A stretch of DNA of 64,000 nt from Gemmatimonadota bacterium (GTDB lineage Bacteria > Gemmatimonadota > Gemmatimonadetes > Longimicrobiales > Gaopeijiaceae), in assembly GCA_007121455.1 (NCBI GenBank), contig SKKN01000057.1:1-64000 (forward strand). Direction: 5' to 3'. Shown one piece after another: positions 1 through 64,000 of the stretch (position 1 is its first letter; the number at the start of each line of letters is the position of its first letter). Under the pieces are notes generated by a model, which saw nothing but the letters and a program-made list of their open reading frames with translations, had not been told where the DNA came from and did not search any database. The position numbers and the translations under genes are program-made.

Positions 1-2
1 AC

Positions 3-476
3 ACCCGGGAGATGTATCGTGCCCGGGCACTGGAGATCGCGGAAAAGTTCGAATTCCTGGGTCTCGGGGCGGACATCATCACGGGGTTCCCGGGGGAGAC
101 GGACGAGGACCACCGGGCCACCGTCGAGCTCGTCGAGGAGCTTCCCTACACGTACGTCCACGTGTTTCCGTTCTCGCCGCGGGAGGGCACTGTGGCGGCT
201 GAGCTCCAGGAGGAGATGCCCGTGCCTCAGCGGGTGGCGGGGGAGAGAAGTAAGGAGCTGCGGGACATTGTTCAGGCCAAGGGCGAGGCGTACCGGCGGC
301 GTCGGGCCGGGACCCGGGCGCGGGTCGTCCTGGAAGGAGACGGCCGCTACGCGCTCACGGAGGATTACCTGCGGGTTGCGGCGACCGGGCCGGGAGCGGA
401 GGACCACCGGCGGATGTACGGCGCGGAGCTAGTGATGGCGGACGGGGAACTGTCGGCGGTCTTGAGGTCGCGCTGA
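3..476 (+). CDS. mtaB: MtaB-type tRNA methylthiotransferase, C-terminal part (cut by window edge)
   Basis: This is the 3' end of a radical-SAM methylthiotransferase; its N-terminal domain and iron-sulfur cysteines lie left of the window. The retained part has the late radical-SAM motif DIITGFPGETDEDH, then a segment reading HVFPFSPREGT, which is typical of MiaB/MtaB enzymes, and a short TRAM-like C-terminus ending in TEDYLRVAA-type sequence. That ending and the FPFSPREGT wording fit MtaB (2-methylthio modification of t6A37 in tRNA) better than MiaB, and a complete MiaB is encoded separately at 9928. The frame is open from base 3, so the ATG at 12 is an internal methionine, not the start. RimO is a less likely alternative. 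Confidence 0.85.
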   Translation, partial: TREMYRARALEIAEKFEFLGLGADIITGFPGETDEDHRATVELVEELPYTYVHVFPFSPREGTVAAELQEEMPVPQRVAGERSKELRDIVQAKGEAYRRRRAGTRARVVLEGDGRYALTEDYLRVAATGPGAEDHRRMYGAELVMADGELSAVLRSR

Positions 477-540
477 CGAGACCCTGTGCTCCTCGATTTC
501 GCCGGGACGCGGCGGGAGGATCCAACCGCGACGGCCAGGG

Positions 541-1411
541 TTGACGATCAGGGCTGACCGCGGGGGCACCGGTTTCCGGCGGTGGCTGGATGTCCTCCTC
601 TTTCTCGGCTTCTCCCACGGGTGGACCTGGGGCTTCTGGGCGCTCGCCGCGGTGGTCGGCGAGACGGTCTGGGAATGGCCCGCCTCCCTCCTCTTCTACG
701 TCGGGGGCGCGGGGGTCTTCCTGGGCGGATGGGTGATGACCGGTGCCGTGTATGGATCCGCCGGCGTCCGGGCGCTGGCGGTCCGGATCGTGGACCCTCG
801 GCGGATCCCGGAGCCGTTGGTGGATGGTGATCCTCCTCCTGTTCCCGGTTCTGACTGTCACGGCTTCGATCGTCGCCGTCTCCGGGGGCGTCACCTCGGT
901 GCCTCTGGACCTCCGGGGCGCAGGCACCCGGCTTCTGGATCCGGCCTCCTTCGCGGCGTTCGCCCTGTTCATCCTCGTCATAGGCCCCCTCCCCGAGGAG
1001 ATCGGGTGGCGAGGATACCTTCTGGACCGCCTTCAGCTCCGGTGGAAGGCACTCGGGGCCAGCTTGGTCCTTGGAGTCATCTGGTGGACCTGGCACCTCC
1101 CTCTCCTCGGGCTGCCCGGGTACTTCGATGCCTTCGGACGAGCGCCGCCCACGGCCTTGGACTTGCTCTGGGGGATCCTCCCTGCCGCTGTCCTCTACAC
1201 CTGGGTCTACAACAACACGGCCCGGAGCATCCTCGCCGTGATCGTATTCCACTTCATGCACAACTTCACGGGCGAGTTCCTGGGAATCGACGAGTCGGTC
1301 CGGCTTATCCGGCTCGTTCTGGAGTGGGGGGCGGCTATCGTCGTCGTGATCTTCTGCGGCCCTCGGACGCTTCGGCGAGGTGACCCGCTGGAAGATCTGT
1401 CGCGCCGGTAG
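541..1411 (+). pseudogene. CPBP-family intramembrane metalloprotease, frameshifted
   Basis: Two reading frames together make one CPBP (Abi/Rce1-like) membrane protease. Frame 1 from about 541 encodes the N-terminal membrane helices (sequence such as WTWGFWALAAVVGE, then an RIVDPRRIP stretch). Frame 2 from about 812 resumes with RWWMVILLLFPVL and carries all three family motifs: EEIGWR (EExxxR), WWTWH (the xxxxH helix) and HFMHN. The switch lies near 805-825 and needs one base inserted or two lost. Neither frame alone makes a full protein. CPBP proteases cleave substrates inside the membrane; the substrate here is unknown. The frameshift may be real decay or an assembly error. The start at TTG 541 is uncertain because no good ribosome site precedes it. 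Confidence 0.75.
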
Positions 1412-1711
1412 GTTCCCGTCCGCCTGCTTACGAAGGCCCTCCGGGCCGCCTGAAGGGCTCGCAAAGGGTCGAAGTGGCACGACCGGACCCTGCTGCCGGG
1501 GCACCGACCCGGCCAGTCCACCGGCGCAGGCAGTGGCGGCCCCTCTCCAACCCAGCGGAGGAACGTTCCATGCTGAGGGAGCTATTGAAGGGCCCTGGCA
1601 GCTGCTCGACCGCCAATTGCAGCGAGACGGCCTCACGCAGATGCCAGGAATGCGGCGAACCCCGTGGGCCTCGCATCCGCGAAAAGCACGACTTCGAACG
1701 AAGGCGTCCCT
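1412..1711. other. Intergenic region before the exporter operon
   Basis: About 300 bases with no recognised gene. A GGAGG sequence at about 1557 precedes an ATG at 1570 that opens a 62-codon frame ending at 1758. Its product would hold four cysteines (CSTANC and CQEC spacing) but it overlaps the signal peptide of the next gene out of frame, so I do not call it. No clear promoter was found for the exporter operon. Confidence 0.4.
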
Positions 1712-3055
1712 ATGCGCATTCTTCTCTTCCTGGCGCTACCCTTCTTTTTCGGTGGTGATCTACTCGGACAGCAGGTCCCCCGGCCCGCACTCGAGGGGGC
1801 GACGGAGTTGACCCCGGAGGAAGCCGTTCGACTCGGGCTCGAGCACAGTCGGCTGGTCGGAGCGGCGCGGGCCGACGCGGGTGCCGCGCGGGCTGCATTC
1901 CGTCAGGTGCAGGCCTCCCGGCTCCCTGCCGTGCGAGTCCGCGGCGACTACCGAAGACTGGTCGGTGACGTCCCGGCGCCCGACATCGCGATCCCCGGCT
2001 TCGATACGACCTTCGCGATCTTTCCGATCCCCCGCGACCAGGTCCACACCGAAATCAGCCTCGAACAACCCCTTTTCCAGGGTGGTCGGCTCCGCAACCA
2101 GGCCCGTGCGGCCGAGCACGAGGCGGAGGCCGCCGGACTGTTGGCCGAGCAGGAGGAGGCCGACGTCGCGCTGGGGGTGCGGAGCGCCTATTGGGAGTTG
2201 TACCGGGCACGATCTGGAATGGAGTCGGTGGAGGCCGCCCTCACGCAGATGGAGGCGCACGTGCGCGACCTGGAGAACCTCTTCGAGGAGGGCGTCATCC
2301 TCCGGAGTGAGTTGCTGGCGGCACTGACGCGTCGCTCGGAAGTCCGGCTCGACCTGGTGGAGGCGAACAATGCGGTGCGTGTGGCCGCCCTCGAGCTCAA
2401 TCGCCTGATCGGCCTGCCGCTCGACGCCGAAGTGGAGCCTGTCCCAGGTGCAGACCCTCAGCCGCTCGGCGGGGATCCCGAGCGCCTCGTCCAGCAGGCC
2501 CTGGAGGACCGACCACACCTGCGCGCGCTGGAGGAGCGGACGCGGGCGCTGGAGCGCCAGGTCGGCGTCGCTCGCGGCACCTGGCTTCCAGAGGTTTCGC
2601 TCGTTGCCCGGTACACGTACGCGCGACCCAACCCCCTCGTCTTGACCGAGATGGATGAGTTCCGCGGCATCGGAGAAGCCGGAATCCTCCTGAGTTGGAG
2701 TGTCTTCGAGGGCGGGCGCCGTCCGGCTCAGGCGGCGGAGGCCCAATCACGGCTTCGCGCCGCAGAGGAACGGTTGGCCGACGCCCGCGAACAGGTCGAT
2801 GTCAACGTCCAGCGCCGGGTTCTCGAGACGGTCCGGGCGGATGAGGCGCTCGCGGTGGCCCGGGAGCACGCGGAGCAAGCGGAGGAGGCTTTCCGCGTGA
2901 TCTCGGAGCAGTTCGAGGAGGGGGTCGTGCTCTCCGCCCAGGTGCTCGAGGCCGAGCAGGTACACCGGGCGGCGCAGGCCGGACGGGCTGCAGCCGTGGC
3001 ACAGCAGGCCGTGGCCCGGGCCGCGCTCCTCAATGCGCTGGGGCAGGTCTGGTGA
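1712..3055 (+). CDS. TolC-family outer-membrane efflux protein
   Basis: A 447-residue outer-membrane channel protein that would form the exit duct of the exporter encoded by the next three genes. The start chosen is ATG 1712, which gives a clear signal peptide ([15 protein letters not shown]... ending near LLGQQ); the longer open frame from 1664 adds an implausible leader. Two long alpha-helical repeats follow, each with the TolC pattern of heptad coiled coil and short beta strands, e.g. [17 protein letters not shown] in the first half and [17 protein letters not shown] in the second. Length is usual for the family. Its stop overlaps the GTG of the ATPase gene by 4 nt, so the two are probably translationally coupled. 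Confidence 0.9.
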
Positions 3056-3828
3056 CCCGGAGGCGCCCCGACGAATCCGGTGGCGCGTCGGGGGCCCGGA
3101 GCTCGACCTACGAAAGGGGCGAGCGCGAGGTGGTCTTCCGAACGAGAAGGCTCACCAAGACATACGGCGTGGGTGATGTGAAGGTACACGCACTCCGCGG
3201 CGTGGACCTCGATCTCTACGCGGGCGAGATGGTCGTGCTCCTCGGGGCCTCCGGGAGCGGGAAGTCGACGCTCGTGAATATCCTCGGCGGTCTGGACACT
3301 GCGACAGACGGGGAAGTGCACTACCACGACCAGGATCTCACGCGCGCCACGGACGCAGAACTCACCCAGTACCGCCGCCACTGGGTAGGCTTCGTCTTCC
3401 AGTTCTACAACCTGATCCCGAGCCTCACCGCGCGTGAGAACGTGGCCATCGTGACAGATATCGCGGACGACCCGATGGACCCCGACGAGGCTCTGGAACT
3501 CGCGGGCCTCTCCGGCCGTGGCCACTCCTTTCCGGCTCAACTCTCCGGGGGTGAGCAGCAGCGAGTGGCGATCGCGCGGGCGATCGCGAAGAAGCCGGCG
3601 GTGCTCCTCTGCGACGAGCCTACGGGCGCCCTGGATTCCAAGACGGGCATCGTCGTGCTCGAGGCGCTCGACCGGGTGAACCGGGAGCTCGGTACGACGA
3701 CCTTCATCATCACCCACAACGAGGTCCAGGCGCAGATGGCCGAGCGGGTCATCTTTCTGAGGGATGGTCGGATCGCCGACATCCGGACGAACGAGCGGCG
3801 GAAAGCGCCGCGCGAGTTGAGCTGGTAG
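3052..3828 (+). CDS. ABC transporter ATPase (LolD/MacB-type)
   Basis: A 258-residue ATPase that powers the neighbouring permease. It has Walker [10 protein letters not shown] (residues 65-73), a Q-loop FQF near 117, signature LSGGEQQ (164-170), Walker B VLLCDEP (184-190) and an H-loop in IITHN. The text between Q-loop and signature ([13 protein letters not shown]) is typical of the LolD/MacB/FtsE group, which works with FtsX-type permeases. The first 28 residues are a non-conserved leader; the GTG at 3052 overlaps the previous stop (GTGA). It lies 6 nt before the permease gene. Confidence 0.93.
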
Positions 3829-3834
3829 GCGTCC

Positions 3835-6198
3835 ATGCGCGCGATCCACCGGAAGGTGCTGCGCGAGCTCAAGGGGATGCGCAGCCAGGCCGTGGCGATC
3901 GGCTTCGTGATCGTAGCGGGTGTGGCGACGTTCGTTTCCATGACGAGCGTCTACGAGAGCTTGCAGCAGACGCTGGAGAACTACTACGACGAGCACCGGT
4001 TCGCGGACGGCTTCCTTTCGATCCGGAGAGCACCGGAGCCCCTGAGCGACCAGCTTCGGCGCGTGCCGGGCGTGAACGAGGTGCAGACTCGCGTGGTCGC
4101 CGTCGTGAACCTGGAGGTGCCGGACTTCGAGGAACCTGTCACCGCGTCCGTCGTTTCCCTGCCGCCGGGACGCCAGCCGGAGTTGAACCGCGTATTCATC
4201 CGCGAGGGGCGGCTTCCTGAGCCCGGTCGTGAGGACGAGGTGCTCCTGAACGAGGTCTTCGCGGAGGCTCATCAGCTCGGGCCGGGAGACGGGCTCACCG
4301 CGATCATCCGTGGGAGTCGGAGGACCCTCTCCGTGGTGGGCATCGCCCTCTCCCCCGAGTTCCTGATGCAGGTCCAGCCCGGCACGATTTTCCCCGACCC
4401 CGAGCGCTACGGGGTTCTCTGGATGGAGCGGGACGCGCTGGCGGCGGCCTACGACATGGAGGGCGCGTTCAACGACGCGGTCTTCTCGCTCGCCCCCGGC
4501 GCTGACATCGACGAGGTCCTCCACCGAATGGACCGGATCCTCGAGCCATATGGAGGGCTGGGCGCTTTTCCGCGGGAGGATCAGGTGTCCCACAGCCTGA
4601 TCGAGGACGAGTTCAACCAGCTCCGCGGAATGGCGACGCTTCTTCCGATCATCTTCCTGGGCGTGGCCGCCTTCCTTCTCAACATCGTCGTGACGCGGTT
4701 GATCATTCTTCAGCGGCAGATGATCGCCATTCTCAAGGCGTTCGGATATCGCGATGGCGAAGTGGCGCTGCACTACCTCTCGTTCGTTCTCGTGATCGCG
4801 GCGGGCGGAATCGGGGTGGGAATGCTGGTCGGTGTATGGATGGGCGTGTTGCTGGGCGACCTCTATCTGGATTTCTATCGGTTTCCGGAGATGGAGTACG
4901 TGCTGAGCCTTCGAGTGGCACTCACGGCTGTGGGGCTTACACTCGGGGCAGCGGTTCTGGGCGTTCTCATGTCGGTGCGGCGGGCGGTCCGGCTCCGACC
5001 GGCGGAAGCGATGCGGCCGGCGCAACCCCCGGTATACCGGGCCACCCTCCTCGAGCGTCTCGGTCTCCAGCGGCTCTTCGATCCCCCAACCCGGATCATC
5101 ATCCGGAACGTTGAGCGGCAACCCGTCAAGTCGGCCCTGACGATCGTCGGAATCTCCTCTGCGTGCGCCCTCATGATCATGGGGACGTTCTCCCAGGACT
5201 CGATGGACCACATCGTGGCCGTGCAGTTCGGTCTCGCCCAGCGCGAGCACCTCACCGTGTCGTTCACCGATCCCACCTCCATGTCGGCCCTGAATGATTT
5301 GCGTGGGCTGCCCGGAGTGCTCCACGCCGAACCCTACCGTTCGGTCCCCGTTCACCTTCGCCACGGCCACCGAAGCTATCGAACCGCGATCGATGGAGTG
5401 CCGGCGGGAGCCTATCTTCGCCGTGTCCTCGATGCCGACCAGCAGCCGATCACGATTCCGGCCGAAGGGATCGTGATCGCGGAGGGACTCGCCGAGGTGC
5501 TGGGCGTTCGCACAGGCGACATGATCACCGTGGAGGTGCAGGAAGGACGCCAGCGTGCGCGGGAAGTGCCGGTCACCGGGATCGCCGAGCAGTTCATCGG
5601 AGTCGGCGCATACATGGACATGGACGCGGCGAATCGTCTGTCTGGGGGCGGGCAAGCGATCTCGGGCGGGTATCTTCTGATTGACCGCGGTATGGAAACC
5701 GAGCTCATGAGCGCTCTGCGCGACCGACCTCGAGTGGCCGGCATCGCATCAACGGACCGGATGATCGAGGCGTTCTACGAGGAGATGGTGGGCGCTTTGA
5801 TCGTTTTCACTCTCATCCTGAGCCTCTTCGCGGCGGTGATCGCCTTCGGGGTCATCTACAACAGCGCGCGGATTTCCCTGTCCGAGCGCGACCGGGAGCT
5901 CGCGAGCCTCCGGGTGCTCGGGTTCACGCGCGGGGAAATCTCGTACATCATGCTGGGTGAGATCACGCTTCTCGTGCTCGCCGCCATCCCGCTCGGGCTC
6001 GCTCTCGGGTGGGCCGGCAGCTACCTGACGGTGACGGCGATCCAGACCGAGATGCTTCGCTTTCCGGTCGTGCTGGAGCCCAGGACGTTCGCTCAGGCGG
6101 CGAGCGTCGTGCTCCTCTCCGGTCTGGCCTCCGCCATCATGATCCATCGCAGGCTCGTCCGGCTCGATCTCATAGCCGTCCTGAAGACGAGGGAATGA
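3835..6198 (+). CDS. FtsX-type ABC transporter permease, duplicated
   Basis: A 787-residue inner-membrane permease with two FtsX/MacB-like halves. A first membrane segment lies at about 18-40, followed by a large extracytoplasmic domain and three helices between about 265 and 390 (e.g. LLPIIFLGVAAFLLN). The second half begins with a helix near 440-460, has another periplasmic domain, and ends with three helices at about 660-770. Each half carries the cytoplasmic motif seen in FtsX permeases (ILKAFGYRDGEV and SLRVLGFTRGEI). This eight-helix layout resembles YbbP-type and other duplicated permeases. With the ATPase, TolC and HlyD-type neighbours it should form a tripartite exporter; the substrate cannot be told from sequence. 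Confidence 0.88.
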   Translation: MRAIHRKVLRELKGMRSQAVAIGFVIVAGVATFVSMTSVYESLQQTLENYYDEHRFADGFLSIRRAPEPLSDQLRRVPGVNEVQTRVVAVVNLEVPDFEEPVTASVVSLPPGRQPELNRVFIREGRLPEPGREDEVLLNEVFAEAHQLGPGDGLTAIIRGSRRTLSVVGIALSPEFLMQVQPGTIFPDPERYGVLWMERDALAAAYDMEGAFNDAVFSLAPGADIDEVLHRMDRILEPYGGLGAFPREDQVSHSLIEDEFNQLRGMATLLPIIFLGVAAFLLNIVVTRLIILQRQMIAILKAFGYRDGEVALHYLSFVLVIAAGGIGVGMLVGVWMGVLLGDLYLDFYRFPEMEYVLSLRVALTAVGLTLGAAVLGVLMSVRRAVRLRPAEAMRPAQPPVYRATLLERLGLQRLFDPPTRIIIRNVERQPVKSALTIVGISSACALMIMGTFSQDSMDHIVAVQFGLAQREHLTVSFTDPTSMSALNDLRGLPGVLHAEPYRSVPVHLRHGHRSYRTAIDGVPAGAYLRRVLDADQQPITIPAEGIVIAEGLAEVLGVRTGDMITVEVQEGRQRAREVPVTGIAEQFIGVGAYMDMDAANRLSGGGQAISGGYLLIDRGMETELMSALRDRPRVAGIASTDRMIEAFYEEMVGALIVFTLILSLFAAVIAFGVIYNSARISLSERDRELASLRVLGFTRGEISYIMLGEITLLVLAAIPLGLALGWAGSYLTVTAIQTEMLRFPVVLEPRTFAQAASVVLLSGLASAIMIHRRLVRLDLIAVLKTRE

Positions 6199-6276
6199 TG
6201 CCCGCGGAGAGTTACGGAACTGGAAGGAGAGGGAAATGACCACGCATCCTCACCATGAGAACGACGAGGGACGGAC

Positions 6277-7482
6277 ATGAAGCCGGAAACCCGCAAGCGC
6301 GCGCTCTGGATCGGCATGGGAGTGTTCGTCCTCGCGCTGATCGCCTTCGGGTTCTGGCCGAGGGCGACGGAGGTGCAGGTGGCGACGGTGGAGAGTGGCC
6401 GACTCGAGGTGATCGTGGAAGAGGAGGGTCAGACACAGGCCGTCGAGGAGCACGTGATCTCCGCGCCTACGGCGGGGTTCATGCGTCGGGTCGGTCTGGA
6501 GCCGGGCGACCTCGTCGAGGCGGGTCAACCTCTGGTCGAGCTCGAGCCTCCTCGAGCCCAGGATCTGGACCCCCGAACGCGCGAGGAGGCTCAGGCGCGG
6601 GTCGCATCGGCATATGCGGGTCTGGCCCAGGCCAGAGAGCAGGCTCGTGCGGCACGCGCCGCGGCTGAGCGGGCGAGGGAAGAAAGGGACCGCCAGGAGC
6701 GGCTGTTCGAGCGGGGCTCGGCCACGCGCCAGACACTGGAACGTGCTCGAACCGAAGCCGAGCAAGCCGAGGCGAACCTCGAGGGGGCGGAGGCGGGAGT
6801 CGATGCCGCGGAGGCGCAACTCGAAGCCGCGGAGGCCGTCCTTCGCCCCCAGCCGAACGGACTCCCCGGGGACGCTCCGCCTGAGCGCACGCTCGTGGCG
6901 CCGATCGACGGGCAGGTGCTCGTGGTGCACCGGAGGAGTGCGGGCCATGTCTCTCCAGGAGAACCGATCCTGGAGATCGGCGACATCAGCGAGCTCGAGG
7001 TGTGGACCGATGTGCTCTCGCGTGACGCCCTCCGGGTTCGCCCCGGCACACCTGCGCGCCTCGAACAATGGGGGGGCGACGGCCCACCGATCGAGGCGGT
7101 GGTGACCCGCGTGTCGCCGCGTGGGTTCACGGAGGTCTCCGCACTGGGCGTGGAGGAACAACGCGTACGGGTGCGGTCGGAGATCGTCTCTCCACGCAGC
7201 CTATGGGAGGACCTCGGCGCCGGCTACCGCGTCCTCACCCGGTTCGTGGTGTGGGAAGGCGACGACGTCCTCCGGGTGCCGACCGGCGCGCTCTTTCGCA
7301 TCGGGGAGGAATGGGCCGTCTTCGTCGTCGAGGGAGGGCGCGCCGTCCAGCGGTTCGTGACGCTCGGACAACGCGCCGGCCTGGCGGCCCAGGTCGTTTC
7401 CGGCCTGGAGGAGAACGAGCGGGTGGTCGTGCATCCGCCCGCGGACCTGGGAGATGGGGCACGAGTGCGCCCACGCCAGTGA
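6277..7482 (+). CDS. HlyD/MFP-family periplasmic adaptor
   Basis: A 401-residue membrane-fusion protein linking the inner-membrane transporter to the TolC channel. One N-terminal membrane anchor (about residues 8-28, ALWIGMGVFVLALIAFGFW) is followed by a lipoyl-like half (ISAPTAGFMRRVGLEPGDLV), a long Glu/Ala/Arg-rich coiled-coil hairpin at about 95-200, the second lipoyl half (LVAPIDGQVLVVHRR) and beta-barrel domains. It is the last of four co-directional genes, 78 nt after the permease. The ATG at 6277 follows a purine-rich stretch (GAGGGACGG). Confidence 0.9.
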   Translation: MKPETRKRALWIGMGVFVLALIAFGFWPRATEVQVATVESGRLEVIVEEEGQTQAVEEHVISAPTAGFMRRVGLEPGDLVEAGQPLVELEPPRAQDLDPRTREEAQARVASAYAGLAQAREQARAARAAAERAREERDRQERLFERGSATRQTLERARTEAEQAEANLEGAEAGVDAAEAQLEAAEAVLRPQPNGLPGDAPPERTLVAPIDGQVLVVHRRSAGHVSPGEPILEIGDISELEVWTDVLSRDALRVRPGTPARLEQWGGDGPPIEAVVTRVSPRGFTEVSALGVEEQRVRVRSEIVSPRSLWEDLGAGYRVLTRFVVWEGDDVLRVPTGALFRIGEEWAVFVVEGGRAVQRFVTLGQRAGLAAQVVSGLEENERVVVHPPADLGDGARVRPRQ

Positions 7483-7483
7483 G

Positions 7484-7690
7484 ATCGAGGGAAGGTACCA
7501 CAGCGAGGAATTGGAGACATTCTAGACGGCGACGATCCGGAACGGGGAGCTCGTTCTGACCCATCGACGGCTGGATACGATCCCGCTCCACCAGGTGGTG
7601 TTCGAGCGAGACGACGAGGGAGGGATCACAGGTTTCCAGGCGAGCAATATCCGAGCGCGCGACATCCGTTTCGAACGGGAGGGTGGTTGA
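7484..7690 (+). pseudogene. Decayed C-terminal tail of a serine-hydrolase-like gene
   Basis: Directly behind the adaptor stop, frame 2 reads EGRYHSEELETF, then an in-frame TAG (7523-7525), then TATIRNGELVLTHRRLD and a run ending GITGFQASNIRARDIRFER before a stop at 7690. In intact beta-lactamase-type serine hydrolases this pattern (GRYYSEEL... followed by an RNGxLVL strand and xVTGFxxSxxRxRxxxFER) forms the C-terminal beta domain. Here the rest of the gene is missing and the tail has a nonsense codon, so I read it as a relic. No protein is expected. Confidence 0.6.
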
Positions 7691-7711
7691 TATGGGAGAC
7701 GCCGCAACACG

Positions 7712-8500
7712 GTGGGGGGTCGCTTTCCCTGTGGGCTCTTGAAGGAGCGTGGTGTCAGGAGGGGTTGGAAGGGTTGTGCTGCGCTGCTGGTGGTCGCTCT
7801 GGCGATCCCGCTCACGGCATCGGCCCAGGGAACGGTGGGCGATGCCTCCCGTGAAGGGCGCGGCTACCTACTTCTGGGCGGCAGTCTGCTCGACGTCGAC
7901 CGGATCAACTCCGAGTTGGGGGCAGCCGGTCATCCTCAGTTCCGAGAAGGCGCCTTTTCGATCGGCGGGGGCGTCCACACGCTTCACGGTCCGCTCGTTT
8001 TCGGGGCCGAGGGGCACGGGATCATCGGGATGAGCCGGAGCGAGGCCGGTGCCAGCTTCGAAAGCCGACTCACGGGTGGGTACGCCCTCCTGAACGTCGG
8101 ATGGACCGCCGTTCGCCGGGGAGGGTTCACGGCCTACCCACTCATGGGTTTGGGCGCGGGAGGCGTGAACGTCCGGCTGACCGAGCGCGCCGCGCCGACC
8201 TTCTCCGAGCTCATGGAAGACCCGGGGCGAATCAGCGACCTGAGGCGAGTCTCGGCGATCGCCCAGCTCGCGCTCGGGGTCGATCACCTGCTCGCGTTCG
8301 GATCGACGGAGCAGGGGGAACGAGGACTGGCTCTCGGTCTGCGAGCCGGGTATGCCTTCGCGCCGTTCAGTTCGCGCTGGGTGACGGACCAGCAGAGCTT
8401 GCCCGACGGTCCAGCGCTCGCGCCCGGGGGCTTCTACATCCGTCTATTGGTCGGCGGGGGCGGGCGCCTGCCTCGGGACGGGACGCCGGGGTCCCGCTGA
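7712..8500 (+). CDS. Secreted beta-rich protein, possibly outer-membrane barrel
   Basis: A 262-residue protein that I do not recognise as a named family. After a short basic leader (RRGWKG) comes a hydrophobic signal segment (CAALLVVALAIPLTASA), with cleavage expected near residue 38. The mature part alternates glycine-rich and hydrophobic strands (GYLLLGGSLLDV, GFTAYPLMGLGAGGVNVRL, GLALGLRAGYAFAPFSS, GFYIRLLVGGGG), which suggests a small beta barrel or a surface beta protein. The frame opens with GTG 7712; TTG 7739 is an alternative start nearer the signal peptide. It stands alone between the hydrolase relic and the acetyltransferase gene. Confidence 0.65.
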   Translation: MGGRFPCGLLKERGVRRGWKGCAALLVVALAIPLTASAQGTVGDASREGRGYLLLGGSLLDVDRINSELGAAGHPQFREGAFSIGGGVHTLHGPLVFGAEGHGIIGMSRSEAGASFESRLTGGYALLNVGWTAVRRGGFTAYPLMGLGAGGVNVRLTERAAPTFSELMEDPGRISDLRRVSAIAQLALGVDHLLAFGSTEQGERGLALGLRAGYAFAPFSSRWVTDQQSLPDGPALAPGGFYIRLLVGGGGRLPRDGTPGSR

Positions 8501-8527
8501 GACTCGGATTCTCATTGGGGTGGAGCC

Positions 8528-9628
8528 ATGGGCCGGACCGACGCTCGCGAGGTTCCCACCATCGAGGTGGTGCCACAACTTCGCGAACTCGGAGTCGAGG
8601 AGGGAGGCGTGCTCCTCGTTCACGCATCCTTCCGGGAGGTACGCCCCGTCGAGGGTGGGCCTTTGGGCCTGATTCGCGCACTTCGCCGGGCGCTCGGACC
8701 CGAGGGCACCTTGGTGATGCCGTCGTGGACGGCGGATGGGGACACAGCGTTCAAGCCGTTGTACACACCTGCTGCATCGGACCTGGGCGTGATAGCGGAC
8801 ACCTTCTGGCGCCTCCCCGGGGTCGTCCGCAGTCGGCACCCGTTCGCCTTCGCCGCAGCCGGTCCGTGGGCCGAATGGATCACCGGAGACCCCCTCCCGC
8901 TGCCTCCACACCGTCCGGAGAGCCCGGTTGGGCGGGTCCATGAACTTGATGGTCAGGTGCTCCTCCTCGGGGTCGGCCACGATGCCAACACCACCCTTCA
9001 CCTTGCCGAGCTGATCGCCGGTGTTCCCTACCGGGTGCCAACGCACTGCACGGTCCTCGAGGAGGGGCGTTCCGTTCGAATCGACTATGGGGAGAACGAC
9101 CACTGCTGCGAGAGGTTCAGGATGGTGGATCCCTGGCTGCGGTCGAAGGGCCTTCAAGCGGAAGGACGGGTGGGGCATGCGCACTCCCGGCTTCTCCGCT
9201 CGCGAGACGTGATTTCCGTTTCGGTCGAGCAGCTCTTGCGGGACCCCTTCCTGTTTCTCCACCCCCGTTCCGCCGGGTGCATCGAATGCGACGAGGTGAA
9301 AACGAGCGTCCCGAAGTGGACTCTGGCGTTGAAGGGGCGGCGAACACCCGCGCGACGTTACGGGGCGGAGCGGCTCGGGTCTCACCTTGCCGGTTGCCAC
9401 GGAGTCACTGCCGTTTTTTCCCCGTCCGGGGCGCGCCTCCCCTTTTGCGGCCTTCCTGTCTCCCTACCGACGTTGAGGTTACGCGAACATTTGTCGATCT
9501 GTTCGAACGTCCTCGCACGTTCCCTTCGAGAGGAAAGGAGCGCTCAGGTGAGAAGGATGACGATGATGACGATCAGAAGCACGGTGCCGAGTCCGATTCC
9601 ACCAGCTCGCATGGTTTTCTCCGGGTGA
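8528..9628 (+). CDS. AAC(3)-family N-acetyltransferase with run-on C-terminus
   Basis: The first 260 or so residues match the AAC(3)/YokD antibiotic N-acetyltransferase family, which transfers acetyl from acetyl-CoA. Family landmarks are LLVHASFREV (29-38), GTLVMPSWT (60-68), SRHPFAFAAAGPWA (102-115), SPVGRVHELDGQVLLLGVGH (132-151) and NTTLHLAE (154-161); the family normally ends near the CDEVKTS segment (254-260). Here codon 264 is TGG (9317-9319), one base from TGA, and the frame runs on for about 100 arginine-rich residues with no family likeness. The true product may end near 9320 or carry this tail. Family membership does not prove aminoglycoside resistance; many chromosomal members have unknown substrates. 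Confidence 0.8.
   Translation: MGRTDAREVPTIEVVPQLRELGVEEGGVLLVHASFREVRPVEGGPLGLIRALRRALGPEGTLVMPSWTADGDTAFKPLYTPAASDLGVIADTFWRLPGVVRSRHPFAFAAAGPWAEWITGDPLPLPPHRPESPVGRVHELDGQVLLLGVGHDANTTLHLAELIAGVPYRVPTHCTVLEEGRSVRIDYGENDHCCERFRMVDPWLRSKGLQAEGRVGHAHSRLLRSRDVISVSVEQLLRDPFLFLHPRSAGCIECDEVKTSVPKWTLALKGRRTPARRYGAERLGSHLAGCHGVTAVFSPSGARLPFCGLPVSLPTLRLREHLSICSNVLARSLREERSAQVRRMTMMTIRSTVPSPIPPARMVFSG
9544..9612 (-). CDS. Candidate 22-residue hydrophobic membrane peptide
   Basis: On the minus strand an ATG (9612-9610) is preceded by GGAG at good spacing (GGAGAAAACC before ATG) and opens a 22-codon frame with a TGA at 9544. The peptide has a short MRAGGIGLG head, then an unbroken run of Val, Ile and Leu (TVLLIVIIVILLT), so it would span a membrane once. 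Many bacteria encode such tiny single-helix proteins, but I cannot assign a family. It lies opposite the run-on tail of the acetyltransferase frame, which weakens the case that the tail is conserved coding sequence. Confidence 0.45.
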   Translation of the reverse strand: MRAGGIGLGTVLLIVIIVILLT

Positions 9629-9927
9629 TGGTCGTGGGGAAAGTTGACTTCGTACTACCGGAGCAAGGGTTGTGCCCGGGGAGACCCCGGGGGATGCACG
9701 TCGACCCGAGCCTGAACCCGGATCGATCGGGGGACTCAGGGGGAGCTCCCGCCGGAAACCAGCGGTGGAGCAGCCGTTTTCCTATACAGGATGCGGCTCC
9801 TCGGTTAGATTGCCGAGGTTCGGAGTGGTTGCGGTCTCTGCCCTCCAGCCCCGGCGGACTGCCCCGGAGAGGCGTGGAGATCGAGCTATTGATCTGTCCT
9901 GCCGAAGTCCGTTCAATTGAGGACATG
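9629..9927. other. Intergenic region upstream of miaB
   Basis: About 300 bases with no gene I can support. The frame of miaB is open far upstream (to 9277) but that part lacks any MiaB likeness and has no ribosome site at its start. A CCTCGG...CCGAGG inverted repeat with an 8-nt loop lies near 9800-9820. No convincing promoter stands out. Confidence 0.4.
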
Positions 9928-11364
9928 ATGGAGATGTCGACGAAAAGCCTGCGCGCCTACGTGGAGACGTACGGGTGCCAGATGAACATCAGTGATGGTG
10001 AGCTGATGGAGGGTGTGCTCGAGTCCCACGGGTACCGGATCGTGGACCGGCCCGAGGATGCAGACGTCGTGATCGTGAACACCTGCGCGATTCGAGAGCA
10101 CGCGGAGCAGAGAGTGCTCGGGCGGGTTTCCCAGCTCAATGGGCTCAAACTCGAGCGGCCCGAGTTGGTGATTGGTGTGACCGGGTGCATGGCGCAGAGG
10201 ATGGGCGACGACCTCCTCGAGCGAGCACCGTACATCGACCTGGTGATGGGCCCGGACGGGTACCGGGAACTCCCCTCCCACCTCCAGCGGCTCCGAGCGG
10301 GAGGAGGTCTGCAGGGAGAGGAGGAGGGGGTGCGCCCAGTCGGGAAGGTCCCGCTCCAATCAGGACCTGTCTCAAAAACCGGGAAGCGCAGAATCCAGCT
10401 CTCCGTGCTCGACCTCGACCCCAGAGAGAACTACGAGGGGCTCGAGCAGCGGCGGAGGTCGGGCGTGGCCGCATGGATTCCCATTCAGCGTGGGTGTGAC
10501 CACCGCTGCACCTACTGTATCGTCCCTTACGTTCGTGGGCCGGAGAAGAACCGAAAGCCGGACGAGGTCCTTCGGGAGGTCGAGGAAGTCGTTCGGTCAG
10601 GGATCTCGGAGGTGACGCTCCTCGGGCAGACGGTCAACTCCTATGTGCACGATGACTGGGCCTTTCCTCGGCTGCTTCGTGCGGTTGCCCGCGTCCCGGG
10701 AATTCGGAGGGTTCGGTTCACCTCCCCCCATCCGAACGACGTGACGCCGGAGCTGGTGGAGGTCATGGCGGAGGAGCCGGCCGTATGTGAGCAGCTCCAC
10801 CTTCCGGCGCAGTCGGGCAACGACCGCACGCTGAAGCGCATGGTTCGTCGTTATACCGTCGCCACCTTCCTCGAGAAGGTGGCCATGGTTCGCTCGGCGA
10901 TTCCGGACATCTCGCTTTCCACGGACATCATCGTGGGCTTCCCGGGTGAGACGGATTCGGAATTCCGCGACACGCTGGATCTCATGCGCACGGTACGCTT
11001 CGATGATGCGTTCACCTACAAATACTCTCTCCGGGACGGAACCCCCGCCACGCGGCTCCCCGAGTCGGATTTCGTCGAATTGAACGTCGCGCAGGCTCGG
11101 CTCGAAGAGCTCATCGAGGTAAGTCGGGGAATTCAGGCGGAGATCAACGAATCGGAAATTGGACGGGTCGATGAGGTGCTCGTCGAGCGAGAGGCGCGGG
11201 ACCCCGGCCAGATGCTGGGCCGTACCCGGAGGAACAAGGTCGTCGCATTCCCCGGGTCGCCGGAGATCGTCGGCAGCTACGTCCCGGTCGAGCTCACGGC
11301 AACCACGGGTGCAACCTTTCGCGGCGAGAAGGTGGCGATCCCGGCGACTGTGGGCCGCGTGTGA
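9928..11364 (+). CDS. miaB: MiaB: tRNA-2-methylthio-N6-isopentenyladenosine synthase
   Basis: A radical-SAM enzyme that methylthiolates i6A37 in tRNA. The N-terminal UPF0004 domain holds the three cluster cysteines (ETYGCQMN, VNTCAIRE, VTGCMAQR). The radical-SAM motif CDHRCTYC follows RG, and the later DIIVGFPGETDSEF and FTYKYSLRDGTPA segments are typical of MiaB. A TRAM domain ends the protein. Among three close ATGs (9925, 9928, 9934), 9928 has the best spacing (5 nt) to GAGG at 9919-9922; this gives about 478 residues, the normal size. An internal insert of about 45 residues (rich in Gly, Glu, Arg) separates the UPF0004 and radical-SAM parts. Its TGA overlaps the next gene's GTG. Confidence 0.93.
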   Translation: MEMSTKSLRAYVETYGCQMNISDGELMEGVLESHGYRIVDRPEDADVVIVNTCAIREHAEQRVLGRVSQLNGLKLERPELVIGVTGCMAQRMGDDLLERAPYIDLVMGPDGYRELPSHLQRLRAGGGLQGEEEGVRPVGKVPLQSGPVSKTGKRRIQLSVLDLDPRENYEGLEQRRRSGVAAWIPIQRGCDHRCTYCIVPYVRGPEKNRKPDEVLREVEEVVRSGISEVTLLGQTVNSYVHDDWAFPRLLRAVARVPGIRRVRFTSPHPNDVTPELVEVMAEEPAVCEQLHLPAQSGNDRTLKRMVRRYTVATFLEKVAMVRSAIPDISLSTDIIVGFPGETDSEFRDTLDLMRTVRFDDAFTYKYSLRDGTPATRLPESDFVELNVAQARLEELIEVSRGIQAEINESEIGRVDEVLVEREARDPGQMLGRTRRNKVVAFPGSPEIVGSYVPVELTATTGATFRGEKVAIPATVGRV

Positions 11365-11669
11365 GTCGTTTCGCCGGGGCGGTGGGCGTGATTTCCGTCC
11401 TCCTCCTGGTCCTCGTTTTCGCCCGCCTGAATGGTGGTGAACACGTTACGATCGATCTGGGCATCACTGTCTTCTACCGCGTGCCCCTCACCTACGTCGC
11501 CTTCGCCGGCCTCTTCGTCGGCATGCTCGTGATGTTCGTGGCCGGAATCCATTCGGATTTACGGGTGCGGCGCTTCCTGCGCCATCGCTTGGAGGAGGAA
11601 GGTCGCGAGGAGCAGAAGCGGATCGATCGGGATCAGCGAGATCTCTTCCAGCCGGAGCCGGACGCTTGA
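11361..11669 (+). CDS. LapA-domain (DUF1049) membrane protein
   Basis: A 102-residue protein with two membrane helices (about 5-22 and 42-62) and a basic-acidic cytoplasmic coiled tail (residues 68-95, RVRRFLRHRLEEEGREEQKR). The spacing and the VTIDLGITVFYRVPLTYVAF segment between the helices match the LapA/YciS family, whose E. coli members act with LapB to tune lipopolysaccharide synthesis. That role is inferred from family only. It starts at GTG 11361, sharing GTGA with the miaB stop, so the two form one transcription unit. Confidence 0.75.
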   Translation: MSRFAGAVGVISVLLLVLVFARLNGGEHVTIDLGITVFYRVPLTYVAFAGLFVGMLVMFVAGIHSDLRVRRFLRHRLEEEGREEQKRIDRDQRDLFQPEPDA

Positions 11670-11768
11670 TTCGAAGGTGCGGGCTTGTCGTTAAGCGGAA
11701 CTTCGCGGTCGAATCCTGGAGGTGGATGATCTGATAGAGAACCGTCCCCCCTGGAGGGATGTGCCGGG

Positions 11769-14747
11769 GTGACTCCTCGCCTCCCTCCCGTTGCTTGGCT
11801 CGCCATTGCCTTCCTCACCGGTTCGAGCCTTCCCCACACGGGCGTTGCTCTCCCCTTCGCCTTCACCCTTGCCGCGCTCTCTCTCGTTCTCCTCCGCCTA
11901 TTCCATCGCCCAGCGCTCGGTCCCGCCCTTCTGGTCGCCGGAGCGGCAGGGGCGCTCCTCACGGGACTCTGGCTCGATGGTCGAGCCCGCGACTGTCGGA
12001 ATCATCTGCCGCATGACGCCGACGTGGAGGTCAGGGGGATTCTCCTCGCGCGTGATCACGGCTCGCAGGGGGCGCTCCCGGTGCAGGTGCTCAGCGGGAT
12101 GCCGGGTGGATGCGAAGGTATGGTTCGGATGTTTCCGCCGCAGAGCAGGCCGAACCTTCGAGCGGGGGATGTGGTGGTCATCGACGGGACGTGGCGGACG
12201 AGTCGGTATGGGAGCCCGAGTCGACCCGAGTTCGCAGGCTATCTGGCCGCCCGTGGCCTCGAGGTCGTGTCCGCGGCCGGTGGGGAGGTTCCTGCCATCG
12301 TTCGGCTGCGTGGGACCGTCCAGGACCGGGTCGCGGACCTCTTCCCCGGTCGAGCGGGGATGGTGGACGCGCTGGTGCTCGCACGCCGCGAGGGGTTGGA
12401 TCCGGAGTTGCGAGAGGCGTTCGCGCAGTCCGGTACCGCCCATCTGCTCGCGATCTCCGGCTTCCACGTGGGAGTGGTCGCTGCTCTCGTCCTGGGGTTG
12501 CTTCGGGCTCTCGGCCGGGAGAGAAAACGGGCCGTTCTCATGGCCGCGATGATCACGGCACTCTACGTGGCCGGAATCGGCATGCCACACGCAGCGACCC
12601 GGGCGGGAGCCATCCTTCTCTTCCTCGCCTTCGCTCGGCTGCGGGGACGACCCGTTCACTCTCCGGGAGCCCTGGCAACGGCTCTGATCTGTGTCCTTCT
12701 CCTCGACCCGGGAGCCGTGACCTCTGCCGGGTTTCAACTCTCGTTTGCCGGCGCGGCTGGGCTCGTCTTCCTTCAACGCCCCCTCCTGGCCGGCTTGAGG
12801 GCATGGGGCAGGGGTCGGCTTCCCCGTATTGTGTCGGATGGCGTGGCCTCCGGAACCGCGGCTACGCTCCCCACGCTCCCGCTGGTCGCATGGCACTTCG
12901 ATCGAATCCCGATCGTCGGCATTCCGGTGACCATGCTCGTCACGCCGCTCATTTCCGTGGCCATCCCGGGAATCTTCGTTTCGCTCCTCGTCTCGATTCC
13001 TCTCCCACCGGCAGGGAGGTTCTTCGCGGGAGGGGTCGAGGTCATTCTCGGAAGCGCGGAGAGGATGGTGAGGCGCGTCGCGGAGGTTCCCTGGACAGCT
13101 CCCTGGGTTCCACGTTGGTGGATTCCGGGAGCGGCTCTCGGTGCGCTCGCTCCCGCCGTGGCTTTCGAGTGGTTCCCGGAGGTCCACCGTGGACTGCGCC
13201 GGGCGGTGCGCCTCGGCGTATGCGCCACGGGCGGGATACTGGTCCTCCTCCTCTGGCCCCTCGTCAGCCAGGGGGATCGGGGCACCGTGGAGATCCACTT
13301 CCTGGATGTGGGGCAGGGTGACGCCACCGCTATTCGCACTCCCAGTGGACGGTGGATCGCTGTCGACGTCGGACCCGTGACGCCGAACTTCGACGCCGGA
13401 CAGCGGCGAGTGGTTCCTTTTCTCCTGCGGCGCGGGATTCGCGAGCTCGATGCGGTCGTGCTCACGCATCCGCACCTCGATCATTTCGGCGGAAGCGGCG
13501 CGGTCCTGGAGTCCTTGCAGGTCCGCGGATTTCTGGACCCGGCCTGGCCGACGGCGAGCAGGCCGTATCTGGATGTGGTCGAATCGGCTCGGGCCCGGGG
13601 AGCATCCTGGTGGCCAGCCTCGGACGGGATCGAGTTCGAGCTCGATGGAGTGTCCTTCGAGGTGCTCCACCCGCGCGCTGAGGACCTGAGGCCCGGCGCC
13701 ACGGATGACCCGAACGACGTTTCTGTCGTCTTGGCGGTCCGCTACGGATCCTTCACGACCCTCATCATGGGCGATGCGCCGACGGACGTCGAAGACCGGA
13801 TCGCCCCCGGTCTCGGATCGGTCCAGGTACTGAGGACGGGGCATCACGGGAGCCGGACATCTACCGGTTCCCCGTTGTTGTCGGAGGCCCGGCCCAACCT
13901 GGCCATCCTTTCCCTTGGAGCGGGAAACCGCTTCGGGCACCCCCATCCCGAGGTGGTGAATCGTCTCCACGACCATCGTATCGAAGTGCTCAGAACGGAC
14001 GTCCATGGTACGGTCACGATCCGGGCGCGCAGGGACGGGACGTACAATGTCGAAACGGAGCACGCGCCGGCACCGGCGGAACCCTTCCGGAATCCGGGGT
14101 CCTCCTTCTATTATCTTCGAAATGGGGGATCCGAATTCAAGTCCGTGATCCGGACGACCGGGGGGTATGAGGATGAAGGACGACACACACGTCGTTACGA
14201 TCGATCGTCACATCATCGACCAGGAACGTCTTCAGCCGGAGGCCACCGGTGCCTTCTCCAGCATCCTCACCGACATTGCTTTGGCGGGAAAGATCATCTC
14301 CCACAAGGTGAATATGGCAGGGCTGATGGACGTCCTCGGGAGGACGGGAGACACGAACGTTCAGGGCGAAAGGGTAGAGAAGCTCGACGTGTTTGCCCAG
14401 GAGGTCATCTACCGGGCGATGGACCACACCGGTCACCTTTGCTGCATGGTGTCGGAAGAGCATCCGGAGCCGATCCCGATTCCGGAGAAGTTTCCCGCGG
14501 GACCGTACGTGCTCGTCTTCGACCCGTTGGACGGTTCCTCGAATATCGACGTCAACGTCTCGATCGGCACGATCTTCGCCATCTATCGGAAGGTGTCGAA
14601 CGAAGAGCGGGGCACCGAAGCCGATTGCCTGCAGGCCGGACGAAAGCAACTCGGGGCGGGATATGTCGTCTATGGATCGTCCACGATGCTCGTCTACACG
14701 ACGGGCTCAGGGGTCCACGGGTTCACCCTGGACCCATCGATCGGTGA
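11769..14747 (+). CDS. comEC: ComEC/Rec2-family DNA uptake channel, frame runs on into fbp
   Basis: An inner-membrane protein of the kind that carries single-stranded DNA into the cell in transformation. Membrane helices and an extracellular OB-like DUF4131 domain fill residues 1-190. The competence domain follows (ISGFHVGVVAALVLGLL near 230, more helices to about 510). A metallo-beta-lactamase-like domain ends it (LDVGQGDATAI, LTHPHLDHFGG, GHHGSRTST). The family likeness stops near residue 765 (about 14060), but no in-frame stop occurs until 14747, so the last 225 residues overlap fbp in another frame and look like noise. Start GTG 11769 lies 11 nt after GGAGG. The stop-less 3' end may mark a frameshift. 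Confidence 0.85.
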   Translation: MTPRLPPVAWLAIAFLTGSSLPHTGVALPFAFTLAALSLVLLRLFHRPALGPALLVAGAAGALLTGLWLDGRARDCRNHLPHDADVEVRGILLARDHGSQGALPVQVLSGMPGGCEGMVRMFPPQSRPNLRAGDVVVIDGTWRTSRYGSPSRPEFAGYLAARGLEVVSAAGGEVPAIVRLRGTVQDRVADLFPGRAGMVDALVLARREGLDPELREAFAQSGTAHLLAISGFHVGVVAALVLGLLRALGRERKRAVLMAAMITALYVAGIGMPHAATRAGAILLFLAFARLRGRPVHSPGALATALICVLLLDPGAVTSAGFQLSFAGAAGLVFLQRPLLAGLRAWGRGRLPRIVSDGVASGTAATLPTLPLVAWHFDRIPIVGIPVTMLVTPLISVAIPGIFVSLLVSIPLPPAGRFFAGGVEVILGSAERMVRRVAEVPWTAPWVPRWWIPGAALGALAPAVAFEWFPEVHRGLRRAVRLGVCATGGILVLLLWPLVSQGDRGTVEIHFLDVGQGDATAIRTPSGRWIAVDVGPVTPNFDAGQRRVVPFLLRRGIRELDAVVLTHPHLDHFGGSGAVLESLQVRGFLDPAWPTASRPYLDVVESARARGASWWPASDGIEFELDGVSFEVLHPRAEDLRPGATDDPNDVSVVLAVRYGSFTTLIMGDAPTDVEDRIAPGLGSVQVLRTGHHGSRTSTGSPLLSEARPNLAILSLGAGNRFGHPHPEVVNRLHDHRIEVLRTDVHGTVTIRARRDGTYNVETEHAPAPAEPFRNPGSSFYYLRNGGSEFKSVIRTTGGYEDEGRHTRRYDRSSHHRPGTSSAGGHRCLLQHPHRHCFGGKDHLPQGEYGRADGRPREDGRHERSGRKGREARRVCPGGHLPGDGPHRSPLLHGVGRASGADPDSGEVSRGTVRARLRPVGRFLEYRRQRLDRHDLRHLSEGVERRAGHRSRLPAGRTKATRGGICRLWIVHDARLHDGLRGPRVHPGPIDR

Positions 14748-15186
14748 GTTCATCCTGAGCCACCCGAACATCAGGATCCCGGACCCCCCGGCTCGATACT
14801 ACTCGGTGAACGAGGCGTACTACTCCCGCTGGAGTCCCGGCCAGAAGCGGTTCGTCGATCGCCTGCGAGGCACCAATGGCGCCTCCGGTCCCGGATTCAG
14901 CTCGCGGTACATCGGCTCGCTCGTCTCCGATTTCCACAGGACCTTGTTGAAGGGAGGGATCTTCATGTATCCCTCTGACGAGCGGAACCCGTCGGGGAAG
15001 CTCCGACTTCTCTATGAGGCTTCTCCTCTCGCGTGGATCGCCGAGGAGGCGGGAGGCCGCGCTTCAGACGGTCGGCGTGACATCCTCGACCTCGTACCGG
15101 AGGAGCTGCACCAGCGTACGCCCTTCTACATAGGCTCTACGGAACTCGTATCCCTCGCCGAGGAATACCTGAGCGAAGACGGCTGA
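14167..15186 (+). CDS. fbp: Class I fructose-1,6-bisphosphatase
   Basis: Hydrolyses fructose-1,6-bisphosphate to fructose-6-phosphate in gluconeogenesis. The 339 residues are the normal length. The metal site is seen in VSEEHPE and in FDPLDGSSNID (about residues 118-128), and the substrate-binding region in SRYIGSLVSDFHRTLLKGGIFMYP (around 255-280, shown here as SRYIGSLVSDFHR plus GGIFMYP). The C-terminal LLYEASPLAWIAEEAGG is also class I. The ATG at 14167 sits in an ATGA context; ATG 14173 is an alternative two codons later. It overlaps the run-on comEC frame but is clearly the real gene there. Confidence 0.93.
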   Translation: MRMKDDTHVVTIDRHIIDQERLQPEATGAFSSILTDIALAGKIISHKVNMAGLMDVLGRTGDTNVQGERVEKLDVFAQEVIYRAMDHTGHLCCMVSEEHPEPIPIPEKFPAGPYVLVFDPLDGSSNIDVNVSIGTIFAIYRKVSNEERGTEADCLQAGRKQLGAGYVVYGSSTMLVYTTGSGVHGFTLDPSIGEFILSHPNIRIPDPPARYYSVNEAYYSRWSPGQKRFVDRLRGTNGASGPGFSSRYIGSLVSDFHRTLLKGGIFMYPSDERNPSGKLRLLYEASPLAWIAEEAGGRASDGRRDILDLVPEELHQRTPFYIGSTELVSLAEEYLSEDG

Positions 15187-15222
15187 GGCCCGAAGCGCTC
15201 CCTCAGGAATCCTGGGACCCCT

Positions 15223-16599
15223 ATGCGAATTCGCATTTCGAAGATTTTCTCGGTCTGCGCGGCCTTGACGATCGTGCTCACAGGATGCGGCGATGATGCG
15301 ACAGGAACATCCGGCACGGGGTCGGTGGAAGGAAGCGTTCTGATCGACGGAATCCCGATGCCCGGGATGACCGTCCAACTCGCAGGCCTGACACAACAGT
15401 CCATCGTTACGGACGAGGAAGGGAGGTACGTCTTCGGGGAGGTGCCGGCGGGAGCGTACGTGCTCACCGTTCTCGACACACCTGCCGACGCATCCTTTCC
15501 GTCGACCGCGAAAGCCGCAGTCGTAGCAGACGGGCGGACCGAACGGGTGGATTTCGTAGGAAGCTACATCCGAACCTCATCGATTGCTGGCCTGGTGACC
15601 GTTCGAGGACAGGGGACCGCCGGGGTCCGGGCCGTCCTCTCCGGAGTGGAGAGCGACACCATGCGGACGAATGCGGAAGGACAGTTCGCTTTCAACGGAC
15701 TCCGCGCGGGAAGCTACCGGGTCGAGATATCGGATCTTCCGGAAGGAGTCACCTTCACCTCGGTGGCGACCGACGTCGAACTGGGCACCGGAGACAGCCA
15801 TCTCACCACCTTCCAGGGAGAGCGTGACCTCACGGCGTCGGTGCTCATCCAATCGATCCGGGCGATCCGCGAGGATGGAACCACCGCTCCTGCGGATCCC
15901 AAGAACCTCTTCGGAATGATCGAGGTCACGGTCGTCGTGGATCGCGGGGAGGACACGGCAGAGCGGGTGGAGATCCTTTTGGGGGAGGAAATCGTGGCGA
16001 CCCAGAGCTTCAACCTGGAGCCGACACCTTCTGATGCGGAGGCCGTGGAGCCCGCCTCGGCGAGCCCGGCAGAGATCTCCTTCACCGTAAACACCGCGAG
16101 CTTCGATCTGGGGACGGGGAGTCCGGATTTCATGAATGGCGAACGTCTCCTCAGCGCTCGACTTGCTACCCTGGAGGGAGGCTCCTCGGCCTGGGTCTCC
16201 AGCGTTCCGGTGGGACTCTGGAACTCCGACACCTTCCATGGTTCGATGACTGCTACTCAGGGACCATTCACCGGAGAAGACGGGGAGGACTGGGTAGGAG
16301 GTTCGGTGACCGTGAGCCTGGTCCCCGTGATCTATCACGAGGGGAGGGAAGTGGAGGGCGTGTCCGTCGAGTTGCGACGCGTGGGCGGCGGCAGCTTGGC
16401 CGAAAAAGACGCGAGCGAGGATACCCCGTTCTCGGTCGTGTTCTCGGACGCTCCCGGCGGGGCTCTCTACGGGTACAAGACCCCGGTGGGGAGCGTGGAT
16501 CAGCTCCGCGTCCGAAGGGCCACGCTCACGGATGGAAGCACGATGTCCGGCTTACCGGTCGTCCTGGTCGAGGAGGTTCGGATCGACAACGACGGGTAG
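15223..16599 (+). CDS. Lipoprotein with carboxypeptidase-regulatory-like beta domains
   Basis: A 458-residue exported lipoprotein. The signal sequence ends with the lipobox LTGC (Cys at about residue 22). Two tandem Ig-like repeats of the carboxypeptidase-regulatory/SdrD-B type follow: GSVEGSVLIDGIPMPGMTV...TDEEGRYVFGEVPAGAYVL at about 34-85, and a diverged copy with TNAEGQFAFNGLRAGSYRV near 148-168. The rest (about 190-458) is beta-rich with no family I recognise. Such domains usually sit at the cell surface and mediate binding; the ligand is unknown. The gene converges with add, leaving 22 nt between them. Confidence 0.75.
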   Translation: MRIRISKIFSVCAALTIVLTGCGDDATGTSGTGSVEGSVLIDGIPMPGMTVQLAGLTQQSIVTDEEGRYVFGEVPAGAYVLTVLDTPADASFPSTAKAAVVADGRTERVDFVGSYIRTSSIAGLVTVRGQGTAGVRAVLSGVESDTMRTNAEGQFAFNGLRAGSYRVEISDLPEGVTFTSVATDVELGTGDSHLTTFQGERDLTASVLIQSIRAIREDGTTAPADPKNLFGMIEVTVVVDRGEDTAERVEILLGEEIVATQSFNLEPTPSDAEAVEPASASPAEISFTVNTASFDLGTGSPDFMNGERLLSARLATLEGGSSAWVSSVPVGLWNSDTFHGSMTATQGPFTGEDGEDWVGGSVTVSLVPVIYHEGREVEGVSVELRRVGGGSLAEKDASEDTPFSVVFSDAPGGALYGYKTPVGSVDQLRVRRATLTDGSTMSGLPVVLVEEVRIDNDG

Positions 16600-16621
16600 G
16601 AGCGGGTCCATCGCCTCGCCG

Positions 16622-17662
16622 TCATCCCTGGCTTCGCTCGAGGACCTCGATCTCGTCTTCCAGTCTTGTGAGAAACTCGAGCTTTTCCGGTCGCCGGAGA
16701 AAGGCGCTCTCGAATCCCATCCTCGCCAGGTCCTTGAGCTCCGCCCATGTGAACGCCTGGTGGCGATGGGCCTTGCCGTACTCTTCCGTGAGCGAAGTCC
16801 CGGAGATGAGCCGGTTGTCCGTGTTCAGCGTGACGACCAGCCCTCGATCGAAGTACTGCCGAAGTGGGTGTCGTTCGTAGCTTTCCACGGCCCGGGTCTG
16901 CACGTTCGAGGTCAGGCAGATCTCGAGTGGAATGCGAAAGTCGTCGACATAGGTCATCAGGTCCGGGTCCTCGTAGAGACGAGTCCCGTGTCCGATCCGA
17001 TTCGCGCGACAGTAGTGGAGAGCCTGGTGAATGGATTCGGCTCCATACGCCTCTCCGGCGTGGATCGTCGTGGCGATGTTCTTGTTGATCACCGTGAAGA
17101 AGGCGTCCCTGTGCTTCTTCGCCGGATAGTTGTACTCGGCTCCCGCGAGATCGAAGGCGACGACTCCACGATGCTTGTACGCCACGGTGAGGTCCGCCAG
17201 ATCCCGAGACGTGCCCGGGTCCATGTTCCGAATGCCGCAGATGATCAGCCCCGTTCGAATTCCGAGGTCCGCCTCCGCTCTCCGAAGCCCGCGCAGGGGG
17301 GCTTCCACGGTCTCGGTGAGCGGCAACCCTTTGCGCGTGTGGAGGATCGGCGAGTAGCGCACCTCGACATACCACACGTTCTCGCGGGCATTGTCCTCCG
17401 CGAGCTCGTACGCGACCCGTTCGAGGGCGTCCGCGTGTTGGAGCAGGGACAGCGTGATGTCGAACCGGGCGAGATACTCCTCGAGGTTCTCCGCGTCCTC
17501 CGCCTTCATCGCTGCGGCGAGCTCGTCCGGGTCTTCCGCCGGCAGCGGGAGGGAGAGGGTGTCTGCGAGCTCGATCATGGTGCTGGGGCGCAAGCTCCCA
17601 TCGAGATGGACATGGAGCTCTGCCTTGGGAAGGGCATGGATCAGGTCGTACGTGACGTCCAC
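16622..17662 (-). CDS. add: Adenosine deaminase
   Basis: Converts adenosine to inosine. Zinc ligands and catalytic residues are visible: HVHLDGS near residue 17, THIHAGE-type segment (TTIHAGEAYG) around 205, IGHGTRLYED near 228, and the NTDN motif near 290, where many adenosine deaminases have an Asp pair; the NTDNRLISGTSLTEEY version occurs in one actinobacterial-like subgroup. Length (346) is normal. It is the last gene of the minus-strand purine unit, 15 nt behind purF, with GGGAGG six bases before its GTG. This links salvage of adenosine to de novo purine synthesis. Confidence 0.9.
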   Translation of the reverse strand: MDVTYDLIHALPKAELHVHLDGSLRPSTMIELADTLSLPLPAEDPDELAAAMKAEDAENLEEYLARFDITLSLLQHADALERVAYELAEDNARENVWYVEVRYSPILHTRKGLPLTETVEAPLRGLRRAEADLGIRTGLIICGIRNMDPGTSRDLADLTVAYKHRGVVAFDLAGAEYNYPAKKHRDAFFTVINKNIATTIHAGEAYGAESIHQALHYCRANRIGHGTRLYEDPDLMTYVDDFRIPLEICLTSNVQTRAVESYERHPLRQYFDRGLVVTLNTDNRLISGTSLTEEYGKAHRHQAFTWAELKDLARMGFESAFLRRPEKLEFLTRLEDEIEVLERSQG

Positions 17663-17677
17663 GGATCCTCCCGCCGA

Positions 17678-19114
17678 TCAGTCGCCCGGAACCGGGACGG
17701 CGAGGGCTCGCTCCACATCGACGAGGGGGGCACTGTAGTTCCCCGAGAAGCAGGCATCACAGAAGGGCCCATGCTCCTCGACCGCAGCCGTCATTCCTTC
17801 CAGGGACAGATATCCGAGGGAGTCCACCCCGAGGAGATCCCTGATTTCCTCTACCGTGTGGTTTGCGCCGATGAGCTCCTTCTTGCTCGGCATGTCGATC
17901 CCATAGTAACAAGGGTGCTGAACAGGCGGGCTCGCGATCCGCAGGTGAACCTCCGTCGCTCCCGCCTCCCGGATGAACCGAACGAGGCTTCGGCTCGTCG
18001 TGCCTCGGACGAGAGAGTCGTCCACGACCACGACTCTACGCCCCTCGATCGCTTCCCGTACCGGATTGTATTTGATCCGGGCACCGAAGTCCCGATCTGC
18101 CTGCGACGGTCGGATGAAGGTTCGGCCCACGTAGTGGTTCCGGAGGAGGCCAAGCTCGAAGGGGGAGCCGCTTTCCTCGCTGTATCCGAGAGCGGCGGAG
18201 TTTGCCGAGTCCGGGACGGAGATGATCGCGTCCGCCTCCACGGGGTGCTCCCTCGCGAGCTGCCGACCGAATGCGCGGCGGGCTCGGTCGACGCTGGTGC
18301 CCCACAGCCGGGAGTCGGGGCGAGCGAAGTAGACCAGCTCGAAGATGCAGGGCGCCCTGGGCGCCGGAGGTAGGCTCCGGAGCGACTCGACCTGGGACCC
18401 CTCGATCTTCAAGACCTCTCCCGGCTCGAGGTCCCGAACGAACTCCGCCTCGATGATGTCGAGCGCGCACGTCTCGCTCGCCACGATGTGTCCGCCGTCC
18501 TTGCGGCCCAGCACGAGCGGTCGGAATCCGCGAGGATCCACGACGGCGTAGAGCGTCTCTCCCACGGTCGCGACGACGGAATACGCACCCTCGAGGTGGG
18601 TTAGCGCGTCGTCCACCTGCGAATCGACGCTTTCGTGGCGGGAGCGGGCCACCAGGTGGACGATCACCTCGGAATCGCTGGTCGTCTGGAAGATCGCCCC
18701 ATCCTCCACGAGTCGGGAGCGGAGTTCGAGAGCGTTCGTGATGTTTCCGTTGTGGGCGATTGCAAGGGCTCCCCTCGAGTAATCGACGACGATGGGCTGG
18801 GCGTTCTCGGGCCGGCTGCCCCCCGCCGTAGAGTAGCGCACGTGCCCGATAGACGTTCGACCCGGCAGGTGGGACAGGACCTGGGCGTCGAAGACCTCCG
18901 CCACCAGTCCCGTGGACTTGTGGACCTTCGCCTTGCCGCTGTCGATCGCGCAAATCCCGGCCGACTCCTGCCCTCGATGCTGGAGGGCGTAGAGCCCGAG
19001 AAAGGTGAGTTCGGCTGCATTGTCGACCCCGGAAACGGCGAACACTCCACACTCGTGCTGTGGGTGATCGTCGAGGTGGGTGACCTGTATGTCCGTTGAC
19101 ACCGTGAACCTCAC
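17678..19114 (-). CDS. purF: Amidophosphoribosyltransferase (first step of purine synthesis)
   Basis: Makes 5-phosphoribosylamine from PRPP and glutamine. The Ntn glutaminase domain starts at Cys22 (HECGVFAV), which should become the N-terminus after propeptide removal; [14 protein letters not shown] and GHVRYST follow. The PRPP-binding motif [14 protein letters not shown] lies near residue 362. The metal-cluster-type cysteines found in Bacillus-like PurF are suggested by CYYGIDMPS and [10 protein letters not shown]. The GTG at 19114 overlaps the purL stop (GTGA). A second GTG at 19102, six bases behind GAGG, is an equally good start and would shorten the propeptide by four residues. Confidence 0.93.
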
Positions 19115-21453
19115 TGCGAGAGTCGAGGAGGGGTGGCGGGCTCGACCGTCTCCATCAAGGAGGGGATCGATCCGAAGTATGCGTCGGCGAGTTGTTCGAT
19201 CGGCTGTCGAATCGCGACGTTCCCGGCCCGAATCGTAAAGATACCCCCCGGAGCCCCGACCGTGCCCAGCTTTCGGGATGGAACACCGTGGTTTCGCGCC
19301 ATGCGGTGGAGCTCGGTTTCCTCTTCCGGTGCGCAGGAGACGATGATGCGTCCCTGCCCCTCGCCGAAAAGAAGAGCGACTGGGTCGATCCGGTCGTGCA
19401 ACTCGACGTGCAACCCGAGAGCCGAGTCGCCGTCGCCGATGGCGGCCGTGGCGAGTGCGCAGGCGAGCCCTCCCTCCGAACAGTCCTGAGCGGACCGGAG
19501 AAGGCCCGCCTCGATCAGCGCAAGGAGGGCGTGTTGAAGCCTTCGCTCCTCGAGCAGGTCCACGGCAGGGGGCTCACCCGCCACCAACCCGTGGCGGACG
19601 TAGAGCCATTCGGACGCTCCCAGCTCCTCGGTGTTCTCGCCGAGGAGGACGATGGCGTCGCCCTCGTTCCTGAAGTGATGGCGGGTCAGCGTAGAGATGT
19701 CCTCGAGAATGCCGACCATGCCGATCACGGGGGTGGGATAGATCGCATCTCCCTCCGTCTCGTTGTACAGGGATACGTTCCCCCCGGTGACCGGCGTCTC
19801 GAAGAGGCGGCACGCATCGGCCATTCCCAGGACGGCTTCCCGGAGCTGAAAGTAGATCTCCGGCTTGAGCGGGTTTCCGAAATTGAGGTTGTTCGTCACC
19901 GCTGTGGGGAGCGCGCCGACGCAGGTGAGGTTACGGGCTGCCTCCGCGACGGCGATCATCCCTCCCCGGCGTGGATGGAGAAAGGTGTAGCGGCCGTTTC
20001 CGTCCGTCGTCGCTGCGACGCCTTTGTTCGTTCCACGTATCCGGATCACCCCCGCGCTGCCTCCCGGACGGATCGCGGTCTGCGTCCGCACGGTGGTATC
20101 GTACTGGTCGTACACCCACCGCCTGGAAGCGATGTTCGGAGAGCCGAGCAGCTCGAGAAAAGCTGATTCCACGTCCCGGTCGCGCTTCACATACGGCGCG
20201 AGATCCGTCTCTCGAAGCCCTTTCGTCGTCTCGCTCTCCACCCCCTCTCGCTCGTACGTCGGACATCCTTCGGTGAGGGGAAGGGCCGGAACGTCCGCCA
20301 CGACCTTCCCGGCCTCCAGGATCCGGAAGGAACCGTCGTCCGTGACCCTGCCGATCGGCTCCGCTTCGAGCTCCCACTTCGCCAGGATCTTCCGAACCTC
20401 CTCCTCCCGTCCCTTTTTCGCCACGACCAGCATGCGCTCCTGGGACTCCGACAGGAGGATCTCGTAGGGCGTCATCCCCGCTTCCCGGACGGGCACTTCG
20501 CTCGTGTCCAGCTCGACGCCGCTTCCGGACCGGCCCGCCATCTCCGAGGCCGAAGAGGTGAGACCCGCGGCCCCCATGTCCTGGATTCCGACGATGTGGT
20601 CGGAGCGGATCAGCTCGAGGGATGCCTCGAGGAGCAGCTTCTCGGTGAAGGGGTCCCCCACCTGGACCTGAGGGCGCTTCGCCTCGGAGTCCTCGGAAAG
20701 CTCCTCCGATGCGAAGGTGGCTCCGTGGATCCCATCTCTTCCCGTGCGGGCTCCGACCGCCATCAGAGTGTTTCCGACTCCCTCGGCTTCACCTCTGATC
20801 AGGTCCTCCGCCTTCATCAGCCCGAGACACATGGCGTTGACGATCGGGTTGCCTTCGTAGCCCCGGTCGAAGTAGACCTCGCCCCCGATGTTCGGAATCC
20901 CGACACAGTTGCCGTAATCGCCGATCCCTTTCACCACTCCCGAGAAGAGGTAGCGGACCCGGCCGCTCGTGAGGTCACCGAACCGGAGGGAGTTCAGGAT
21001 GGCTACAGGCCGGGCTCCCATCGTGAAGACATCCCGAAGGATGCCACCCACTCCCGTTGCCGCCCCCTGATACGGCTCGACGGCGGAGGGGTGGTTGTGG
21101 GACTCGATCTTGAATGCCAACGCCAGGCCCTCACCGATGTCGATGACACCGGCATTTTCCCCGGGACCCTGGATCACCCAGGGAGCCTCCGTGGGCAGGA
21201 GCCGGAGGAGTCGCTTCGAGTTCTTGTACCCGCAGTGCTCCGACCACATGGCGGAGAACACCCCAAGCTCGGTGAAGGTCGGAGTTCTCCCGAGAATCTC
21301 CTCGATCTGTTCGTATTCCGATTCGGACAGCCCGTGCTCCCGAACGAGCTCCGGTGTGATTTCCGGATCACCGGCTCGCGGCTCCGGAGCTCCGGTCGAG
21401 CCCGTCCCCCCGCCACCGGCAATTCCATCGGCTTCTCTTCCCACTCTATCCAC
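19111..21453 (-). CDS. purL: Phosphoribosylformylglycinamidine synthase, large subunit
   Basis: The small-type PurL (780 residues) that works with PurS and PurQ, both encoded just upstream, to convert FGAR to FGAM with ATP and ammonia. Signatures include [15 protein letters not shown] (69-83), [40 protein letters not shown] and the repeat half with [11 protein letters not shown] and [13 protein letters not shown]. The N-terminal 30 residues (Gly/Thr-rich) are an extra tail not usual in the family, so the true start may lie a little downstream of GTG 21453. Confidence 0.94.
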
Positions 21454-21516
21454 GTGATCCTCGCGTCTGTGTTCCCAGGTTCTGCAGGGTTCGGATTTCG
21501 AAGCAGGAGGGCGGTC

Positions 21517-22230
21517 TCATACGGTGACCGCAGCCGGGCCGCTTCGGAGGTGCTCCACCAGCGAACTGAAGATGCCGAGCCCGTCCGTCGAACCCAGGAT
21601 CTCCTCCACGGCACGCTCCGGGTGAGGCATCATGCCCATCACGTTTCCGGCCTCGTTGATGATTCCGGCGATGGCATGGGCCGATCCATTCGGATTGGTC
21701 TCGTGGCTGAGCTCTCCTTCGGAGTCGACGTAGCGGAAGACGATGCGTTCATCGCCTTCGAGGAGAGACAGGGTTTCCGCATCGGCATAGTATTGACCCT
21801 CGCCGTGAGCGATCGGCATTCGGAGAACGTCGTGCCGGCGGTACGCTCTGGTGAAGATCGTGTCGGCGTTCTCCACCCGGAGATGGACGTCATGGCTGGA
21901 GAACAACAGCTTTTCATTTCTCAGGAGCGCGCCGGGGAGGAGGCCGCTCTCGCACAGGATCTGAAATCCGTTGCAGATCCCCAGAACCGGCCCTCCCTTC
22001 CCAGCGAACGCGACCACCGCTTCCATGATGGGACTGAACCGGGCGATGGCTCCAGCGCGAAGATAGTCTCCATACGAGAAGCCACCCGGAAGGACCACTG
22101 CGTCCACGTCTCCGAGGCTCTCGGTCCGGTGCCACCGGAACTCCGCCTCCGCGCCTACGACGTCCTTGAGTGCCTTGTAGCAGTCGTAATCGCAGTTCGA
22201 TCCCGGAAACGTCACGACGGCAATCGTCAT
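21517..22230 (-). CDS. purQ: Phosphoribosylformylglycinamidine synthase, glutaminase subunit
   Basis: A class I glutamine amidotransferase (237 residues) that feeds ammonia to PurL. The nucleophile is the Cys in [11 protein letters not shown] (near residue 86), and the His/Glu pair is in [10 protein letters not shown] near the C-terminus. The N-terminal [12 protein letters not shown] is typical of PurQ. The start ATG 22230 overlaps the purS stop (ATGA), and there are 63 nt before purL. Confidence 0.94.
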
Positions 22231-22499
22231 CGTCGCTCCTCCTCCGTTTCAGCCCGGATCCGGATCTCGTAGTCTTCGGTGACCGGATTCGCGAGAAGCC
22301 GTCGGCACATTCGGTCCACCTGCCGGCGGGCCTCCTCGGCGTCCGCTGCGTCGACTTCCAGGTGGATTGCCCTTCCCACGCGCACCTCCTCGATCCCCGG
22401 GAACCCGAGGGAGTCGAGGGCGTGATGGACGACTTTCCCTTCCGGATCGAGGAGACCCGGACGGGGTTGAATGAGCACCTCCACTCGATGACGACTCAC
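22227..22499 (-). CDS. purS: Phosphoribosylformylglycinamidine synthase, PurS subunit
   Basis: A 90-residue small subunit that bridges PurL and PurQ. The pattern [28 protein letters not shown] (split here at DPEGK) and [14 protein letters not shown] are characteristic of PurS. Overlaps of 4 nt join it to pssA before it (GTGA) and purQ after it (ATGA), so it is tightly coupled in the operon. Confidence 0.92.
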
Positions 22500-23485
22500 T
22501 TCTCTTTCTCCGATTCCATGGTGGGATCCTTGTGGGTGGGGCCCTTGCGGGCCCGAGATTCCTTTTCCGGGTCCTCGTCCCCCATCGACTCGCTCGGGTT
22601 CCCGGACGCCGGACGCTCGAAGAGCTCGCGGTAGTCGAGGGACCGGACCTCCGCCCCACCCTCGTCTTCCCCTTCATCGAGGAGGGGGTCGCGGTCGGGA
22701 AGGCGCTCGAGCAGGCCCAGGCCGACGGAGCGGATCAGTCCCACCCCGGTGTACAGGAGCAGGAATGGGAAGATGAAGTGTCGGGGCCAGGCGAGCGCAC
22801 CGACTGCGCACCCGGCGAGCAGCACCAGGACGAAGATCCCGCGGACGGTCCCCAGTCCAATCTTCGGTACGAGGGGGTAGGGAACATGGCTGAGCATCAG
22901 CGCTGCGAGCAGCACGACCAGGACACCGATCGCCTGAGGGCCCTCGAACCCGGTCAGGTGCGTCTGGAACAACGCCGTCTCCGTGAACGGATGGAGCGTG
23001 GCGAGGATCATTCCGGCAGTCGGGGAGGGGAGCCCGTGAAAGTGCCGTTTCGCCTCTCCTCCCTGTTCGACATTGAAGCGCGCGAGTCGGGTGACCACCG
23101 CGGTGATGTAGAGGAAGGAAATCACCCATCCCCATGCGGAGTCGTGGAAGTGGAGCTGATAGATGATGTACCCCGGCGCGACGCCGAAGCTGATCGCGTC
23201 GACGAGGGAGTCCAGCTCGGCGCCGAAGTTGGATCCGGTCCTGGTGAATCGCGCGATCCGCCCATCGAGCATGTCGAGGATCGCAGCGAAGACGATGAAC
23301 CAACCGGCCCAGATAAAGTCGCCGCGCGACGCGGCCACGATCGCGTAGACCCCGAAGAAGAGGTTCGCCAGCGTGAAGGCGGAGGGGAGGATGACCACGC
23401 CCCTCTGGAGGCCCTGGCGCCTCTTCCGGCGTCGTTCCTCGAGCGGCATTCCCGCAGCCTTGGGACCCTCGGTCCGATCGTTCAC
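22496..23485 (-). CDS. pssA: CDP-diacylglycerol-serine O-phosphatidyltransferase
   Basis: A membrane enzyme making phosphatidylserine from CDP-diacylglycerol and serine. The CDP-alcohol phosphotransferase motif is complete: DGRIAR, eight residues, G, then D three residues before the last D (LDGRIARFTRTG through ELDSLVDA, about residues 72-95). Six or so membrane helices follow. The C-terminal 70 residues are charged and poorly conserved (Glu/Asp/Lys-rich). It sits inside the purine operon between purC and purS with 4-nt overlaps on both sides, an odd place for a phospholipid gene. Confidence 0.9.
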   Translation of the reverse strand: MNDRTEGPKAAGMPLEERRRKRRQGLQRGVVILPSAFTLANLFFGVYAIVAASRGDFIWAGWFIVFAAILDMLDGRIARFTRTGSNFGAELDSLVDAISFGVAPGYIIYQLHFHDSAWGWVISFLYITAVVTRLARFNVEQGGEAKRHFHGLPSPTAGMILATLHPFTETALFQTHLTGFEGPQAIGVLVVLLAALMLSHVPYPLVPKIGLGTVRGIFVLVLLAGCAVGALAWPRHFIFPFLLLYTGVGLIRSVGLGLLERLPDRDPLLDEGEDEGGAEVRSLDYRELFERPASGNPSESMGDEDPEKESRARKGPTHKDPTMESEKEK

Positions 23486-24423
23486 TCGAATGTCGTTCCG
23501 CGGAGACGAGGCGGCGTGTAGTTGTCCAGGTCGTTGCCCGTGAGTCGCCGAAAGATCTCCCGGTACCGGGCCGCCGAGGCACGTACGACCTCCATCGGGA
23601 GATCCGGAGCCGGAGGCTCCTTCGACCAGTCGGGAAGGGCGTCGAGGTAGTCGCGGATCGGCTGTTTGTCGAGGGAGGGTTGAGGCTCGCCGGGCCGGTA
23701 CGCGTCGGCCGGCCAGAACCGGGAGGAATCCGGAGTGAGCACCTCGTCGATCAGGAGGAGGTTACCCTCTCGATCCACCCCGAACTCGAACTTGGTATCG
23801 GCGAGCAGGATTCCACGGTCGGTGGCCACCCGCGCGCCCTCGTCGTAGAGGTCGAGCGAGAGGCGGCGGAGGCGGTGCGCGAGCTCGTTGCCCACCCGCT
23901 CCACGACCCCCTCGAACGTGATGTTCTCGTCGTGTCCGTCGACCGCTTTCGTGGCGGGGGAGAAAATGGGTTCGCGGAGCGGGCCGCTCTCCACCAGTCC
24001 CCGCTCGAGCGGCTCGCCGGCGAGCGTGCCTCCGTGTCCGTATTCCCGCCATGCGGATCCGGCGAGGTATCCCCGGACGACGCATTCGACCGGAAGCGGG
24101 TCGGTGCGGCGCACGAGCATTCCCCTACGCTCCCACCGAGCGCGGTAGGGCGCGAGCTCCGGCACCTCGGCCTCGATCTCCTCGGGGTGCACCGCAACGA
24201 GATGATGGGCCACTCGGGGGGCGAGCCGGTGGAGCCACCATGCACTCAGGAGAGTGAGGATCTCGCCCTTCCGGGGGATCGGCTGGGCGAGAACGACATC
24301 GAACGCGCTCACGCGATCTGAAGCCACCAGAAGGAGGAGGTCCGGACCGACCTCATACAACTCCCGGATCTTGCCGCGCCGGAGGAGCGGAAAGGGCAGG
24401 TCTGTCGGGTTAGACGCGGACAT
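23482..24423 (-). CDS. purC: SAICAR synthetase
   Basis: Joins aspartate to CAIR in purine synthesis. Key segments are RRGKIRELYEVGPDLLLLVASDRVSAFD (shown in pieces: RGKIRELYE and ASDRVSAFD), ECVVRGYLAGSAWREY near residue 113, and LLIDEVLTPDSSRFWPAD near 222-240. At 313 residues it is the longer form, like the yeast-type enzyme domain. Its ATG lies 14 nt inside the end of purB. Confidence 0.93.
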   Translation of the reverse strand: MSASNPTDLPFPLLRRGKIRELYEVGPDLLLLVASDRVSAFDVVLAQPIPRKGEILTLLSAWWLHRLAPRVAHHLVAVHPEEIEAEVPELAPYRARWERRGMLVRRTDPLPVECVVRGYLAGSAWREYGHGGTLAGEPLERGLVESGPLREPIFSPATKAVDGHDENITFEGVVERVGNELAHRLRRLSLDLYDEGARVATDRGILLADTKFEFGVDREGNLLLIDEVLTPDSSRFWPADAYRPGEPQPSLDKQPIRDYLDALPDWSKEPPAPDLPMEVVRASAARYREIFRRLTGNDLDNYTPPRLRGTTFE

Positions 24424-25858
24424 CCGGCTCCCCTATTTCCTCCGACTTCCGACCTGCATACCGGGAGAGCACGGGATCCACCCACTCCTTGAGGAAACGG
24501 TCGACCTGTCCGGGCGCCCTTCCGATGAAGCGGGCGGGGTCGACGAGTCGGTCGAGCCCGGCGGCGTCCAGCCCGAAAGCGGAGTCTCCCGCGATTCGCT
24601 CGAGGAGGTCGTTCGCGTCTCCCTTCTTCATCCTTGCGGCGGCCTCCATGGAGTGGCGTCGAATCCGTTCATGAAGCTCTTGCCGGTCCCCGCCCCGCGC
24701 GACCGCGTCCATGAGCACCGCTTCCGTTGCCATGAAGGGCAGTTGGCGGGCCAGATTCGCGCGGATCACATCCGGGTTGACGACGAGCCCCCGGGCCACA
24801 TTCTCCGTCAGCACGAGCGTGGAGTCCAGGGTCAGGTACGCATCCGGGATCGAAAGGCGTCGGTTGGCCGAGTCGTCCAGCGTCCGCTCGAGCCACTGGG
24901 TCGCCGCGGTCACGGCCGGATCCTGGTAGAGGGTCACGACGTGACGAGCGAGCGCGCAGATCCGCTCGGCCCGCATCGGGTTCCGCTTGTAGGGCATTGC
25001 CGAGGAGCCGATCTGCTCCTCCTCGAACGGTTCCTCGACCTCCCGGAGGTGAGCGAGGAGTCGGAGGTCGTGCGCGAACTTGGAAGCGGAGATCGCCGTG
25101 CCGGACAGGGTCGATGCCAGCGCCGCGTCGACCTTCCGGGGATACGTCTGGCCGCTCACGCCGAACAGCCGGGGGAACCCCATCTTCGAGGCGACGAGCC
25201 GATCGAGTCGATCGACCTTCTCCCCATCTCCATCGAAGAGCTGCAGGAAGGAAGCCTGCGTGCCGGTCGTGCCCCGGACGCCGCGGAACCGGAGGGTCTC
25301 CAACCGGAACTCCACCTCTTCGAGATCGAGGAGAAAGTCCTGGATCCAGAGGGTTGCGCGCTTGCCGGCCGTCGTGGGCTGGGCCGGTTGGAAATGGGTG
25401 AACCCGAGGGTTGGGAGGTCGCGGTGCGCTCGTGCGAACCCGCTGAGTGCTTCCACGACCCGGACGATCCGGGCTCGGACGAGATCGAGCGCCTCCCGGT
25501 GCAGGATCAGGTCGGTATTGTCGGTGACGAATGCGGAGGTGGCACCGAGATGGATGACGCCGCTCGCGGAGGGCGCCGCCTCGCCAAATAGATGAACGTG
25601 CGCCATCACGTCGTGCCGAAACCGTCGCTCGAGCTCACGCGCTCGCTCCAGGTCGATCTCGTCGAGCGCTTCCCGCATTTCCTGGAGGGCGCCTGCCGGA
25701 ATGTCGAGCCCAAGCTCGTGTTGGGACTCCGCCAGGGCGAGCCAGAGCTTGCGCCAGACCCCGAACCGGCGGGCCGGTGAGAAGAGGGCCTGCATCGGAC
25801 GAGACGCATAGCGTTCCGTGAGGGGGTGGACGTAGCGGTGATCGGAAGAGTCGGTCAC
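24410..25858 (-). CDS. purB: Adenylosuccinate lyase
   Basis: A 482-residue fumarase-superfamily lyase that cleaves SAICAR and adenylosuccinate to release fumarate. The superfamily signature GSSAMPYKRNP (about 294-304) holds the catalytic serine loop; TSAFVTDNTD (about 106-115) and THFQPAQPTT (about 153-162) bind substrate. It starts at GTG 25858 with GAGG five to six bases before it. It is the first gene of the pur block, 88 nt after the HtrA-like gene, so it may have its own promoter or be read from truA. Confidence 0.93.
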   Translation of the reverse strand: MTDSSDHRYVHPLTERYASRPMQALFSPARRFGVWRKLWLALAESQHELGLDIPAGALQEMREALDEIDLERARELERRFRHDVMAHVHLFGEAAPSASGVIHLGATSAFVTDNTDLILHREALDLVRARIVRVVEALSGFARAHRDLPTLGFTHFQPAQPTTAGKRATLWIQDFLLDLEEVEFRLETLRFRGVRGTTGTQASFLQLFDGDGEKVDRLDRLVASKMGFPRLFGVSGQTYPRKVDAALASTLSGTAISASKFAHDLRLLAHLREVEEPFEEEQIGSSAMPYKRNPMRAERICALARHVVTLYQDPAVTAATQWLERTLDDSANRRLSIPDAYLTLDSTLVLTENVARGLVVNPDVIRANLARQLPFMATEAVLMDAVARGGDRQELHERIRRHSMEAAARMKKGDANDLLERIAGDSAFGLDAAGLDRLVDPARFIGRAPGQVDRFLKEWVDPVLSRYAGRKSEEIGEPDVRV

Positions 25859-25882
25859 GAGGTCCTCGGGTTCGAGTGGTTC

Positions 25883-25919
25883 CCCCGGCGACGAAGGGAC
25901 GCGTGAAGGCTTGCCGGGG
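25883..25919. repeat. Inverted repeat between htrA-like gene and purB
   Basis: CCCCGGC (25883-25889) pairs with GCCGGGG (25913-25919) around a 23-nt loop. It falls in the 88-nt gap before purB on the minus strand and could be an attenuator, a weak terminator or a binding site. There is no T-run, so a simple intrinsic terminator is unlikely. Confidence 0.3.
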
Positions 25920-25946
25920 ACGCGGTATGCGGATCGATCTGCATGA

Positions 25947-27431
25947 TCATGGGCGGAGGACCCGGTCTCGCACCGCGATTCCCCGGTCCCGCTCGAAATA
26001 GATCCTTACGGGTCCCGGGGGAAGGCTGGCGAGCGCCCCCGCGGCGTCCGAGGCACTCGTCAGGGGCTGGTTGTTCAACTGAAGGAGCACGTCCCCTTCC
26101 TGAAGGCCGAGCTCGCGCTGAAGTCGGGAGGAGATCCGGATGACCAGCGCCCCGGCCTCGCTCCGGATGCTTCGCTCCGCCCGGATCTGTGGTGTGACGG
26201 TGATCAACTCCAACTCCTCTCCGACTCGCACCCGTTCGGCTACGAGGGAGGGGAGTGCTTCCGCAATCAGGCGGACCGGCTCGTTCCGACCCTCCACTTC
26301 GAGCTCCAGGGGATCTCCGACGGACAGGTCGAGGAGAATCGCTTCGAAATCGAGCGGCGTGGCGAGACGGCGGCCATTCGCCTCGAGGAATCGCTCACCC
26401 TCCCGGATGCCGGCGCGGGAGGCGGGCGACTCGGGGGCGACCCGCGCTGCGCGCACACCACGCGTGCGCCCGAAATCGTCGGCATCGAACGGAGCGACAT
26501 CGACCCCGATCCAAGGGCGGCGAACCTCTCCGTGCTCGAGGAGGTCCTCTGCGATGCGCAGCGCCCGGTCGACCGGGATCGCGAAGGAGAGGCCCTCGGC
26601 TCCTCCTCCCCGGCTGAAGATGAAGGTATTGATTCCGATCACTTCACCATCGGCGTTGACCAGCGGGCCGCCCGAGTTCCCGGGGTTCACGGAGGCATCC
26701 GTCTGGATCATTCCGAGAAAGAAGCTCCGCTCCCGGCCACTGGGAACGATATGACGGCCGATTGCAGAAACCACGCCGGCGGTCACGGTGGGCTCGGGGT
26801 TCGAGATGAAATTGCCGAAGGGATTTCCGATGGCGATCGCCCATTCCCCGATTCCGAGATCTCGAGCGGTGCCGATCGGAGCGGTCGGGAGACCCTCCGC
26901 ATCCACCCGGAGCACCGCGAGGTCAGTCACCGCGTCGTCGCCGACCAGGCGTGCCTCGAGATCCCGCCCGTCCGGGAGAGTGACGAGGATCCTCTGCGCC
27001 CGCTCGACCACATGGTGGTTCGTGAGAATGATTCCCGACGGATCGACGATGAGTCCGGATCCGAGGCCGGTCGTGCGCCTCTCGGCACCCCAGGGCAGGA
27101 AGAAGGACTCCCATGGGGTTCGCGCCTGAGCGAGCTCGGTACGTAGTACATGGATCGACACCACGGCCGGGCTGACGCGAGCGGCGGCTTCCGTGATCGC
27201 AGTCCGACGCGACGCTTCGAGGTCGGCGCTCGTGCCGGAGACCTGGAGCGCACCACCTTCGTGCGAGAGGGGGGTGCCCAGTCCGGGTCCCTGGTCATTC
27301 CCGGCGGTGGAGTCGGAGCCCGAAGGCCGCACCTCCCCTCCCTGTACGTCGCCGCACGCGGAGACCGCAAGTGCGATCAGGACGGCGAGAACATGGGACC
27401 GGCGAGTCCCGGGAGCCCTTCTTCTGGTCAC
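25947..27431 (-). CDS. HtrA/DegP-like serine protease with two PDZ domains, lipoprotein
   Basis: A 494-residue envelope quality-control protease. The signal ends in VSAC (a lipobox, Cys about residue 26), so it is probably lipid-anchored. A Ser/Gly/Asp-rich linker precedes the trypsin fold with the triad His in TNHHVV (about 137), Asp in TDLAVL (about 168) and Ser in GNSGGP (about 252). Two PDZ domains follow (about 305-395 and 400-490; [13 protein letters not shown] and [13 protein letters not shown] carry the binding-loop pattern). The GTG at 27431 overlaps the transaldolase stop. Confidence 0.88.
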
Positions 27432-28084
27432 AGTTCCCTGTTCAGAGTCTTCCAGTCCGCGAGGAAGCGCTCGAGCCCGGAATCGGTGTGCGGGTGCTTC
27501 ATGAGCTGGTAGAGTACCTTGGGCGGCAAGGTCGCGCAGTCGGCTCCGATGAGCAGGGCCTCCAGCACATGCCGGGGATGCCGGAGGGATGCGGCGAGGA
27601 TTTCCGTCTCCAGTCCGTATCGGTCGTACACCTGCCGGATCTCCGCGACGATCTCCATTCCCTCATGACCCACATCGTCGAGTCGACCCACGAATGGAGA
27701 GATGTAGGTAGCTCCGGCTTTCGCGGCGAGAAGGGCCTGCGTCGTGGAGAAGCAGAGCGTGACGTTCACTCGGGTGCCTTCGTCCCGGAGCTCCCGGCAC
27801 GCACGGAGTCCATCCTCGGTGAGCGGCACCTTCACCACGATGTTCGGGTGGATCTTCGCGAGGCGGCGACCCTCTGCTACCATCCCGTCAGCGTCGACCG
27901 CCACGACCTCGGCGCTGATGGGCCCTTCGACCGTCTCGCAGATCTCCAGGAAGATCTCCTGTGGGTCTCTCTCGCCGGCGGAGGAAGCGAGCAGGCTCGG
28001 GTTCGTGGTAATCCCGTCGATCAGGTTCGCCGACGCGGCCCTTCGGATCTCGTCCAGGTCCGCGGTGTCGAGGAAGATCTTCAT
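27428..28084 (-). CDS. tal: Transaldolase / fructose-6-phosphate aldolase family
   Basis: A short (218-residue) transaldolase of the FSA/TalC type, transferring a dihydroxyacetone unit between sugar phosphates. The Schiff-base Lys is in [13 protein letters not shown] (about residue 85), with [13 protein letters not shown] at the N-terminus, [10 protein letters not shown] near 23-32, and SPFVGRLDD near 130 as further landmarks. Sequence alone does not separate transaldolase from the aldolase activity. It overlaps truA and the htrA-like gene by 4 nt each. Confidence 0.9.
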
Positions 28085-28905
28085 GGCTCGCTATATCTCC
28101 TGGGTTCGGTGCGAGCGGGGGCATCGGGAGCCTCGCTGGAGGCCCCGGGATACTCCACCCGCGTGAGAAAGAGCCCTTCCGCGGGTGCAGGCGGAGAGGT
28201 TTCGGGATTCGGGGATCGATCGTCCAGCATCGACGAAATGTCGTCCACCGGGCGGCGCCCCCGACCTACGTCCACCATCGTACCCACGAGGTAACGCACC
28301 ATGTGGTGGAGAAATCGGTTCGCGGTGACTTTGAAGCGAAGCCCCAGGCCGTCCCACGGACTCCATTCGGCGTGTGTGATCCGGCATCGATCACCTCGCT
28401 GCGGCTGACCTGACTTCGCAAAGGCCCGGAACGAGTGCTCTCCCACGAGGTACCCGGCGGCCGTCTCCAGATGCGAGGTCCGGAGCTCCCGTTGCAGGAC
28501 CCAGCAATGGAACCGGTGGAAAGGAGAGGCGCTCTCGTCGGCGATCCCGACCCGGTACTCATAGGAGCGGGCGGATGCGTCGTACCGGGGGTGGAACCTC
28601 GGGGATACGCGCTCGGCCTCGGCGAGCCAGACGTCGCGCGGAAGTACCGCGTTCATCGCTTTGCGGAAGCGTTGGGCGTGCCAGGAGGCGGGTAGGGTGA
28701 CGGCGGCCACCTGGCCCGTGGCGTGGACCCCCCGATCGGTCCGCCCCGCTCCGACCACCGTCCGCTTCTCTCCAGTGAGACGATGAATGGCAGCCTCCAG
28801 CTCTCCCTGGACCGTTCGCTCCGTTCGCTGCACCTGCCAGCCGAAGTAGCGCGAGCCGTCGTAGTGGAGTGTGAGTTGAAGGCGGATCTCCTCCCGGGAC
28901 GTCAC
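28081..28905 (-). CDS. truA: tRNA pseudouridine synthase A (positions 38-40)
   Basis: Isomerises uridine to pseudouridine in the tRNA anticodon stem. The catalytic Asp is in [16 protein letters not shown] (about residue 57), and [14 protein letters not shown] and [14 protein letters not shown] are other TruA landmarks. The last 35 residues are a Pro/Ala/Glu-rich extension. The start is GTG 28905, which lies almost at the predicted transcription start, so the message may be leaderless. It is the first gene of the minus-strand unit running to add. Confidence 0.92.
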
Positions 28906-28911
28906 GCGGGA

Positions 28912-28939
28912 AAGGTAGAGGGGGGCTCGGCGATGTCAA
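28912..28939 (-). promoter_or_regulatory. Candidate promoter of truA operon
   Basis: Reading the minus strand, TTGACA (28939-28934) is followed after 16 bases by TACCTT (28917-28912). The expected start falls about at the GTG of truA, implying a leaderless or nearly leaderless message. Confidence 0.45.
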
Positions 28940-28955
28940 GCGCACGGGCAGGCGA

Positions 28956-28985
28956 TTGACCAGGGCCGCTCGGAATGCCTACGAT
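28956..28985 (+). promoter_or_regulatory. Candidate promoter of trpD
   Basis: TTGACC (28956-28961), an 18-base spacer and TACGAT (28980-28985) stand 45 bases before the trpD start, giving a leader of about 38 nt. It lies back to back with the truA promoter. Confidence 0.5.
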
Positions 28986-29029
28986 CCTCCGTTCCGCATG
29001 CAGATCGCGCACCTTTCGAGGAGCTTCGG

Positions 29030-30088
29030 ATGGACCTGGTGGCACTGATCGACAAGGCCTCGGCCGGAAAGGCACTCACGGTCGACGAGGCGGAGGCCGC
29101 GTTCGCCCGATTCATGGCGGGAGAGGCGAGCCCGGTTCAGGTGGCTGCGCTCCTCGTCGCTCTCCGGGCAAGAGGGGTGAGGCCCAGTGAGATCGCAGGG
29201 GGGGTAAGGGCCCTTCGCTCCGCGATGGTTCCCGTCCGGGCCGAGTCCGTAGACGAGCTCGTCGATACCTGCGGGACGGGCGGTGGGGTGAGCACCTTCA
29301 ACATATCGACGGCGGCGGCGCTCGTCGCCGCTGGGGCCGGGAGCAGGATCGCGAAGCATGGAAACCGCTCCTTCACTTCCCGCAGCGGGAGCGCGGATGT
29401 GCTCGAGGCGCTGGGCGTTCCCATCGACCTGGATGCGAGTGGGATGAGCCGGGTGCTGGAGGAGGCAGGTGTAGTCTTCATGTTCGCCCCCACCCTCCAC
29501 CCCGCGATGCGCCACGTGGGCCCGGTCCGGCGGGAGTTGGCGATCCCCACGATCATGAACCTCCTTGGGCCCCTCACGAATCCAGCCGGTGCCCGGCGGC
29601 AGGTTGTGGGCGTTTCGGATCCGGCCTCGTTGGAGCTCGTGGCCGAGGGCCTCCGTGAGTTGGGGCACCTGCGCGCCCTGGTGGTTCACGGAGAGCCCGG
29701 AATGGACGAGCTGAGCCCGCTCGGGGCGACACACGTGACGGAGCTGCACGAGGGCGAGGTCCGGAGCTGGACCATTCGTCCGGAGGACCTGGGGTTGTCG
29801 CGGGCGAGCCTGGAGTCGCTTGCCGGGGGAGAGCCGGAGGAGAACGCGGAAACCATCAAGAGGATTCTGGAGGGGACGGAGCGGGGAGGCCCTCGGAGTG
29901 CCGTGGTACTGAATGCTGCGGCCGCGATCTACGTGGCCGGGGAGGTCCGGGACCTGAAGGAGGGAGTCCGGGCGGCTGCGGAAGCCCTGGATTCGGGCCG
30001 CGCTTACGACGCGCTCGAGGCCCTTCGGGCTGCGAGCCTACGGGCGGCCGAGGGCGAAGGCCGGGGCGCTCCCGAGGGTAGAAGTTGA
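29030..30088 (+). CDS. trpD: Anthranilate phosphoribosyltransferase
   Basis: Adds phosphoribose to anthranilate in tryptophan synthesis. The PRPP-binding CGTGGG (about residues 80-85) and the NIST and KHGNRS motifs (about 91 and 108) are present, with TIMNLLGPLTNPAG near 172. Length (352) is normal. The ATG follows GAGGAG by seven bases. The gene is separated from trpC by a lexA unit on the opposite strand, so it is transcribed as its own unit; trpE and trpG are not in the window. Confidence 0.93.
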   Translation: MDLVALIDKASAGKALTVDEAEAAFARFMAGEASPVQVAALLVALRARGVRPSEIAGGVRALRSAMVPVRAESVDELVDTCGTGGGVSTFNISTAAALVAAGAGSRIAKHGNRSFTSRSGSADVLEALGVPIDLDASGMSRVLEEAGVVFMFAPTLHPAMRHVGPVRRELAIPTIMNLLGPLTNPAGARRQVVGVSDPASLELVAEGLRELGHLRALVVHGEPGMDELSPLGATHVTELHEGEVRSWTIRPEDLGLSRASLESLAGGEPEENAETIKRILEGTERGGPRSAVVLNAAAAIYVAGEVRDLKEGVRAAAEALDSGRAYDALEALRAASLRAAEGEGRGAPEGRS

Positions 30089-30097
30089 CCCATACCG

Positions 30098-30244
30098 TCA
30101 GGCGGGTTGCTTGTCGATTCTGCGGACATCGACCAGTCCGCACAGCACCCAGGGGCCCGGAAGTGGGCATTCACCTCGCTGGGCCACCAGGACCACCTCC
30201 GTGACTCTGGCCGTTACCTTTCCGACTGCAAATGGGATTCTCAT
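30098..30244 (-). CDS. Candidate 48-residue protein encoded directly behind lexA
   Basis: On the minus strand an ATG (30244-30242) with AGGAG five bases before it opens a 49-codon frame ending in TGA at 30098. It begins 22 nt after the lexA stop, in the same direction, so it is probably co-transcribed with lexA. The product begins MRIPFAVGKVTARVTEVVL, is mildly basic, has two cysteines (about 26 and 35) and no clear membrane helix. I do not recognise a family. Being in a lexA operon would place it under SOS control, as with small division inhibitors in other bacteria, but that role is only a guess. Confidence 0.5.
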   Translation of the reverse strand: MRIPFAVGKVTARVTEVVLVAQRGECPLPGPWVLCGLVDVRRIDKQPA

Positions 30245-30266
30245 GCGCTCTCCTCTCGTCCGGCGT

Positions 30267-30875
30267 TCAGTACCTTCGGATGACCCCGACGACGACCCCC
30301 TGAATCACCACGTCGTTTGCGTCGACCACGATCGGTGCTACCGCATCGTTCGCCGGCTGTAGGCGGATGCGGTTTCCCTTCTCGCGGTATAGCTTTTTCA
30401 TCGTTGCGGACTCGCCGCCGACGAGCGCCACGACCATCTCCCCTTCTTCGGCGACCGGGCGGTGGTTCACCACGATGTAATCACCATCGCGGACCTGTTC
30501 GTCGATCATGGAGTCGCCCTGGACGCGAAGCACGTAGTTTCTGCCCCGTTTCCGGAGCATGTCCGGCGGCACCTGAACGGTCTCCGTGTCCTGAACCGCT
30601 TCGATCGGTTGGCCGGCGGCCACCCGCCCGAGGAGCGGAAGCTCGGCGGCTCCCGTGTCGGACTCCCGGTACGTGATCTGGATGGAGCGACTCTCGTTGA
30701 AGGACTTCCGGATGTAGCCCTTCCGCTCCAGATTGCTTAGATGTTCGTGCACGGTAGCGAGGGAGGAGTACCCGCAGGCATCCGCGATCTCCTCGAAGCT
30801 GGGCGCGTAGCCGTGTTCCTGAATGTAGGCATCGATGAGGTCGAGGATCTCTTTCTGCCGCTTGGTGAGAGGCAT
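30267..30875 (-). CDS. lexA: LexA repressor
   Basis: The SOS repressor: binds operators and cleaves itself when RecA is activated by DNA damage. A winged-helix domain fills residues 1-65 (SSLATVHEHLSNLERKGYI is the recognition region). The cleavage bond is Ala87-Gly88 (GRVAAGQP), and the Ser-Lys dyad is Ser122 (GDSMID) and Lys160 (ATMKK). The start ATG 30875 has GGAGG just before it; the frame also has an ATG at 30887, but that one lacks a ribosome site and LexA proteins begin near MPLTKRQ. A strong promoter with two repeat elements lies upstream, and a small ORF follows. Confidence 0.93.
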   Translation of the reverse strand: MPLTKRQKEILDLIDAYIQEHGYAPSFEEIADACGYSSLATVHEHLSNLERKGYIRKSFNESRSIQITYRESDTGAAELPLLGRVAAGQPIEAVQDTETVQVPPDMLRKRGRNYVLRVQGDSMIDEQVRDGDYIVVNHRPVAEEGEMVVALVGGESATMKKLYREKGNRIRLQPANDAVAPIVVDANDVVIQGVVVGVIRRY

Positions 30876-30896
30876 CTCCTCCTCCATGAGTGAGGG

Positions 30897-30939
30897 CCCG
30901 AAGAACTACCGAAAAAGGATACCCGAAGATTGACCGAAA
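30897..30939 (-). promoter_or_regulatory. Two-copy direct repeat, candidate LexA operator
   Basis: Two 18-base copies, CCCGAAGAACTACCGAAA (30897-30914) and CCCGAAGATTGACCGAAA (30922-30939, + strand), differ only in the four middle bases. Each copy is itself a direct repeat: CCGAA then CCGAA 11 bases on (minus strand TTCGG-N6-TTCGG). One copy fills the -35/-10 spacer and the other covers the start point of lexA. The trpC start codon (30930) lies inside the upstream copy. Confidence 0.55.
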
Positions 30940-30944
30940 CGCAA
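30916..30944 (-). promoter_or_regulatory. lexA promoter
   Basis: Minus strand: TTGCGT (30944-30939), exactly 17 bases, then TATCCT (30921-30916). Transcription should start near 30909, about 34 nt before the lexA ATG. The whole spacer is one of the two repeat elements described next. Confidence 0.65.
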
Positions 30945-31757
30945 GAGAACGCCAATATCAAGCCGATCCTCGCGAGAATCGTCGAGACGAAGCAGACGGA
31001 GGTCGTCGCGCTGAAGGGACGGATCGCAGAGCTCACCGCCCGAGCCCGGGACAGACCCCCGGCGCGTGACTTCCGGGGTGCGCTCGCTTCAGGGGGAAAC
31101 GTCGCCCTGATCGCCGAGGTGAAGCGGCGCTCGCCGGGTGCTGGTGCGATCCGATCGGACCTTGATCCAGGAGTACTCGCCGCGCAGTATGAGCGAGGCG
31201 GAGCCAGCGCCATCTCCGTGCTCACGGACCGTGACTACTTCGGGGGAGCTCTTTCGGACCTGAAACGAGCCAGGGAGACGACGAGCCTTCCGGCACTGCG
31301 GAAGGACTTCATCCTCGACGAGGCACAGGTGTGGGAGGCGCGATCTGCGGATGCGGACGCAGTGCTCCTCATCGTACGGATCCTGGAGGACGAACAGCTC
31401 GTCGGTCTGAGGGTACTTGCCGAGGAGCTGGGGATGGCGGCCCTCGTGGAGGTGCACCACGACGAAGAGTTGGACCGGGCGCTCGAGTCGGGGGCGCAGA
31501 TCGTGGGGATCAACAACCGCGATCTCCGTACCTTCCGGACGACCCTCGACGTCACTCTCGGTCTGCTCTCGCGAGTGCCGGGCGACCGACTGCTCGTGTC
31601 CGAGAGCGGGATTCGGGATGGAGACGACGTTCGACGGCTCGGAGCCTCGGGAGTGGACGCGGTACTGGTCGGAGAGTCTCTGCTTCGGGCGGACGCACCG
31701 TCCGTTGCAGTCGCTGAACTGGCCGGGCACCCGCGGGCAGCACGGCGCCATGGCTGA
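30930..31757 (+). CDS. trpC: Indole-3-glycerol-phosphate synthase
   Basis: Closes the indole ring in tryptophan synthesis. The (beta/alpha)8 barrel shows IAEVKRRSPGAG (about residues 62-73, with the catalytic Lys), SVLTDRDYFGG near 96-106, LRKDFILDEAQV near 121-132 and GINNRDLRTF near 193-202. Length 275. The start is TTG 30930, which sits within a repeat of the lexA operator region and has no clear ribosome site; no better start is in frame before the conserved part. It overlaps trpF by 8 nt. Confidence 0.92.
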   Translation: MTETQENANIKPILARIVETKQTEVVALKGRIAELTARARDRPPARDFRGALASGGNVALIAEVKRRSPGAGAIRSDLDPGVLAAQYERGGASAISVLTDRDYFGGALSDLKRARETTSLPALRKDFILDEAQVWEARSADADAVLLIVRILEDEQLVGLRVLAEELGMAALVEVHHDEELDRALESGAQIVGINNRDLRTFRTTLDVTLGLLSRVPGDRLLVSESGIRDGDDVRRLGASGVDAVLVGESLLRADAPSVAVAELAGHPRAARRHG

Positions 31758-32445
31758 GCCCGGGGGGGAGGCCCGGCTACGGATCAAGGTCTGCGGCCTC
31801 ACGCGGCCGGACGATGCCCGGGCGGTCGCGGACGCCGGCGCGGACTATGTCGGTGCGGTGCTCGTCCCGGGGTCGCCGCGTACGATCTCCGCGCGGGAAG
31901 CGCGTGCCATAGGGCGGGCGGCGGGTTTGCCACTCGTTCTCGTGGTCGCCGGGGAGGACCCGGAGGAGACGGTCCGCGCGGCCCGCGAGTCGGCCGCTGC
32001 AGTGGTTCAGCTCCACGGAGACGAAGTCCCCGAGGTGGTCGATCAGGTCCGATCCGGGGGACCATGGAAGGTCTGGGTCGCGGCCAGGGTGCGGGACCTG
32101 CGGAGCGTGGAGTCTCGTATCACGCTCCTCGGCGGCCTCGCAGACGGGTTGTTGCTCGACGGGTGGGATCCGGAACGGCTCGGTGGCACGGGAAACCCGT
32201 TTCTCTGGGGAAATTTCACCGACATCCGTTCCCGGATGCCCCACGGAATGGAGTTGATCGTCGCAGGCGGTCTTCGTCCCGAAAATGTGGGCGAAGCCGT
32301 GGAGACGCTGTCTCCGGACATCGTGGATGTGAGCTCCGGCGTTGAATCGATCCCGGGACGGAAGGACCCGGCTCGCGTGCGGGAGTTCGTTCGTGCAGCT
32401 CGTGGTCCCGATCACCGCAGGAAGGAGGAAGGCGCATCATCGTGA
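31750..32445 (+). CDS. trpF: Phosphoribosylanthranilate isomerase
   Basis: Isomerises phosphoribosylanthranilate. A 231-residue barrel with the catalytic Cys in [12 protein letters not shown] (about residue 15) and the catalytic Asp in [15 protein letters not shown] (about 137). The frame is open upstream into trpC, but the conserved part starts at ATG 31750. The stop shares GTGA with the trpB GTG. Confidence 0.91.
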
Positions 32446-33647
32446 ACAGCAAGGCTGTCACTCCGGACATGGGACGCTTCGGAAGCTTCGGGGGACGCTA
32501 CGTTCCCGAAACCCTCGTGGCGGCGCTCGACGAGCTCGATAGCGCGTACTCGGCGGCCGGCCGGGATCCTGCCTTCCACGAGGAGCTGCAGGCCCTGTTG
32601 CGCGACTTCGTCGGACGGCCCACACCGCTCTATCGAGCTCGGCGGCTCGAGGAGGCAGCCGGCGGTGGCCCGATCTACCTCAAGAGGGAGGACCTGAACC
32701 ACACGGGCGCCCACAAGATCAACAACACCATGGGCCAGGCTCTCCTCGCGCGGCGGATGGGCAAGCGGCGGGTGATCGCCGAGACCGGAGCGGGCCAGCA
32801 CGGCGTCGCGACGGCCACGGCATGTGCGCTCTTCGATCTCGAATGCGTGATCTACATGGGCGACGAGGACGTCGAGCGGCAGGGCTTGAACGTCTACCGC
32901 ATGGAGTTGCTCGGCGCGGAGGTGCGGGCCGTGAGCGCGGGGACCCGTACGCTCAAGGACGCGACGAACGAAGCGATCCGGGACTGGGTGACGAACGTCA
33001 CCGACACGCACTACATCATCGGATCCGTGGTCGGTCCGGACCCCTTCCCTCGGATCGTCAGGGACTTCCAGGCGGTGATCGGCCGCGAGACGAGGGAGCA
33101 GATCCAGACGCTCGAGGGGCGCCTGCCCGGAGTCGTCGTCGCATGCGTGGGCGGAGGCTCCAACGCGATGGGCATATTCCATGCCTTTGTCGAGGACCCC
33201 GGCGTCGACCTGGTGGGGGTGGAGGCAGCAGGAGAGGGGGTCGCGAGCGGCCGGCACTCGGCCTCGCTCTCGGAGGGACGCCCGGGCGTGCTCCACGGTG
33301 CTCTGAGCTACCTGTTGCAGGACGAGGATGGTCAGGTCGCACCGGCGCACTCCGTCTCCGCTGGCCTCGACTATCCCGGCGTGGGGCCGGAGCATGCGTT
33401 CCTGATGGAGGCCGGGCGGGCCCGATACGTCTCGGTCACGGACCATGAGGCGCTCGGTGCGTTCCACCGTCTGTCACGGCTCGAAGGGATCATCCCCGCG
33501 CTGGAGACGGCGCATGCCCTCGCCTTCGTCCTGGCCGAGGGCAAGGAGCTGGCGGAGCACGGCCCCGTCGTCGTCAGCTTGAGTGGCCGCGGCGACAAGG
33601 ACGTGGCGCACGTGGCCGGGATCGAGCGGGCAGGGGCGAGGGAATGA
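32442..33647 (+). CDS. trpB: Tryptophan synthase beta chain
   Basis: PLP enzyme joining indole and serine to make tryptophan. The PLP Lys is in [15 protein letters not shown] (about residue 91), followed by [12 protein letters not shown] and the phosphate-binding [13 protein letters not shown] (about 235-247). The cation/COMM region [15 protein letters not shown] is present. 401 residues, normal. GGAGG lies 17-20 bases upstream of the GTG, further than usual, so coupling with trpF may matter. Its stop overlaps the HEAT-repeat gene by 4 nt. Confidence 0.95.
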
Positions 33648-35398
33648 CTGGACGCCCCGGGGGGCACTCGAGGGATGGTGGAACGGCGCTTCCGGGCTTC
33701 ACCGATCCCGCCGAGCTCCCGGTCGAGGACGTGGCGGAAGTTTTCACCACCCTCCAGAAGGCGCTTCGGGCCTTTCAGCTCTACGACCCGAACAATCCGG
33801 TCTACAAGAAGTTCGTGACCAACTCCAAGGACGTGCTCCAGCGGGTCTGGCACTCGGTGGAGAAGCTGCACGTACTCGTAGAGGAGAACCGGCTCGTCTG
33901 GCTCGGGGAGGAGGTCTACCGGAACGAGAGCCGGACCGACTCCCTGGCCTTTCTCTTCTACAAGGATGGAATCCGGGACCTGACGCTCCTGCCCGGCCTG
34001 GAGGAGACGGAGCTCGAGATTCTCCTGGGGGTGCTGCATCGTGCCAGGAACGTCCGCCAGGACGGGGAGGACCTCGTCACGATCCTCTGGGACCAGGACC
34101 TCCAACGCTTCCGCTACACCTACCTCGACTACCTGGCGGATTCCCCGGATTTCCCCAGCGGCGGGGATCCGGGCGAACGGGACGGATTCGACGCGCTCCT
34201 GAAAAGCGAGCTCACCGCGATCCCCGAGGAGGACGAGGCTCAGGAAGGGGGGGAGGACGGTGCACCTGCTCCCGCCGCCGGAACCGTTCGCCGGGAGGAT
34301 TTCAATCCGACGCTCTACTCGCTCGACCCGAAGGAGCAGGCCTACCTTCAGGAGGCGTTGAGGAACGAGTTGGAGCGAGACCTCCGGGACGATGTTCTGT
34401 CGGCCCTCTTCGATCGGGTGGAGGATGCGGGGGAGGTCGAGAGGCAACTGGAGATCCTCGAGATCCTGAGGACCCTGCTGCCGAACCTCCTCAGCCATGG
34501 TGCGCTGAGGCCGGCGGCCCGCATCGTGGAGGAGCTGCTCGCGATCCGCAGTGAACCGGGTGTTCTGGATCCCAGCGGCGGCGAGAAGGTGGAGCAGCTC
34601 ATAGAAGATCTTTCTTCGGAGGAGGTCGTGGGCGAGCTCGTCCGCTCGCTCGAGGACGGCGCGATTCCTCCGCGGGCAGAGGAGCTCACCGACCTTTTCC
34701 GGTTCCTGAGGATGAGCGCGCTCCCCCCGCTCCTGCGGTCCGCTGCAACCGCCGAGGACGAGGAAGTTGCGGAGGTGCTCCGAGAGACGGTGGCGGCGAT
34801 CGCGGAGAGACACCCGGAAGGGCTTCTCCGCGCCCTGGGATCATCCAACCCGCTGGTCGCCGCCGGGGCAGCCCGGGTGGCGGGTGCGATTGGTCTTCAG
34901 GCGGCGGCCACACCGCTCGCGCAGCTCCTGGGAAGTGACTCCGATGCGGTTCGGAAGGCCGTGATCGTCGCAGGTCGCTCGATCCCCTCCTCGGTCCTCG
35001 CGAACGCAATCCAGGCCGCCCTGGATGATCCGAGTCGGGAGATCAGGATCGAGGCCGCACGTTCCCTCGGTGCCATCGAATACTCCCCTGCCGCATCCCG
35101 CTTCCGGGAGATCATCGGTGGTAAGTCGATCCGGGAAGCAGACATTACGGAGAAGATCGCCTTCTTCGAGACCTTCGGGCAGCTCGGCGGATCTTCGGCC
35201 GTACAGATCCTGGACAAGATCTTGAATGGCCGGAGCTTCCTCGGAAGGAGAGAGCCGGACGAGCTGAGGGCCGCCGCTGCGCTGGCTCTCGGCAAGGCGA
35301 CGGTGCCGGAGGCGACGAGCTCACTCGAGAGGGCGTCGAGTGCGGACGAACCGGTGGTACGAAGCGCCGTGAGGCGTGCGCTCCGGAGGGAGGACTGA
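33644..35398 (+). CDS. HEAT-repeat protein with N-terminal module shared with next gene
   Basis: A 584-residue soluble protein of unknown role. Residues about 28-135 form a module ([17 protein letters not shown], then [13 protein letters not shown], then [20 protein letters not shown]) that resembles the start of the HD-GYP protein encoded next. An acidic, low-complexity linker (about 165-215) follows. The helical region from about 220 ends in HEAT repeats (about 395-580), e.g. [16 protein letters not shown] and [20 protein letters not shown] repeats bind other proteins. The gene overlaps trpB by 4 nt and is followed one base later by the HD-GYP gene, so both are made with the tryptophan enzymes. 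Confidence 0.8.
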
Positions 35399-35399
35399 C

Positions 35400-36860
35400 G
35401 TGAGAGGCGATGGCGGAGCGACGGCGTCTTCCTCCGGGACCGAGCCGAGTTCCGGACTTCAGGAGGAGGGACGGAAGCTCCTCTCCTCCTTCTACTCCAC
35501 GTTGCGGTCGCTCAAGCTCTACCCGATCGAGAACGAGACGGTGCAGCACGCGCTGGACGAGCTTCATGCCCGCACGAAGGACCTCCTCTCCCGGGAAGGT
35601 GTGGTCGAGCTTCGCATCGTCGGGGACTTTTTCTTCCTGAACGAGACCCGGCTGCGTCTCGATCTGAGCAACTTCTCCACATTCGGTGCCTTCGCTCGAG
35701 TGCTAGCAGATCATCGGATCGGGGAGGTGGAGATCCTGAACGGGATCCGACGTCCCGAGTGGACCCCCTTCCTCTCGCTCCTCCTCCGGGATCCGGATCC
35801 GACAGCTCCGTTCGAGCGCGCTCTGGAGAGGCTCGAGGGCTCCTCCGTCGAGCACATCGATCTCAGGCCGGACAAGGACGTCCAGGTGCTGGACATGGAG
35901 ACGGAGGAGGCGAAGGAGGTCGCGAAGCGCACCTATGCCCAGTCCGTACAGACGGCTCGAGAAGTCCTGACCGACCTCCGGATCGGGCGGGCCGTCAACG
36001 TTCGCAAAGTGAAGCGCGCGGTGCAGTCCATCGTGGACCAGGTCCTGGCGAACGAGCCGTCGATCCTCGCGATGACGACGCTTCGGGAGTTCGACGAGTA
36101 CACGTTCACCCACTCCGTGAATGTGACGATCTTCAGCATCGTGATCGGACAGAGGTTGGGCCTCACGAAGCAGCAACTCTACGAGCTCGGCCTGGGCGCG
36201 CTCTTCCACGACATTGGAAAGATGCGCCTCCCCTCCGAGGTCGTGAACAAGCCCGGAGGTCTGACGGAGGAGGAATGGACACAGGTGAAGGAGCATCCGA
36301 CCGAAGGACTTCTCGCGCTCTTCCAGCTCCACGGCTTCGCCGATGTGCCCTATCGCCAGATGCTCATGGCTTATGAGCACCACATGAAGATCGACCTCAC
36401 CGGCTACCCGCAGAACCGCCGAGATCGTGAGCCAGGGCTTTTCTCACGGATCGTCGCTGTGGCGGACGGCTTCGATGCCGGCACTTCGGTACGAAGCTAC
36501 CAGTATACGCCGTGGGCGCCGGACGAGGTGCTGAAGGAGATGCGGGACAACCCGGTTCGGGGCTTCGACCGGGCACTGGTGAAGACGCTGATCAACGTCA
36601 CCGGGGTCTACCCGGTCGGTACGCTGGTCATCCTGGATACGCTGGAGCTTGCGGTCGTCGTCGAGGCGAACCCGGATCCGCTCCGAATGCATCAACCCAC
36701 GGTCCGGGTCATCGCCGATGAGATGGGTGCGCCGCTCTCCGAGCCCCTCACCCGCGACCTCGCGGAGCTCGACCCGAATACCGGAGAGCCGCACCGGGCC
36801 GTGATCAAGACCGTGAACCCGGAAAAGTACGGAGTCCAGGTCAGCGAATACGTGGTCTGA
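35400..36860 (+). CDS. HD-GYP domain protein (cyclic-di-GMP phosphodiesterase type)
   Basis: A 486-residue protein. The N-terminal module (about 25-130; LRSLKLYPIENETVQ, FFFLNETRLRLD, IGEVEILNGIRRPEW) resembles that of the preceding HEAT protein. An HD-GYP domain fills about 220-400. Metal-binding residues are kept: THSVNV His, HDIGK, KEHPTEG His, EHH and VADGFDA Asp. The GYP signature is altered to HHMKIDLTGYP, where most members read HHExxDGxGYP, so activity is likely but not certain. GTG 35400 is seven or so bases after GGAGGGAGG. The family cleaves cyclic di-GMP; no partner synthase is nearby. Confidence 0.85.
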   Translation: MRGDGGATASSSGTEPSSGLQEEGRKLLSSFYSTLRSLKLYPIENETVQHALDELHARTKDLLSREGVVELRIVGDFFFLNETRLRLDLSNFSTFGAFARVLADHRIGEVEILNGIRRPEWTPFLSLLLRDPDPTAPFERALERLEGSSVEHIDLRPDKDVQVLDMETEEAKEVAKRTYAQSVQTAREVLTDLRIGRAVNVRKVKRAVQSIVDQVLANEPSILAMTTLREFDEYTFTHSVNVTIFSIVIGQRLGLTKQQLYELGLGALFHDIGKMRLPSEVVNKPGGLTEEEWTQVKEHPTEGLLALFQLHGFADVPYRQMLMAYEHHMKIDLTGYPQNRRDREPGLFSRIVAVADGFDAGTSVRSYQYTPWAPDEVLKEMRDNPVRGFDRALVKTLINVTGVYPVGTLVILDTLELAVVVEANPDPLRMHQPTVRVIADEMGAPLSEPLTRDLAELDPNTGEPHRAVIKTVNPEKYGVQVSEYVV

Positions 36861-36877
36861 CCGCACCCGTCGTCCTC

Positions 36878-37774
36878 ATGACCGGCCCGAATGAGATGCT
36901 CTTCGGGCTTCAGGAGAAAAGTTCAGTGCCCGATCCCCGCCCAAGCTCTACGCCCACCGCGCCTCTCTCTGCCGACACGGGGAAGATCGCCGTCGCGTTC
37001 CGCCGGTGCGCCGAGGAGGGAAGGGCGGCCTTGGTCCCATACATCTGCGCGGGCTATCGCAGCCGGGAGGAGACTCTCGAGCTCCTCGTCGCGGCCGCGG
37101 ACGCCGGGGCCGACGTTCTGGAGCTCGGCGTTCCCTTCAGCGATCCCCTCGCAGATGGTCCCACCATTCAGCGCGCATCGTACGAGGCGCTCCGAGCCGG
37201 CATGACCGTCCGGGGTGTGCTCGACCTGCTCCGGGCCTTCCGGGAGGAGCGGGAGACCCCGGTCGTGATCTTCACCTACCTCAACCCGATCCTGCGCTTC
37301 GGAGCGGACGAGTTCCTTCAGGCGGCGCGCGAGGCCGGTGCACAGGGGCTCCTCGTGACCGACCTGCCGGCGGGAGCGGATCCGGAGCTCGAGGGAAAGA
37401 TCCGGAGCGAGGCGCTGGATCCGATCCTGCTCGTAGCCCCCACGACGGCCCCTGGACGAGTGGAGGAGGTCTCGAGAGGAGGACGGGGATTCCTCTATTA
37501 CATCTCCCGCACGGGCGTGACGGGGAGCCGCTCCGCGCTTCGGGAAAGCCTCGCAAAGGAGGTGGAGGAGGTTCGGCGACGTAGCACGCTTCCGGTCGCG
37601 GTTGGATTCGGGATCTCGTCTCCCGAACAGGCGGAGCTCGTCGCGCAGTGGGCGGACGGGGTCGTCGTGGGTAGCGCCCTCGTCGAGGAGCTGGACCGGG
37701 GGGGGGTGGCGGATGCCGCGAAGTTCCTCGGGGCCCTGCGCGGAGCGATGGATCGAAGGCACGCGCCCGGCTGA
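36878..37774 (+). CDS. trpA: Tryptophan synthase alpha chain
   Basis: Cleaves indole-3-glycerol phosphate to indole for TrpB. The catalytic Glu is in LELGVPFSDPLADGP (about residue 86) and the catalytic Asp in LVTDLPAGAD (about 96 residues later, near 157). GFLYYISRTGVTGSR and VGFGISSPEQ are the phosphate-binding segments. 298 residues, of which the first 35 are a non-conserved leader. The gene is split from trpB by the HEAT and HD-GYP genes, which is unusual because the two subunits form one complex and are normally adjacent. Confidence 0.93.
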   Translation: MTGPNEMLFGLQEKSSVPDPRPSSTPTAPLSADTGKIAVAFRRCAEEGRAALVPYICAGYRSREETLELLVAAADAGADVLELGVPFSDPLADGPTIQRASYEALRAGMTVRGVLDLLRAFREERETPVVIFTYLNPILRFGADEFLQAAREAGAQGLLVTDLPAGADPELEGKIRSEALDPILLVAPTTAPGRVEEVSRGGRGFLYYISRTGVTGSRSALRESLAKEVEEVRRRSTLPVAVGFGISSPEQAELVAQWADGVVVGSALVEELDRGGVADAAKFLGALRGAMDRRHAPG

Positions 37775-37792
37775 TCGGCGGCGGTCCGCCCC

Positions 37793-39478
37793 TCACCCCA
37801 CCCGGAGTCGTTTCTCCATCGCAGCGCTCGGCTCGGCGAAAAGGGTCTGGACCCGGTCCGGAATCACCGACCCGGGGGGAGCCTTTCGGGGTTTTCGAAC
37901 GTACTTCCTGCGAGTCCAATCGACGGGAACACTCCCGGATGTCCGGGCCTCCGAGTGCACCGCGGCGAGAACGGCCGCCTCGGCCAGGTCTCGGCTCGGA
38001 GGAGACCCCTCGCCCGTCCACCGAAGGATCACGTGAGCTCCGGCGGCGTGTCGGGCGTGCAGCCAGACGTCATTCGGGTCGGAGTGACGGAACGTCAGGT
38101 CGTCGTTCCTGCGGGCGCCCCGCCCCACACGGATCTCCAGACCGCCGGAGCTCCGGTAGCGCCGGTACGGGAGCGTTTGGACATCGCCGCCGGAGCCGGC
38201 GCGCCCGCGGTCGGGCCTCCCCGTGAGGTCTGCTTTCCGACGAACTTCCTCAGGGGTCACCCTCTCCTCCTTGAGCGCACCTCGCATTTCTCGGTACTCC
38301 TGCAGCCTTCTCTCCTCCTTTCGGATCATGCCCGGGAGGCGCGCTTTCGCCCGCTCCGCACGGGCCGCTCGATCGTAGTACCGCTCGGCGTTCTCGTGCG
38401 GCGCGAGCGCTGGATCCAGGGGGATCCGTACCTCCTCCCCCTCGAAGTCGACCACGGCGACCTCCTCCGCACCACGGCGAATCTCTTCGAACCGCGCGAG
38501 GAGAAGGTCACCGGTGCGACGAAGGGGGACGGGATCCGGTGCCTCCTCCAACTCTCTCTGCAACCCGCGCATGCGGCGTTCTACCCGTTCGATCGCTCCT
38601 TCCAGTTCTCTTACCAAGGTCGACGGGACGAAGACCGAGGGCCGATCCGGCGCTGCCTCCACCCGTGCTCGCCCGAACGCATCGAGAAGCGACTCCGTTA
38701 TCACGATCCTCCCCTCCACCTCCGCCGGGAGCGGAATCGGGTAGGGATACGGCTGGGGGCCGCGAGGATCCGGCAGGAGCGCGGGGCGTGGAGAATCGAG
38801 CACGCGTAGCTCGCACCACAGCTCCCAACCCTGCCTGAGGTGCTCCTCCACGACTCGGCCGGCGTCCTCCTCGGCGGCCCGCCCGAGCAGTGCCGGGACG
38901 TTGATCGACGAGGTGTACGCGACGTTTCGCAACAGGGAGGACCTCCGCTCCTCCGCCGGAAGCGGCAGGAGGAGCTCCGTCCACTCGTCGAGGCTCAGTG
39001 GCTCCCGCACTCCGCCTCGGTGCCGTGCCCGAGGAGGAGCGTACGCGACCCCGGAGAGACGAGGCTCAGGTCCTCGTTGCCGAGGAACGAGCACATGCCG
39101 GATGGTTCCGGTTTCCCGTTCCACCGCGAGGGCATTCCAGCGATTTCCGACAAGTTCCACGACCAGGTCCAGGGAGGAACCCCTCCCCCGAATCTTCTGA
39201 AGGCCGAGGGTGAGGATCCGATCATCGGGCGTGGCCTCGATCGATCGGAGGCGCGAAGCGAAGGTGTGGGCGGACTGGGGTGGGTCTCGAGGAGGAAGGA
39301 GCTGGAGGTATCCTGCGGTCGGATGGAGCTCGAGCGCGAGGGTCCATTCGCGTCCGTACACCAGAAGGTTTCGGGGTCCGGGGTCCAGGAGAAAGCCTCG
39401 GACGCGGCTTCCCCCGACGCGACGCGAGAGCTCGCGAGCCACCTCCCGGACCAGAATCGGGTCCCACCGAATCGACAT
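37793..39478 (-). CDS. NFACT-family protein (RqcH/Fbp54-like)
   Basis: A 561-residue NFACT protein. The family includes RqcH, which binds stalled 50S subunits and adds alanine tails to nascent chains, and older annotations as fibronectin-binding proteins. The NFACT-N domain spans about 1-240; a coiled-coil region (about 260-420, e.g. ELEGAIERVERRMRGLQREL) follows, and NFACT-R near the C-terminus reads SDPNDVWLHARHAAGAHVILR (split: DPNDVWLHARH, GAHVILR). ATG 39478 is chosen because MSIRWDPILVREV fits the family start; the open frame to 40414 is only a shadow over panB. It converges with trpA, 18 nt apart. Confidence 0.82.
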   Translation of the reverse strand: MSIRWDPILVREVARELSRRVGGSRVRGFLLDPGPRNLLVYGREWTLALELHPTAGYLQLLPPRDPPQSAHTFASRLRSIEATPDDRILTLGLQKIRGRGSSLDLVVELVGNRWNALAVERETGTIRHVLVPRQRGPEPRLSGVAYAPPRARHRGGVREPLSLDEWTELLLPLPAEERRSSLLRNVAYTSSINVPALLGRAAEEDAGRVVEEHLRQGWELWCELRVLDSPRPALLPDPRGPQPYPYPIPLPAEVEGRIVITESLLDAFGRARVEAAPDRPSVFVPSTLVRELEGAIERVERRMRGLQRELEEAPDPVPLRRTGDLLLARFEEIRRGAEEVAVVDFEGEEVRIPLDPALAPHENAERYYDRAARAERAKARLPGMIRKEERRLQEYREMRGALKEERVTPEEVRRKADLTGRPDRGRAGSGGDVQTLPYRRYRSSGGLEIRVGRGARRNDDLTFRHSDPNDVWLHARHAAGAHVILRWTGEGSPPSRDLAEAAVLAAVHSEARTSGSVPVDWTRRKYVRKPRKAPPGSVIPDRVQTLFAEPSAAMEKRLRVG

Positions 39479-39518
39479 GCTCGAAGATAACGATCCTCCG
39501 AGGGGTGGGCACGCCTGA

Positions 39519-39547
39519 TTGACAGGATTCCCTGCGATTTCTAGCTT
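39519..39547 (+). promoter_or_regulatory. Candidate promoter of panB operon
   Basis: TTGACA (39519-39524), a 17-base spacer and TAGCTT (39542-39547); the expected leader is about 45 nt to the panB TTG start. Confidence 0.6.
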
Positions 39548-39598
39548 CCGGCCTCGCTCCCGGTTCACACGCGCCATCCATCGACACCAGGGCACACC

Positions 39599-40438
39599 TT
39601 GGCCTCCGATCGCTCCGAGCGGCCTGGAAAGGCCACCGTCCGCAAGTTCGTCGAGATGAAACGCCGGGGTGAGCCGATCACGGTCCTCACGGCGTACGAC
39701 TTCCTTTTCAGCCGCATCTTGGGGGAGGAAGGCGTCGATATCCTCCTGGTGGGCGACTCCCTCGCGCAGGTCGCCCTCGGCTACGAAACCACCCTCCCGG
39801 TCACCCTCGACGAGATGCTCCACCATGCTCGTGCCGTGCGAAGAGGGGCGCCGGACGCCTTCATCGTGGTCGATCTTCCGTTTCTGACCTACCAGGTCTC
39901 CCCTGAGGACGCACTCCGGAATGCCGGCCGCGTAATGAAGGAGGCGGGAGTCCAGGCGGTCAAGCTGGAGGGTGGGGACGAAAAGACGTGCGAGACGGTT
40001 CGCGCTCTCGTCCAGGCCGGCATCCCGGTGATGGGTCACCTCGGACTGCGTCCCCAATCGGTGCACGCCCTCGGCGGATATCGGGTGCAGGGGAGAGGGA
40101 AGGGGGAGGCTGAGCGCATGCGGGAGGAAGCCGAGGCGCTCCAGGCGGCGGGGTGCTTTTCGCTCGTGCTCGAGCTGGTTCCGGCTTCGCTCGCGGGTGC
40201 GGTCAGTGAGGCGCTGGAGATCCCGACCATCGGCATCGGTGCGGGTCCCCGGTGTGACGGACAGGTTCTCGTCCTTCCCGATGCGCTCGGACTCAACGGC
40301 GGGTTTACGCCTCGGTTCCTCAAGCGCTTCGCAGATCTGGAGGAGGAGGTTCGAGCGGCGGTGCGCCGCTATATCGAAGAGGTACGGGAACGTACCTATC
40401 CCGGACCCGAGCACTCCTTCGAGGAGGGCGAGCGGTGA
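39599..40438 (+). CDS. panB: 3-methyl-2-oxobutanoate hydroxymethyltransferase
   Basis: Adds a hydroxymethyl group to ketoisovalerate to start pantothenate synthesis. The 279-residue barrel has ITVLTAYDFLFSRI (27-40), the metal-binding ILLVGDSLAQVALGY (about 48-62), AVKLEGG near 121 and MGHLGLRPQSVHALGGY near 144-160. It starts at TTG 39599 with AGGG seven bases before it. Stop and panC GTG overlap (GTGA). Confidence 0.94.
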   Translation: MASDRSERPGKATVRKFVEMKRRGEPITVLTAYDFLFSRILGEEGVDILLVGDSLAQVALGYETTLPVTLDEMLHHARAVRRGAPDAFIVVDLPFLTYQVSPEDALRNAGRVMKEAGVQAVKLEGGDEKTCETVRALVQAGIPVMGHLGLRPQSVHALGGYRVQGRGKGEAERMREEAEALQAAGCFSLVLELVPASLAGAVSEALEIPTIGIGAGPRCDGQVLVLPDALGLNGGFTPRFLKRFADLEEEVRAAVRRYIEEVRERTYPGPEHSFEEGER

Positions 40439-41283
40439 TCACGATCCGGACCCGCGAGGAGCTGCGGGACCGGGTGGACGAGGCGCGATCCGAGGGGACG
40501 GTCGTCCTGGTCCCGACGATGGGGTTCCTCCACGAAGGGCACCTTTCGTTGATCGACCGAGCACACGAGATCTCCGGCTGCGTGGTGGCATCGGTGTTCG
40601 TGAATCCTCTGCAGTTCGCCCCATCGGAGGATCTGGATCGATATCCGCGGGACATCGATCGGGACCGGCGCCTCCTGGAGGAGCGAGGCGTCACGATCTG
40701 CTTCACACCGACCGTGGAGGAGATGTACCCGAGCGGGAATCCACGCATCTTCGTCGAACCGGGAGCGATGGGCGAGCGCCTCTGTGGTCGCCATCGACCC
40801 GGTCATTTTCGGGGCGTCCTCACCGTGGTGGCACGACTCTTCGGCCTCGTTCGCCCCGACGCCGCGATCTTCGGCCAGAAGGACTACCAGCAAGGAGTGC
40901 TCATCCGGCGCATGGTCGAGGACCTGGAGATGAAGGTCCGCGTGGAACTGGGGCCGATCTCCCGCGAACCGGATGGTCTAGCCAGGAGTTCCCGGAACGC
41001 GCTTCTCTCCCCCGAGGAGCGGAAGCAGGCGGGGGGCCTCCATGGGGCTCTCTCGTCTGCTGCCATACGCTTCGAAGCTGGAGAGTCCGATCCGACCGTG
41101 CTGGTTCGGGCCGTGGAGGACGAGGTGGCTCGCTACGATCGGCTCCGCCTTCAGTATGCGGAGCTCGTGGACCCCGAAACCCTCGATCCGGTCGTGCGAG
41201 CCCGGTCCGACTCCGTGATCGCAGCGGCGGCCTTCGCGGGGGACACACGCCTCATCGACAACATCGTCCTCGGAGCACCATGA
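40435..41283 (+). CDS. panC: Pantothenate synthetase
   Basis: Ligates pantoate and beta-alanine using ATP. The HIGH-like motif is PTMGFLHEGHLSLI (about residues 24-37), NPLQFAPSEDLDRYPR follows near 60-75, and the flexible loop EPDGLARSSRNALLSPEER near 180-198 corresponds to the KMSKS-like region. 282 residues, normal length. It overlaps panB and the next gene by 4 nt each. Confidence 0.94.
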   Translation: MITIRTREELRDRVDEARSEGTVVLVPTMGFLHEGHLSLIDRAHEISGCVVASVFVNPLQFAPSEDLDRYPRDIDRDRRLLEERGVTICFTPTVEEMYPSGNPRIFVEPGAMGERLCGRHRPGHFRGVLTVVARLFGLVRPDAAIFGQKDYQQGVLIRRMVEDLEMKVRVELGPISREPDGLARSSRNALLSPEERKQAGGLHGALSSAAIRFEAGESDPTVLVRAVEDEVARYDRLRLQYAELVDPETLDPVVRARSDSVIAAAAFAGDTRLIDNIVLGAP

Positions 41284-41897
41284 CGCGGTTCATCCATCCG
41301 CGAGTGGTGGCCGCCGCCGAAGGGACCCTTCCCGAGTGGACCGCCGCAGGGGACGAACGAAGGGCTCATGCGGACCGTGTCGCCGCCCTGATGGCCGAGT
41401 GGTCGGGGGAACTGGGGCTATCGGAGGCGGACCGCATCCGCTGGGTCGCCGCCGGACGCCTCCACGATACGCTCAAGGACGCGGATCCATCGGAGCTAAG
41501 GCCTCACGTTCCCCGCGATCTCCTTCCCCTCCCGGACGGACTTCTCCACGGCCCGGCCGCGGCGGAGCGGCTGAGGAGTGAGGGAGTGGCCGACGAAGAC
41601 CTGTTGAGGGCGATTGCTTTTCATACGCTGGGCCATCCCGAGCTGGACGTGCTGGGACAAGCGCTATATGCCGCCGACTTCCTGGAGCCGGGCCGGCGCT
41701 CCCGCGCGTCCTGGCGAGCAGAGCTTCGCGAACGGATGCCTCATGAGATGGCGGAGGTCGTTCTGCAGGTGACCCGGGCCCGGATCATGGACACTCTGAA
41801 CCGAAAACGAGTCCTCCGCCCCGAGACCGCGAGGTTCTGGTCACGGCTCGTGTCATCCTGCTCGGTCTCCTCGGCAGGCCCCGGGGACCATGCGTAG
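41280..41897 (+). CDS. HD-domain protein, YqeK-like
   Basis: A 205-residue HD hydrolase. The metal site is seen as the His of RRAHADRVAALM, the pair in AAGRLHDTLKD (about residues 60-70), the His of LLHGPAAAERL, and FHTLGHPELDVLGQALYAADFLEPGR (split: AFHTLGHPELD, YAADFLEPGR). This order and the ADFLEPGR ending match the YqeK family, which hydrolyses diadenosine tetraphosphate. ATG 41280 shares ATGA with the panC stop; the longer open frame lies over panB/panC and is a shadow. It is followed by a LytR_C gene, an arrangement often seen near yqeK. Confidence 0.75.
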   Translation: MTRFIHPRVVAAAEGTLPEWTAAGDERRAHADRVAALMAEWSGELGLSEADRIRWVAAGRLHDTLKDADPSELRPHVPRDLLPLPDGLLHGPAAAERLRSEGVADEDLLRAIAFHTLGHPELDVLGQALYAADFLEPGRRSRASWRAELRERMPHEMAEVVLQVTRARIMDTLNRKRVLRPETARFWSRLVSSCSVSSAGPGDHA

Positions 41898-42459
41898 GCG
41901 AAAACGTCGGGATCCCGTTCCTGCCCTGTTCCTCTCGGGGCTCCTCGCGGTTGCAGCGCTTTTCGGCGGACTCTCGTTGTGGGACCTGTCCCCGGAGTCG
42001 ACCGGGGAGGAACCGTCACGCGTGCTGGAGTCCGCCCCACCTTCCATGTCGGACGAGGAGGAGGGGGAGGATTCGGTGCCTGTCGCCGAGGAGCGGGTGC
42101 GGGTGGAAGTGCTGAACGGATCGGGAGTGCCGGGTGTCGCCGCTCTCGCGAGGGATCACCTCCGTGATCAGGGCTTCGACGTCGTCTTCTTCGGGAACGC
42201 GCCCTCCTTCGACCGGGAAGGGTCGGTGGTTTTGGATCGGGTCGGATCCCCGGGACTCGCCGAGGGGGTCGCCCGTGCGCTCGGGATCGCTGAGGTAGAG
42301 ACGGAGCCCGACTCGAGCCTGCTTCTGGATGTGAGCGTCATCCTGGGACAGGATTGGCACGGGGTGGAGAACGAGGAGGAGGTCGAAGAGGTGCGTTCCT
42401 GGGCAACGGAGCGGCCCTGGTGGCATTTCCGAAGGATCTTCCGTGATGGGTCCCGGTAA
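41890..42459 (+). CDS. LytR_C domain membrane-anchored protein
   Basis: A 189-residue protein with one N-terminal membrane anchor (about 11-30) after a run of basic residues, an acidic linker (35-65), and a C-terminal LytR_C domain: VRVEVLNGSGVPGVAALARDHL with the NGSG turn (about residues 70-90), DVVFFGNAPSFDREGSVVLDR next, and a final VSVILGQDW strand. The domain is also found at the end of LytR-CpsA-Psr cell-wall ligases, but the catalytic LCP domain is absent. Function unknown. It overlaps the HD gene by 8 nt and lepB by 17. Confidence 0.75.
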   Translation: MRRRKRRDPVPALFLSGLLAVAALFGGLSLWDLSPESTGEEPSRVLESAPPSMSDEEEGEDSVPVAEERVRVEVLNGSGVPGVAALARDHLRDQGFDVVFFGNAPSFDREGSVVLDRVGSPGLAEGVARALGIAEVETEPDSSLLLDVSVILGQDWHGVENEEEVEEVRSWATERPWWHFRRIFRDGSR

Positions 42460-43291
42460 CCGGGAGGACGGATGGAAGGGGGCCGTGGCTTCGACTACGG
42501 ATCACTCGATAGGGAGAGAGCTCTTGGAGAGGAAGCGAGCAGGGCCGCGACGGAGACGGGCCCGGCGTACCAAGAAGGAAGGCGGAGGAGTCGAGGGGCC
42601 CGAAGGGAAGCGCACCCCCGAGTGGTTGGAATGGGTGAAGTCCGCTGCCGTCGCCCTCGTCCTCCTCGTCGTGATTCGGAGCTTCCTCCTCCAGACCTTC
42701 GTCATCACCTCCGGCTCTATGGAGGACACGCTTCTCGTCGGCGACTTCCTGATGGTGAACCGCGCAGCCCTCGGCTCTCCGGTGCCGGGGACGAACCTGC
42801 GGGTGCCTGGGTATTCCGAGCCCCGACGTGGTGAGGTGTTGATCTTCGATCCGGCGCATGAGGACCGGATGAAGCTCGTCAAGCGTCTCGTGGGCATGCC
42901 GGGCGACACGCTCGCAATGGAGGACAAGGTTCTCTCCGTGAACGGCCAAGTGCAGGAAGAGGCGTATGCGAAGTGGCTCGACCCCGAGGGGGACGACCGG
43001 CACCCGTGGATGGAGTGGCAGCGAGAGCATCTTCTCCCCGCTGAGGATGCCGAGGCCTATTCCCCGACGCGCGACAACTGGGGGCCGATCGTGGTGCCGG
43101 AAGGGAACTACTTCATGCTCGGCGACAATCGGGATTTCTCACTCGACTCCCGCTACTGGGGGTTGATCGAGCGGTGGCGCCTGGAGGGCCGAGCCCTCTT
43201 CTTCTATTACTCCTATGACCGGGAGGCGCCGACCCCGCTCGCCTTCATCCAGGAGGCGCGTTGGGGCAGGATCGGCCAGTGGATCCGCTGA
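42443..43291 (+). CDS. lepB: Signal peptidase I
   Basis: Removes signal peptides from exported proteins at the membrane. After a long basic N-terminal stretch (about 65 residues) comes one membrane anchor (KSAAVALVLLVVIRSFLLQ), then the catalytic Ser in TSGSMEDTLLVGD (about residue 92) and the general-base Lys in KLVKRLVGMPGD (about 146-150). The box E motif GDNRDFSLDSRYWGLI is near 233-248. Start GTG 42443 or ATG 42446 both follow AAGGA. It overlaps the LytR_C gene. Confidence 0.92.
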   Translation: MMGPGNREDGWKGAVASTTDHSIGRELLERKRAGPRRRRARRTKKEGGGVEGPEGKRTPEWLEWVKSAAVALVLLVVIRSFLLQTFVITSGSMEDTLLVGDFLMVNRAALGSPVPGTNLRVPGYSEPRRGEVLIFDPAHEDRMKLVKRLVGMPGDTLAMEDKVLSVNGQVQEEAYAKWLDPEGDDRHPWMEWQREHLLPAEDAEAYSPTRDNWGPIVVPEGNYFMLGDNRDFSLDSRYWGLIERWRLEGRALFFYYSYDREAPTPLAFIQEARWGRIGQWIR

Positions 43292-43298
43292 GCGGCGG

Positions 43299-44366
43299 TC
43301 ATTCGCCGATCTGCGCGAGGGCGTTGCCCCGGAGCTGACCGCACGCGGCGTCGATGTCACGTCCCCGCGGCTCCCGAACCGCCACCTCCACCCCACGCTC
43401 CTCCAGTGTGGCCCGAAAGCTCTCGATGCGCTCCGGAAGGCTCGGCTTCCAGTCCCTGTACGGGATCGGATTGTATGGGATCAAGTTCACGAATGCGCGG
43501 AGCTCACCCGCGAGCTCGGCGAGAGCGGGGGCGAGCTCGGGCCCGTCGTTGACGTCTCGAATCATCGTATACTCGAATGTGATCCGCCGGCCTCCCGCGG
43601 CATCGAATGCACGGAGTGCGTCCATGAGCTCGGGAAGCGGGTAGCGCTTTTCCAGCGGGATGAGCTCCCGCCGAAGCTCTGACTCCGGGGCGTGGAGCGA
43701 GAGAGCCAGCCCAAACTGCTCGGACCGCTTCGCCAGTTCCAGGATTCCGGGGACGACACCGACCGTCGAGACCGTGATCCTCCGGGCGCCGAGCCCAAAG
43801 CCCCGGTTCAGGATGGTGAGCGAAGGATGGACGGAGGCCCGGTTCGCGAGCGGCTCGCCCATTCCCATGTATACGACATTCGTGATGGGGCCGTATTCGT
43901 GCTCTCGCGCCCACCGAAGGGAGGCCCGGTACTGGGCGGTGATCTCTCCGGCGGTGAGCTGCCGGTCGAAGCCTGCCCATCCTGTCGCGCAGAAGGTGCA
44001 CCCCATCGCGCATCCGGCTTGCGAGGAGAGGCAGAGCGTGAGGCGGGACCCGGAGGGGATCAGGACGGACTCCACCAACTCGCCGTCCTGGAGCTTCCAG
44101 AGATGCTTGACGGTCCCGTCATTCGACCGTGAGGTGCGGTCCGCTTCCGGCTCCTGGAGGAGGAAAGCCTCTTCCAGCGCCTCGCGTGCAGGGACGGGAA
44201 TGTTGGTCATCTCGGAGAAATGGCGCACGTCGGATCGATAGATCCAGCGAGCCACTTGGTCCGCTCGATACCTCGGCTCGTCCCGCTCTTCGAAATGTGC
44301 TGCGAGCCGACGCTTCAGCTCCTCCGGCTCCATGCCCAGTACGTCGGGGCGCGGATCCTCTCCCAC
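43299..44366 (-). CDS. rlmN: 23S rRNA/tRNA adenine-C2 methyltransferase
   Basis: A radical-SAM enzyme that methylates C2 of A2503 in 23S rRNA and A37 in some tRNAs. The cluster motif is CAMGCTFC (about residues 118-125) after SSQAG; the N-terminal YRADQVARWIY fits RlmN; the C-terminal methyl-carrier Cys is in DIDAACGQLRG (about 343). 355 residues. The GTG at 44366 follows AAGGAGG by four bases. It converges with lepB (7 nt apart) and diverges from aspS. Confidence 0.94.
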   Translation of the reverse strand: MGEDPRPDVLGMEPEELKRRLAAHFEERDEPRYRADQVARWIYRSDVRHFSEMTNIPVPAREALEEAFLLQEPEADRTSRSNDGTVKHLWKLQDGELVESVLIPSGSRLTLCLSSQAGCAMGCTFCATGWAGFDRQLTAGEITAQYRASLRWAREHEYGPITNVVYMGMGEPLANRASVHPSLTILNRGFGLGARRITVSTVGVVPGILELAKRSEQFGLALSLHAPESELRRELIPLEKRYPLPELMDALRAFDAAGGRRITFEYTMIRDVNDGPELAPALAELAGELRAFVNLIPYNPIPYRDWKPSLPERIESFRATLEERGVEVAVREPRGRDIDAACGQLRGNALAQIGE

Positions 44367-44689
44367 ATGACCTCCTTGGTTGCGGCTTGTCGAAGGACCG
44401 CATCTTTCTTGAATGGGGTAATTGTCAGGGTTAACTTAGCCAGGTTCGCCTTCGACCGGAACGCGAGGGGGGCCTGCTCGGGCGCCGGTGCGACGCGCCG
44501 ACGGGAGTCGGGGCTTTCGAGCCGGCTTGGGGCCGGGTGGTTTCGTGTCGAGGAGAACCCTCCCGTCCGCTCTCCCCATTCCGGGGTTCGTCCGGTACCT
44601 GTTCGCCCTTTGGATTACTCGGTTCGACCGTTCCCGCGATCCGCGGGACGCGGCGATGGAATGAAAAGAAAACCCATACGGAGTGGAGA
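44367..44689. other. Region between rlmN and aspS
   Basis: A 323-base gap with an AT-rich part near 44401-44445 that holds a likely promoter for aspS, then a GC-rich leader of about 245 nt. The leader has a stem TCCCGCG/CGCGGGA around ATC near 44630 and a 10-codon ORF (ATG 44661 to TGA 44693, MKRKPIRSGD) whose stop overlaps the aspS TTG. I see no T-box or other known riboswitch. Confidence 0.4.
44409..44437 (+). promoter_or_regulatory. Candidate promoter of aspS
   Basis: TTGAAT (44409-44414), 17 bases, TAACTT (44432-44437) in a locally AT-rich stretch; it implies a leader of about 245 nt before aspS. Confidence 0.45.
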
Positions 44690-46567
44690 TTGACTGAAGC
44701 TACGAAGACACGGAGCGGGCCGGAAGGTCCTCGGGTCGGCGAGAGGAGTCTGGAGGACGGGCGGACGTCCTTCCGGAATCGGATGGTGGGAAGCCTCCGA
44801 AAGGGGAACAAAGGGGAGGAGGTCATGCTCTCCGGATGGGTCCATCGTCGGAGGGATCTGGGAGGGCTCGTCTTCGTGGATCTCCGGGACCGTACGGGTC
44901 TGCTTCAGCTCTCGTTCGGGCCCGAGGACACGGATGAGCAGTCGCTCGCGGCCGCTCACCGGCTCGGCAGCGAGGACGTCATTCAGGTCGAAGGGGAGGT
45001 CGTGCTCCGGCCCCCGGAAGCTCGGAACTCCGAGCTCGCAACGGGCGATGTCGAAGTCCGGGTGCGTCGCCTCACTGTCCTGAACGGGGCTCGAACCCCG
45101 GCGATCCCGGTGCATCTCGGACAGGGCGAGGAGCTGCCGTCGGAGGAGCTTCGCCTTCGCAACCGACATCTGGATCTGAGGCGGACCAAGCTCCGTGACA
45201 ATCTGGAGCTTCGCCACCGGCTCGTGCTGGCCGTTCGGAACTACCTCGATCGGGAAGGCTTTCTGGAGATCGAGACACCGATCCTAACAAGGCCCACTCC
45301 AGAGGGGGCGAGGGACTACATTGTGCCCAGCCGGGTGCACCCCGGCGAGTTCTATGCTCTCCCGCAGAGCCCTCAAATCTACAAGCAGATCCTCATGGCC
45401 GCCGGCTACGATCGCTATTTCCAGATCGCCCGCTGCTTCCGGGACGAGGACTTGAGGGCGGACCGTCAGCCCGAGTTCACCCAGATCGATGTGGAGGCTT
45501 CCTTCGTGGAGCCGGACGACATCTTCGCCTGGATCGAGGGTTTGGTGGAAGTGCTCTGCGAGGCCGGAGGACTCGAGGGTCCGGACTCTTTTTCTCGGGT
45601 GACGTACGCCGAGGCGTTGGAGCGATTCGGCACCGATCGGCCCGACCTCCGTTTCGACCTGACGATCGAGGATTGGACGTCCGCGCTCGGCGACTCGGAG
45701 TCCCGGATCCTTCGAGGGGCCGTGGAGGGCGGAGGTCGCATCCGTGGGGTTCGTGTACCGGCGGGTGCTGAACTGTCGCGACGTCAGATCGAGGAACTCG
45801 AGGGGCTCGCGAAGGCGGAAGGTGCTCCAGGGCTCCTCTGGCTCAAGCGGAGCTCGGGGGAGGCGACGGGGCCCCTTGCACGATTCCTCCCCGAGAGCGG
45901 TCTCGGGAGAATAGGTGTCGAGGACGGGGACCTCGCGCTCGTTGCTGCTGGCGAGGACCGCGTGACCGGCCCTGCGCTCGGCGCGGTCCTCGCACCGGCC
46001 GGCCGGCTGACGAGGAGGCCCCAGGTGAGGCAACACGCCTGGCTCTGGGTGACCGACTTCCCCCTCTTCCACGAGGATGAGGGAACCGGCGCGCTGGTGC
46101 CCGGGCACCACCCGTTCGTCCTCCCCCACCCCGAGGACCTGGATCGGCTGGAAGAAGACCCTCTGGCGGTCCGGAGTCTTGCGTACGATCTGGTGTACAA
46201 CGGCGCAGAACTCGGTTCCGGAAGCATCAGAATCCATGACCCCGAGCTTCAGCGTACGATCCTGAACGCCCTCGGTCTTCAGGGAGAGGAGATCGACCGG
46301 AAGTTCGGCTTCCTGCTGGAGGCGCTGGGGTCGGGTGCACCTCCTCATGGCGGGATCGCTCTCGGGGTGGACCGGATCGCCAAGGATTTTGTAGGTGCCT
46401 CGAGCCTTCGGGACGTGATCGCCTTTCCGAAGACGACTGCAGCCCGGGCACTCTTCGAAGGCGCACCCGCTCCCGTGACCTCGGGAGAGCTGGAGGCGCT
46501 GCAGCTGGAATCCCGCGGACATCGGGCGGCCGGCGGGGACGATCCAGCTTCCGCCGGCTCCGCGTAA
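44690..46567 (+). CDS. aspS: Aspartyl-tRNA synthetase
   Basis: Charges tRNA-Asp (or tRNA-Asp/Asn). An OB-fold anticodon domain starts near residue 40 (SGWVHRRRDLGGLVFVDLRDR). Class II motifs follow: EIETPILTRPTPEGARDY (motif 1), RCFRDEDLRADRQPEFTQID (motif 2) and GIALGVDRI (motif 3). The bacterial GAD insertion lies between motifs 2 and 3. The start is read as TTG 44690 with GGAG six bases before; upstream open frame to 44537 has no family likeness. The last 25 residues are a tail rich in Gly/Ala. It precedes phoH by 16 nt. Confidence 0.93.
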   Translation: MTEATKTRSGPEGPRVGERSLEDGRTSFRNRMVGSLRKGNKGEEVMLSGWVHRRRDLGGLVFVDLRDRTGLLQLSFGPEDTDEQSLAAAHRLGSEDVIQVEGEVVLRPPEARNSELATGDVEVRVRRLTVLNGARTPAIPVHLGQGEELPSEELRLRNRHLDLRRTKLRDNLELRHRLVLAVRNYLDREGFLEIETPILTRPTPEGARDYIVPSRVHPGEFYALPQSPQIYKQILMAAGYDRYFQIARCFRDEDLRADRQPEFTQIDVEASFVEPDDIFAWIEGLVEVLCEAGGLEGPDSFSRVTYAEALERFGTDRPDLRFDLTIEDWTSALGDSESRILRGAVEGGGRIRGVRVPAGAELSRRQIEELEGLAKAEGAPGLLWLKRSSGEATGPLARFLPESGLGRIGVEDGDLALVAAGEDRVTGPALGAVLAPAGRLTRRPQVRQHAWLWVTDFPLFHEDEGTGALVPGHHPFVLPHPEDLDRLEEDPLAVRSLAYDLVYNGAELGSGSIRIHDPELQRTILNALGLQGEEIDRKFGFLLEALGSGAPPHGGIALGVDRIAKDFVGASSLRDVIAFPKTTAARALFEGAPAPVTSGELEALQLESRGHRAAGGDDPASAGSA

Positions 46568-46583
46568 CGAGGACTGGGAGTAT

Positions 46584-47570
46584 ATGGAAAAAACCGAACG
46601 GCCGATCGTAGAGCACCATCTGGACGCGGAAGGGGCGGACCAGCTGCTCCTTGCCGGAGTCAACGACTCGAACATCCAGGAGCTGGCCCGCCTTTTCGGC
46701 ATTCGCGTGGTGCTGCGAGGCGACCATCTCGTGCTTTCCGGCGAGCTCGAACCGCTGGAGCGAGCCGTTCCGGTGATCCAGCACATCATCGAGTTGTCAC
46801 GGCTTCGAGCGCCGTTCGATGCGAAGGACGTGGCACGCTTCGCCGACGAATTCGAAAGTCGAGGAGGTGTTGCACCGGCCGCCGAGCACGAGGAGACGCG
46901 CATCGCGCTTCCGGGTACCCGCAAGGTGATTGCTCCGAAGTCGGAGGGCCAAGCCCGGTACATGGACGCGATCCAACGGGACGACATCGTCATCTCGATC
47001 GGGCCTGCGGGGACCGGAAAGACCTACCTGGCGGTCGCAACCGCCGTGGACGCTCTCTACAAGAAGCGGGTCCGAAGGATCATCCTCGCGCGCCCGGCTG
47101 TCGAGGCAGGAGAAAATCTCGGCTTTCTTCCCGGAGATCTTCAGGAAAAGGTGGATCCGTACCTTCGCCCGCTGTACGATTCCCTCGAGGACATGATGCC
47201 TTCGGATCGGGTTCAACGGAGCCTCGAGGACCGGACGATCGAGATTGCTCCCCTCGCGTACATGCGCGGCCGGACGCTTTCCGACGCCTTCGTCATCCTG
47301 GATGAGGCGCAGAATGCCACGGCATCCCAGATGAAGATGTTTCTGACGCGGTTGGGGCTGAACTCGAAGGTCGTGATCACGGGGGACAAGACCCAGATCG
47401 ATCTCCCGAGCTCCACGGATTCCGGGCTTCTCCAGGTCGAGCGGATCCTCCAGGAAATCGATGGGATCACCTTCGTCTACCTGGACGCGATGGACGTCAT
47501 TCGGCACCGTCTCGTGAAGGACATCATCCGGGCGTACCGGTTGGCGGACGAGGATGGGGATTCGGTGTGA
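46584..47570 (+). CDS. PhoH-family ATPase (PhoH/PhoL)
   Basis: A 328-residue predicted RNA helicase or RNase-linked ATPase. It has a KH-like N-terminal half (about 1-90) and the PhoH domain with Walker A GPAGTGKTYLA (about residue 140-150) and Walker B FVILDEAQNAT near 236. PhoL/YbeZ proteins work with YbeY in ribosome maturation, and ybeY is two genes downstream, so that partnership is likely. It overlaps the 7TM-HD gene by 4 nt. Confidence 0.9.
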   Translation: MEKTERPIVEHHLDAEGADQLLLAGVNDSNIQELARLFGIRVVLRGDHLVLSGELEPLERAVPVIQHIIELSRLRAPFDAKDVARFADEFESRGGVAPAAEHEETRIALPGTRKVIAPKSEGQARYMDAIQRDDIVISIGPAGTGKTYLAVATAVDALYKKRVRRIILARPAVEAGENLGFLPGDLQEKVDPYLRPLYDSLEDMMPSDRVQRSLEDRTIEIAPLAYMRGRTLSDAFVILDEAQNATASQMKMFLTRLGLNSKVVITGDKTQIDLPSSTDSGLLQVERILQEIDGITFVYLDAMDVIRHRLVKDIIRAYRLADEDGDSV

Positions 47571-49975
47571 GTACCCCACTTCGCTCGGATCCGGACGCAC
47601 CGTCCGTTTTCCAGACCCTCTCGACCCCTCCGGAGAAGGGCTGGCCGGAAGGCCTCCTTCACCACGGGGCGCGATTTCTCGTCTTCGTCCTCCTGGCCGT
47701 GATCGTCACGCTCCTCTTTCCTCCCGTCGCGGGGATGGAGCTCGGGCGGTACGAGGTGGGGATGGTGGTCGACGACGGGGTAATCGCCGAGGTGCCGTTC
47801 GGGGTGCCAAAAACAGAGGAAGACCTGGAGCGGGAGCGGGCGGCCGCCGCGGCTGCCGTTCCCCCCACCTACGAGGAGGTGCCGGACGCAGCCCAGGTCA
47901 TGCGGGAGTCGCTCGGCCGTTTCTTCTCCGCCGTCGACGATGCGGTCGAGGATCCCGATACGGACCGCGAGTTGGCGGGGGTTCTTGCGGATGTGGGACT
48001 TGCTGTCACTCCGGAGCAGAGGGAGCTCCTGCGGGCGAGCGACTCGCGAGACCTCCTGCGAGCAGTCGCGTTGCGGGCGGTCGATGAGGTCCTCCCCATG
48101 GGGGTCATGGACGACGGGGAGCCGGCCGACCCCCAGACGACGACGCGGCTCCAGGTCCGCGCCGAGGATGAACAGCGATACGTCCCGCGAGATTCGGTGC
48201 TCTCCTCCCGTGAGTTCTACGACCGATCCGCCTCCTTTCTTCCGGCCACGGCTTCCGGAGACCTCCACGACCTCTTGAGGCTCGTTCTGATCCGGCACCT
48301 CGAGCCGTCCCTCCGCCACAATCGTGAGGTGACGGAGCGGGATCGTTCCGCGGCGATGGAGTCCGTGTCGACGGTGCGCACGAACGTGCTGGCCGGTGAG
48401 GCGATCGTGCGCGCGAACCAGCAGGTGAGTCAATCCGATCTCGAGCGCCTCGTCGCCTATGAGGAGGAGCTCATCGCTCAGGGGCTTCTCGAGCCGCAAG
48501 CGAGGGACTTCGTCCCATTCGTGGGGAACTTCCTCCTCAATCTCCTCATCCTGGGGATCTTCGGGCTTCTCCTCTTTTTCTTCAGGCCGGAGGTCTATCG
48601 TGATTTCCGGTGGGTGCTGCTGCAGGCGATCCTCGTGTTGGCCTACGCTGGAGCGGCGGCCATCATCTTCCGGAACGATCTTCCGGTCGAGCTGCTTCCC
48701 GTCGCGTTTGTCGCCCTCGCCCTCGCGGTGCTGTGGGACGGACGGATCGCGCTCTTCCTCACACTGGTGCTCGCGGCCCTCACCGGAGTTCAGCCACCCT
48801 TCCAGGGCGTCGAGGCATGGGTTCCCGTGCTGGTCGGAGGGTCGGCCGCAGCGTTGAGCGTCCGCGTCGTGCGGCGGCGGGCGCAGACGTGGGTGTTCAT
48901 CGCATTGATCATGATCGCGTACGCCGGTGCCCTGCTCGCTCTCGGTCTCATCGAGAATGCGGACGCCAGGACGATTGCGTTCTCGATGAGCTGGGCCGGC
49001 ATGAACACCGTGGTGAGCGCGATTCTCGCAATGGGCTTCCTGCCCGTCTTCGAATGGTTCACGCGGATCACGACGGATCAGACGCTCCTCGAGTGGGCCG
49101 ATCCCAATCGCAGATTACTCAAGCGGTTGGCGCTCGAGGCGCCGGGGACCTACGCGCATACGATCAACGTGGCGAACCTCTGTGAAGCGGCCGCCACGGC
49201 CATCGGTGCGAACGAGCTTCTCTCGAGAGTCGGGATCTACTATCACGACGTTGGGAAGATGCTCAAGCCTCAATACTTCATCGAGAACCAGCCGGGTGGG
49301 CGGAATCCGCACGACAAGCTGAAGCCTGCGACATCGGCGGCGATCGTGAGGGAGCATGTCACGGAAGGCCTCCGGCTCGCTCAGGAAGCGAAGCTGCCCG
49401 ATGTGCTTGCCGCCTTCATCGTGGAGCACCATGGGACGCAGGAGATTTCGTACTTCCTCGGCCGAGCACGGGCCGAGGGCGGGGAGGAGCCGGCGAACCC
49501 CGAGCTGTTCCGCTATCCGGGTCCCAAGCCTCGGTCACGGGAAACCGCGATTGCGATGCTCGCCGACTCCGTGGAATCCGCGACCCGTTCCCTGCAGGAT
49601 CCGACACGTGAACGGATCCGACACCTGATCGATGAGCTCGTGGACCGGAAGATTCGGGATGGCCAGCTCGACGACGCCCCGCTGACCCTTGGCGAGATTA
49701 CCGTGATCAAGGATCAGTTCGACAAGGTCTTGGCGGGGATGTACCACCACCGGATCGACTATCCGGAGACGAAGCATCTGACGGACGCACCCGGAGGCGA
49801 GGACGTTTCGGAGGAGGGCTCTGTCGCCGCGGTGGAGCGGGAAGGGAGCGGGTCGGGTGAGACCGAGCAGGAGGGTGCCGATCCCGAGATCGAGCGAGCC
49901 GACGAGCAATCTCGCGATCAGGCGGTGCCCGAGGGGACGATCGGGCGAAGAAATCTGCCGGGAGGACGCGGATGA
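47567..49975 (+). CDS. 7TM-HD phosphodiesterase (PgpH-like)
   Basis: An 802-residue membrane protein with an N-terminal helix (about 30-50), a large extracytoplasmic 7TMR-HDED domain (about 60-320), seven membrane helices (about 325-500) and a cytoplasmic HD domain (about 505-720). The HD residues are present: TYAHTINVANL, YYHDVGKM, VREHVTEGL, VEHHGT and MLADSVE. Listeria PgpH of this family degrades cyclic di-AMP. It lies between phoH and ybeY as in many bacteria. The C-terminal 60 residues are an acidic tail. Confidence 0.9.
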   Translation: MSTPLRSDPDAPSVFQTLSTPPEKGWPEGLLHHGARFLVFVLLAVIVTLLFPPVAGMELGRYEVGMVVDDGVIAEVPFGVPKTEEDLERERAAAAAAVPPTYEEVPDAAQVMRESLGRFFSAVDDAVEDPDTDRELAGVLADVGLAVTPEQRELLRASDSRDLLRAVALRAVDEVLPMGVMDDGEPADPQTTTRLQVRAEDEQRYVPRDSVLSSREFYDRSASFLPATASGDLHDLLRLVLIRHLEPSLRHNREVTERDRSAAMESVSTVRTNVLAGEAIVRANQQVSQSDLERLVAYEEELIAQGLLEPQARDFVPFVGNFLLNLLILGIFGLLLFFFRPEVYRDFRWVLLQAILVLAYAGAAAIIFRNDLPVELLPVAFVALALAVLWDGRIALFLTLVLAALTGVQPPFQGVEAWVPVLVGGSAAALSVRVVRRRAQTWVFIALIMIAYAGALLALGLIENADARTIAFSMSWAGMNTVVSAILAMGFLPVFEWFTRITTDQTLLEWADPNRRLLKRLALEAPGTYAHTINVANLCEAAATAIGANELLSRVGIYYHDVGKMLKPQYFIENQPGGRNPHDKLKPATSAAIVREHVTEGLRLAQEAKLPDVLAAFIVEHHGTQEISYFLGRARAEGGEEPANPELFRYPGPKPRSRETAIAMLADSVESATRSLQDPTRERIRHLIDELVDRKIRDGQLDDAPLTLGEITVIKDQFDKVLAGMYHHRIDYPETKHLTDAPGGEDVSEEGSVAAVEREGSGSGETEQEGADPEIERADEQSRDQAVPEGTIGRRNLPGGRG

Positions 49976-50430
49976 CCGGGACGGTCGATCCGGCCGGCAT
50001 TGCGATCCACCTCAATACGCCGGCGAGGGGTTGGGAGGACCAGGTTCCCGCAGAGGAGATCCGGAGGGGGGTGGAGTTGGTCCTCCGAGAGGAGGAAGTG
50101 CGTGAGGGGGAGGTCTCGATCACCTTCGTGGATTCGAAGACGATCGAGGAGATGAACCGGCGATACCTCGGCCACGCCTGGGCGACGGATGTCCTTTCCT
50201 TCCCGCTGAACGACCCTGGAACGCCGCTTCTCGGCGACATCTACATCGGGATCGAGGTGGCGGACCGACAGGCTGCTGAGCTCGGAGTTTCCCTTTCGGA
50301 AGAGCTGGTTCGTCTCGCGGTGCACTCGGCGCTCCACCTCACCGGATACGACCATCCCGAAGGGGAGGGCCGCGCGGAAAGCAAGCTCTTCCAGAAACAG
50401 GAATCCGTGGTGCGTCGGATCACTGGATGA
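49972..50430 (+). CDS. ybeY: YbeY endoribonuclease / rRNA maturation factor
   Basis: A 152-residue metal-dependent RNase that processes 16S rRNA ends. The zinc motif HSALHLTGYDHPEGEG (H-x3-H-x5-H, about 118-133) is intact, and the substrate-side motif RRYLGHAWATDVLSFPL (about 63-79) is conserved. Overlaps of 4 nt on both sides couple it to the 7TM-HD gene and to ubiB. Confidence 0.93.
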   Translation: MTGTVDPAGIAIHLNTPARGWEDQVPAEEIRRGVELVLREEEVREGEVSITFVDSKTIEEMNRRYLGHAWATDVLSFPLNDPGTPLLGDIYIGIEVADRQAAELGVSLSEELVRLAVHSALHLTGYDHPEGEGRAESKLFQKQESVVRRITG

Positions 50431-52076
50431 CGCGGCTGACCCGGACGACACGTGTCTTCGCCCGCCTTTTCCCTTTCCTGCTCGCATTTCTGCGTGATCG
50501 AAAGCGCTGGGTCGTACTCGGGCGTGGAGCGCGGCGGCGGCCGGAAGCCCACGCGGTGAGAGCGGAGCGCCTCACGTCGACCCTGGCAGCGCTGGGTCCA
50601 ACCTTCATCAAGTTGGCTCAGATGCTGAGCGCTCGGGCGGACATTTTTCCGGAGCCCTATCTTTCCGCAGTCAGCAGGCTGCAGGATCAGGTGCCGCCTC
50701 ACCCCTCGAATCAGATCCGTGCGCTCATCGAGGATGAGCTCGGCCGACCGGTGGGTGACGTCTTCGAGACCTTCCACGAGCCACCCATCGCCGCCGCAAG
50801 TCTCGGGCAGGTCCACCGGGCCCGCATCGGGGACCGGGAGGTGGTGGTCAAGGTCCTTCGCCCTGGGGTGGAGGAAGCCATCGCGCTCGATCTCGATATC
50901 TCCTTCCGCATCCTCTTCTGGTTGAACATCCTCTTTCCCAACCACCATATCCGCGCTTTGACGAACGTGGTGCGCGAATTCTCCGTGCGCATCGGCGAGG
51001 AGATGGATCTTCGCGTTGAAGCGGAAAACATGGAGCGGTTCCAGCGGTATTTCCGCGACGATCCGGCCGTGGACGCGCCCGAGGTCGTTCGGGAGCACAC
51101 CCGTCGCCGGGTCCTCGTGATGGAGTACCTCGAGGGCACGAAGGTCGATCGGCTTCAGGAACGATTCGAGTCGGGGGACTTGAAGTTCGAGGAGGTGATG
51201 GAACGTCTGACCAGCCTCTACCTGAGGATGATGATGGTGGATGGGTTCCTCCACGCCGACCCCCATCCGGGAAACCTCCTGGTGGATCGTGAGGGACGGG
51301 TCGTGGTGCTGGATTGGGGGATGGTGCTTCAGGTTCCTCGTTGGACCCGCGAGGCGATCCTCCGGGTCGCGCTCGCCGTGGAGCGGGACGACCTCGACGG
51401 CATCATCAACGGGATGTACCAGCTCGGAATGATCAGTCCGGAGGTGGCTCGGGGGGACGTGCGGGAGGCGGCTGCCGAGATCCTCGCGATCATGGGCCGC
51501 GCGAGGACGGCCGGACCGCAAAGGGTCCAGGAGGTGATCCGGGAGATTCTGGATACCTTCTACACCTGGCCTCTCGTGCTTCCGCAGGAGCTCGTCTACT
51601 TCTTTCGTGCCGCGGTGCTTCTGGAAGGGATCGGCTTCCGGTATGACCCGAACTTCGATGGACTGGGGCTGATCCGCCGTGTCATCCGGAGCCTGCGGCG
51701 TGAGATTCTCCGCGAGACGTCACGGGAGCCGGTCACGATGGCGAAGGATCTCCTCGGAGAGGTGTCCCAGGCACTCCGGTCCTTCCGCGAGCTCTTGATT
51801 CGAGCCGAGCGCGAGGAGTTTCGCGTGAGGCTTCACCCGCGGGACGCTCAGGGGCAGGAGCGATTCCTCCACCTTCAGGCGAGGAGGCTCCTCCTTTCGA
51901 TCTTCGCGACTGCGACCGCGGTAATTACGGCGATCCTCTTCATCGCAGTCAGGAGCCCTTTCCTGCTCATCGCCGGCTTCGCGGTCTCCCTCTTTCTCTT
52001 CGTGTTCGTGTTCTTGATTCCGACCCATCTCCTGGAGAACCCCCTCCGCCACGCGCGTGGGATTCGGATGCGGTGA
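50427..52076 (+). CDS. ubiB: ABC1/UbiB-family atypical kinase
   Basis: A 549-residue UbiB-type protein. The KxGQ-like motif is changed to KLAQMLSARADIFP near residue 62-75, and the alanine-rich loop reads AAASLGQVHRARI (about 125). The catalytic segments HADPHPGNLLVDREG and VLDWGM are kept near 278 and 297. Two membrane helices close the protein (about 490-530). UbiB proteins act in ubiquinone or other isoprenoid-linked steps, with ATPase rather than protein-kinase activity. The start shares ATGA with ybeY. Confidence 0.88.
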   Translation: MTRLTRTTRVFARLFPFLLAFLRDRKRWVVLGRGARRRPEAHAVRAERLTSTLAALGPTFIKLAQMLSARADIFPEPYLSAVSRLQDQVPPHPSNQIRALIEDELGRPVGDVFETFHEPPIAAASLGQVHRARIGDREVVVKVLRPGVEEAIALDLDISFRILFWLNILFPNHHIRALTNVVREFSVRIGEEMDLRVEAENMERFQRYFRDDPAVDAPEVVREHTRRRVLVMEYLEGTKVDRLQERFESGDLKFEEVMERLTSLYLRMMMVDGFLHADPHPGNLLVDREGRVVVLDWGMVLQVPRWTREAILRVALAVERDDLDGIINGMYQLGMISPEVARGDVREAAAEILAIMGRARTAGPQRVQEVIREILDTFYTWPLVLPQELVYFFRAAVLLEGIGFRYDPNFDGLGLIRRVIRSLRREILRETSREPVTMAKDLLGEVSQALRSFRELLIRAEREEFRVRLHPRDAQGQERFLHLQARRLLLSIFATATAVITAILFIAVRSPFLLIAGFAVSLFLFVFVFLIPTHLLENPLRHARGIRMR

Positions 52077-52155
52077 ACCTCGGCGGGCCACCTCGGTCGT
52101 GGGATCGGCTGCGCCTCGTCTTGAGCCTTCCCTGCTGGAGATGGTGGGGCGGTCG

Positions 52156-52539
52156 CTACGGGAGCTGATCCGGGATTCGGACGTGAATGCTTCCCCGGGG
52201 CGAGATGAGCGTGGGGCTGGTGGCGAAGGTGCGGCCGCCCTGGAGCTCCACCTGGAAGCCCAACTCGGAGGACCTCCAGCGAACCTGGAACTGCGTCGTT
52301 TCCCCAGCGGCGACGAAGCCGACCCTGTGGCGATCTCCGTTCCACATGGCGTAGATCGTGGCGTCGCCTTCGTAGTCGTTCCGCACCTCGACCGACACCA
52401 TGTCCGGAGTGGTGGCACCGTCGAAGGGGTCCGTTTCCTGGGCGAAGAGCACGCAGCCGGCGAGCAGAAGGATGACGGGCAGGAGGAGCAGGAAGGCTCC
52501 TCGCGGTTCGACACGTTCTCCGTGGGCGCCAATCGTCAC
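52156..52539 (-). CDS. Small hypothetical lipoprotein
   Basis: A 127-residue exported lipoprotein. GTG 52539 lies eight bases after AGGA and begins a short leader, then AFLLLLPVILLLAGC with the lipobox LAGC (Cys about 29). The mature part alternates strands (VSVEVRNDYEGDATIYAMWNG, HRVGFVAAGETTQFQVRW, GSIHVRI), so it is likely a small beta sandwich. I recognise no named family. The longer open frame to 53499 is antisense to meaB. It diverges from meaB. Confidence 0.6.
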   Translation of the reverse strand: MTIGAHGERVEPRGAFLLLLPVILLLAGCVLFAQETDPFDGATTPDMVSVEVRNDYEGDATIYAMWNGDRHRVGFVAAGETTQFQVRWRSSELGFQVELQGGRTFATSPTLISPRGSIHVRIPDQLP

Positions 52540-52560
52540 CGTATCGTTCCTGTTCAAAGG

Positions 52561-52590
52561 TGGGTGTCCATCACACACCCATGATATCAT
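52561..52590. repeat. Hairpin followed by palindrome between lipoprotein gene and meaB
   Basis: TGGGTGT (52561-52567) and ACACCCA (52575-52581) form a 7-bp stem around CCATCAC, and the perfect palindrome ATGATATCAT (52581-52590) begins at its last base. It lies just upstream of the lipoprotein start and 178 nt before meaB. Confidence 0.4.
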
Positions 52591-52767
52591 CTCGGGGTCG
52601 CTTCCGGGAGGAAAGCTCCGCGGCCGCCCTTGGCCCCGGATCGCGGTCGTGACAACTTCAACCGCGCGCTCGCCGGCGATTCGGTCGGCGCGGTGACGGC
52701 GATCTGCTCCGAGGAGCGGCTCTTCCACCATGGATGGGGCCGCCCGAAATCGACCCGCCACACACGG

Positions 52768-53916
52768 ATGTGCCGTATGGATCGTACGCGGAAGGAGGGT
52801 GCCTCGCGGGGCGACCTCTCGCCCCAGCTCCGCACCTTGCTCGACGCTTTTGAGGAACGAAGGCGGCCGGCCCTCGCCCGTGCCATCTCCATCGTCGAGG
52901 ACGAGCGCACCGGGTTCCAGGATCTGCTCGACGCTCTCCTCCGGGTGGATGGACGAGGGGGAGCGCGAGTCGGCGTGACTGGCCCACCGGGTGCCGGAAA
53001 GTCGAGTCTTCTGGCCGCTCTCTCGAAAGTGTGCCGCGAAGCGGACGAAGATGTGGGGGTCGTGGCGGTCGACCCCACGTCGCCCTTTTCCGGAGGCGCA
53101 CTCCTGGGAGACCGGATCCGGATGAACGACATCGCGATGGATCCGGGGATCTTCATCCGGTCGATGGCGAGCCGCGGGTCTCTCGGGGGATTGGCGACGA
53201 CTACGAAGGAAGTAGTGGACGTGATGGACGCGTTCGGGTTCCCTCGCCTCTTCATCGAAACGGTGGGGGTGGGTCAGGCGGAGCTCGAGATCGCGGCAGC
53301 TGCGGACACTGTGGTCGTGGTTCTCGTCCCGGAGTCCGGGGACGGGATCCAGGCCATGAAGGCCGGCCTCATGGAGATCGCGGACATCTTCGTGGTGAAC
53401 AAGGCGGACCGACCCGGGGCGGATCGCCTTCAGAAGGAGATCGCGCTGGCGCTTCAGCTCCGGCAGGGCCAGGCGATGAAGCAGGTGCCGGCGCACCACG
53501 GCGTCGATCGCTCACGCATCGGCGGGAAGAAGACCCCTCGAGCGGAGTCGGCGCCCGCCGAAGCGACTGAGTCCGAGACCTGGAAGATCCCGATTCTTCC
53601 CACCATCGCGCAGACGGGCGAAGGCGTTCCCGAGCTCCTCGAGGCGCTCGACGAGCACCGGGGCTACCTCGAGCGGTCGGGGGAGCTGAAGCGGAGGCGT
53701 CGTGAGCGCGCCCGCCGAAGAGTTCGCGACGTGGTGGAGCGGGAACTCCGCCGGCTGGCGAGGGCCCAGATCCGGGACGACGATGCGCTCGAGAAGGATC
53801 TGGACCGAATCGTCGAGGGAGACGCGACTCCCTACACCGTCGCCCGCCGGGTCCTCGAACAGCTGACTCCCGAGGAAGGCGCGGCTCGACTCCCGGCGGA
53901 TGAGCCCCGAGCATGA
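52768..53916 (+). CDS. meaB: MeaB-type GTPase, methylmalonyl-CoA mutase chaperone
   Basis: A G3E-family GTPase that protects methylmalonyl-CoA mutase and helps load its B12 cofactor (older name ArgK). The P-loop is GVTGPPGAGKSS (about residue 70), with DPTSPFSGGALLGDRIRM and FIETVGVGQAE (Walker B and switch region) and VVNKADRPGAD (NKxD) further on. About 382 residues; the MeaB C-terminus is present. ATG 52768 or ATG 52777 are possible starts; neither has a clear ribosome site. The mutase catalytic gene lies 6 kb away at 60009. Confidence 0.88.
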   Translation: MCRMDRTRKEGASRGDLSPQLRTLLDAFEERRRPALARAISIVEDERTGFQDLLDALLRVDGRGGARVGVTGPPGAGKSSLLAALSKVCREADEDVGVVAVDPTSPFSGGALLGDRIRMNDIAMDPGIFIRSMASRGSLGGLATTTKEVVDVMDAFGFPRLFIETVGVGQAELEIAAAADTVVVVLVPESGDGIQAMKAGLMEIADIFVVNKADRPGADRLQKEIALALQLRQGQAMKQVPAHHGVDRSRIGGKKTPRAESAPAEATESETWKIPILPTIAQTGEGVPELLEALDEHRGYLERSGELKRRRRERARRRVRDVVERELRRLARAQIRDDDALEKDLDRIVEGDATPYTVARRVLEQLTPEEGAARLPADEPRA

Positions 53917-53931
53917 CGTGGTTTCGTCATG
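53912..53931 (+). terminator. Hairpin at the end of meaB
   Basis: CATGACG (53912-53918) pairs with CGTCATG (53925-53931) around TGGTTT. The meaB stop TGA falls inside the stem. There is no T-run, so termination is only possible, not shown. Confidence 0.3.
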
Positions 53932-53944
53932 AAGGAGCATTCGC

Positions 53945-53974
53945 TTGACGGACCCGTGCCCCTTTCGGTATACG
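53945..53974 (+). promoter_or_regulatory. Candidate promoter of bioB
   Basis: TTGACG (53945-53950), 18 bases, TATACG (53969-53974), giving a leader of about 108 nt. The leader holds a CTGCC...GGCAG stem near 53976-53994. I see no classical BirA operator. Confidence 0.55.
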
Positions 53975-54088
53975 TCCTGCCAAGCTGCCCGGCAGCCGCC
54001 ACCGAGTCGAAGGTCCCGGCAGGCTCATGATTCGCCGGGCCGGTGATCCCGTACCTCCCTCGAACCTGACCCAGGAAGCGCCTGAGCG

Positions 54089-55099
54089 ATGCCCCAGATT
54101 CGGACGGATTGGAAGCGAGAAGAAGTGGAGCGGATCTACCATATCCCGCTCCTGGAACTCATCCATCAGGCGGCGACGGTCCACCGGGAGTTTCACGAGA
54201 CCGGCGAGGTGCAGGTGTGCACCCTGCTGTCGATCAAGACCGGAGCCTGTCCCGAAGACTGCGGGTACTGTCCGCAGTCCGCGCACCACAACACCGACCT
54301 CGAGCCGAGTCGAATGCTGGACGCCGATGAGATCCTCACGGCCGCCGGCGCGGCGAAGGCTTCGGGCAGCACTCGGTTCTGCATGGGGGCTGCCTGGCGT
54401 TGCGCCCGTACGAACAGCGAGTTCGATCATGTGCTCGACATGATCCGGGGAGTGACCGACCTCGGCCTGGAGGTCTGCTGCACGCTCGGCATGCTCACCG
54501 ACGAGCAGGCCGGAAAGCTGAAAGACGCGGGCCTCTACGCGTACAACCACAACCTCGACACGAGCGAGCGCTTCTACAACCGGATCATTTCGACGCGTAC
54601 CTACCAGGATCGGCTCGACACTCTGGAGACCGTCCGGAGCCATGACATCTCGGTCTGCTGCGGTGGGATCGTGGGGATGGGCGAAACCGACGAGGATCGG
54701 ATCGACCTGCTCCATACCCTCGCGACACAGCCGCAGCATCCGGAATCGGTGCCGATCAACGCTTTGATCGCGGTGAAGGGCACACCGCTCGAGGGGCAGC
54801 CCAAGGTCCCCTCGTGGGAAATGGCGCGGATGGTCGCCGCCGCTCGGATCCTGATGCCGGCCGCGATGGTCCGGCTTTCCGCGGGCCGGGTGGACATGAG
54901 TCTGGAGGCGCAGGCGCTGTGCTTCATGGCAGGAGCGAACTCGATCTTCACGGGCGAGAAGCTCCTCACCACGGCGAACAATCCGATGGACGAGGATCAG
55001 CGGATGTTCGAGATCCTCGGGCTCAAGGCCAGGAGGGCATTCAAGGATGCTCGCCCCGAGCATCTCCCGGAGGGGGTACTCGCAGCGGAGGCTACGTGA
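54089..55099 (+). CDS. bioB: Biotin synthase
   Basis: A radical-SAM enzyme inserting sulfur into dethiobiotin. The 4Fe-4S motif is CPEDCGYC (about residues 53-60), with the 2Fe-2S ligands around FCMGAAWR, GLEVCCTLGML and VCCGGIVGMGE, and NHNLDTSERFY typical of BioB. 336 residues. The start is ATG 54089. It faces the rest of the bio genes on the other strand, and its last 8 nt overlap the end of bioA. Confidence 0.95.
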   Translation: MPQIRTDWKREEVERIYHIPLLELIHQAATVHREFHETGEVQVCTLLSIKTGACPEDCGYCPQSAHHNTDLEPSRMLDADEILTAAGAAKASGSTRFCMGAAWRCARTNSEFDHVLDMIRGVTDLGLEVCCTLGMLTDEQAGKLKDAGLYAYNHNLDTSERFYNRIISTRTYQDRLDTLETVRSHDISVCCGGIVGMGETDEDRIDLLHTLATQPQHPESVPINALIAVKGTPLEGQPKVPSWEMARMVAAARILMPAAMVRLSAGRVDMSLEAQALCFMAGANSIFTGEKLLTTANNPMDEDQRMFEILGLKARRAFKDARPEHLPEGVLAAEAT

Positions 55100-56384
55100 C
55101 CTCCTGAACGAGCGCTTCGATCCCGACGTACATGGACTCCCGTTCCTCCTCAGTGAGGGAGTACGGGGGCATCACGTACAGGGTGTTGCCCAGCGGTCGT
55201 AGGAGCAGGCCCCGATCGAGGGTCAATCGTTTGATCTGATCCCCGACACGGTTCAGGTAGCCGCCCTCTTCTTCCGTCCTCACGTCGAAAGCCGCGATCG
55301 TGCCCATCACCCGGTGGCGCGTCGTGTCCTCCGGGTCGAGGCGCGCCAGGAAGCCCCGATGGTGCTCTTCCATTCCGGAGAAGACCGGCTCGTTCTCAGC
55401 CATGAGTTCGAGGGAGGCGAGGGCCGCGGCACATCCGATCGGGTTCGCGGTGTAGCTGTGACCGTGCCAGAAGGTCCTCTCGGGGCCGGCGCCTGTGAAC
55501 GCCTCGTAAATGCGGGAGGTGGCGACCGTGGCTGCGAGGGGGACGAACCCCCCCGTGATTCCTTTCGCGAGGCAAATCAGATCGGGCTCTACGCCCGCCC
55601 TGCGGCAGGCGAACCAGTCGCCGGTTCTCCCGAAGCCCGTCATCACCTCGTCGAAGATGAGAAGCGTCCCGAATCGGCTCTGGACGGCGGCGAGCTTCTG
55701 GAGGAACGCCTCGCGACAGACCCTCATACCGCCTGCGCCCTGGACCAGCGGCTCGACGATGATCGCGGCATGTCGCCCGGGCGCCTCGGTGAGGAGCGCT
55801 TCGATTCGGCTGATCGTCTCGTCTTCGCGCTGCTCCACGCTCGCATCTCCCATCCAGGTCGCCGGATACGGTACATGGTCCACATCGAAGAGGAGTTCCC
55901 CGAACGCATCGGTGAAGAGAGAGCGGGCGCCCGCCGACATCGCCCCGAATGTGTCGCCGTGATACGCACCGTCGAACGCGATGAACGAGGTCCGCCGCTC
56001 CCCCTGATTCCTCCAGAACTGGAGCGCCATCTTGAGCGCCACTTCGACGGAGGTCGACCCATCGTCCGAATAGAAGACCCGCGAGAGCGGTCCGGGAAGT
56101 TGATCGGTGAGCGCCCGCGCGAGGCGCTCGGCAGGTTCGTGCGTGAATCCCGCGAACAGCACGTGCTCGAGGCGCTCGGCCTGCTCATGGATTGCATCGG
56201 CGATCCGTAGGTTCCCGTGCCCGTGGAGGTTCACCCACCAGCTCGAGATGCAATCCAGGATGATGCGGCCGTCTTCCAGCTCGAGGGTCGTCCCTCGGCC
56301 CCGGACGACTTTCGGGGGTGGGGCCTGGCCTTCCGTGATGGAGAAAGGGTACCAGAGGTTCGGATGGGCTCGGTTCTTGTTCAA
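55092..56384 (-). CDS. bioA: Adenosylmethionine-8-amino-7-oxononanoate aminotransferase
   Basis: PLP aminotransferase making 7,8-diaminopelargonate with S-adenosylmethionine as amino donor. Landmarks are ISSWWVNLHGHGN (about 46-58), FYSDDGSTSVEVALKMA (about 104-120), FDEVMTGFGRTGDWFA (about 242-257) and the PLP Lys in LAKGITGGFVPLAAT (about 272). 430 residues, normal. It is the last gene of the minus-strand bio unit, 17 nt after bioD. Confidence 0.94.
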   Translation of the reverse strand: MNKNRAHPNLWYPFSITEGQAPPPKVVRGRGTTLELEDGRIILDCISSWWVNLHGHGNLRIADAIHEQAERLEHVLFAGFTHEPAERLARALTDQLPGPLSRVFYSDDGSTSVEVALKMALQFWRNQGERRTSFIAFDGAYHGDTFGAMSAGARSLFTDAFGELLFDVDHVPYPATWMGDASVEQREDETISRIEALLTEAPGRHAAIIVEPLVQGAGGMRVCREAFLQKLAAVQSRFGTLLIFDEVMTGFGRTGDWFACRRAGVEPDLICLAKGITGGFVPLAATVATSRIYEAFTGAGPERTFWHGHSYTANPIGCAAALASLELMAENEPVFSGMEEHHRGFLARLDPEDTTRHRVMGTIAAFDVRTEEEGGYLNRVGDQIKRLTLDRGLLLRPLGNTLYVMPPYSLTEEERESMYVGIEALVQEVT

Positions 56385-56401
56385 GAAGGACGCTCCTGAG
56401 A

Positions 56402-57028
56402 TTACACGTTGAGCTCGAGGCGGCGGAACGCATCGAGGAGCGCGGCTCGATTCACCGACTCGAGACGAGGGATTCGTCCGAGGATCGGAACCTGAGCGTA
56501 CCGTTCGATGGCTCTCTCATTGCTTTCATGTGGTGCGCCGTTGAGAACGACCCCGAGGAGGGGGATCGAACGGCGTCGGATCTCCGCGATGGAAAGGAGG
56601 GTGTGGTTCAACGTCCCGAGCCCCGTGCGTGCCGTGAGAACCACCGGAAAGCTCAGGCGCTCGATGAGGTCAGCGACGAGGGCGCTCTCGTTCAGCGGCA
56701 CGAGGAGGCCTCCTGCCCCTTCGATCACCACCGCTCGGTCGCGGGGGAGGGAAGTGCGAACGATTCGATCCAGGTCGATCGCCGTCCCGTCCAGTTCGGC
56801 CGCAGCGTGGGGTGAGGCGGGTGTCCTCAGACGGTAGACCTCCGGGATGAGCCGTGATTCTGGAATCTCCGTCCAGCTCCTCACCTGCTCGGTATCCGTG
56901 GCCGGTTCCGTACCTGCTTGCACCGGCTTCCAGTAGCACGCTTCGAGCCCGACGACGAGGGCTGCGCTCACGACCGTCTTTCCGACGTCCGTATCCGTGC
57001 CGGAAACGAAGATGCGGGAGGGGATCAA
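56402..57028 (-). CDS. bioD: Dethiobiotin synthetase
   Basis: Closes the ureido ring using CO2 and ATP. The P-loop is SGTDTDVGKTVVSAAL (about residues 7-22), with the substrate segment YWKPVQAGTE near 32-41 and EGAGGLLVPLNE near 106-117. TTG 57028 shares TTGA with the bioC stop and leaves a 208-residue protein, normal for BioD; the open frame upstream of it is shadow sequence over bioC. Confidence 0.9.
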   Translation of the reverse strand: MIPSRIFVSGTDTDVGKTVVSAALVVGLEACYWKPVQAGTEPATDTEQVRSWTEIPESRLIPEVYRLRTPASPHAAAELDGTAIDLDRIVRTSLPRDRAVVIEGAGGLLVPLNESALVADLIERLSFPVVLTARTGLGTLNHTLLSIAEIRRRSIPLLGVVLNGAPHESNERAIERYAQVPILGRIPRLESVNRAALLDAFRRLELNV

Positions 57029-57891
57029 GGTCGAGGATCCGTCCAGGGGAGTGCGTCCTCTCCCGGACCGGAGAGCGGCCGTGCGGCCAGCAGGAAAAGC
57101 ACCTGATAGGTGATTCGAGCCGGGCCATCGGTCCTCCTCTCCCAGGCGCGGAGGAGTCGCCGCATCGAGCCTGTGGAAAGCGGCTCCCGCGATGACCCGG
57201 CTGCCGCCCCCATACGCTTCAGGTGAATGAGGAAGTCGAGGGGACTTCGGAACGTCTCCGTGAAGGATGCCTCGGTCCACTCCACGTCGAGGTGCGCGGA
57301 TGTAAGGCCGGCAGCAAGTTCGGATGCTTCCGGGAGAGGCGCACCTGTGAACGGCTCTCGGGCTTCATCGCATGCTCGGCGCCACTCCGGAAAGCTGGCG
57401 GCCGTGGGCACGGAGGCGAGGAGGATTCCGCCGGGCCGGAGCGACCGGGCGAGGCGTCGGAGGCCGGCCGCCGGGTCCTTGAACCACTGAGCCACGAAGG
57501 CAGCCACGATCAGCGCGTACTCGTCTCCCCCGCGCCAGAATTCGGCGTCGGCCGTGAACGCGGAAACGTGCGTGCTCCGCCGAGACGCGACGGACTCGGC
57601 GCAGTAGCGTACCATTCCCTCGGAGAGGTCCGTGAGATGGACCGTCCTGTCGGGAAAGATCGAACAGAGCCCTTCGCTCACGAATCCTGTCCCGCACCCG
57701 ACCTCGAGGATGGGGCCCGGAGGAAGTGCGCCGGCCCGGAGGTTCAGGAAGGCGACGAGCCGCTGCGCCGCCTCCTTCTGGACTCCTGCGTTGTCCTGGT
57801 AGTATTCCGCACCGCGCCCGAACGCTCCGGCCACTTCGGACTCCGGAGGCGCTTGGGGATGGGGAGGGGCCGCGGCTCTGCCCTTCTTCAC
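57025..57891 (-). CDS. bioC: Malonyl-ACP O-methyltransferase BioC
   Basis: Methylates malonyl-ACP to disguise it for fatty-acid chain extension toward pimelate. The SAM motif is ILEVGCGTGFVSEGL (about residues 54-68); LTDLSEGMVRYC and LRPGGILLASVPTA follow. GTG 57891 overlaps the bioH stop (GTGA), giving 288 residues. Identification rests on the methyltransferase fold plus its place between bioH and bioD. Confidence 0.88.
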   Translation of the reverse strand: MKKGRAAAPPHPQAPPESEVAGAFGRGAEYYQDNAGVQKEAAQRLVAFLNLRAGALPPGPILEVGCGTGFVSEGLCSIFPDRTVHLTDLSEGMVRYCAESVASRRSTHVSAFTADAEFWRGGDEYALIVAAFVAQWFKDPAAGLRRLARSLRPGGILLASVPTAASFPEWRRACDEAREPFTGAPLPEASELAAGLTSAHLDVEWTEASFTETFRSPLDFLIHLKRMGAAAGSSREPLSTGSMRRLLRAWERRTDGPARITYQVLFLLAARPLSGPGEDALPWTDPRP

Positions 57892-58562
57892 GATGTCGAC
57901 TCCGCCAGAACGTGGTCGAGGAGTCTCCGGCACGCGCCCATGTGGGTGAAGGGAAGCGCATGTCCGGCTCCTTCGACCGCTGAGAACCGTGCACGCTCGG
58001 GAAGCGCCGCGTGAAGTCTCTTGCCCGATGCCTCGGGAACGATCCGGTCGCGGCGCCCGTGGAGCACGAGGATGGATCGAGCGTGCCTCATCCGGTCCGG
58101 ATGGGCGCGTCCCCGGTCGAGAAGCTCGAGGTCGTCGTGAAGCCGGCCCACCGAGGGCTGAGAAGGTGCCGGGGCCCGCACGGTCCCGCAGCGCTCCCAG
58201 AAGTCGGTAAGGACGGAATCCGGACGGAGGCGAAGCCGGCGCCTCATTCGCTCCACCACCCGTCGGGAGCGGGCGGCGGACCCGTCCTCGGGGTGGAATC
58301 GCAGGAAGCAGGAGAAGAGGACGACGACGTCCGCCCGCTCGAGCAGGTGGGGTGGGCAGAAGAGAAGCCCCATGGAATGCACGAGCAGGATGCGGGTCCC
58401 CGATGGCTCGGCTCCCCAGCCCGCTTCCCCTGGAGTCCCGAAATATCCGCGGTCTGCAGCGCTGAACCGAGCCCGACCCTTCCATTCCTGCCTCCAACCG
58501 TCCCAGCAGGAGCGATCGAAGCCCCATCCGTGCACCGCCGCGATCTCGAGGTGCGTGCTCAT
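57888..58562 (-). CDS. bioH: Alpha/beta hydrolase, BioH-like
   Basis: A 224-residue hydrolase that probably removes the methyl ester from pimeloyl-ACP, ending the disguised extension started by BioC. The nucleophile Ser is in LLVHSMGLLF (about 80), the Asp in LHGRRDRIVPE (about 175) and the His in GAGHALPF (about 204). Sequence likeness to E. coli BioH is limited, and other gatekeeper esterases (BioG, BioK, BioJ) are possible; the role is inferred from the bio operon. ATG 58562 shares ATGA with the bioF stop. Confidence 0.8.
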   Translation of the reverse strand: MSTHLEIAAVHGWGFDRSCWDGWRQEWKGRARFSAADRGYFGTPGEAGWGAEPSGTRILLVHSMGLLFCPPHLLERADVVVLFSCFLRFHPEDGSAARSRRVVERMRRRLRLRPDSVLTDFWERCGTVRAPAPSQPSVGRLHDDLELLDRGRAHPDRMRHARSILVLHGRRDRIVPEASGKRLHAALPERARFSAVEGAGHALPFTHMGACRRLLDHVLAESTS

Positions 58563-59770
58563 TTCCTGCGGGCCTGGTCCCGGTACCGGCGAAGAGCCGC
58601 TACGAGTTGCGAGATCTGCTCCGGGGTGTGCAGGCGGTTGATCGTCAGCCGGAGGCGGGACGAGCCGGTGGGCACGGTAGGAGGCCGGATGGCAACCGCG
58701 AGGATGCCTTCCGAGTGGAGAAATCTCGCGCACGAGAGAGCGTCATCTTCGCCCTCCATCGGGATCGGGACGATTTGGGAATCGGAGGGCGCAGTGTCGA
58801 ATCCGGCGTTCCTGAGCGCGTCGTGGGCGTTCCGGATCCGCTCCTGGAATCGGTCCTGCCGCAGCTCCCCCGACGTGATTTTCTCCAGCGCGGCACGTAC
58901 GGCTCCGAGCACCGGAGGAGGTGGGGCCGTGCTGTAGATGAAGCCGCCACAGAAGTTCACGAGATGGGACCGGAGTGACGTTCCACACGCCACGAAGGCA
59001 CCGGAACTTCCAAATGCCTTTCCAAAGGTGCCCAGGACCAGGTCGATCCTGGGGTGGGCGGGTGCGAGGCCCTCCCCGTCCGACCCCCAGACCCCCACGG
59101 CGTGTGCATCGTCCACCATCAACAGCGCGTCGTTCCGATCGGCGAGGTCGCAAATCGCCTCCAGTGGGGCCCGATCGCCGTCCATGCTGAAGATCGACTC
59201 GGTGACGATGAGCGCGGGTCCCCGGCTCCCCTTCCCATGCCGTTCGATGAGCCATCCGAGGTGGTCGGGGTCGTTGTGCCGAAACCGAAGGAGCTTGGCG
59301 CGGCTCGCGAGTGCCCCTTGAAGGATGCTGTGATGCGCGTGGCGGTCGGTGAAGATCAGCCCCTTCCGATTCGCGATCGCGGGGAGAATCGATACGTTGG
59401 CCTGAAACCCCGAGCTGAACAGCAGCGCGGCCTCACGATTCGCAAAGCGCGCCAGGCCCCTCTCGAGGCTGTCATGGATCTCCAGGCCTCCGGCGATCAG
59501 GCGGGAGCCGGTGGCACCCGCGCCGTGTGTTTCGGCGTACCGGATCGCCCCGTCGACGACCCCTCGGTCTCGGGAAAGGCCCAGGTAGTCGTTGGAGCAG
59601 AAATCCAGGAAGGTCCGACCCTCCTGCGTCCGGTAGGGCGGGTCCGAAGCGGTCACGGTCCGGTCCGTGCTTCGTAGCCGGCGGGTCCTCACCCGCTCGG
59701 CGAGCCCCTTGTCGAACTGCTGGGCTCGAGACGTGCTGCCGGGTTCCACTGATCCCTTCTCCTGATCCAA
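58559..59770 (-). CDS. bioF: 8-amino-7-oxononanoate synthase
   Basis: PLP enzyme condensing pimeloyl-ACP and alanine. Landmarks are FCSNDYLGLSRD (about 57-68), GAGATGSRLIAGG (about 83-95), DDAHAVGVWG (about 219-228) and the PLP Lys in LGTFGKAFGSSGAF (about 252). 403 residues from TTG 59770; GTG 59749 with GGAGAAGG before it is an alternative start. It is first in the bioF-H-C-D-A unit. Confidence 0.93.
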   Translation of the reverse strand: MDQEKGSVEPGSTSRAQQFDKGLAERVRTRRLRSTDRTVTASDPPYRTQEGRTFLDFCSNDYLGLSRDRGVVDGAIRYAETHGAGATGSRLIAGGLEIHDSLERGLARFANREAALLFSSGFQANVSILPAIANRKGLIFTDRHAHHSILQGALASRAKLLRFRHNDPDHLGWLIERHGKGSRGPALIVTESIFSMDGDRAPLEAICDLADRNDALLMVDDAHAVGVWGSDGEGLAPAHPRIDLVLGTFGKAFGSSGAFVACGTSLRSHLVNFCGGFIYSTAPPPPVLGAVRAALEKITSGELRQDRFQERIRNAHDALRNAGFDTAPSDSQIVPIPMEGEDDALSCARFLHSEGILAVAIRPPTVPTGSSRLRLTINRLHTPEQISQLVAALRRYRDQARRK

Positions 59771-60008
59771 TCTCGCCGCCCCGGATCGGAGCGGCCGGTG
59801 TGCCTACGATGCTACGATGCACCCGGGGATGCCAACCTGACTAAGAGGAGCAATTCGGACCGTCCTGTAAAGCTCCGGGGAGTCTGCTGAGGCAAGGCTT
59901 CCGGGAGGTCCGGGTGTCGCCACCCGGTTCCACGATGCGTTGACACTCCGTTCCCGCAACGGACATCTTTGGAGAGTGTTCGACCGTCTTTCCCGAGGAG
60001 AAGAGTTC
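59771..60008. other. Divergent control region between bioF and mcm
   Basis: This 238-nt region serves bioF to the left and mcm to the right. The right side has a good promoter. On the left I see only a weak pair, TTGGCA (minus strand, near 59838) with TAGCAT, and a tandem TACGATGC repeat (near 59814-59820). No known biotin-repressor site is visible. Confidence 0.4.
59940..59969 (+). promoter_or_regulatory. Candidate promoter of methylmalonyl-CoA mutase gene
   Basis: TTGACA (59940-59945), 18 bases, CATCTT (59964-59969), with a leader of about 33 nt; GAGGAG lies eight bases before the ATG. Confidence 0.5.
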
Positions 60009-61736
60009 ATGCCCCCGATCGATCAGGAACTGCTCGCACCGTCGGAGTTGGCCGAGACGATCCGTCGGAAGGAGAAGGAGCTCGAGGAGCTCCGGGAGCG
60101 CCTCGCCACCTGGACCGAGAAGTACGAGGCCCTTCCCCAACGGGACGACACCCTCTTTACCTCGATCTCCGGACGGGAAATCGAGCCGCTCTATACCGCG
60201 CTCGACCGGCTCGAAGCCGCTTCGGACGTCGAGGGACTCGGACTTCCGGGAGAATACCCGTTCACTCGGGGTCCGTACACCACGATGTACCGGACCCGGC
60301 TCTGGACGATGCGACAGTTTGCCGGATTCGCCACGGCGCACGATACGAACCGGCGATACAAGTACCTGCTGGAGAACGGCCAGACCGGGCTCTCCGTCGC
60401 CTTCGATTTCCCCACCCTCATGGGGTACGATTCCGATCATCCGCGCTCCCTCGGCGAGGTCGGCGTCTGCGGCGTGGCGATCTCCTCGCTCGAGGACATG
60501 GAGACCCTCTTCGACGGAATCCCACTCGATCAGGTCTCCGTCTCCATGACGATCAACGGACCCGCGATCATCCTCTTCTGTTTCTACGTCGCGGCGGCGG
60601 AGCGGCAGGGGGTCTCCCCGGAGAAGCTTCGCGGCACCGTTCAAAACGACATCCTGAAGGAGTACCAGGCCCAGCACGCATGGGTCTATCCGCCCGAACC
60701 TGCCCTCCGCCTGATCGTGGATATGTTCGAGTGGTGCTCTGAGAATACGCCCAGGTACAACCCGATCTCCATCTCCGGCTATCACATCCGGGAGGCCGGC
60801 GCCACGGCGGGGCAGGAGCTGGCTTTCACCCTGAGAAATGGTCTGGAGTATGTGGAGCGGGGTGTCGCCAGAGGATTGGATGTGGACGCATTCGCGCCCC
60901 GTCTATCCTTCTTCTTCGACGTCCACAACGACTTCTTCGAGGAGATCGCCAAGTTCCGTGCCGCGCGCCGAATCTGGGCACGGCACCTGAAGGAACGGTA
61001 CGGCGCCAAGAACCCGGAGTCATGGCGCCTGCGGACCCACGCGCAGACCGCCGGCGTGACCCTCACGGCCCAGCAGCCGGAAAACAACATCGTGCGGGTG
61101 GCGTATCAAGCCATGGCTGCGGTGCTCGGCGGCACCCAGTCCCTCCATACGAATTCGATGGATGAGACCCTGGCGCTCCCGACCGAGAAAGCGGTCAGGA
61201 TCGCGCTCCGGACCCAGCAGGTCCTGGCGTATGAGACGGGGGTTCCGAACACCACCGATCCGCTGGCGGGATCCTACTACGTCGAGACGTTGACGGATCA
61301 ACTCGAGGCGGAGGCGGAGGCGATCTTCCGCGAGATCGATGATCTCGGAGGCGTCGTACCCGGAATCGAATCGGGCTGGTTCCAGAGCCAGATCGCGCGC
61401 TCGGCGATGCGACAGCAGGAGGAGATGGAGGCGCAGGAACGCGTCGTCGTCGGGGTGAATCGCTTCACCGAGGGCTCCGACGGAATCGAGATCGATACGC
61501 TCCGCATCGACGAGGATGTCGAGGAAAGACAGAAGGCTGCCATGGCCGCGATGCGGAAGCGCAGGGATGCGGCCGAAGTCGAGCGCACGCTGTCCGCCCT
61601 CACGGACGCCGCACGGGCGGGTGAAAATGTGGTGCCGCGGATTCTGGACTGTGCCCGAGCCTACTGCACCCTGTACGAGATCCGCCATGCGATGGAGGAG
61701 GTTTTCGGCGCGTTCAAGGAACCCGTGTTCTTCTGA
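60009..61736 (+). CDS. Methylmalonyl-CoA mutase catalytic subunit (no B12 domain)
   Basis: A 575-residue B12-dependent acyl-CoA mutase chain. The barrel domain shows [27 protein letters not shown] (split: [11 protein letters not shown] and [11 protein letters not shown]), [22 protein letters not shown], and [20 protein letters not shown]-like text ([12 protein letters not shown]), all typical of methylmalonyl-CoA and related mutases. The C-terminal cobalamin-binding domain is missing, so a separate small subunit must exist outside the window. The related isobutyryl-CoA mutase IcmA is possible. ATG 60009; the upstream open frame to 59940 is not conserved. It overlaps the next gene's end by 23 nt, converging. 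Confidence 0.88.
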
Positions 61737-63897
61737 CGGAGTCCTTCGCCCCACGCGCATCGGGTCCGTTCAAGGTCGAGGGGTTTCCCTTCGGTGGCGA
61801 ACCCGACAGGAGGAGCTTGAAGAGTGGTGAGGGAAGGGGTGTCGAGTAGAGGTAACCCTGCCCAAGATCACAGCCGATGCCGCGGAAGAAGCGGTGCTGC
61901 TCAGCGGTTTCGATCCCCTCCGCCACGACATTGATTCCGAGCCCATGAGAGAAATGGACCAGGGTGCGGAGGATGTGCTCCACCTTCCTGCTTCGACCGA
62001 CCCCCCGCGTGAAGGACGGGTCGATCTTGAGGGTGTCCACCTCCAGGTCCATCAGGTATCGGAGCGAGGAGTAGCCCGTTCCGAAGTCGTCGATCGCGAT
62101 CCGGACCCCGTAGTCGCGTAACTGCACGACCCGCGACGGGCTCCGCACCACCACGCTTTCGGTGATCTCCAGCTGCAGGTCGGAGGGACGGATTCCTGTC
62201 CCGAGCAGCGCCCGATCGATCGACTCCAGCAGCTCGAGCTCGTCGAACTGTCGGGAGGAGAGGTTCACGCTGAGGAGAAACCTCCCGTCGGTACTCCCCA
62301 GCCAGTCGTGGACGTCGTCGCAGGCGCGTCGGACGACCTGCTCTCCAATCGGTACGATGAGGCCGGAGTCCTCCGCCATCCCGATGAACTCCGAGGGAGA
62401 GATGAGTCCTCGCTCCGGGTGCTCCCAGCGAACGAGCGCCTCGCATCCGATGATCTGTTCCGTGGAGAGAGACACGATCGGCTGATAGAGTACGATCAAC
62501 TCGTCGCGATCGAGGGCGCTCCAGAGTTCGTTCTCCCGGTGAAGCCTCTCGGTCGCACGGGTGTCGTGGAGTGGATCGAATACCCTGTAACTCATTCCCC
62601 GTGTGTTCTTTGCACGGTACATTGCGACATCTGCGAACCGGAGAAGGTCCTCCTGGGTCGTGGTTTCCGGACAGCCGATCGCAGCCCCAATGCTCGCCGA
62701 AAGTCGCACCTCCGTACCCTCGACCTCGAAGGGCGCTTCAAGCGCGAGGGTAATCCGCTCGGCGACCGCGAGCACGTCCTCCTTTCCCTCGACCCGTTCC
62801 ATTACGACCGCGAACTCGTCGCCGCCGAATCGGGCGAACGTGTCGTCATCGCGGAAACAGCCCTGGACGCGGCTGACGACCTGTTCGAGAAGTTGGTCGC
62901 CTGCGGCATGCCCGAGCGCATCGTTCACCAGCTTGAAGCGATCGAGATCCATCAGGATCACGCCGATCCGTGTGCGTTCGCGTCCCACCCGCTCGAAGGC
63001 GTGCGCGAGTCGATCCCGGAAAAGAGTCTGGTTCGGAAGCCCGGTAAGGGAGTCGTGGAGGGCGAGGCGCTCCAGCTTCCGCTCGAGGGCCTTTCGGCCG
63101 CTAATGTCGTGGACCAGGGTCAGGAGGCGCTCCTCGCCTTCGATCTCGAGGAGCTCGGCGGATACCAGTGCCTGTCGTACGTCACCGAACCTGGTCTTGT
63201 AGCTCATCTCCAGATCGTGCGCCGAACCGTGTTCCCGAACGGCGGAGAGGAGGCGTTCCCGCTCCTCCGGAAAGGCCCACCACCCGATCTCCTCGAGCGT
63301 GCGCCCCTCGGTCTCGCTCGCTTCCCATCCGGAGAGGTGGAGGAAGGCCTCGTTCACCTCCAGGATCCGATCCGTGGTGAGGGACGTGACGAGGATCGAG
63401 ACCGGACTGGCCTGGAAGATCTTCGCATACCGCTCCTCTGATCTCCTGAGCGCTCCCTCCAGGGCCTGTCGGTGCATGGCGATGTCGACCGCCGTGCGAA
63501 TGTCGCGAAAGTCGAAGGGGACCAGGACGTAGTCGAGGGGCCCGGGTGGGTCTTCAAGGTCCCCCCCTCTCATTCCGCGGTGAGCGCCTTCGGCGGCACG
63601 GCGAGCCCCCTCCGTCGCGCGCCGCGCGCTCGTCTCGTCGTCGGAGTCGGTGAGGAACACTACGGGAGCTTTGAACTCCTCCATGATCCGTCGGGCCATC
63701 TCGGCTCCGTCCGGAGGGCCTCCGATCCGGATGTCGACGAACGCGAGGTCTGGGTCGTGGTTCCTCACCGCCGCCATGACGTCGCTTTCGGAAGCGGTGA
63801 TCGCCGACGCCTCGTACCCCATCCCCTCGAGGGTTCGCGTGAGGTCCGCGGCGAGCGCAGGGTCGTTCTCCACGACAAGGATCTTCGCTCGTCTCAT
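61714..63897 (-). CDS. REC-PAS-GGDEF-EAL protein with degenerate receiver
   Basis: A 727-residue signalling protein. The receiver domain (1-145) has the acidic pair and phosphoacceptor Asp55 (FVDIRIG) but where the conserved Lys should be the sequence reads DYVLVPF (Val126), and an Ala/Arg-rich insert of about 30 residues lies before it (about 90-120). A PAS domain (150-275), a GGDEF domain with intact GGDEF (about 355-360) and an EAL domain with EALVRW, SVNLSS, LEITES, IDDFGTGYSSL, LKID and VVAEGIET follow, so both synthase and phosphodiesterase sites look active. ATG 63897. It is encoded opposite the end of the mutase gene. Confidence 0.9.
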   Translation of the reverse strand: MRRAKILVVENDPALAADLTRTLEGMGYEASAITASESDVMAAVRNHDPDLAFVDIRIGGPPDGAEMARRIMEEFKAPVVFLTDSDDETSARRATEGARRAAEGAHRGMRGGDLEDPPGPLDYVLVPFDFRDIRTAVDIAMHRQALEGALRRSEERYAKIFQASPVSILVTSLTTDRILEVNEAFLHLSGWEASETEGRTLEEIGWWAFPEERERLLSAVREHGSAHDLEMSYKTRFGDVRQALVSAELLEIEGEERLLTLVHDISGRKALERKLERLALHDSLTGLPNQTLFRDRLAHAFERVGRERTRIGVILMDLDRFKLVNDALGHAAGDQLLEQVVSRVQGCFRDDDTFARFGGDEFAVVMERVEGKEDVLAVAERITLALEAPFEVEGTEVRLSASIGAAIGCPETTTQEDLLRFADVAMYRAKNTRGMSYRVFDPLHDTRATERLHRENELWSALDRDELIVLYQPIVSLSTEQIIGCEALVRWEHPERGLISPSEFIGMAEDSGLIVPIGEQVVRRACDDVHDWLGSTDGRFLLSVNLSSRQFDELELLESIDRALLGTGIRPSDLQLEITESVVVRSPSRVVQLRDYGVRIAIDDFGTGYSSLRYLMDLEVDTLKIDPSFTRGVGRSRKVEHILRTLVHFSHGLGINVVAEGIETAEQHRFFRGIGCDLGQGYLYSTPLPSPLFKLLLSGSPPKGNPSTLNGPDARGAKDSVRRTRVP

Positions 63898-63940
63898 GAA
63901 GGCATCAGGGTTGGAAGGCGCAGGATCAGGATTAGCCGGG

Positions 63941-64000
63941 TCACAAGAGCAAATCGCGTACCTCCGCCGCCTTGGGTGTGTTCGACATCGCAGCCCCGTC
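63941..64000 (-). CDS. Possible C-terminal end of a gene entering from the right
   Basis: The minus strand is open from the window edge to TGA at 63941, encoding 19 residues (DGAAMSNTPKAAEVRDLLL). It lies 43 nt before the REC-PAS-GGDEF-EAL gene in the same direction. It is too short to identify; an open frame this short could be chance. Confidence 0.3.
   Translation of the reverse strand, partial: DGAAMSNTPKAAEVRDLLL

Follow-up and report, generated by a model that had tools for sequence, protein, structure and literature searches.

Within the window, the whole stretch of 64,000 nucleotides analysed here, lexA and a small open reading frame (ORF) lie between trpD and trpC and on the strand opposite to them. 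The features of this locus are the following.

29030..30088, plus strand: trpD, converging on the small gene (context).
30098..30244, minus strand: coding sequence of the small-protein gene, 48 codons for 48 amino acids, with homologues 3' of lexA and purifying selection in relatives.
30250..30254, minus strand: Shine-Dalgarno sequence AGGAG, 5 nt 5' of the ATG of the small gene; at least 4 nt of AGGAGG occur at 60 of 75 distinct family loci.
30267..30887, minus strand: lexA, with a conserved MPLT start at 30875, matching TIGR00498 above its cut-off and also Pfam.
30898..30913, minus strand: putative LexA operator 2, TTCGGTAGTTCTTCGG, a TTCGG-N6-TTCGG repeat just 3' of the -10 element.
30916..30944, minus strand: putative lexA promoter TTGCGT-17 nt-TATCCT, picked by eye and unlisted by the consensus scan, which requires 9 of 12 positions.
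30923..30938, minus strand: putative LexA operator 1, TTCGGTCAATCTTCGG, a TTCGG-N6-TTCGG repeat within the promoter spacer.
30930..31757, plus strand: trpC, diverging from lexA, with its TTG start inside operator 1 (context).

Read from the sequence, the small gene starts with the ATG at 30242–30244 and stops with the TGA at 30098–30100, and a gap of 22 nt (30245–30266) separates it from the end of lexA at 30267. The ORF structure given in the initial annotation (48 codons on the minus strand, AGGAG at a spacing of 5, 22 nt 3' of lexA, closed by TGA) is reproduced on re-reading, and its description of a peptide having two cysteines and no membrane helix is likewise confirmed for the window's peptide. 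The highest Kyte-Doolittle value of any 19-residue stretch of this peptide is 1.39, which by that measure indicates no membrane helix; over 75 family loci the top value is a borderline 1.64 (L013). The two cysteines are not characteristic of the family, since the first 42 residues are free of cysteine in 64 of 75 distinct loci. The size of the ORF is unremarkable, because 61 ORFs of at least 25 amino acids overlap positions 28000–32500, and it is conservation that raises it above chance. A scan of the window found no terminator-like site between lexA and the small gene, and the consensus promoter scan found no promoter-like site at lexA.

Conservation, selection and family anatomy

When the window's peptide was searched against 58 genomes drawn from its family and order, its own among them, the 20 top-ranking places other than itself (E <= 0.0402) included 18 directly 3' of lexA; in these 18 places lexA is present on the same locus of ~3 kb and the matching frame follows it on the same strand. 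One of the two exceptions (L012, in genome G044) has internal stops and no lexA and is a chance match; the true copy in that genome was located later, 3' of its lexA. The other (L015, in G038) lies near a contig end, and the LexA match of that genome is on another contig, ending at residue 186. A profile built from 34 members (alignment A2) was then run against all 154 genomes of the order. At E <= 1e-4 it matches 75 places in 72 genomes, of which 73 are 3' of lexA on the same strand and the remaining two (G038 and G157) are near contig ends, a proportion that is partly circular because the rows of A2 were taken from places found 3' of lexA; the unbiased positional figure is the 18 of 20 from the single-peptide query. 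Relaxing the threshold to E <= 0.01 gives matches in 78 of the 154 genomes, and 76 of 86 places are 3' of lexA, the lexA and small-gene matches being 3 to 273 nt apart. The ten places away from lexA comprise the two near contig ends at E <= 1e-4 and eight weak matches (E 0.002 or more). Counted by genome, the small gene is 3' of lexA in 74 of the 138 genomes of the order that have a LexA match, and its near-exclusive location is directly 3' of lexA. The initial annotation had staked the gene on conservation of the frame at this position in relatives; the search was run, the frame is conserved, and the gene is upheld.

Selection was assessed in 12 closely related, non-independent pairs (two of 14, which were out of register, were left out of this test). 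The pN/pS ratio is 0.23 in frame, whereas the two alternative sense frames give 1.68 and 2.31, and differences at codon positions 1, 2 and 3 number 45, 31 and 143. The three antisense frames give 1.44, 0.35 and 2.56, the frame with 0.35 being the one that mirrors the sense frame. The pooled ratio over a second set of pairs, also non-independent, is 0.32. As judged from these codon patterns, purifying selection is acting at the protein level. The small ORF is a genuine gene, and its predicted product of ~45 amino acids is kept in one position across dozens of genera of one Gemmatimonadota group. Because evolution has kept that position across dozens of genera, the small protein is probably a working part of the DNA-damage response.

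The family has a core of about 40 amino acids with a motif of approximately FxVGR-x9-VV-x7-PIPGPWxLxAVV, in which the residues invariant or nearly so in A2 are G8, G30, P31 and W32 (window numbering). Among 75 distinct loci, which include two weak ones (L157 and L215) and one lacking a start codon (L020), the core is full-length in 61, with GPW or GPF in 58 of those, and partial in 14; length differences among members leave the frame open. The start codon is ATG in 71 loci and GTG in three, with none found in one. The distance from the lexA stop to the start ranges from -4 to 255 nt with a median of 51, and is at most 30 nt in 32 of the 75 loci. In eight loci, seven of them from family f2, the start overlaps the lexA stop (ATG or GTG at -1 or -4), and in five of these seven a GGAGG at Shine-Dalgarno distance falls within the final lexA codons. 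To judge by this arrangement, LexA and the small protein are probably co-translated. In genus g12 (L018, L172, L173, L201–L205 and L207) the N-terminal half is conserved and the C-terminal GPW half is replaced, suggesting either two separable parts or decay.

The AlphaFold model of the window's protein is weak (mean pLDDT 66.5, pTM 0.38) and places three strands at residues 5–9, 15–21 and 32–39; that of a second member is also weak (mean pLDDT 56.7). A Foldseek search with the weak model returned a best E of 1.8 and no interpretable PDB fold match. Three members searched against Pfam and NCBIfam at E <= 10 gave no match. The 34 A2 members searched at E <= 1 against Pfam, NCBIfam, PHROGs and PADLOC gave single-member matches alone, the best at E 0.06; three of these are to other families in Pfam or NCBIfam (E 0.13 or weaker) and five are in PHROGs (E 0.06 or weaker, none significant). 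A PDB sequence-profile search gave none at E <= 10, and tblastn with one shortened member gave no match in 50,697 phage records or in plasmids. By these searches the small-protein family appears to be absent from every library consulted (Pfam, NCBIfam, PHROGs, PADLOC and PDB). Searches of mainly open literature found nothing on LexA or the SOS response of Gemmatimonadota among the matches listed, and no small ORF of this kind in a lexA operon among the matches listed. One paper among those listed (PMC8745188) deals with a Staphylococcus aureus RNA that is antisense to lexA, which is an unrelated matter.

A putative LexA operator upstream of the gene pair

The direct repeat TTCGG-N6-TTCGG occurs upstream of lexA at least once in 81 of 84 distinct regions and at least twice in 76, and in none of 1,680 shuffled upstream regions. 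The three regions lacking it (L072–L074) come from Sumerlaeota, an unclassified bacterium and Acidobacteriota, respectively. It is found upstream of lexA with or without the small gene. In the window's own genome there are 26 exact matches to the repeat, versus three to the reversed pattern. Apart from the pair at lexA, one lies ~30 nt upstream of a Y-family polymerase gene (Pfam IMS, ImuB-like); in NCBIfam this gene matches models of DNA polymerase IV, with scores far short of the cut-offs. Another lies directly 5' of what is probably the ATG of a dnaE-type polymerase gene, part of which is in the locus and whose best NCBIfam match, 'error-prone DNA polymerase', is below cut-off; here "upstream" depends on the start chosen, because the longest ORF begins before the repeat. 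These two polymerase-gene repeats are at C55:70522 and C55:87945 of the same genome (L239 and L240). Most of the other 22 matches lie inside predicted ORFs as judged by eye, at least two (L234 and L235) being intergenic, so that the short repeat by itself is no proof of an operator. Nevertheless, because it also precedes the Y-family polymerase and dnaE-type genes, TTCGG-N6-TTCGG is very likely the LexA operator, on evidence that is good though indirect, and an operator is thereby proposed for LexA in Gemmatimonadota. Alphaproteobacterial LexA recognizes a direct repeat whose period is likewise 11 bases.

The small gene, in turn, is very likely a member of the SOS regulon. The suggestion in the initial annotation of an SOS-linked small protein is supported by its position 3' of lexA, the starts overlapping the lexA stop in 8 of 75 loci, the lack of a terminator-like site between the two genes in the window scan, and the LexA-type operator-like repeats. 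Putative operator 1 (30923–30938) also covers the TTG start (30930) of the divergent trpC, so that LexA may also control trpC together with the genes that follow it.

Distribution, gain and loss

The carriers are Gemmatimonadota, and the gene is present in five (L061–L064 and L066) of the ten nearest named records (L061–L070). On a LexA tree of 111 rows, in which 28 of 108 inner branches are well supported, the gene is found in 10 of 10 rows of family f2 (L215 being matched weakly), in 17 of 17 rows of f3 and in none of 11 rows from other families. The 73 rows of f1 divide into 32 with a full gene, 14 with a partial one and 27 with no detectable small gene. These proportions are not frequencies, because possession of the gene was in part a reason for including a locus. 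The tree requires at least 10 gains or losses; the simplest account would be that the common ancestor of the order had the gene and that several losses followed inside f1. In several gene-less f1 genomes (e.g. L143, L147 and L152) trpD ends close downstream of lexA, which fits a clean absence of the small gene. Over evolution the gene is dispensable, several lineages keeping lexA without it or with part of it, and LexA works without the small protein, since 27 of 73 f1 rows lack the gene and 14 of 73 have it in part.

Outside the order, a search of 298 genomes of the phylum gave five weak matches. In the stretches of four that were checked, one (G235, family f7) is 3' of lexA and three have no lexA in the stretch. 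A maximum-sensitivity scan of 52 lexA loci from other families, one of which (L262) has almost no sequence 3' of lexA, gave the same G235 place as its single match (E 4.1e-9; best reverse-strand control 0.044). The G235 member (L247), located 3' of lexA, has an N-terminal extension. Fifteen genomes reached via other loci gave one weak match (E 0.003).

The ImuB-like polymerase is matched at E <= 1e-25 in 73 of the 154 genomes of the order, all of them from family f1. A co-occurrence of the small gene with ImuB was considered and dropped, as carriers and non-carriers are both found among the ImuB genomes and no simple rule emerges.

A proposed partner of LexA and the alternatives

LexA is the master regulator of the bacterial response to DNA damage and is usually pictured as a self-contained switch. 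To our knowledge, two accessory proteins are on record, the phage-encoded gp7 for LexA and DdrR for a LexA-like repressor. We tentatively propose, at slightly below even chances, that lexA and the small gene form a two-gene operon in which the small protein is translated right after LexA and acts on it. Both genes would be carried on one transcript, and TTCGG-N6-TTCGG would serve as the operator at which LexA represses the pair, with expression rising after DNA damage. The small protein would then act on LexA or on the LexA-RecA* step, tuning repressor binding or self-cleavage, and its predicted strand-rich core (F-x-V-G-R, V-V and G-P-W-x-L-x-A-V-V) could provide the contact surface on LexA. 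LexA is its most likely target because the small protein would be made wherever LexA is made and almost never away from lexA.

The leading mechanism is thus by analogy a LexA accessory protein resembling gp7 or DdrR. The protein gp7 of Bacillus phage GIL01, as described in the accessible text of PMC4551915, binds LexA, strengthens its DNA binding and hinders RecA-mediated self-cleavage. The likeness is that of a small protein tied to LexA and concerns the proposed action, which for the present protein is a prediction; gp7 is phage-encoded, whereas the present protein is chromosomal, encoded 3' of lexA and without a significant PHROGs match. In the accessible parts of PMC7273328 and PMC11332147, DdrR of Acinetobacter is chromosomal, encoded beside umuDAb and under the same control, and acts as a corepressor with UmuDAb; it has 78 or 81 amino acids, is divergent from umuDAb and occurs in a genus without LexA (PMC7273328, likewise as far as accessible). 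The ddrR gene and the present one are both cases of a small gene beside the gene of a LexA-type repressor (73 of 75 places for the present family) and probably co-controlled with it, but the present protein has a core of ~40 amino acids and its gene follows lexA on the same strand, whereas ddrR is divergent. A fuller version of the proposal, in which a chromosomal LexA cofactor, a dedicated partner of ~45 residues, sets operator binding or the threshold of self-cleavage on TTCGG-N6-TTCGG operators, is given somewhat less than even chances. The question whether LexA has a resident partner becomes testable with two purified proteins.

The main rival to a LexA accessory protein is a soluble SOS effector made together with LexA and directed at FtsZ, another division protein or a polymerase, resembling SulA in action but from another family; we regard it as rather unlikely. 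The yneA and sulA genes are located beside lexA in several bacteria, including what we take to be a lexA-sulA pair in Pseudomonas, which a literature search did not confirm. Pfam includes a SulA model, and none of the 34 members matches SulA in Pfam or NCBIfam at E <= 1. In the accessible text of PMC13396833, YneA is a small SOS-induced division inhibitor with a membrane helix and a LysM domain, and SulA is a soluble SOS protein that inhibits division. The present protein resembles YneA in being small, with putative SOS control here versus SOS induction of YneA, but has no membrane helix (maximum hydropathy 1.39) and no Pfam match at E <= 10, hence no LysM, so that the window's peptide is not of the YneA type. 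A soluble inhibitor of the SulA type remains compatible, because the lack of a membrane helix fits a soluble protein; however, there is no SulA match, and the present protein is far shorter than SulA. The YneA- or SulA-like division block put forward in the initial annotation therefore finds no support, the peptide having no hydropathy helix, no LysM or SulA match and no significant relative.

An effector of another family would nevertheless agree with the SOS-type promoter shared with lexA, since shared SOS control would suit an effector no less than a partner of LexA, and with its loss in some lineages, which fits a dispensable effector. SOS-induced small division inhibitors are moreover a known theme (PMC13396833, in its accessible text). 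On the other hand, no helix, LysM or SulA match marks the window's peptide as such an inhibitor, and the occurrence of the gene does not track the ImuB-like polymerase, which is confined to 73 genomes, all of f1, while f2 and f3 also carry the small gene. Coupling to lexA raises a further difficulty. Even in undamaged cells lexA normally has a basal level of expression, so that any toxic inhibitor coupled to this gene would be produced constantly.

A small protein acting on RecA or on the LexA-RecA* interface, and so setting the speed at which the SOS response is switched on and off, is improbable. DinI, RecX and PsiB act on the RecA side of the SOS response and are named here as analogues unrelated in sequence. 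The genetic evidence that suggests a LexA partner applies equally to a RecA partner, but the observed link is to lexA, and no significant homology was found in the libraries searched.

Very improbable is a pseudogene in decay, derived from the 3' end of lexA by duplication or displacement. The position of the ORF, a faint by-eye resemblance to the last strands of LexA, and the degenerate look of some lineages, such as g12 without the GPW half, would accord with such an origin. This visual hint of homology to the C-terminus of LexA is rejected by hhalign (probability 0.1 percent across 8 columns), and the frame is under purifying selection; even in g12 all pairs among the matches listed have dN/dS below 1 (0 to 0.79). 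The selection test thus refutes decay as a general explanation. Hardly credible at all is a conserved regulatory RNA or 3' UTR element in which the frame is open by chance, for which we found no supporting observations and which is refuted by the dominance of synonymous changes in the selection tests, while length differences among members keep the frame open and the sole Rfam match at E <= 1 lies in trpC (E 0.12; 16.1 bits, with the threshold at 40).

Returning to the proposed LexA partner, the columns of LexA were compared between the 32 f1 carriers and the 27 non-carriers; the best-separating columns lie in the linker and catalytic domain, with kinship ignored in the comparison, and give no obvious interface. 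The LexA frames of two genomes each contain one internal stop, TAG in G260 (G260:C52:46708-47316) and TGA in G029 (G029:C18:47929-48543), which may reflect either sequencing error or real loss.
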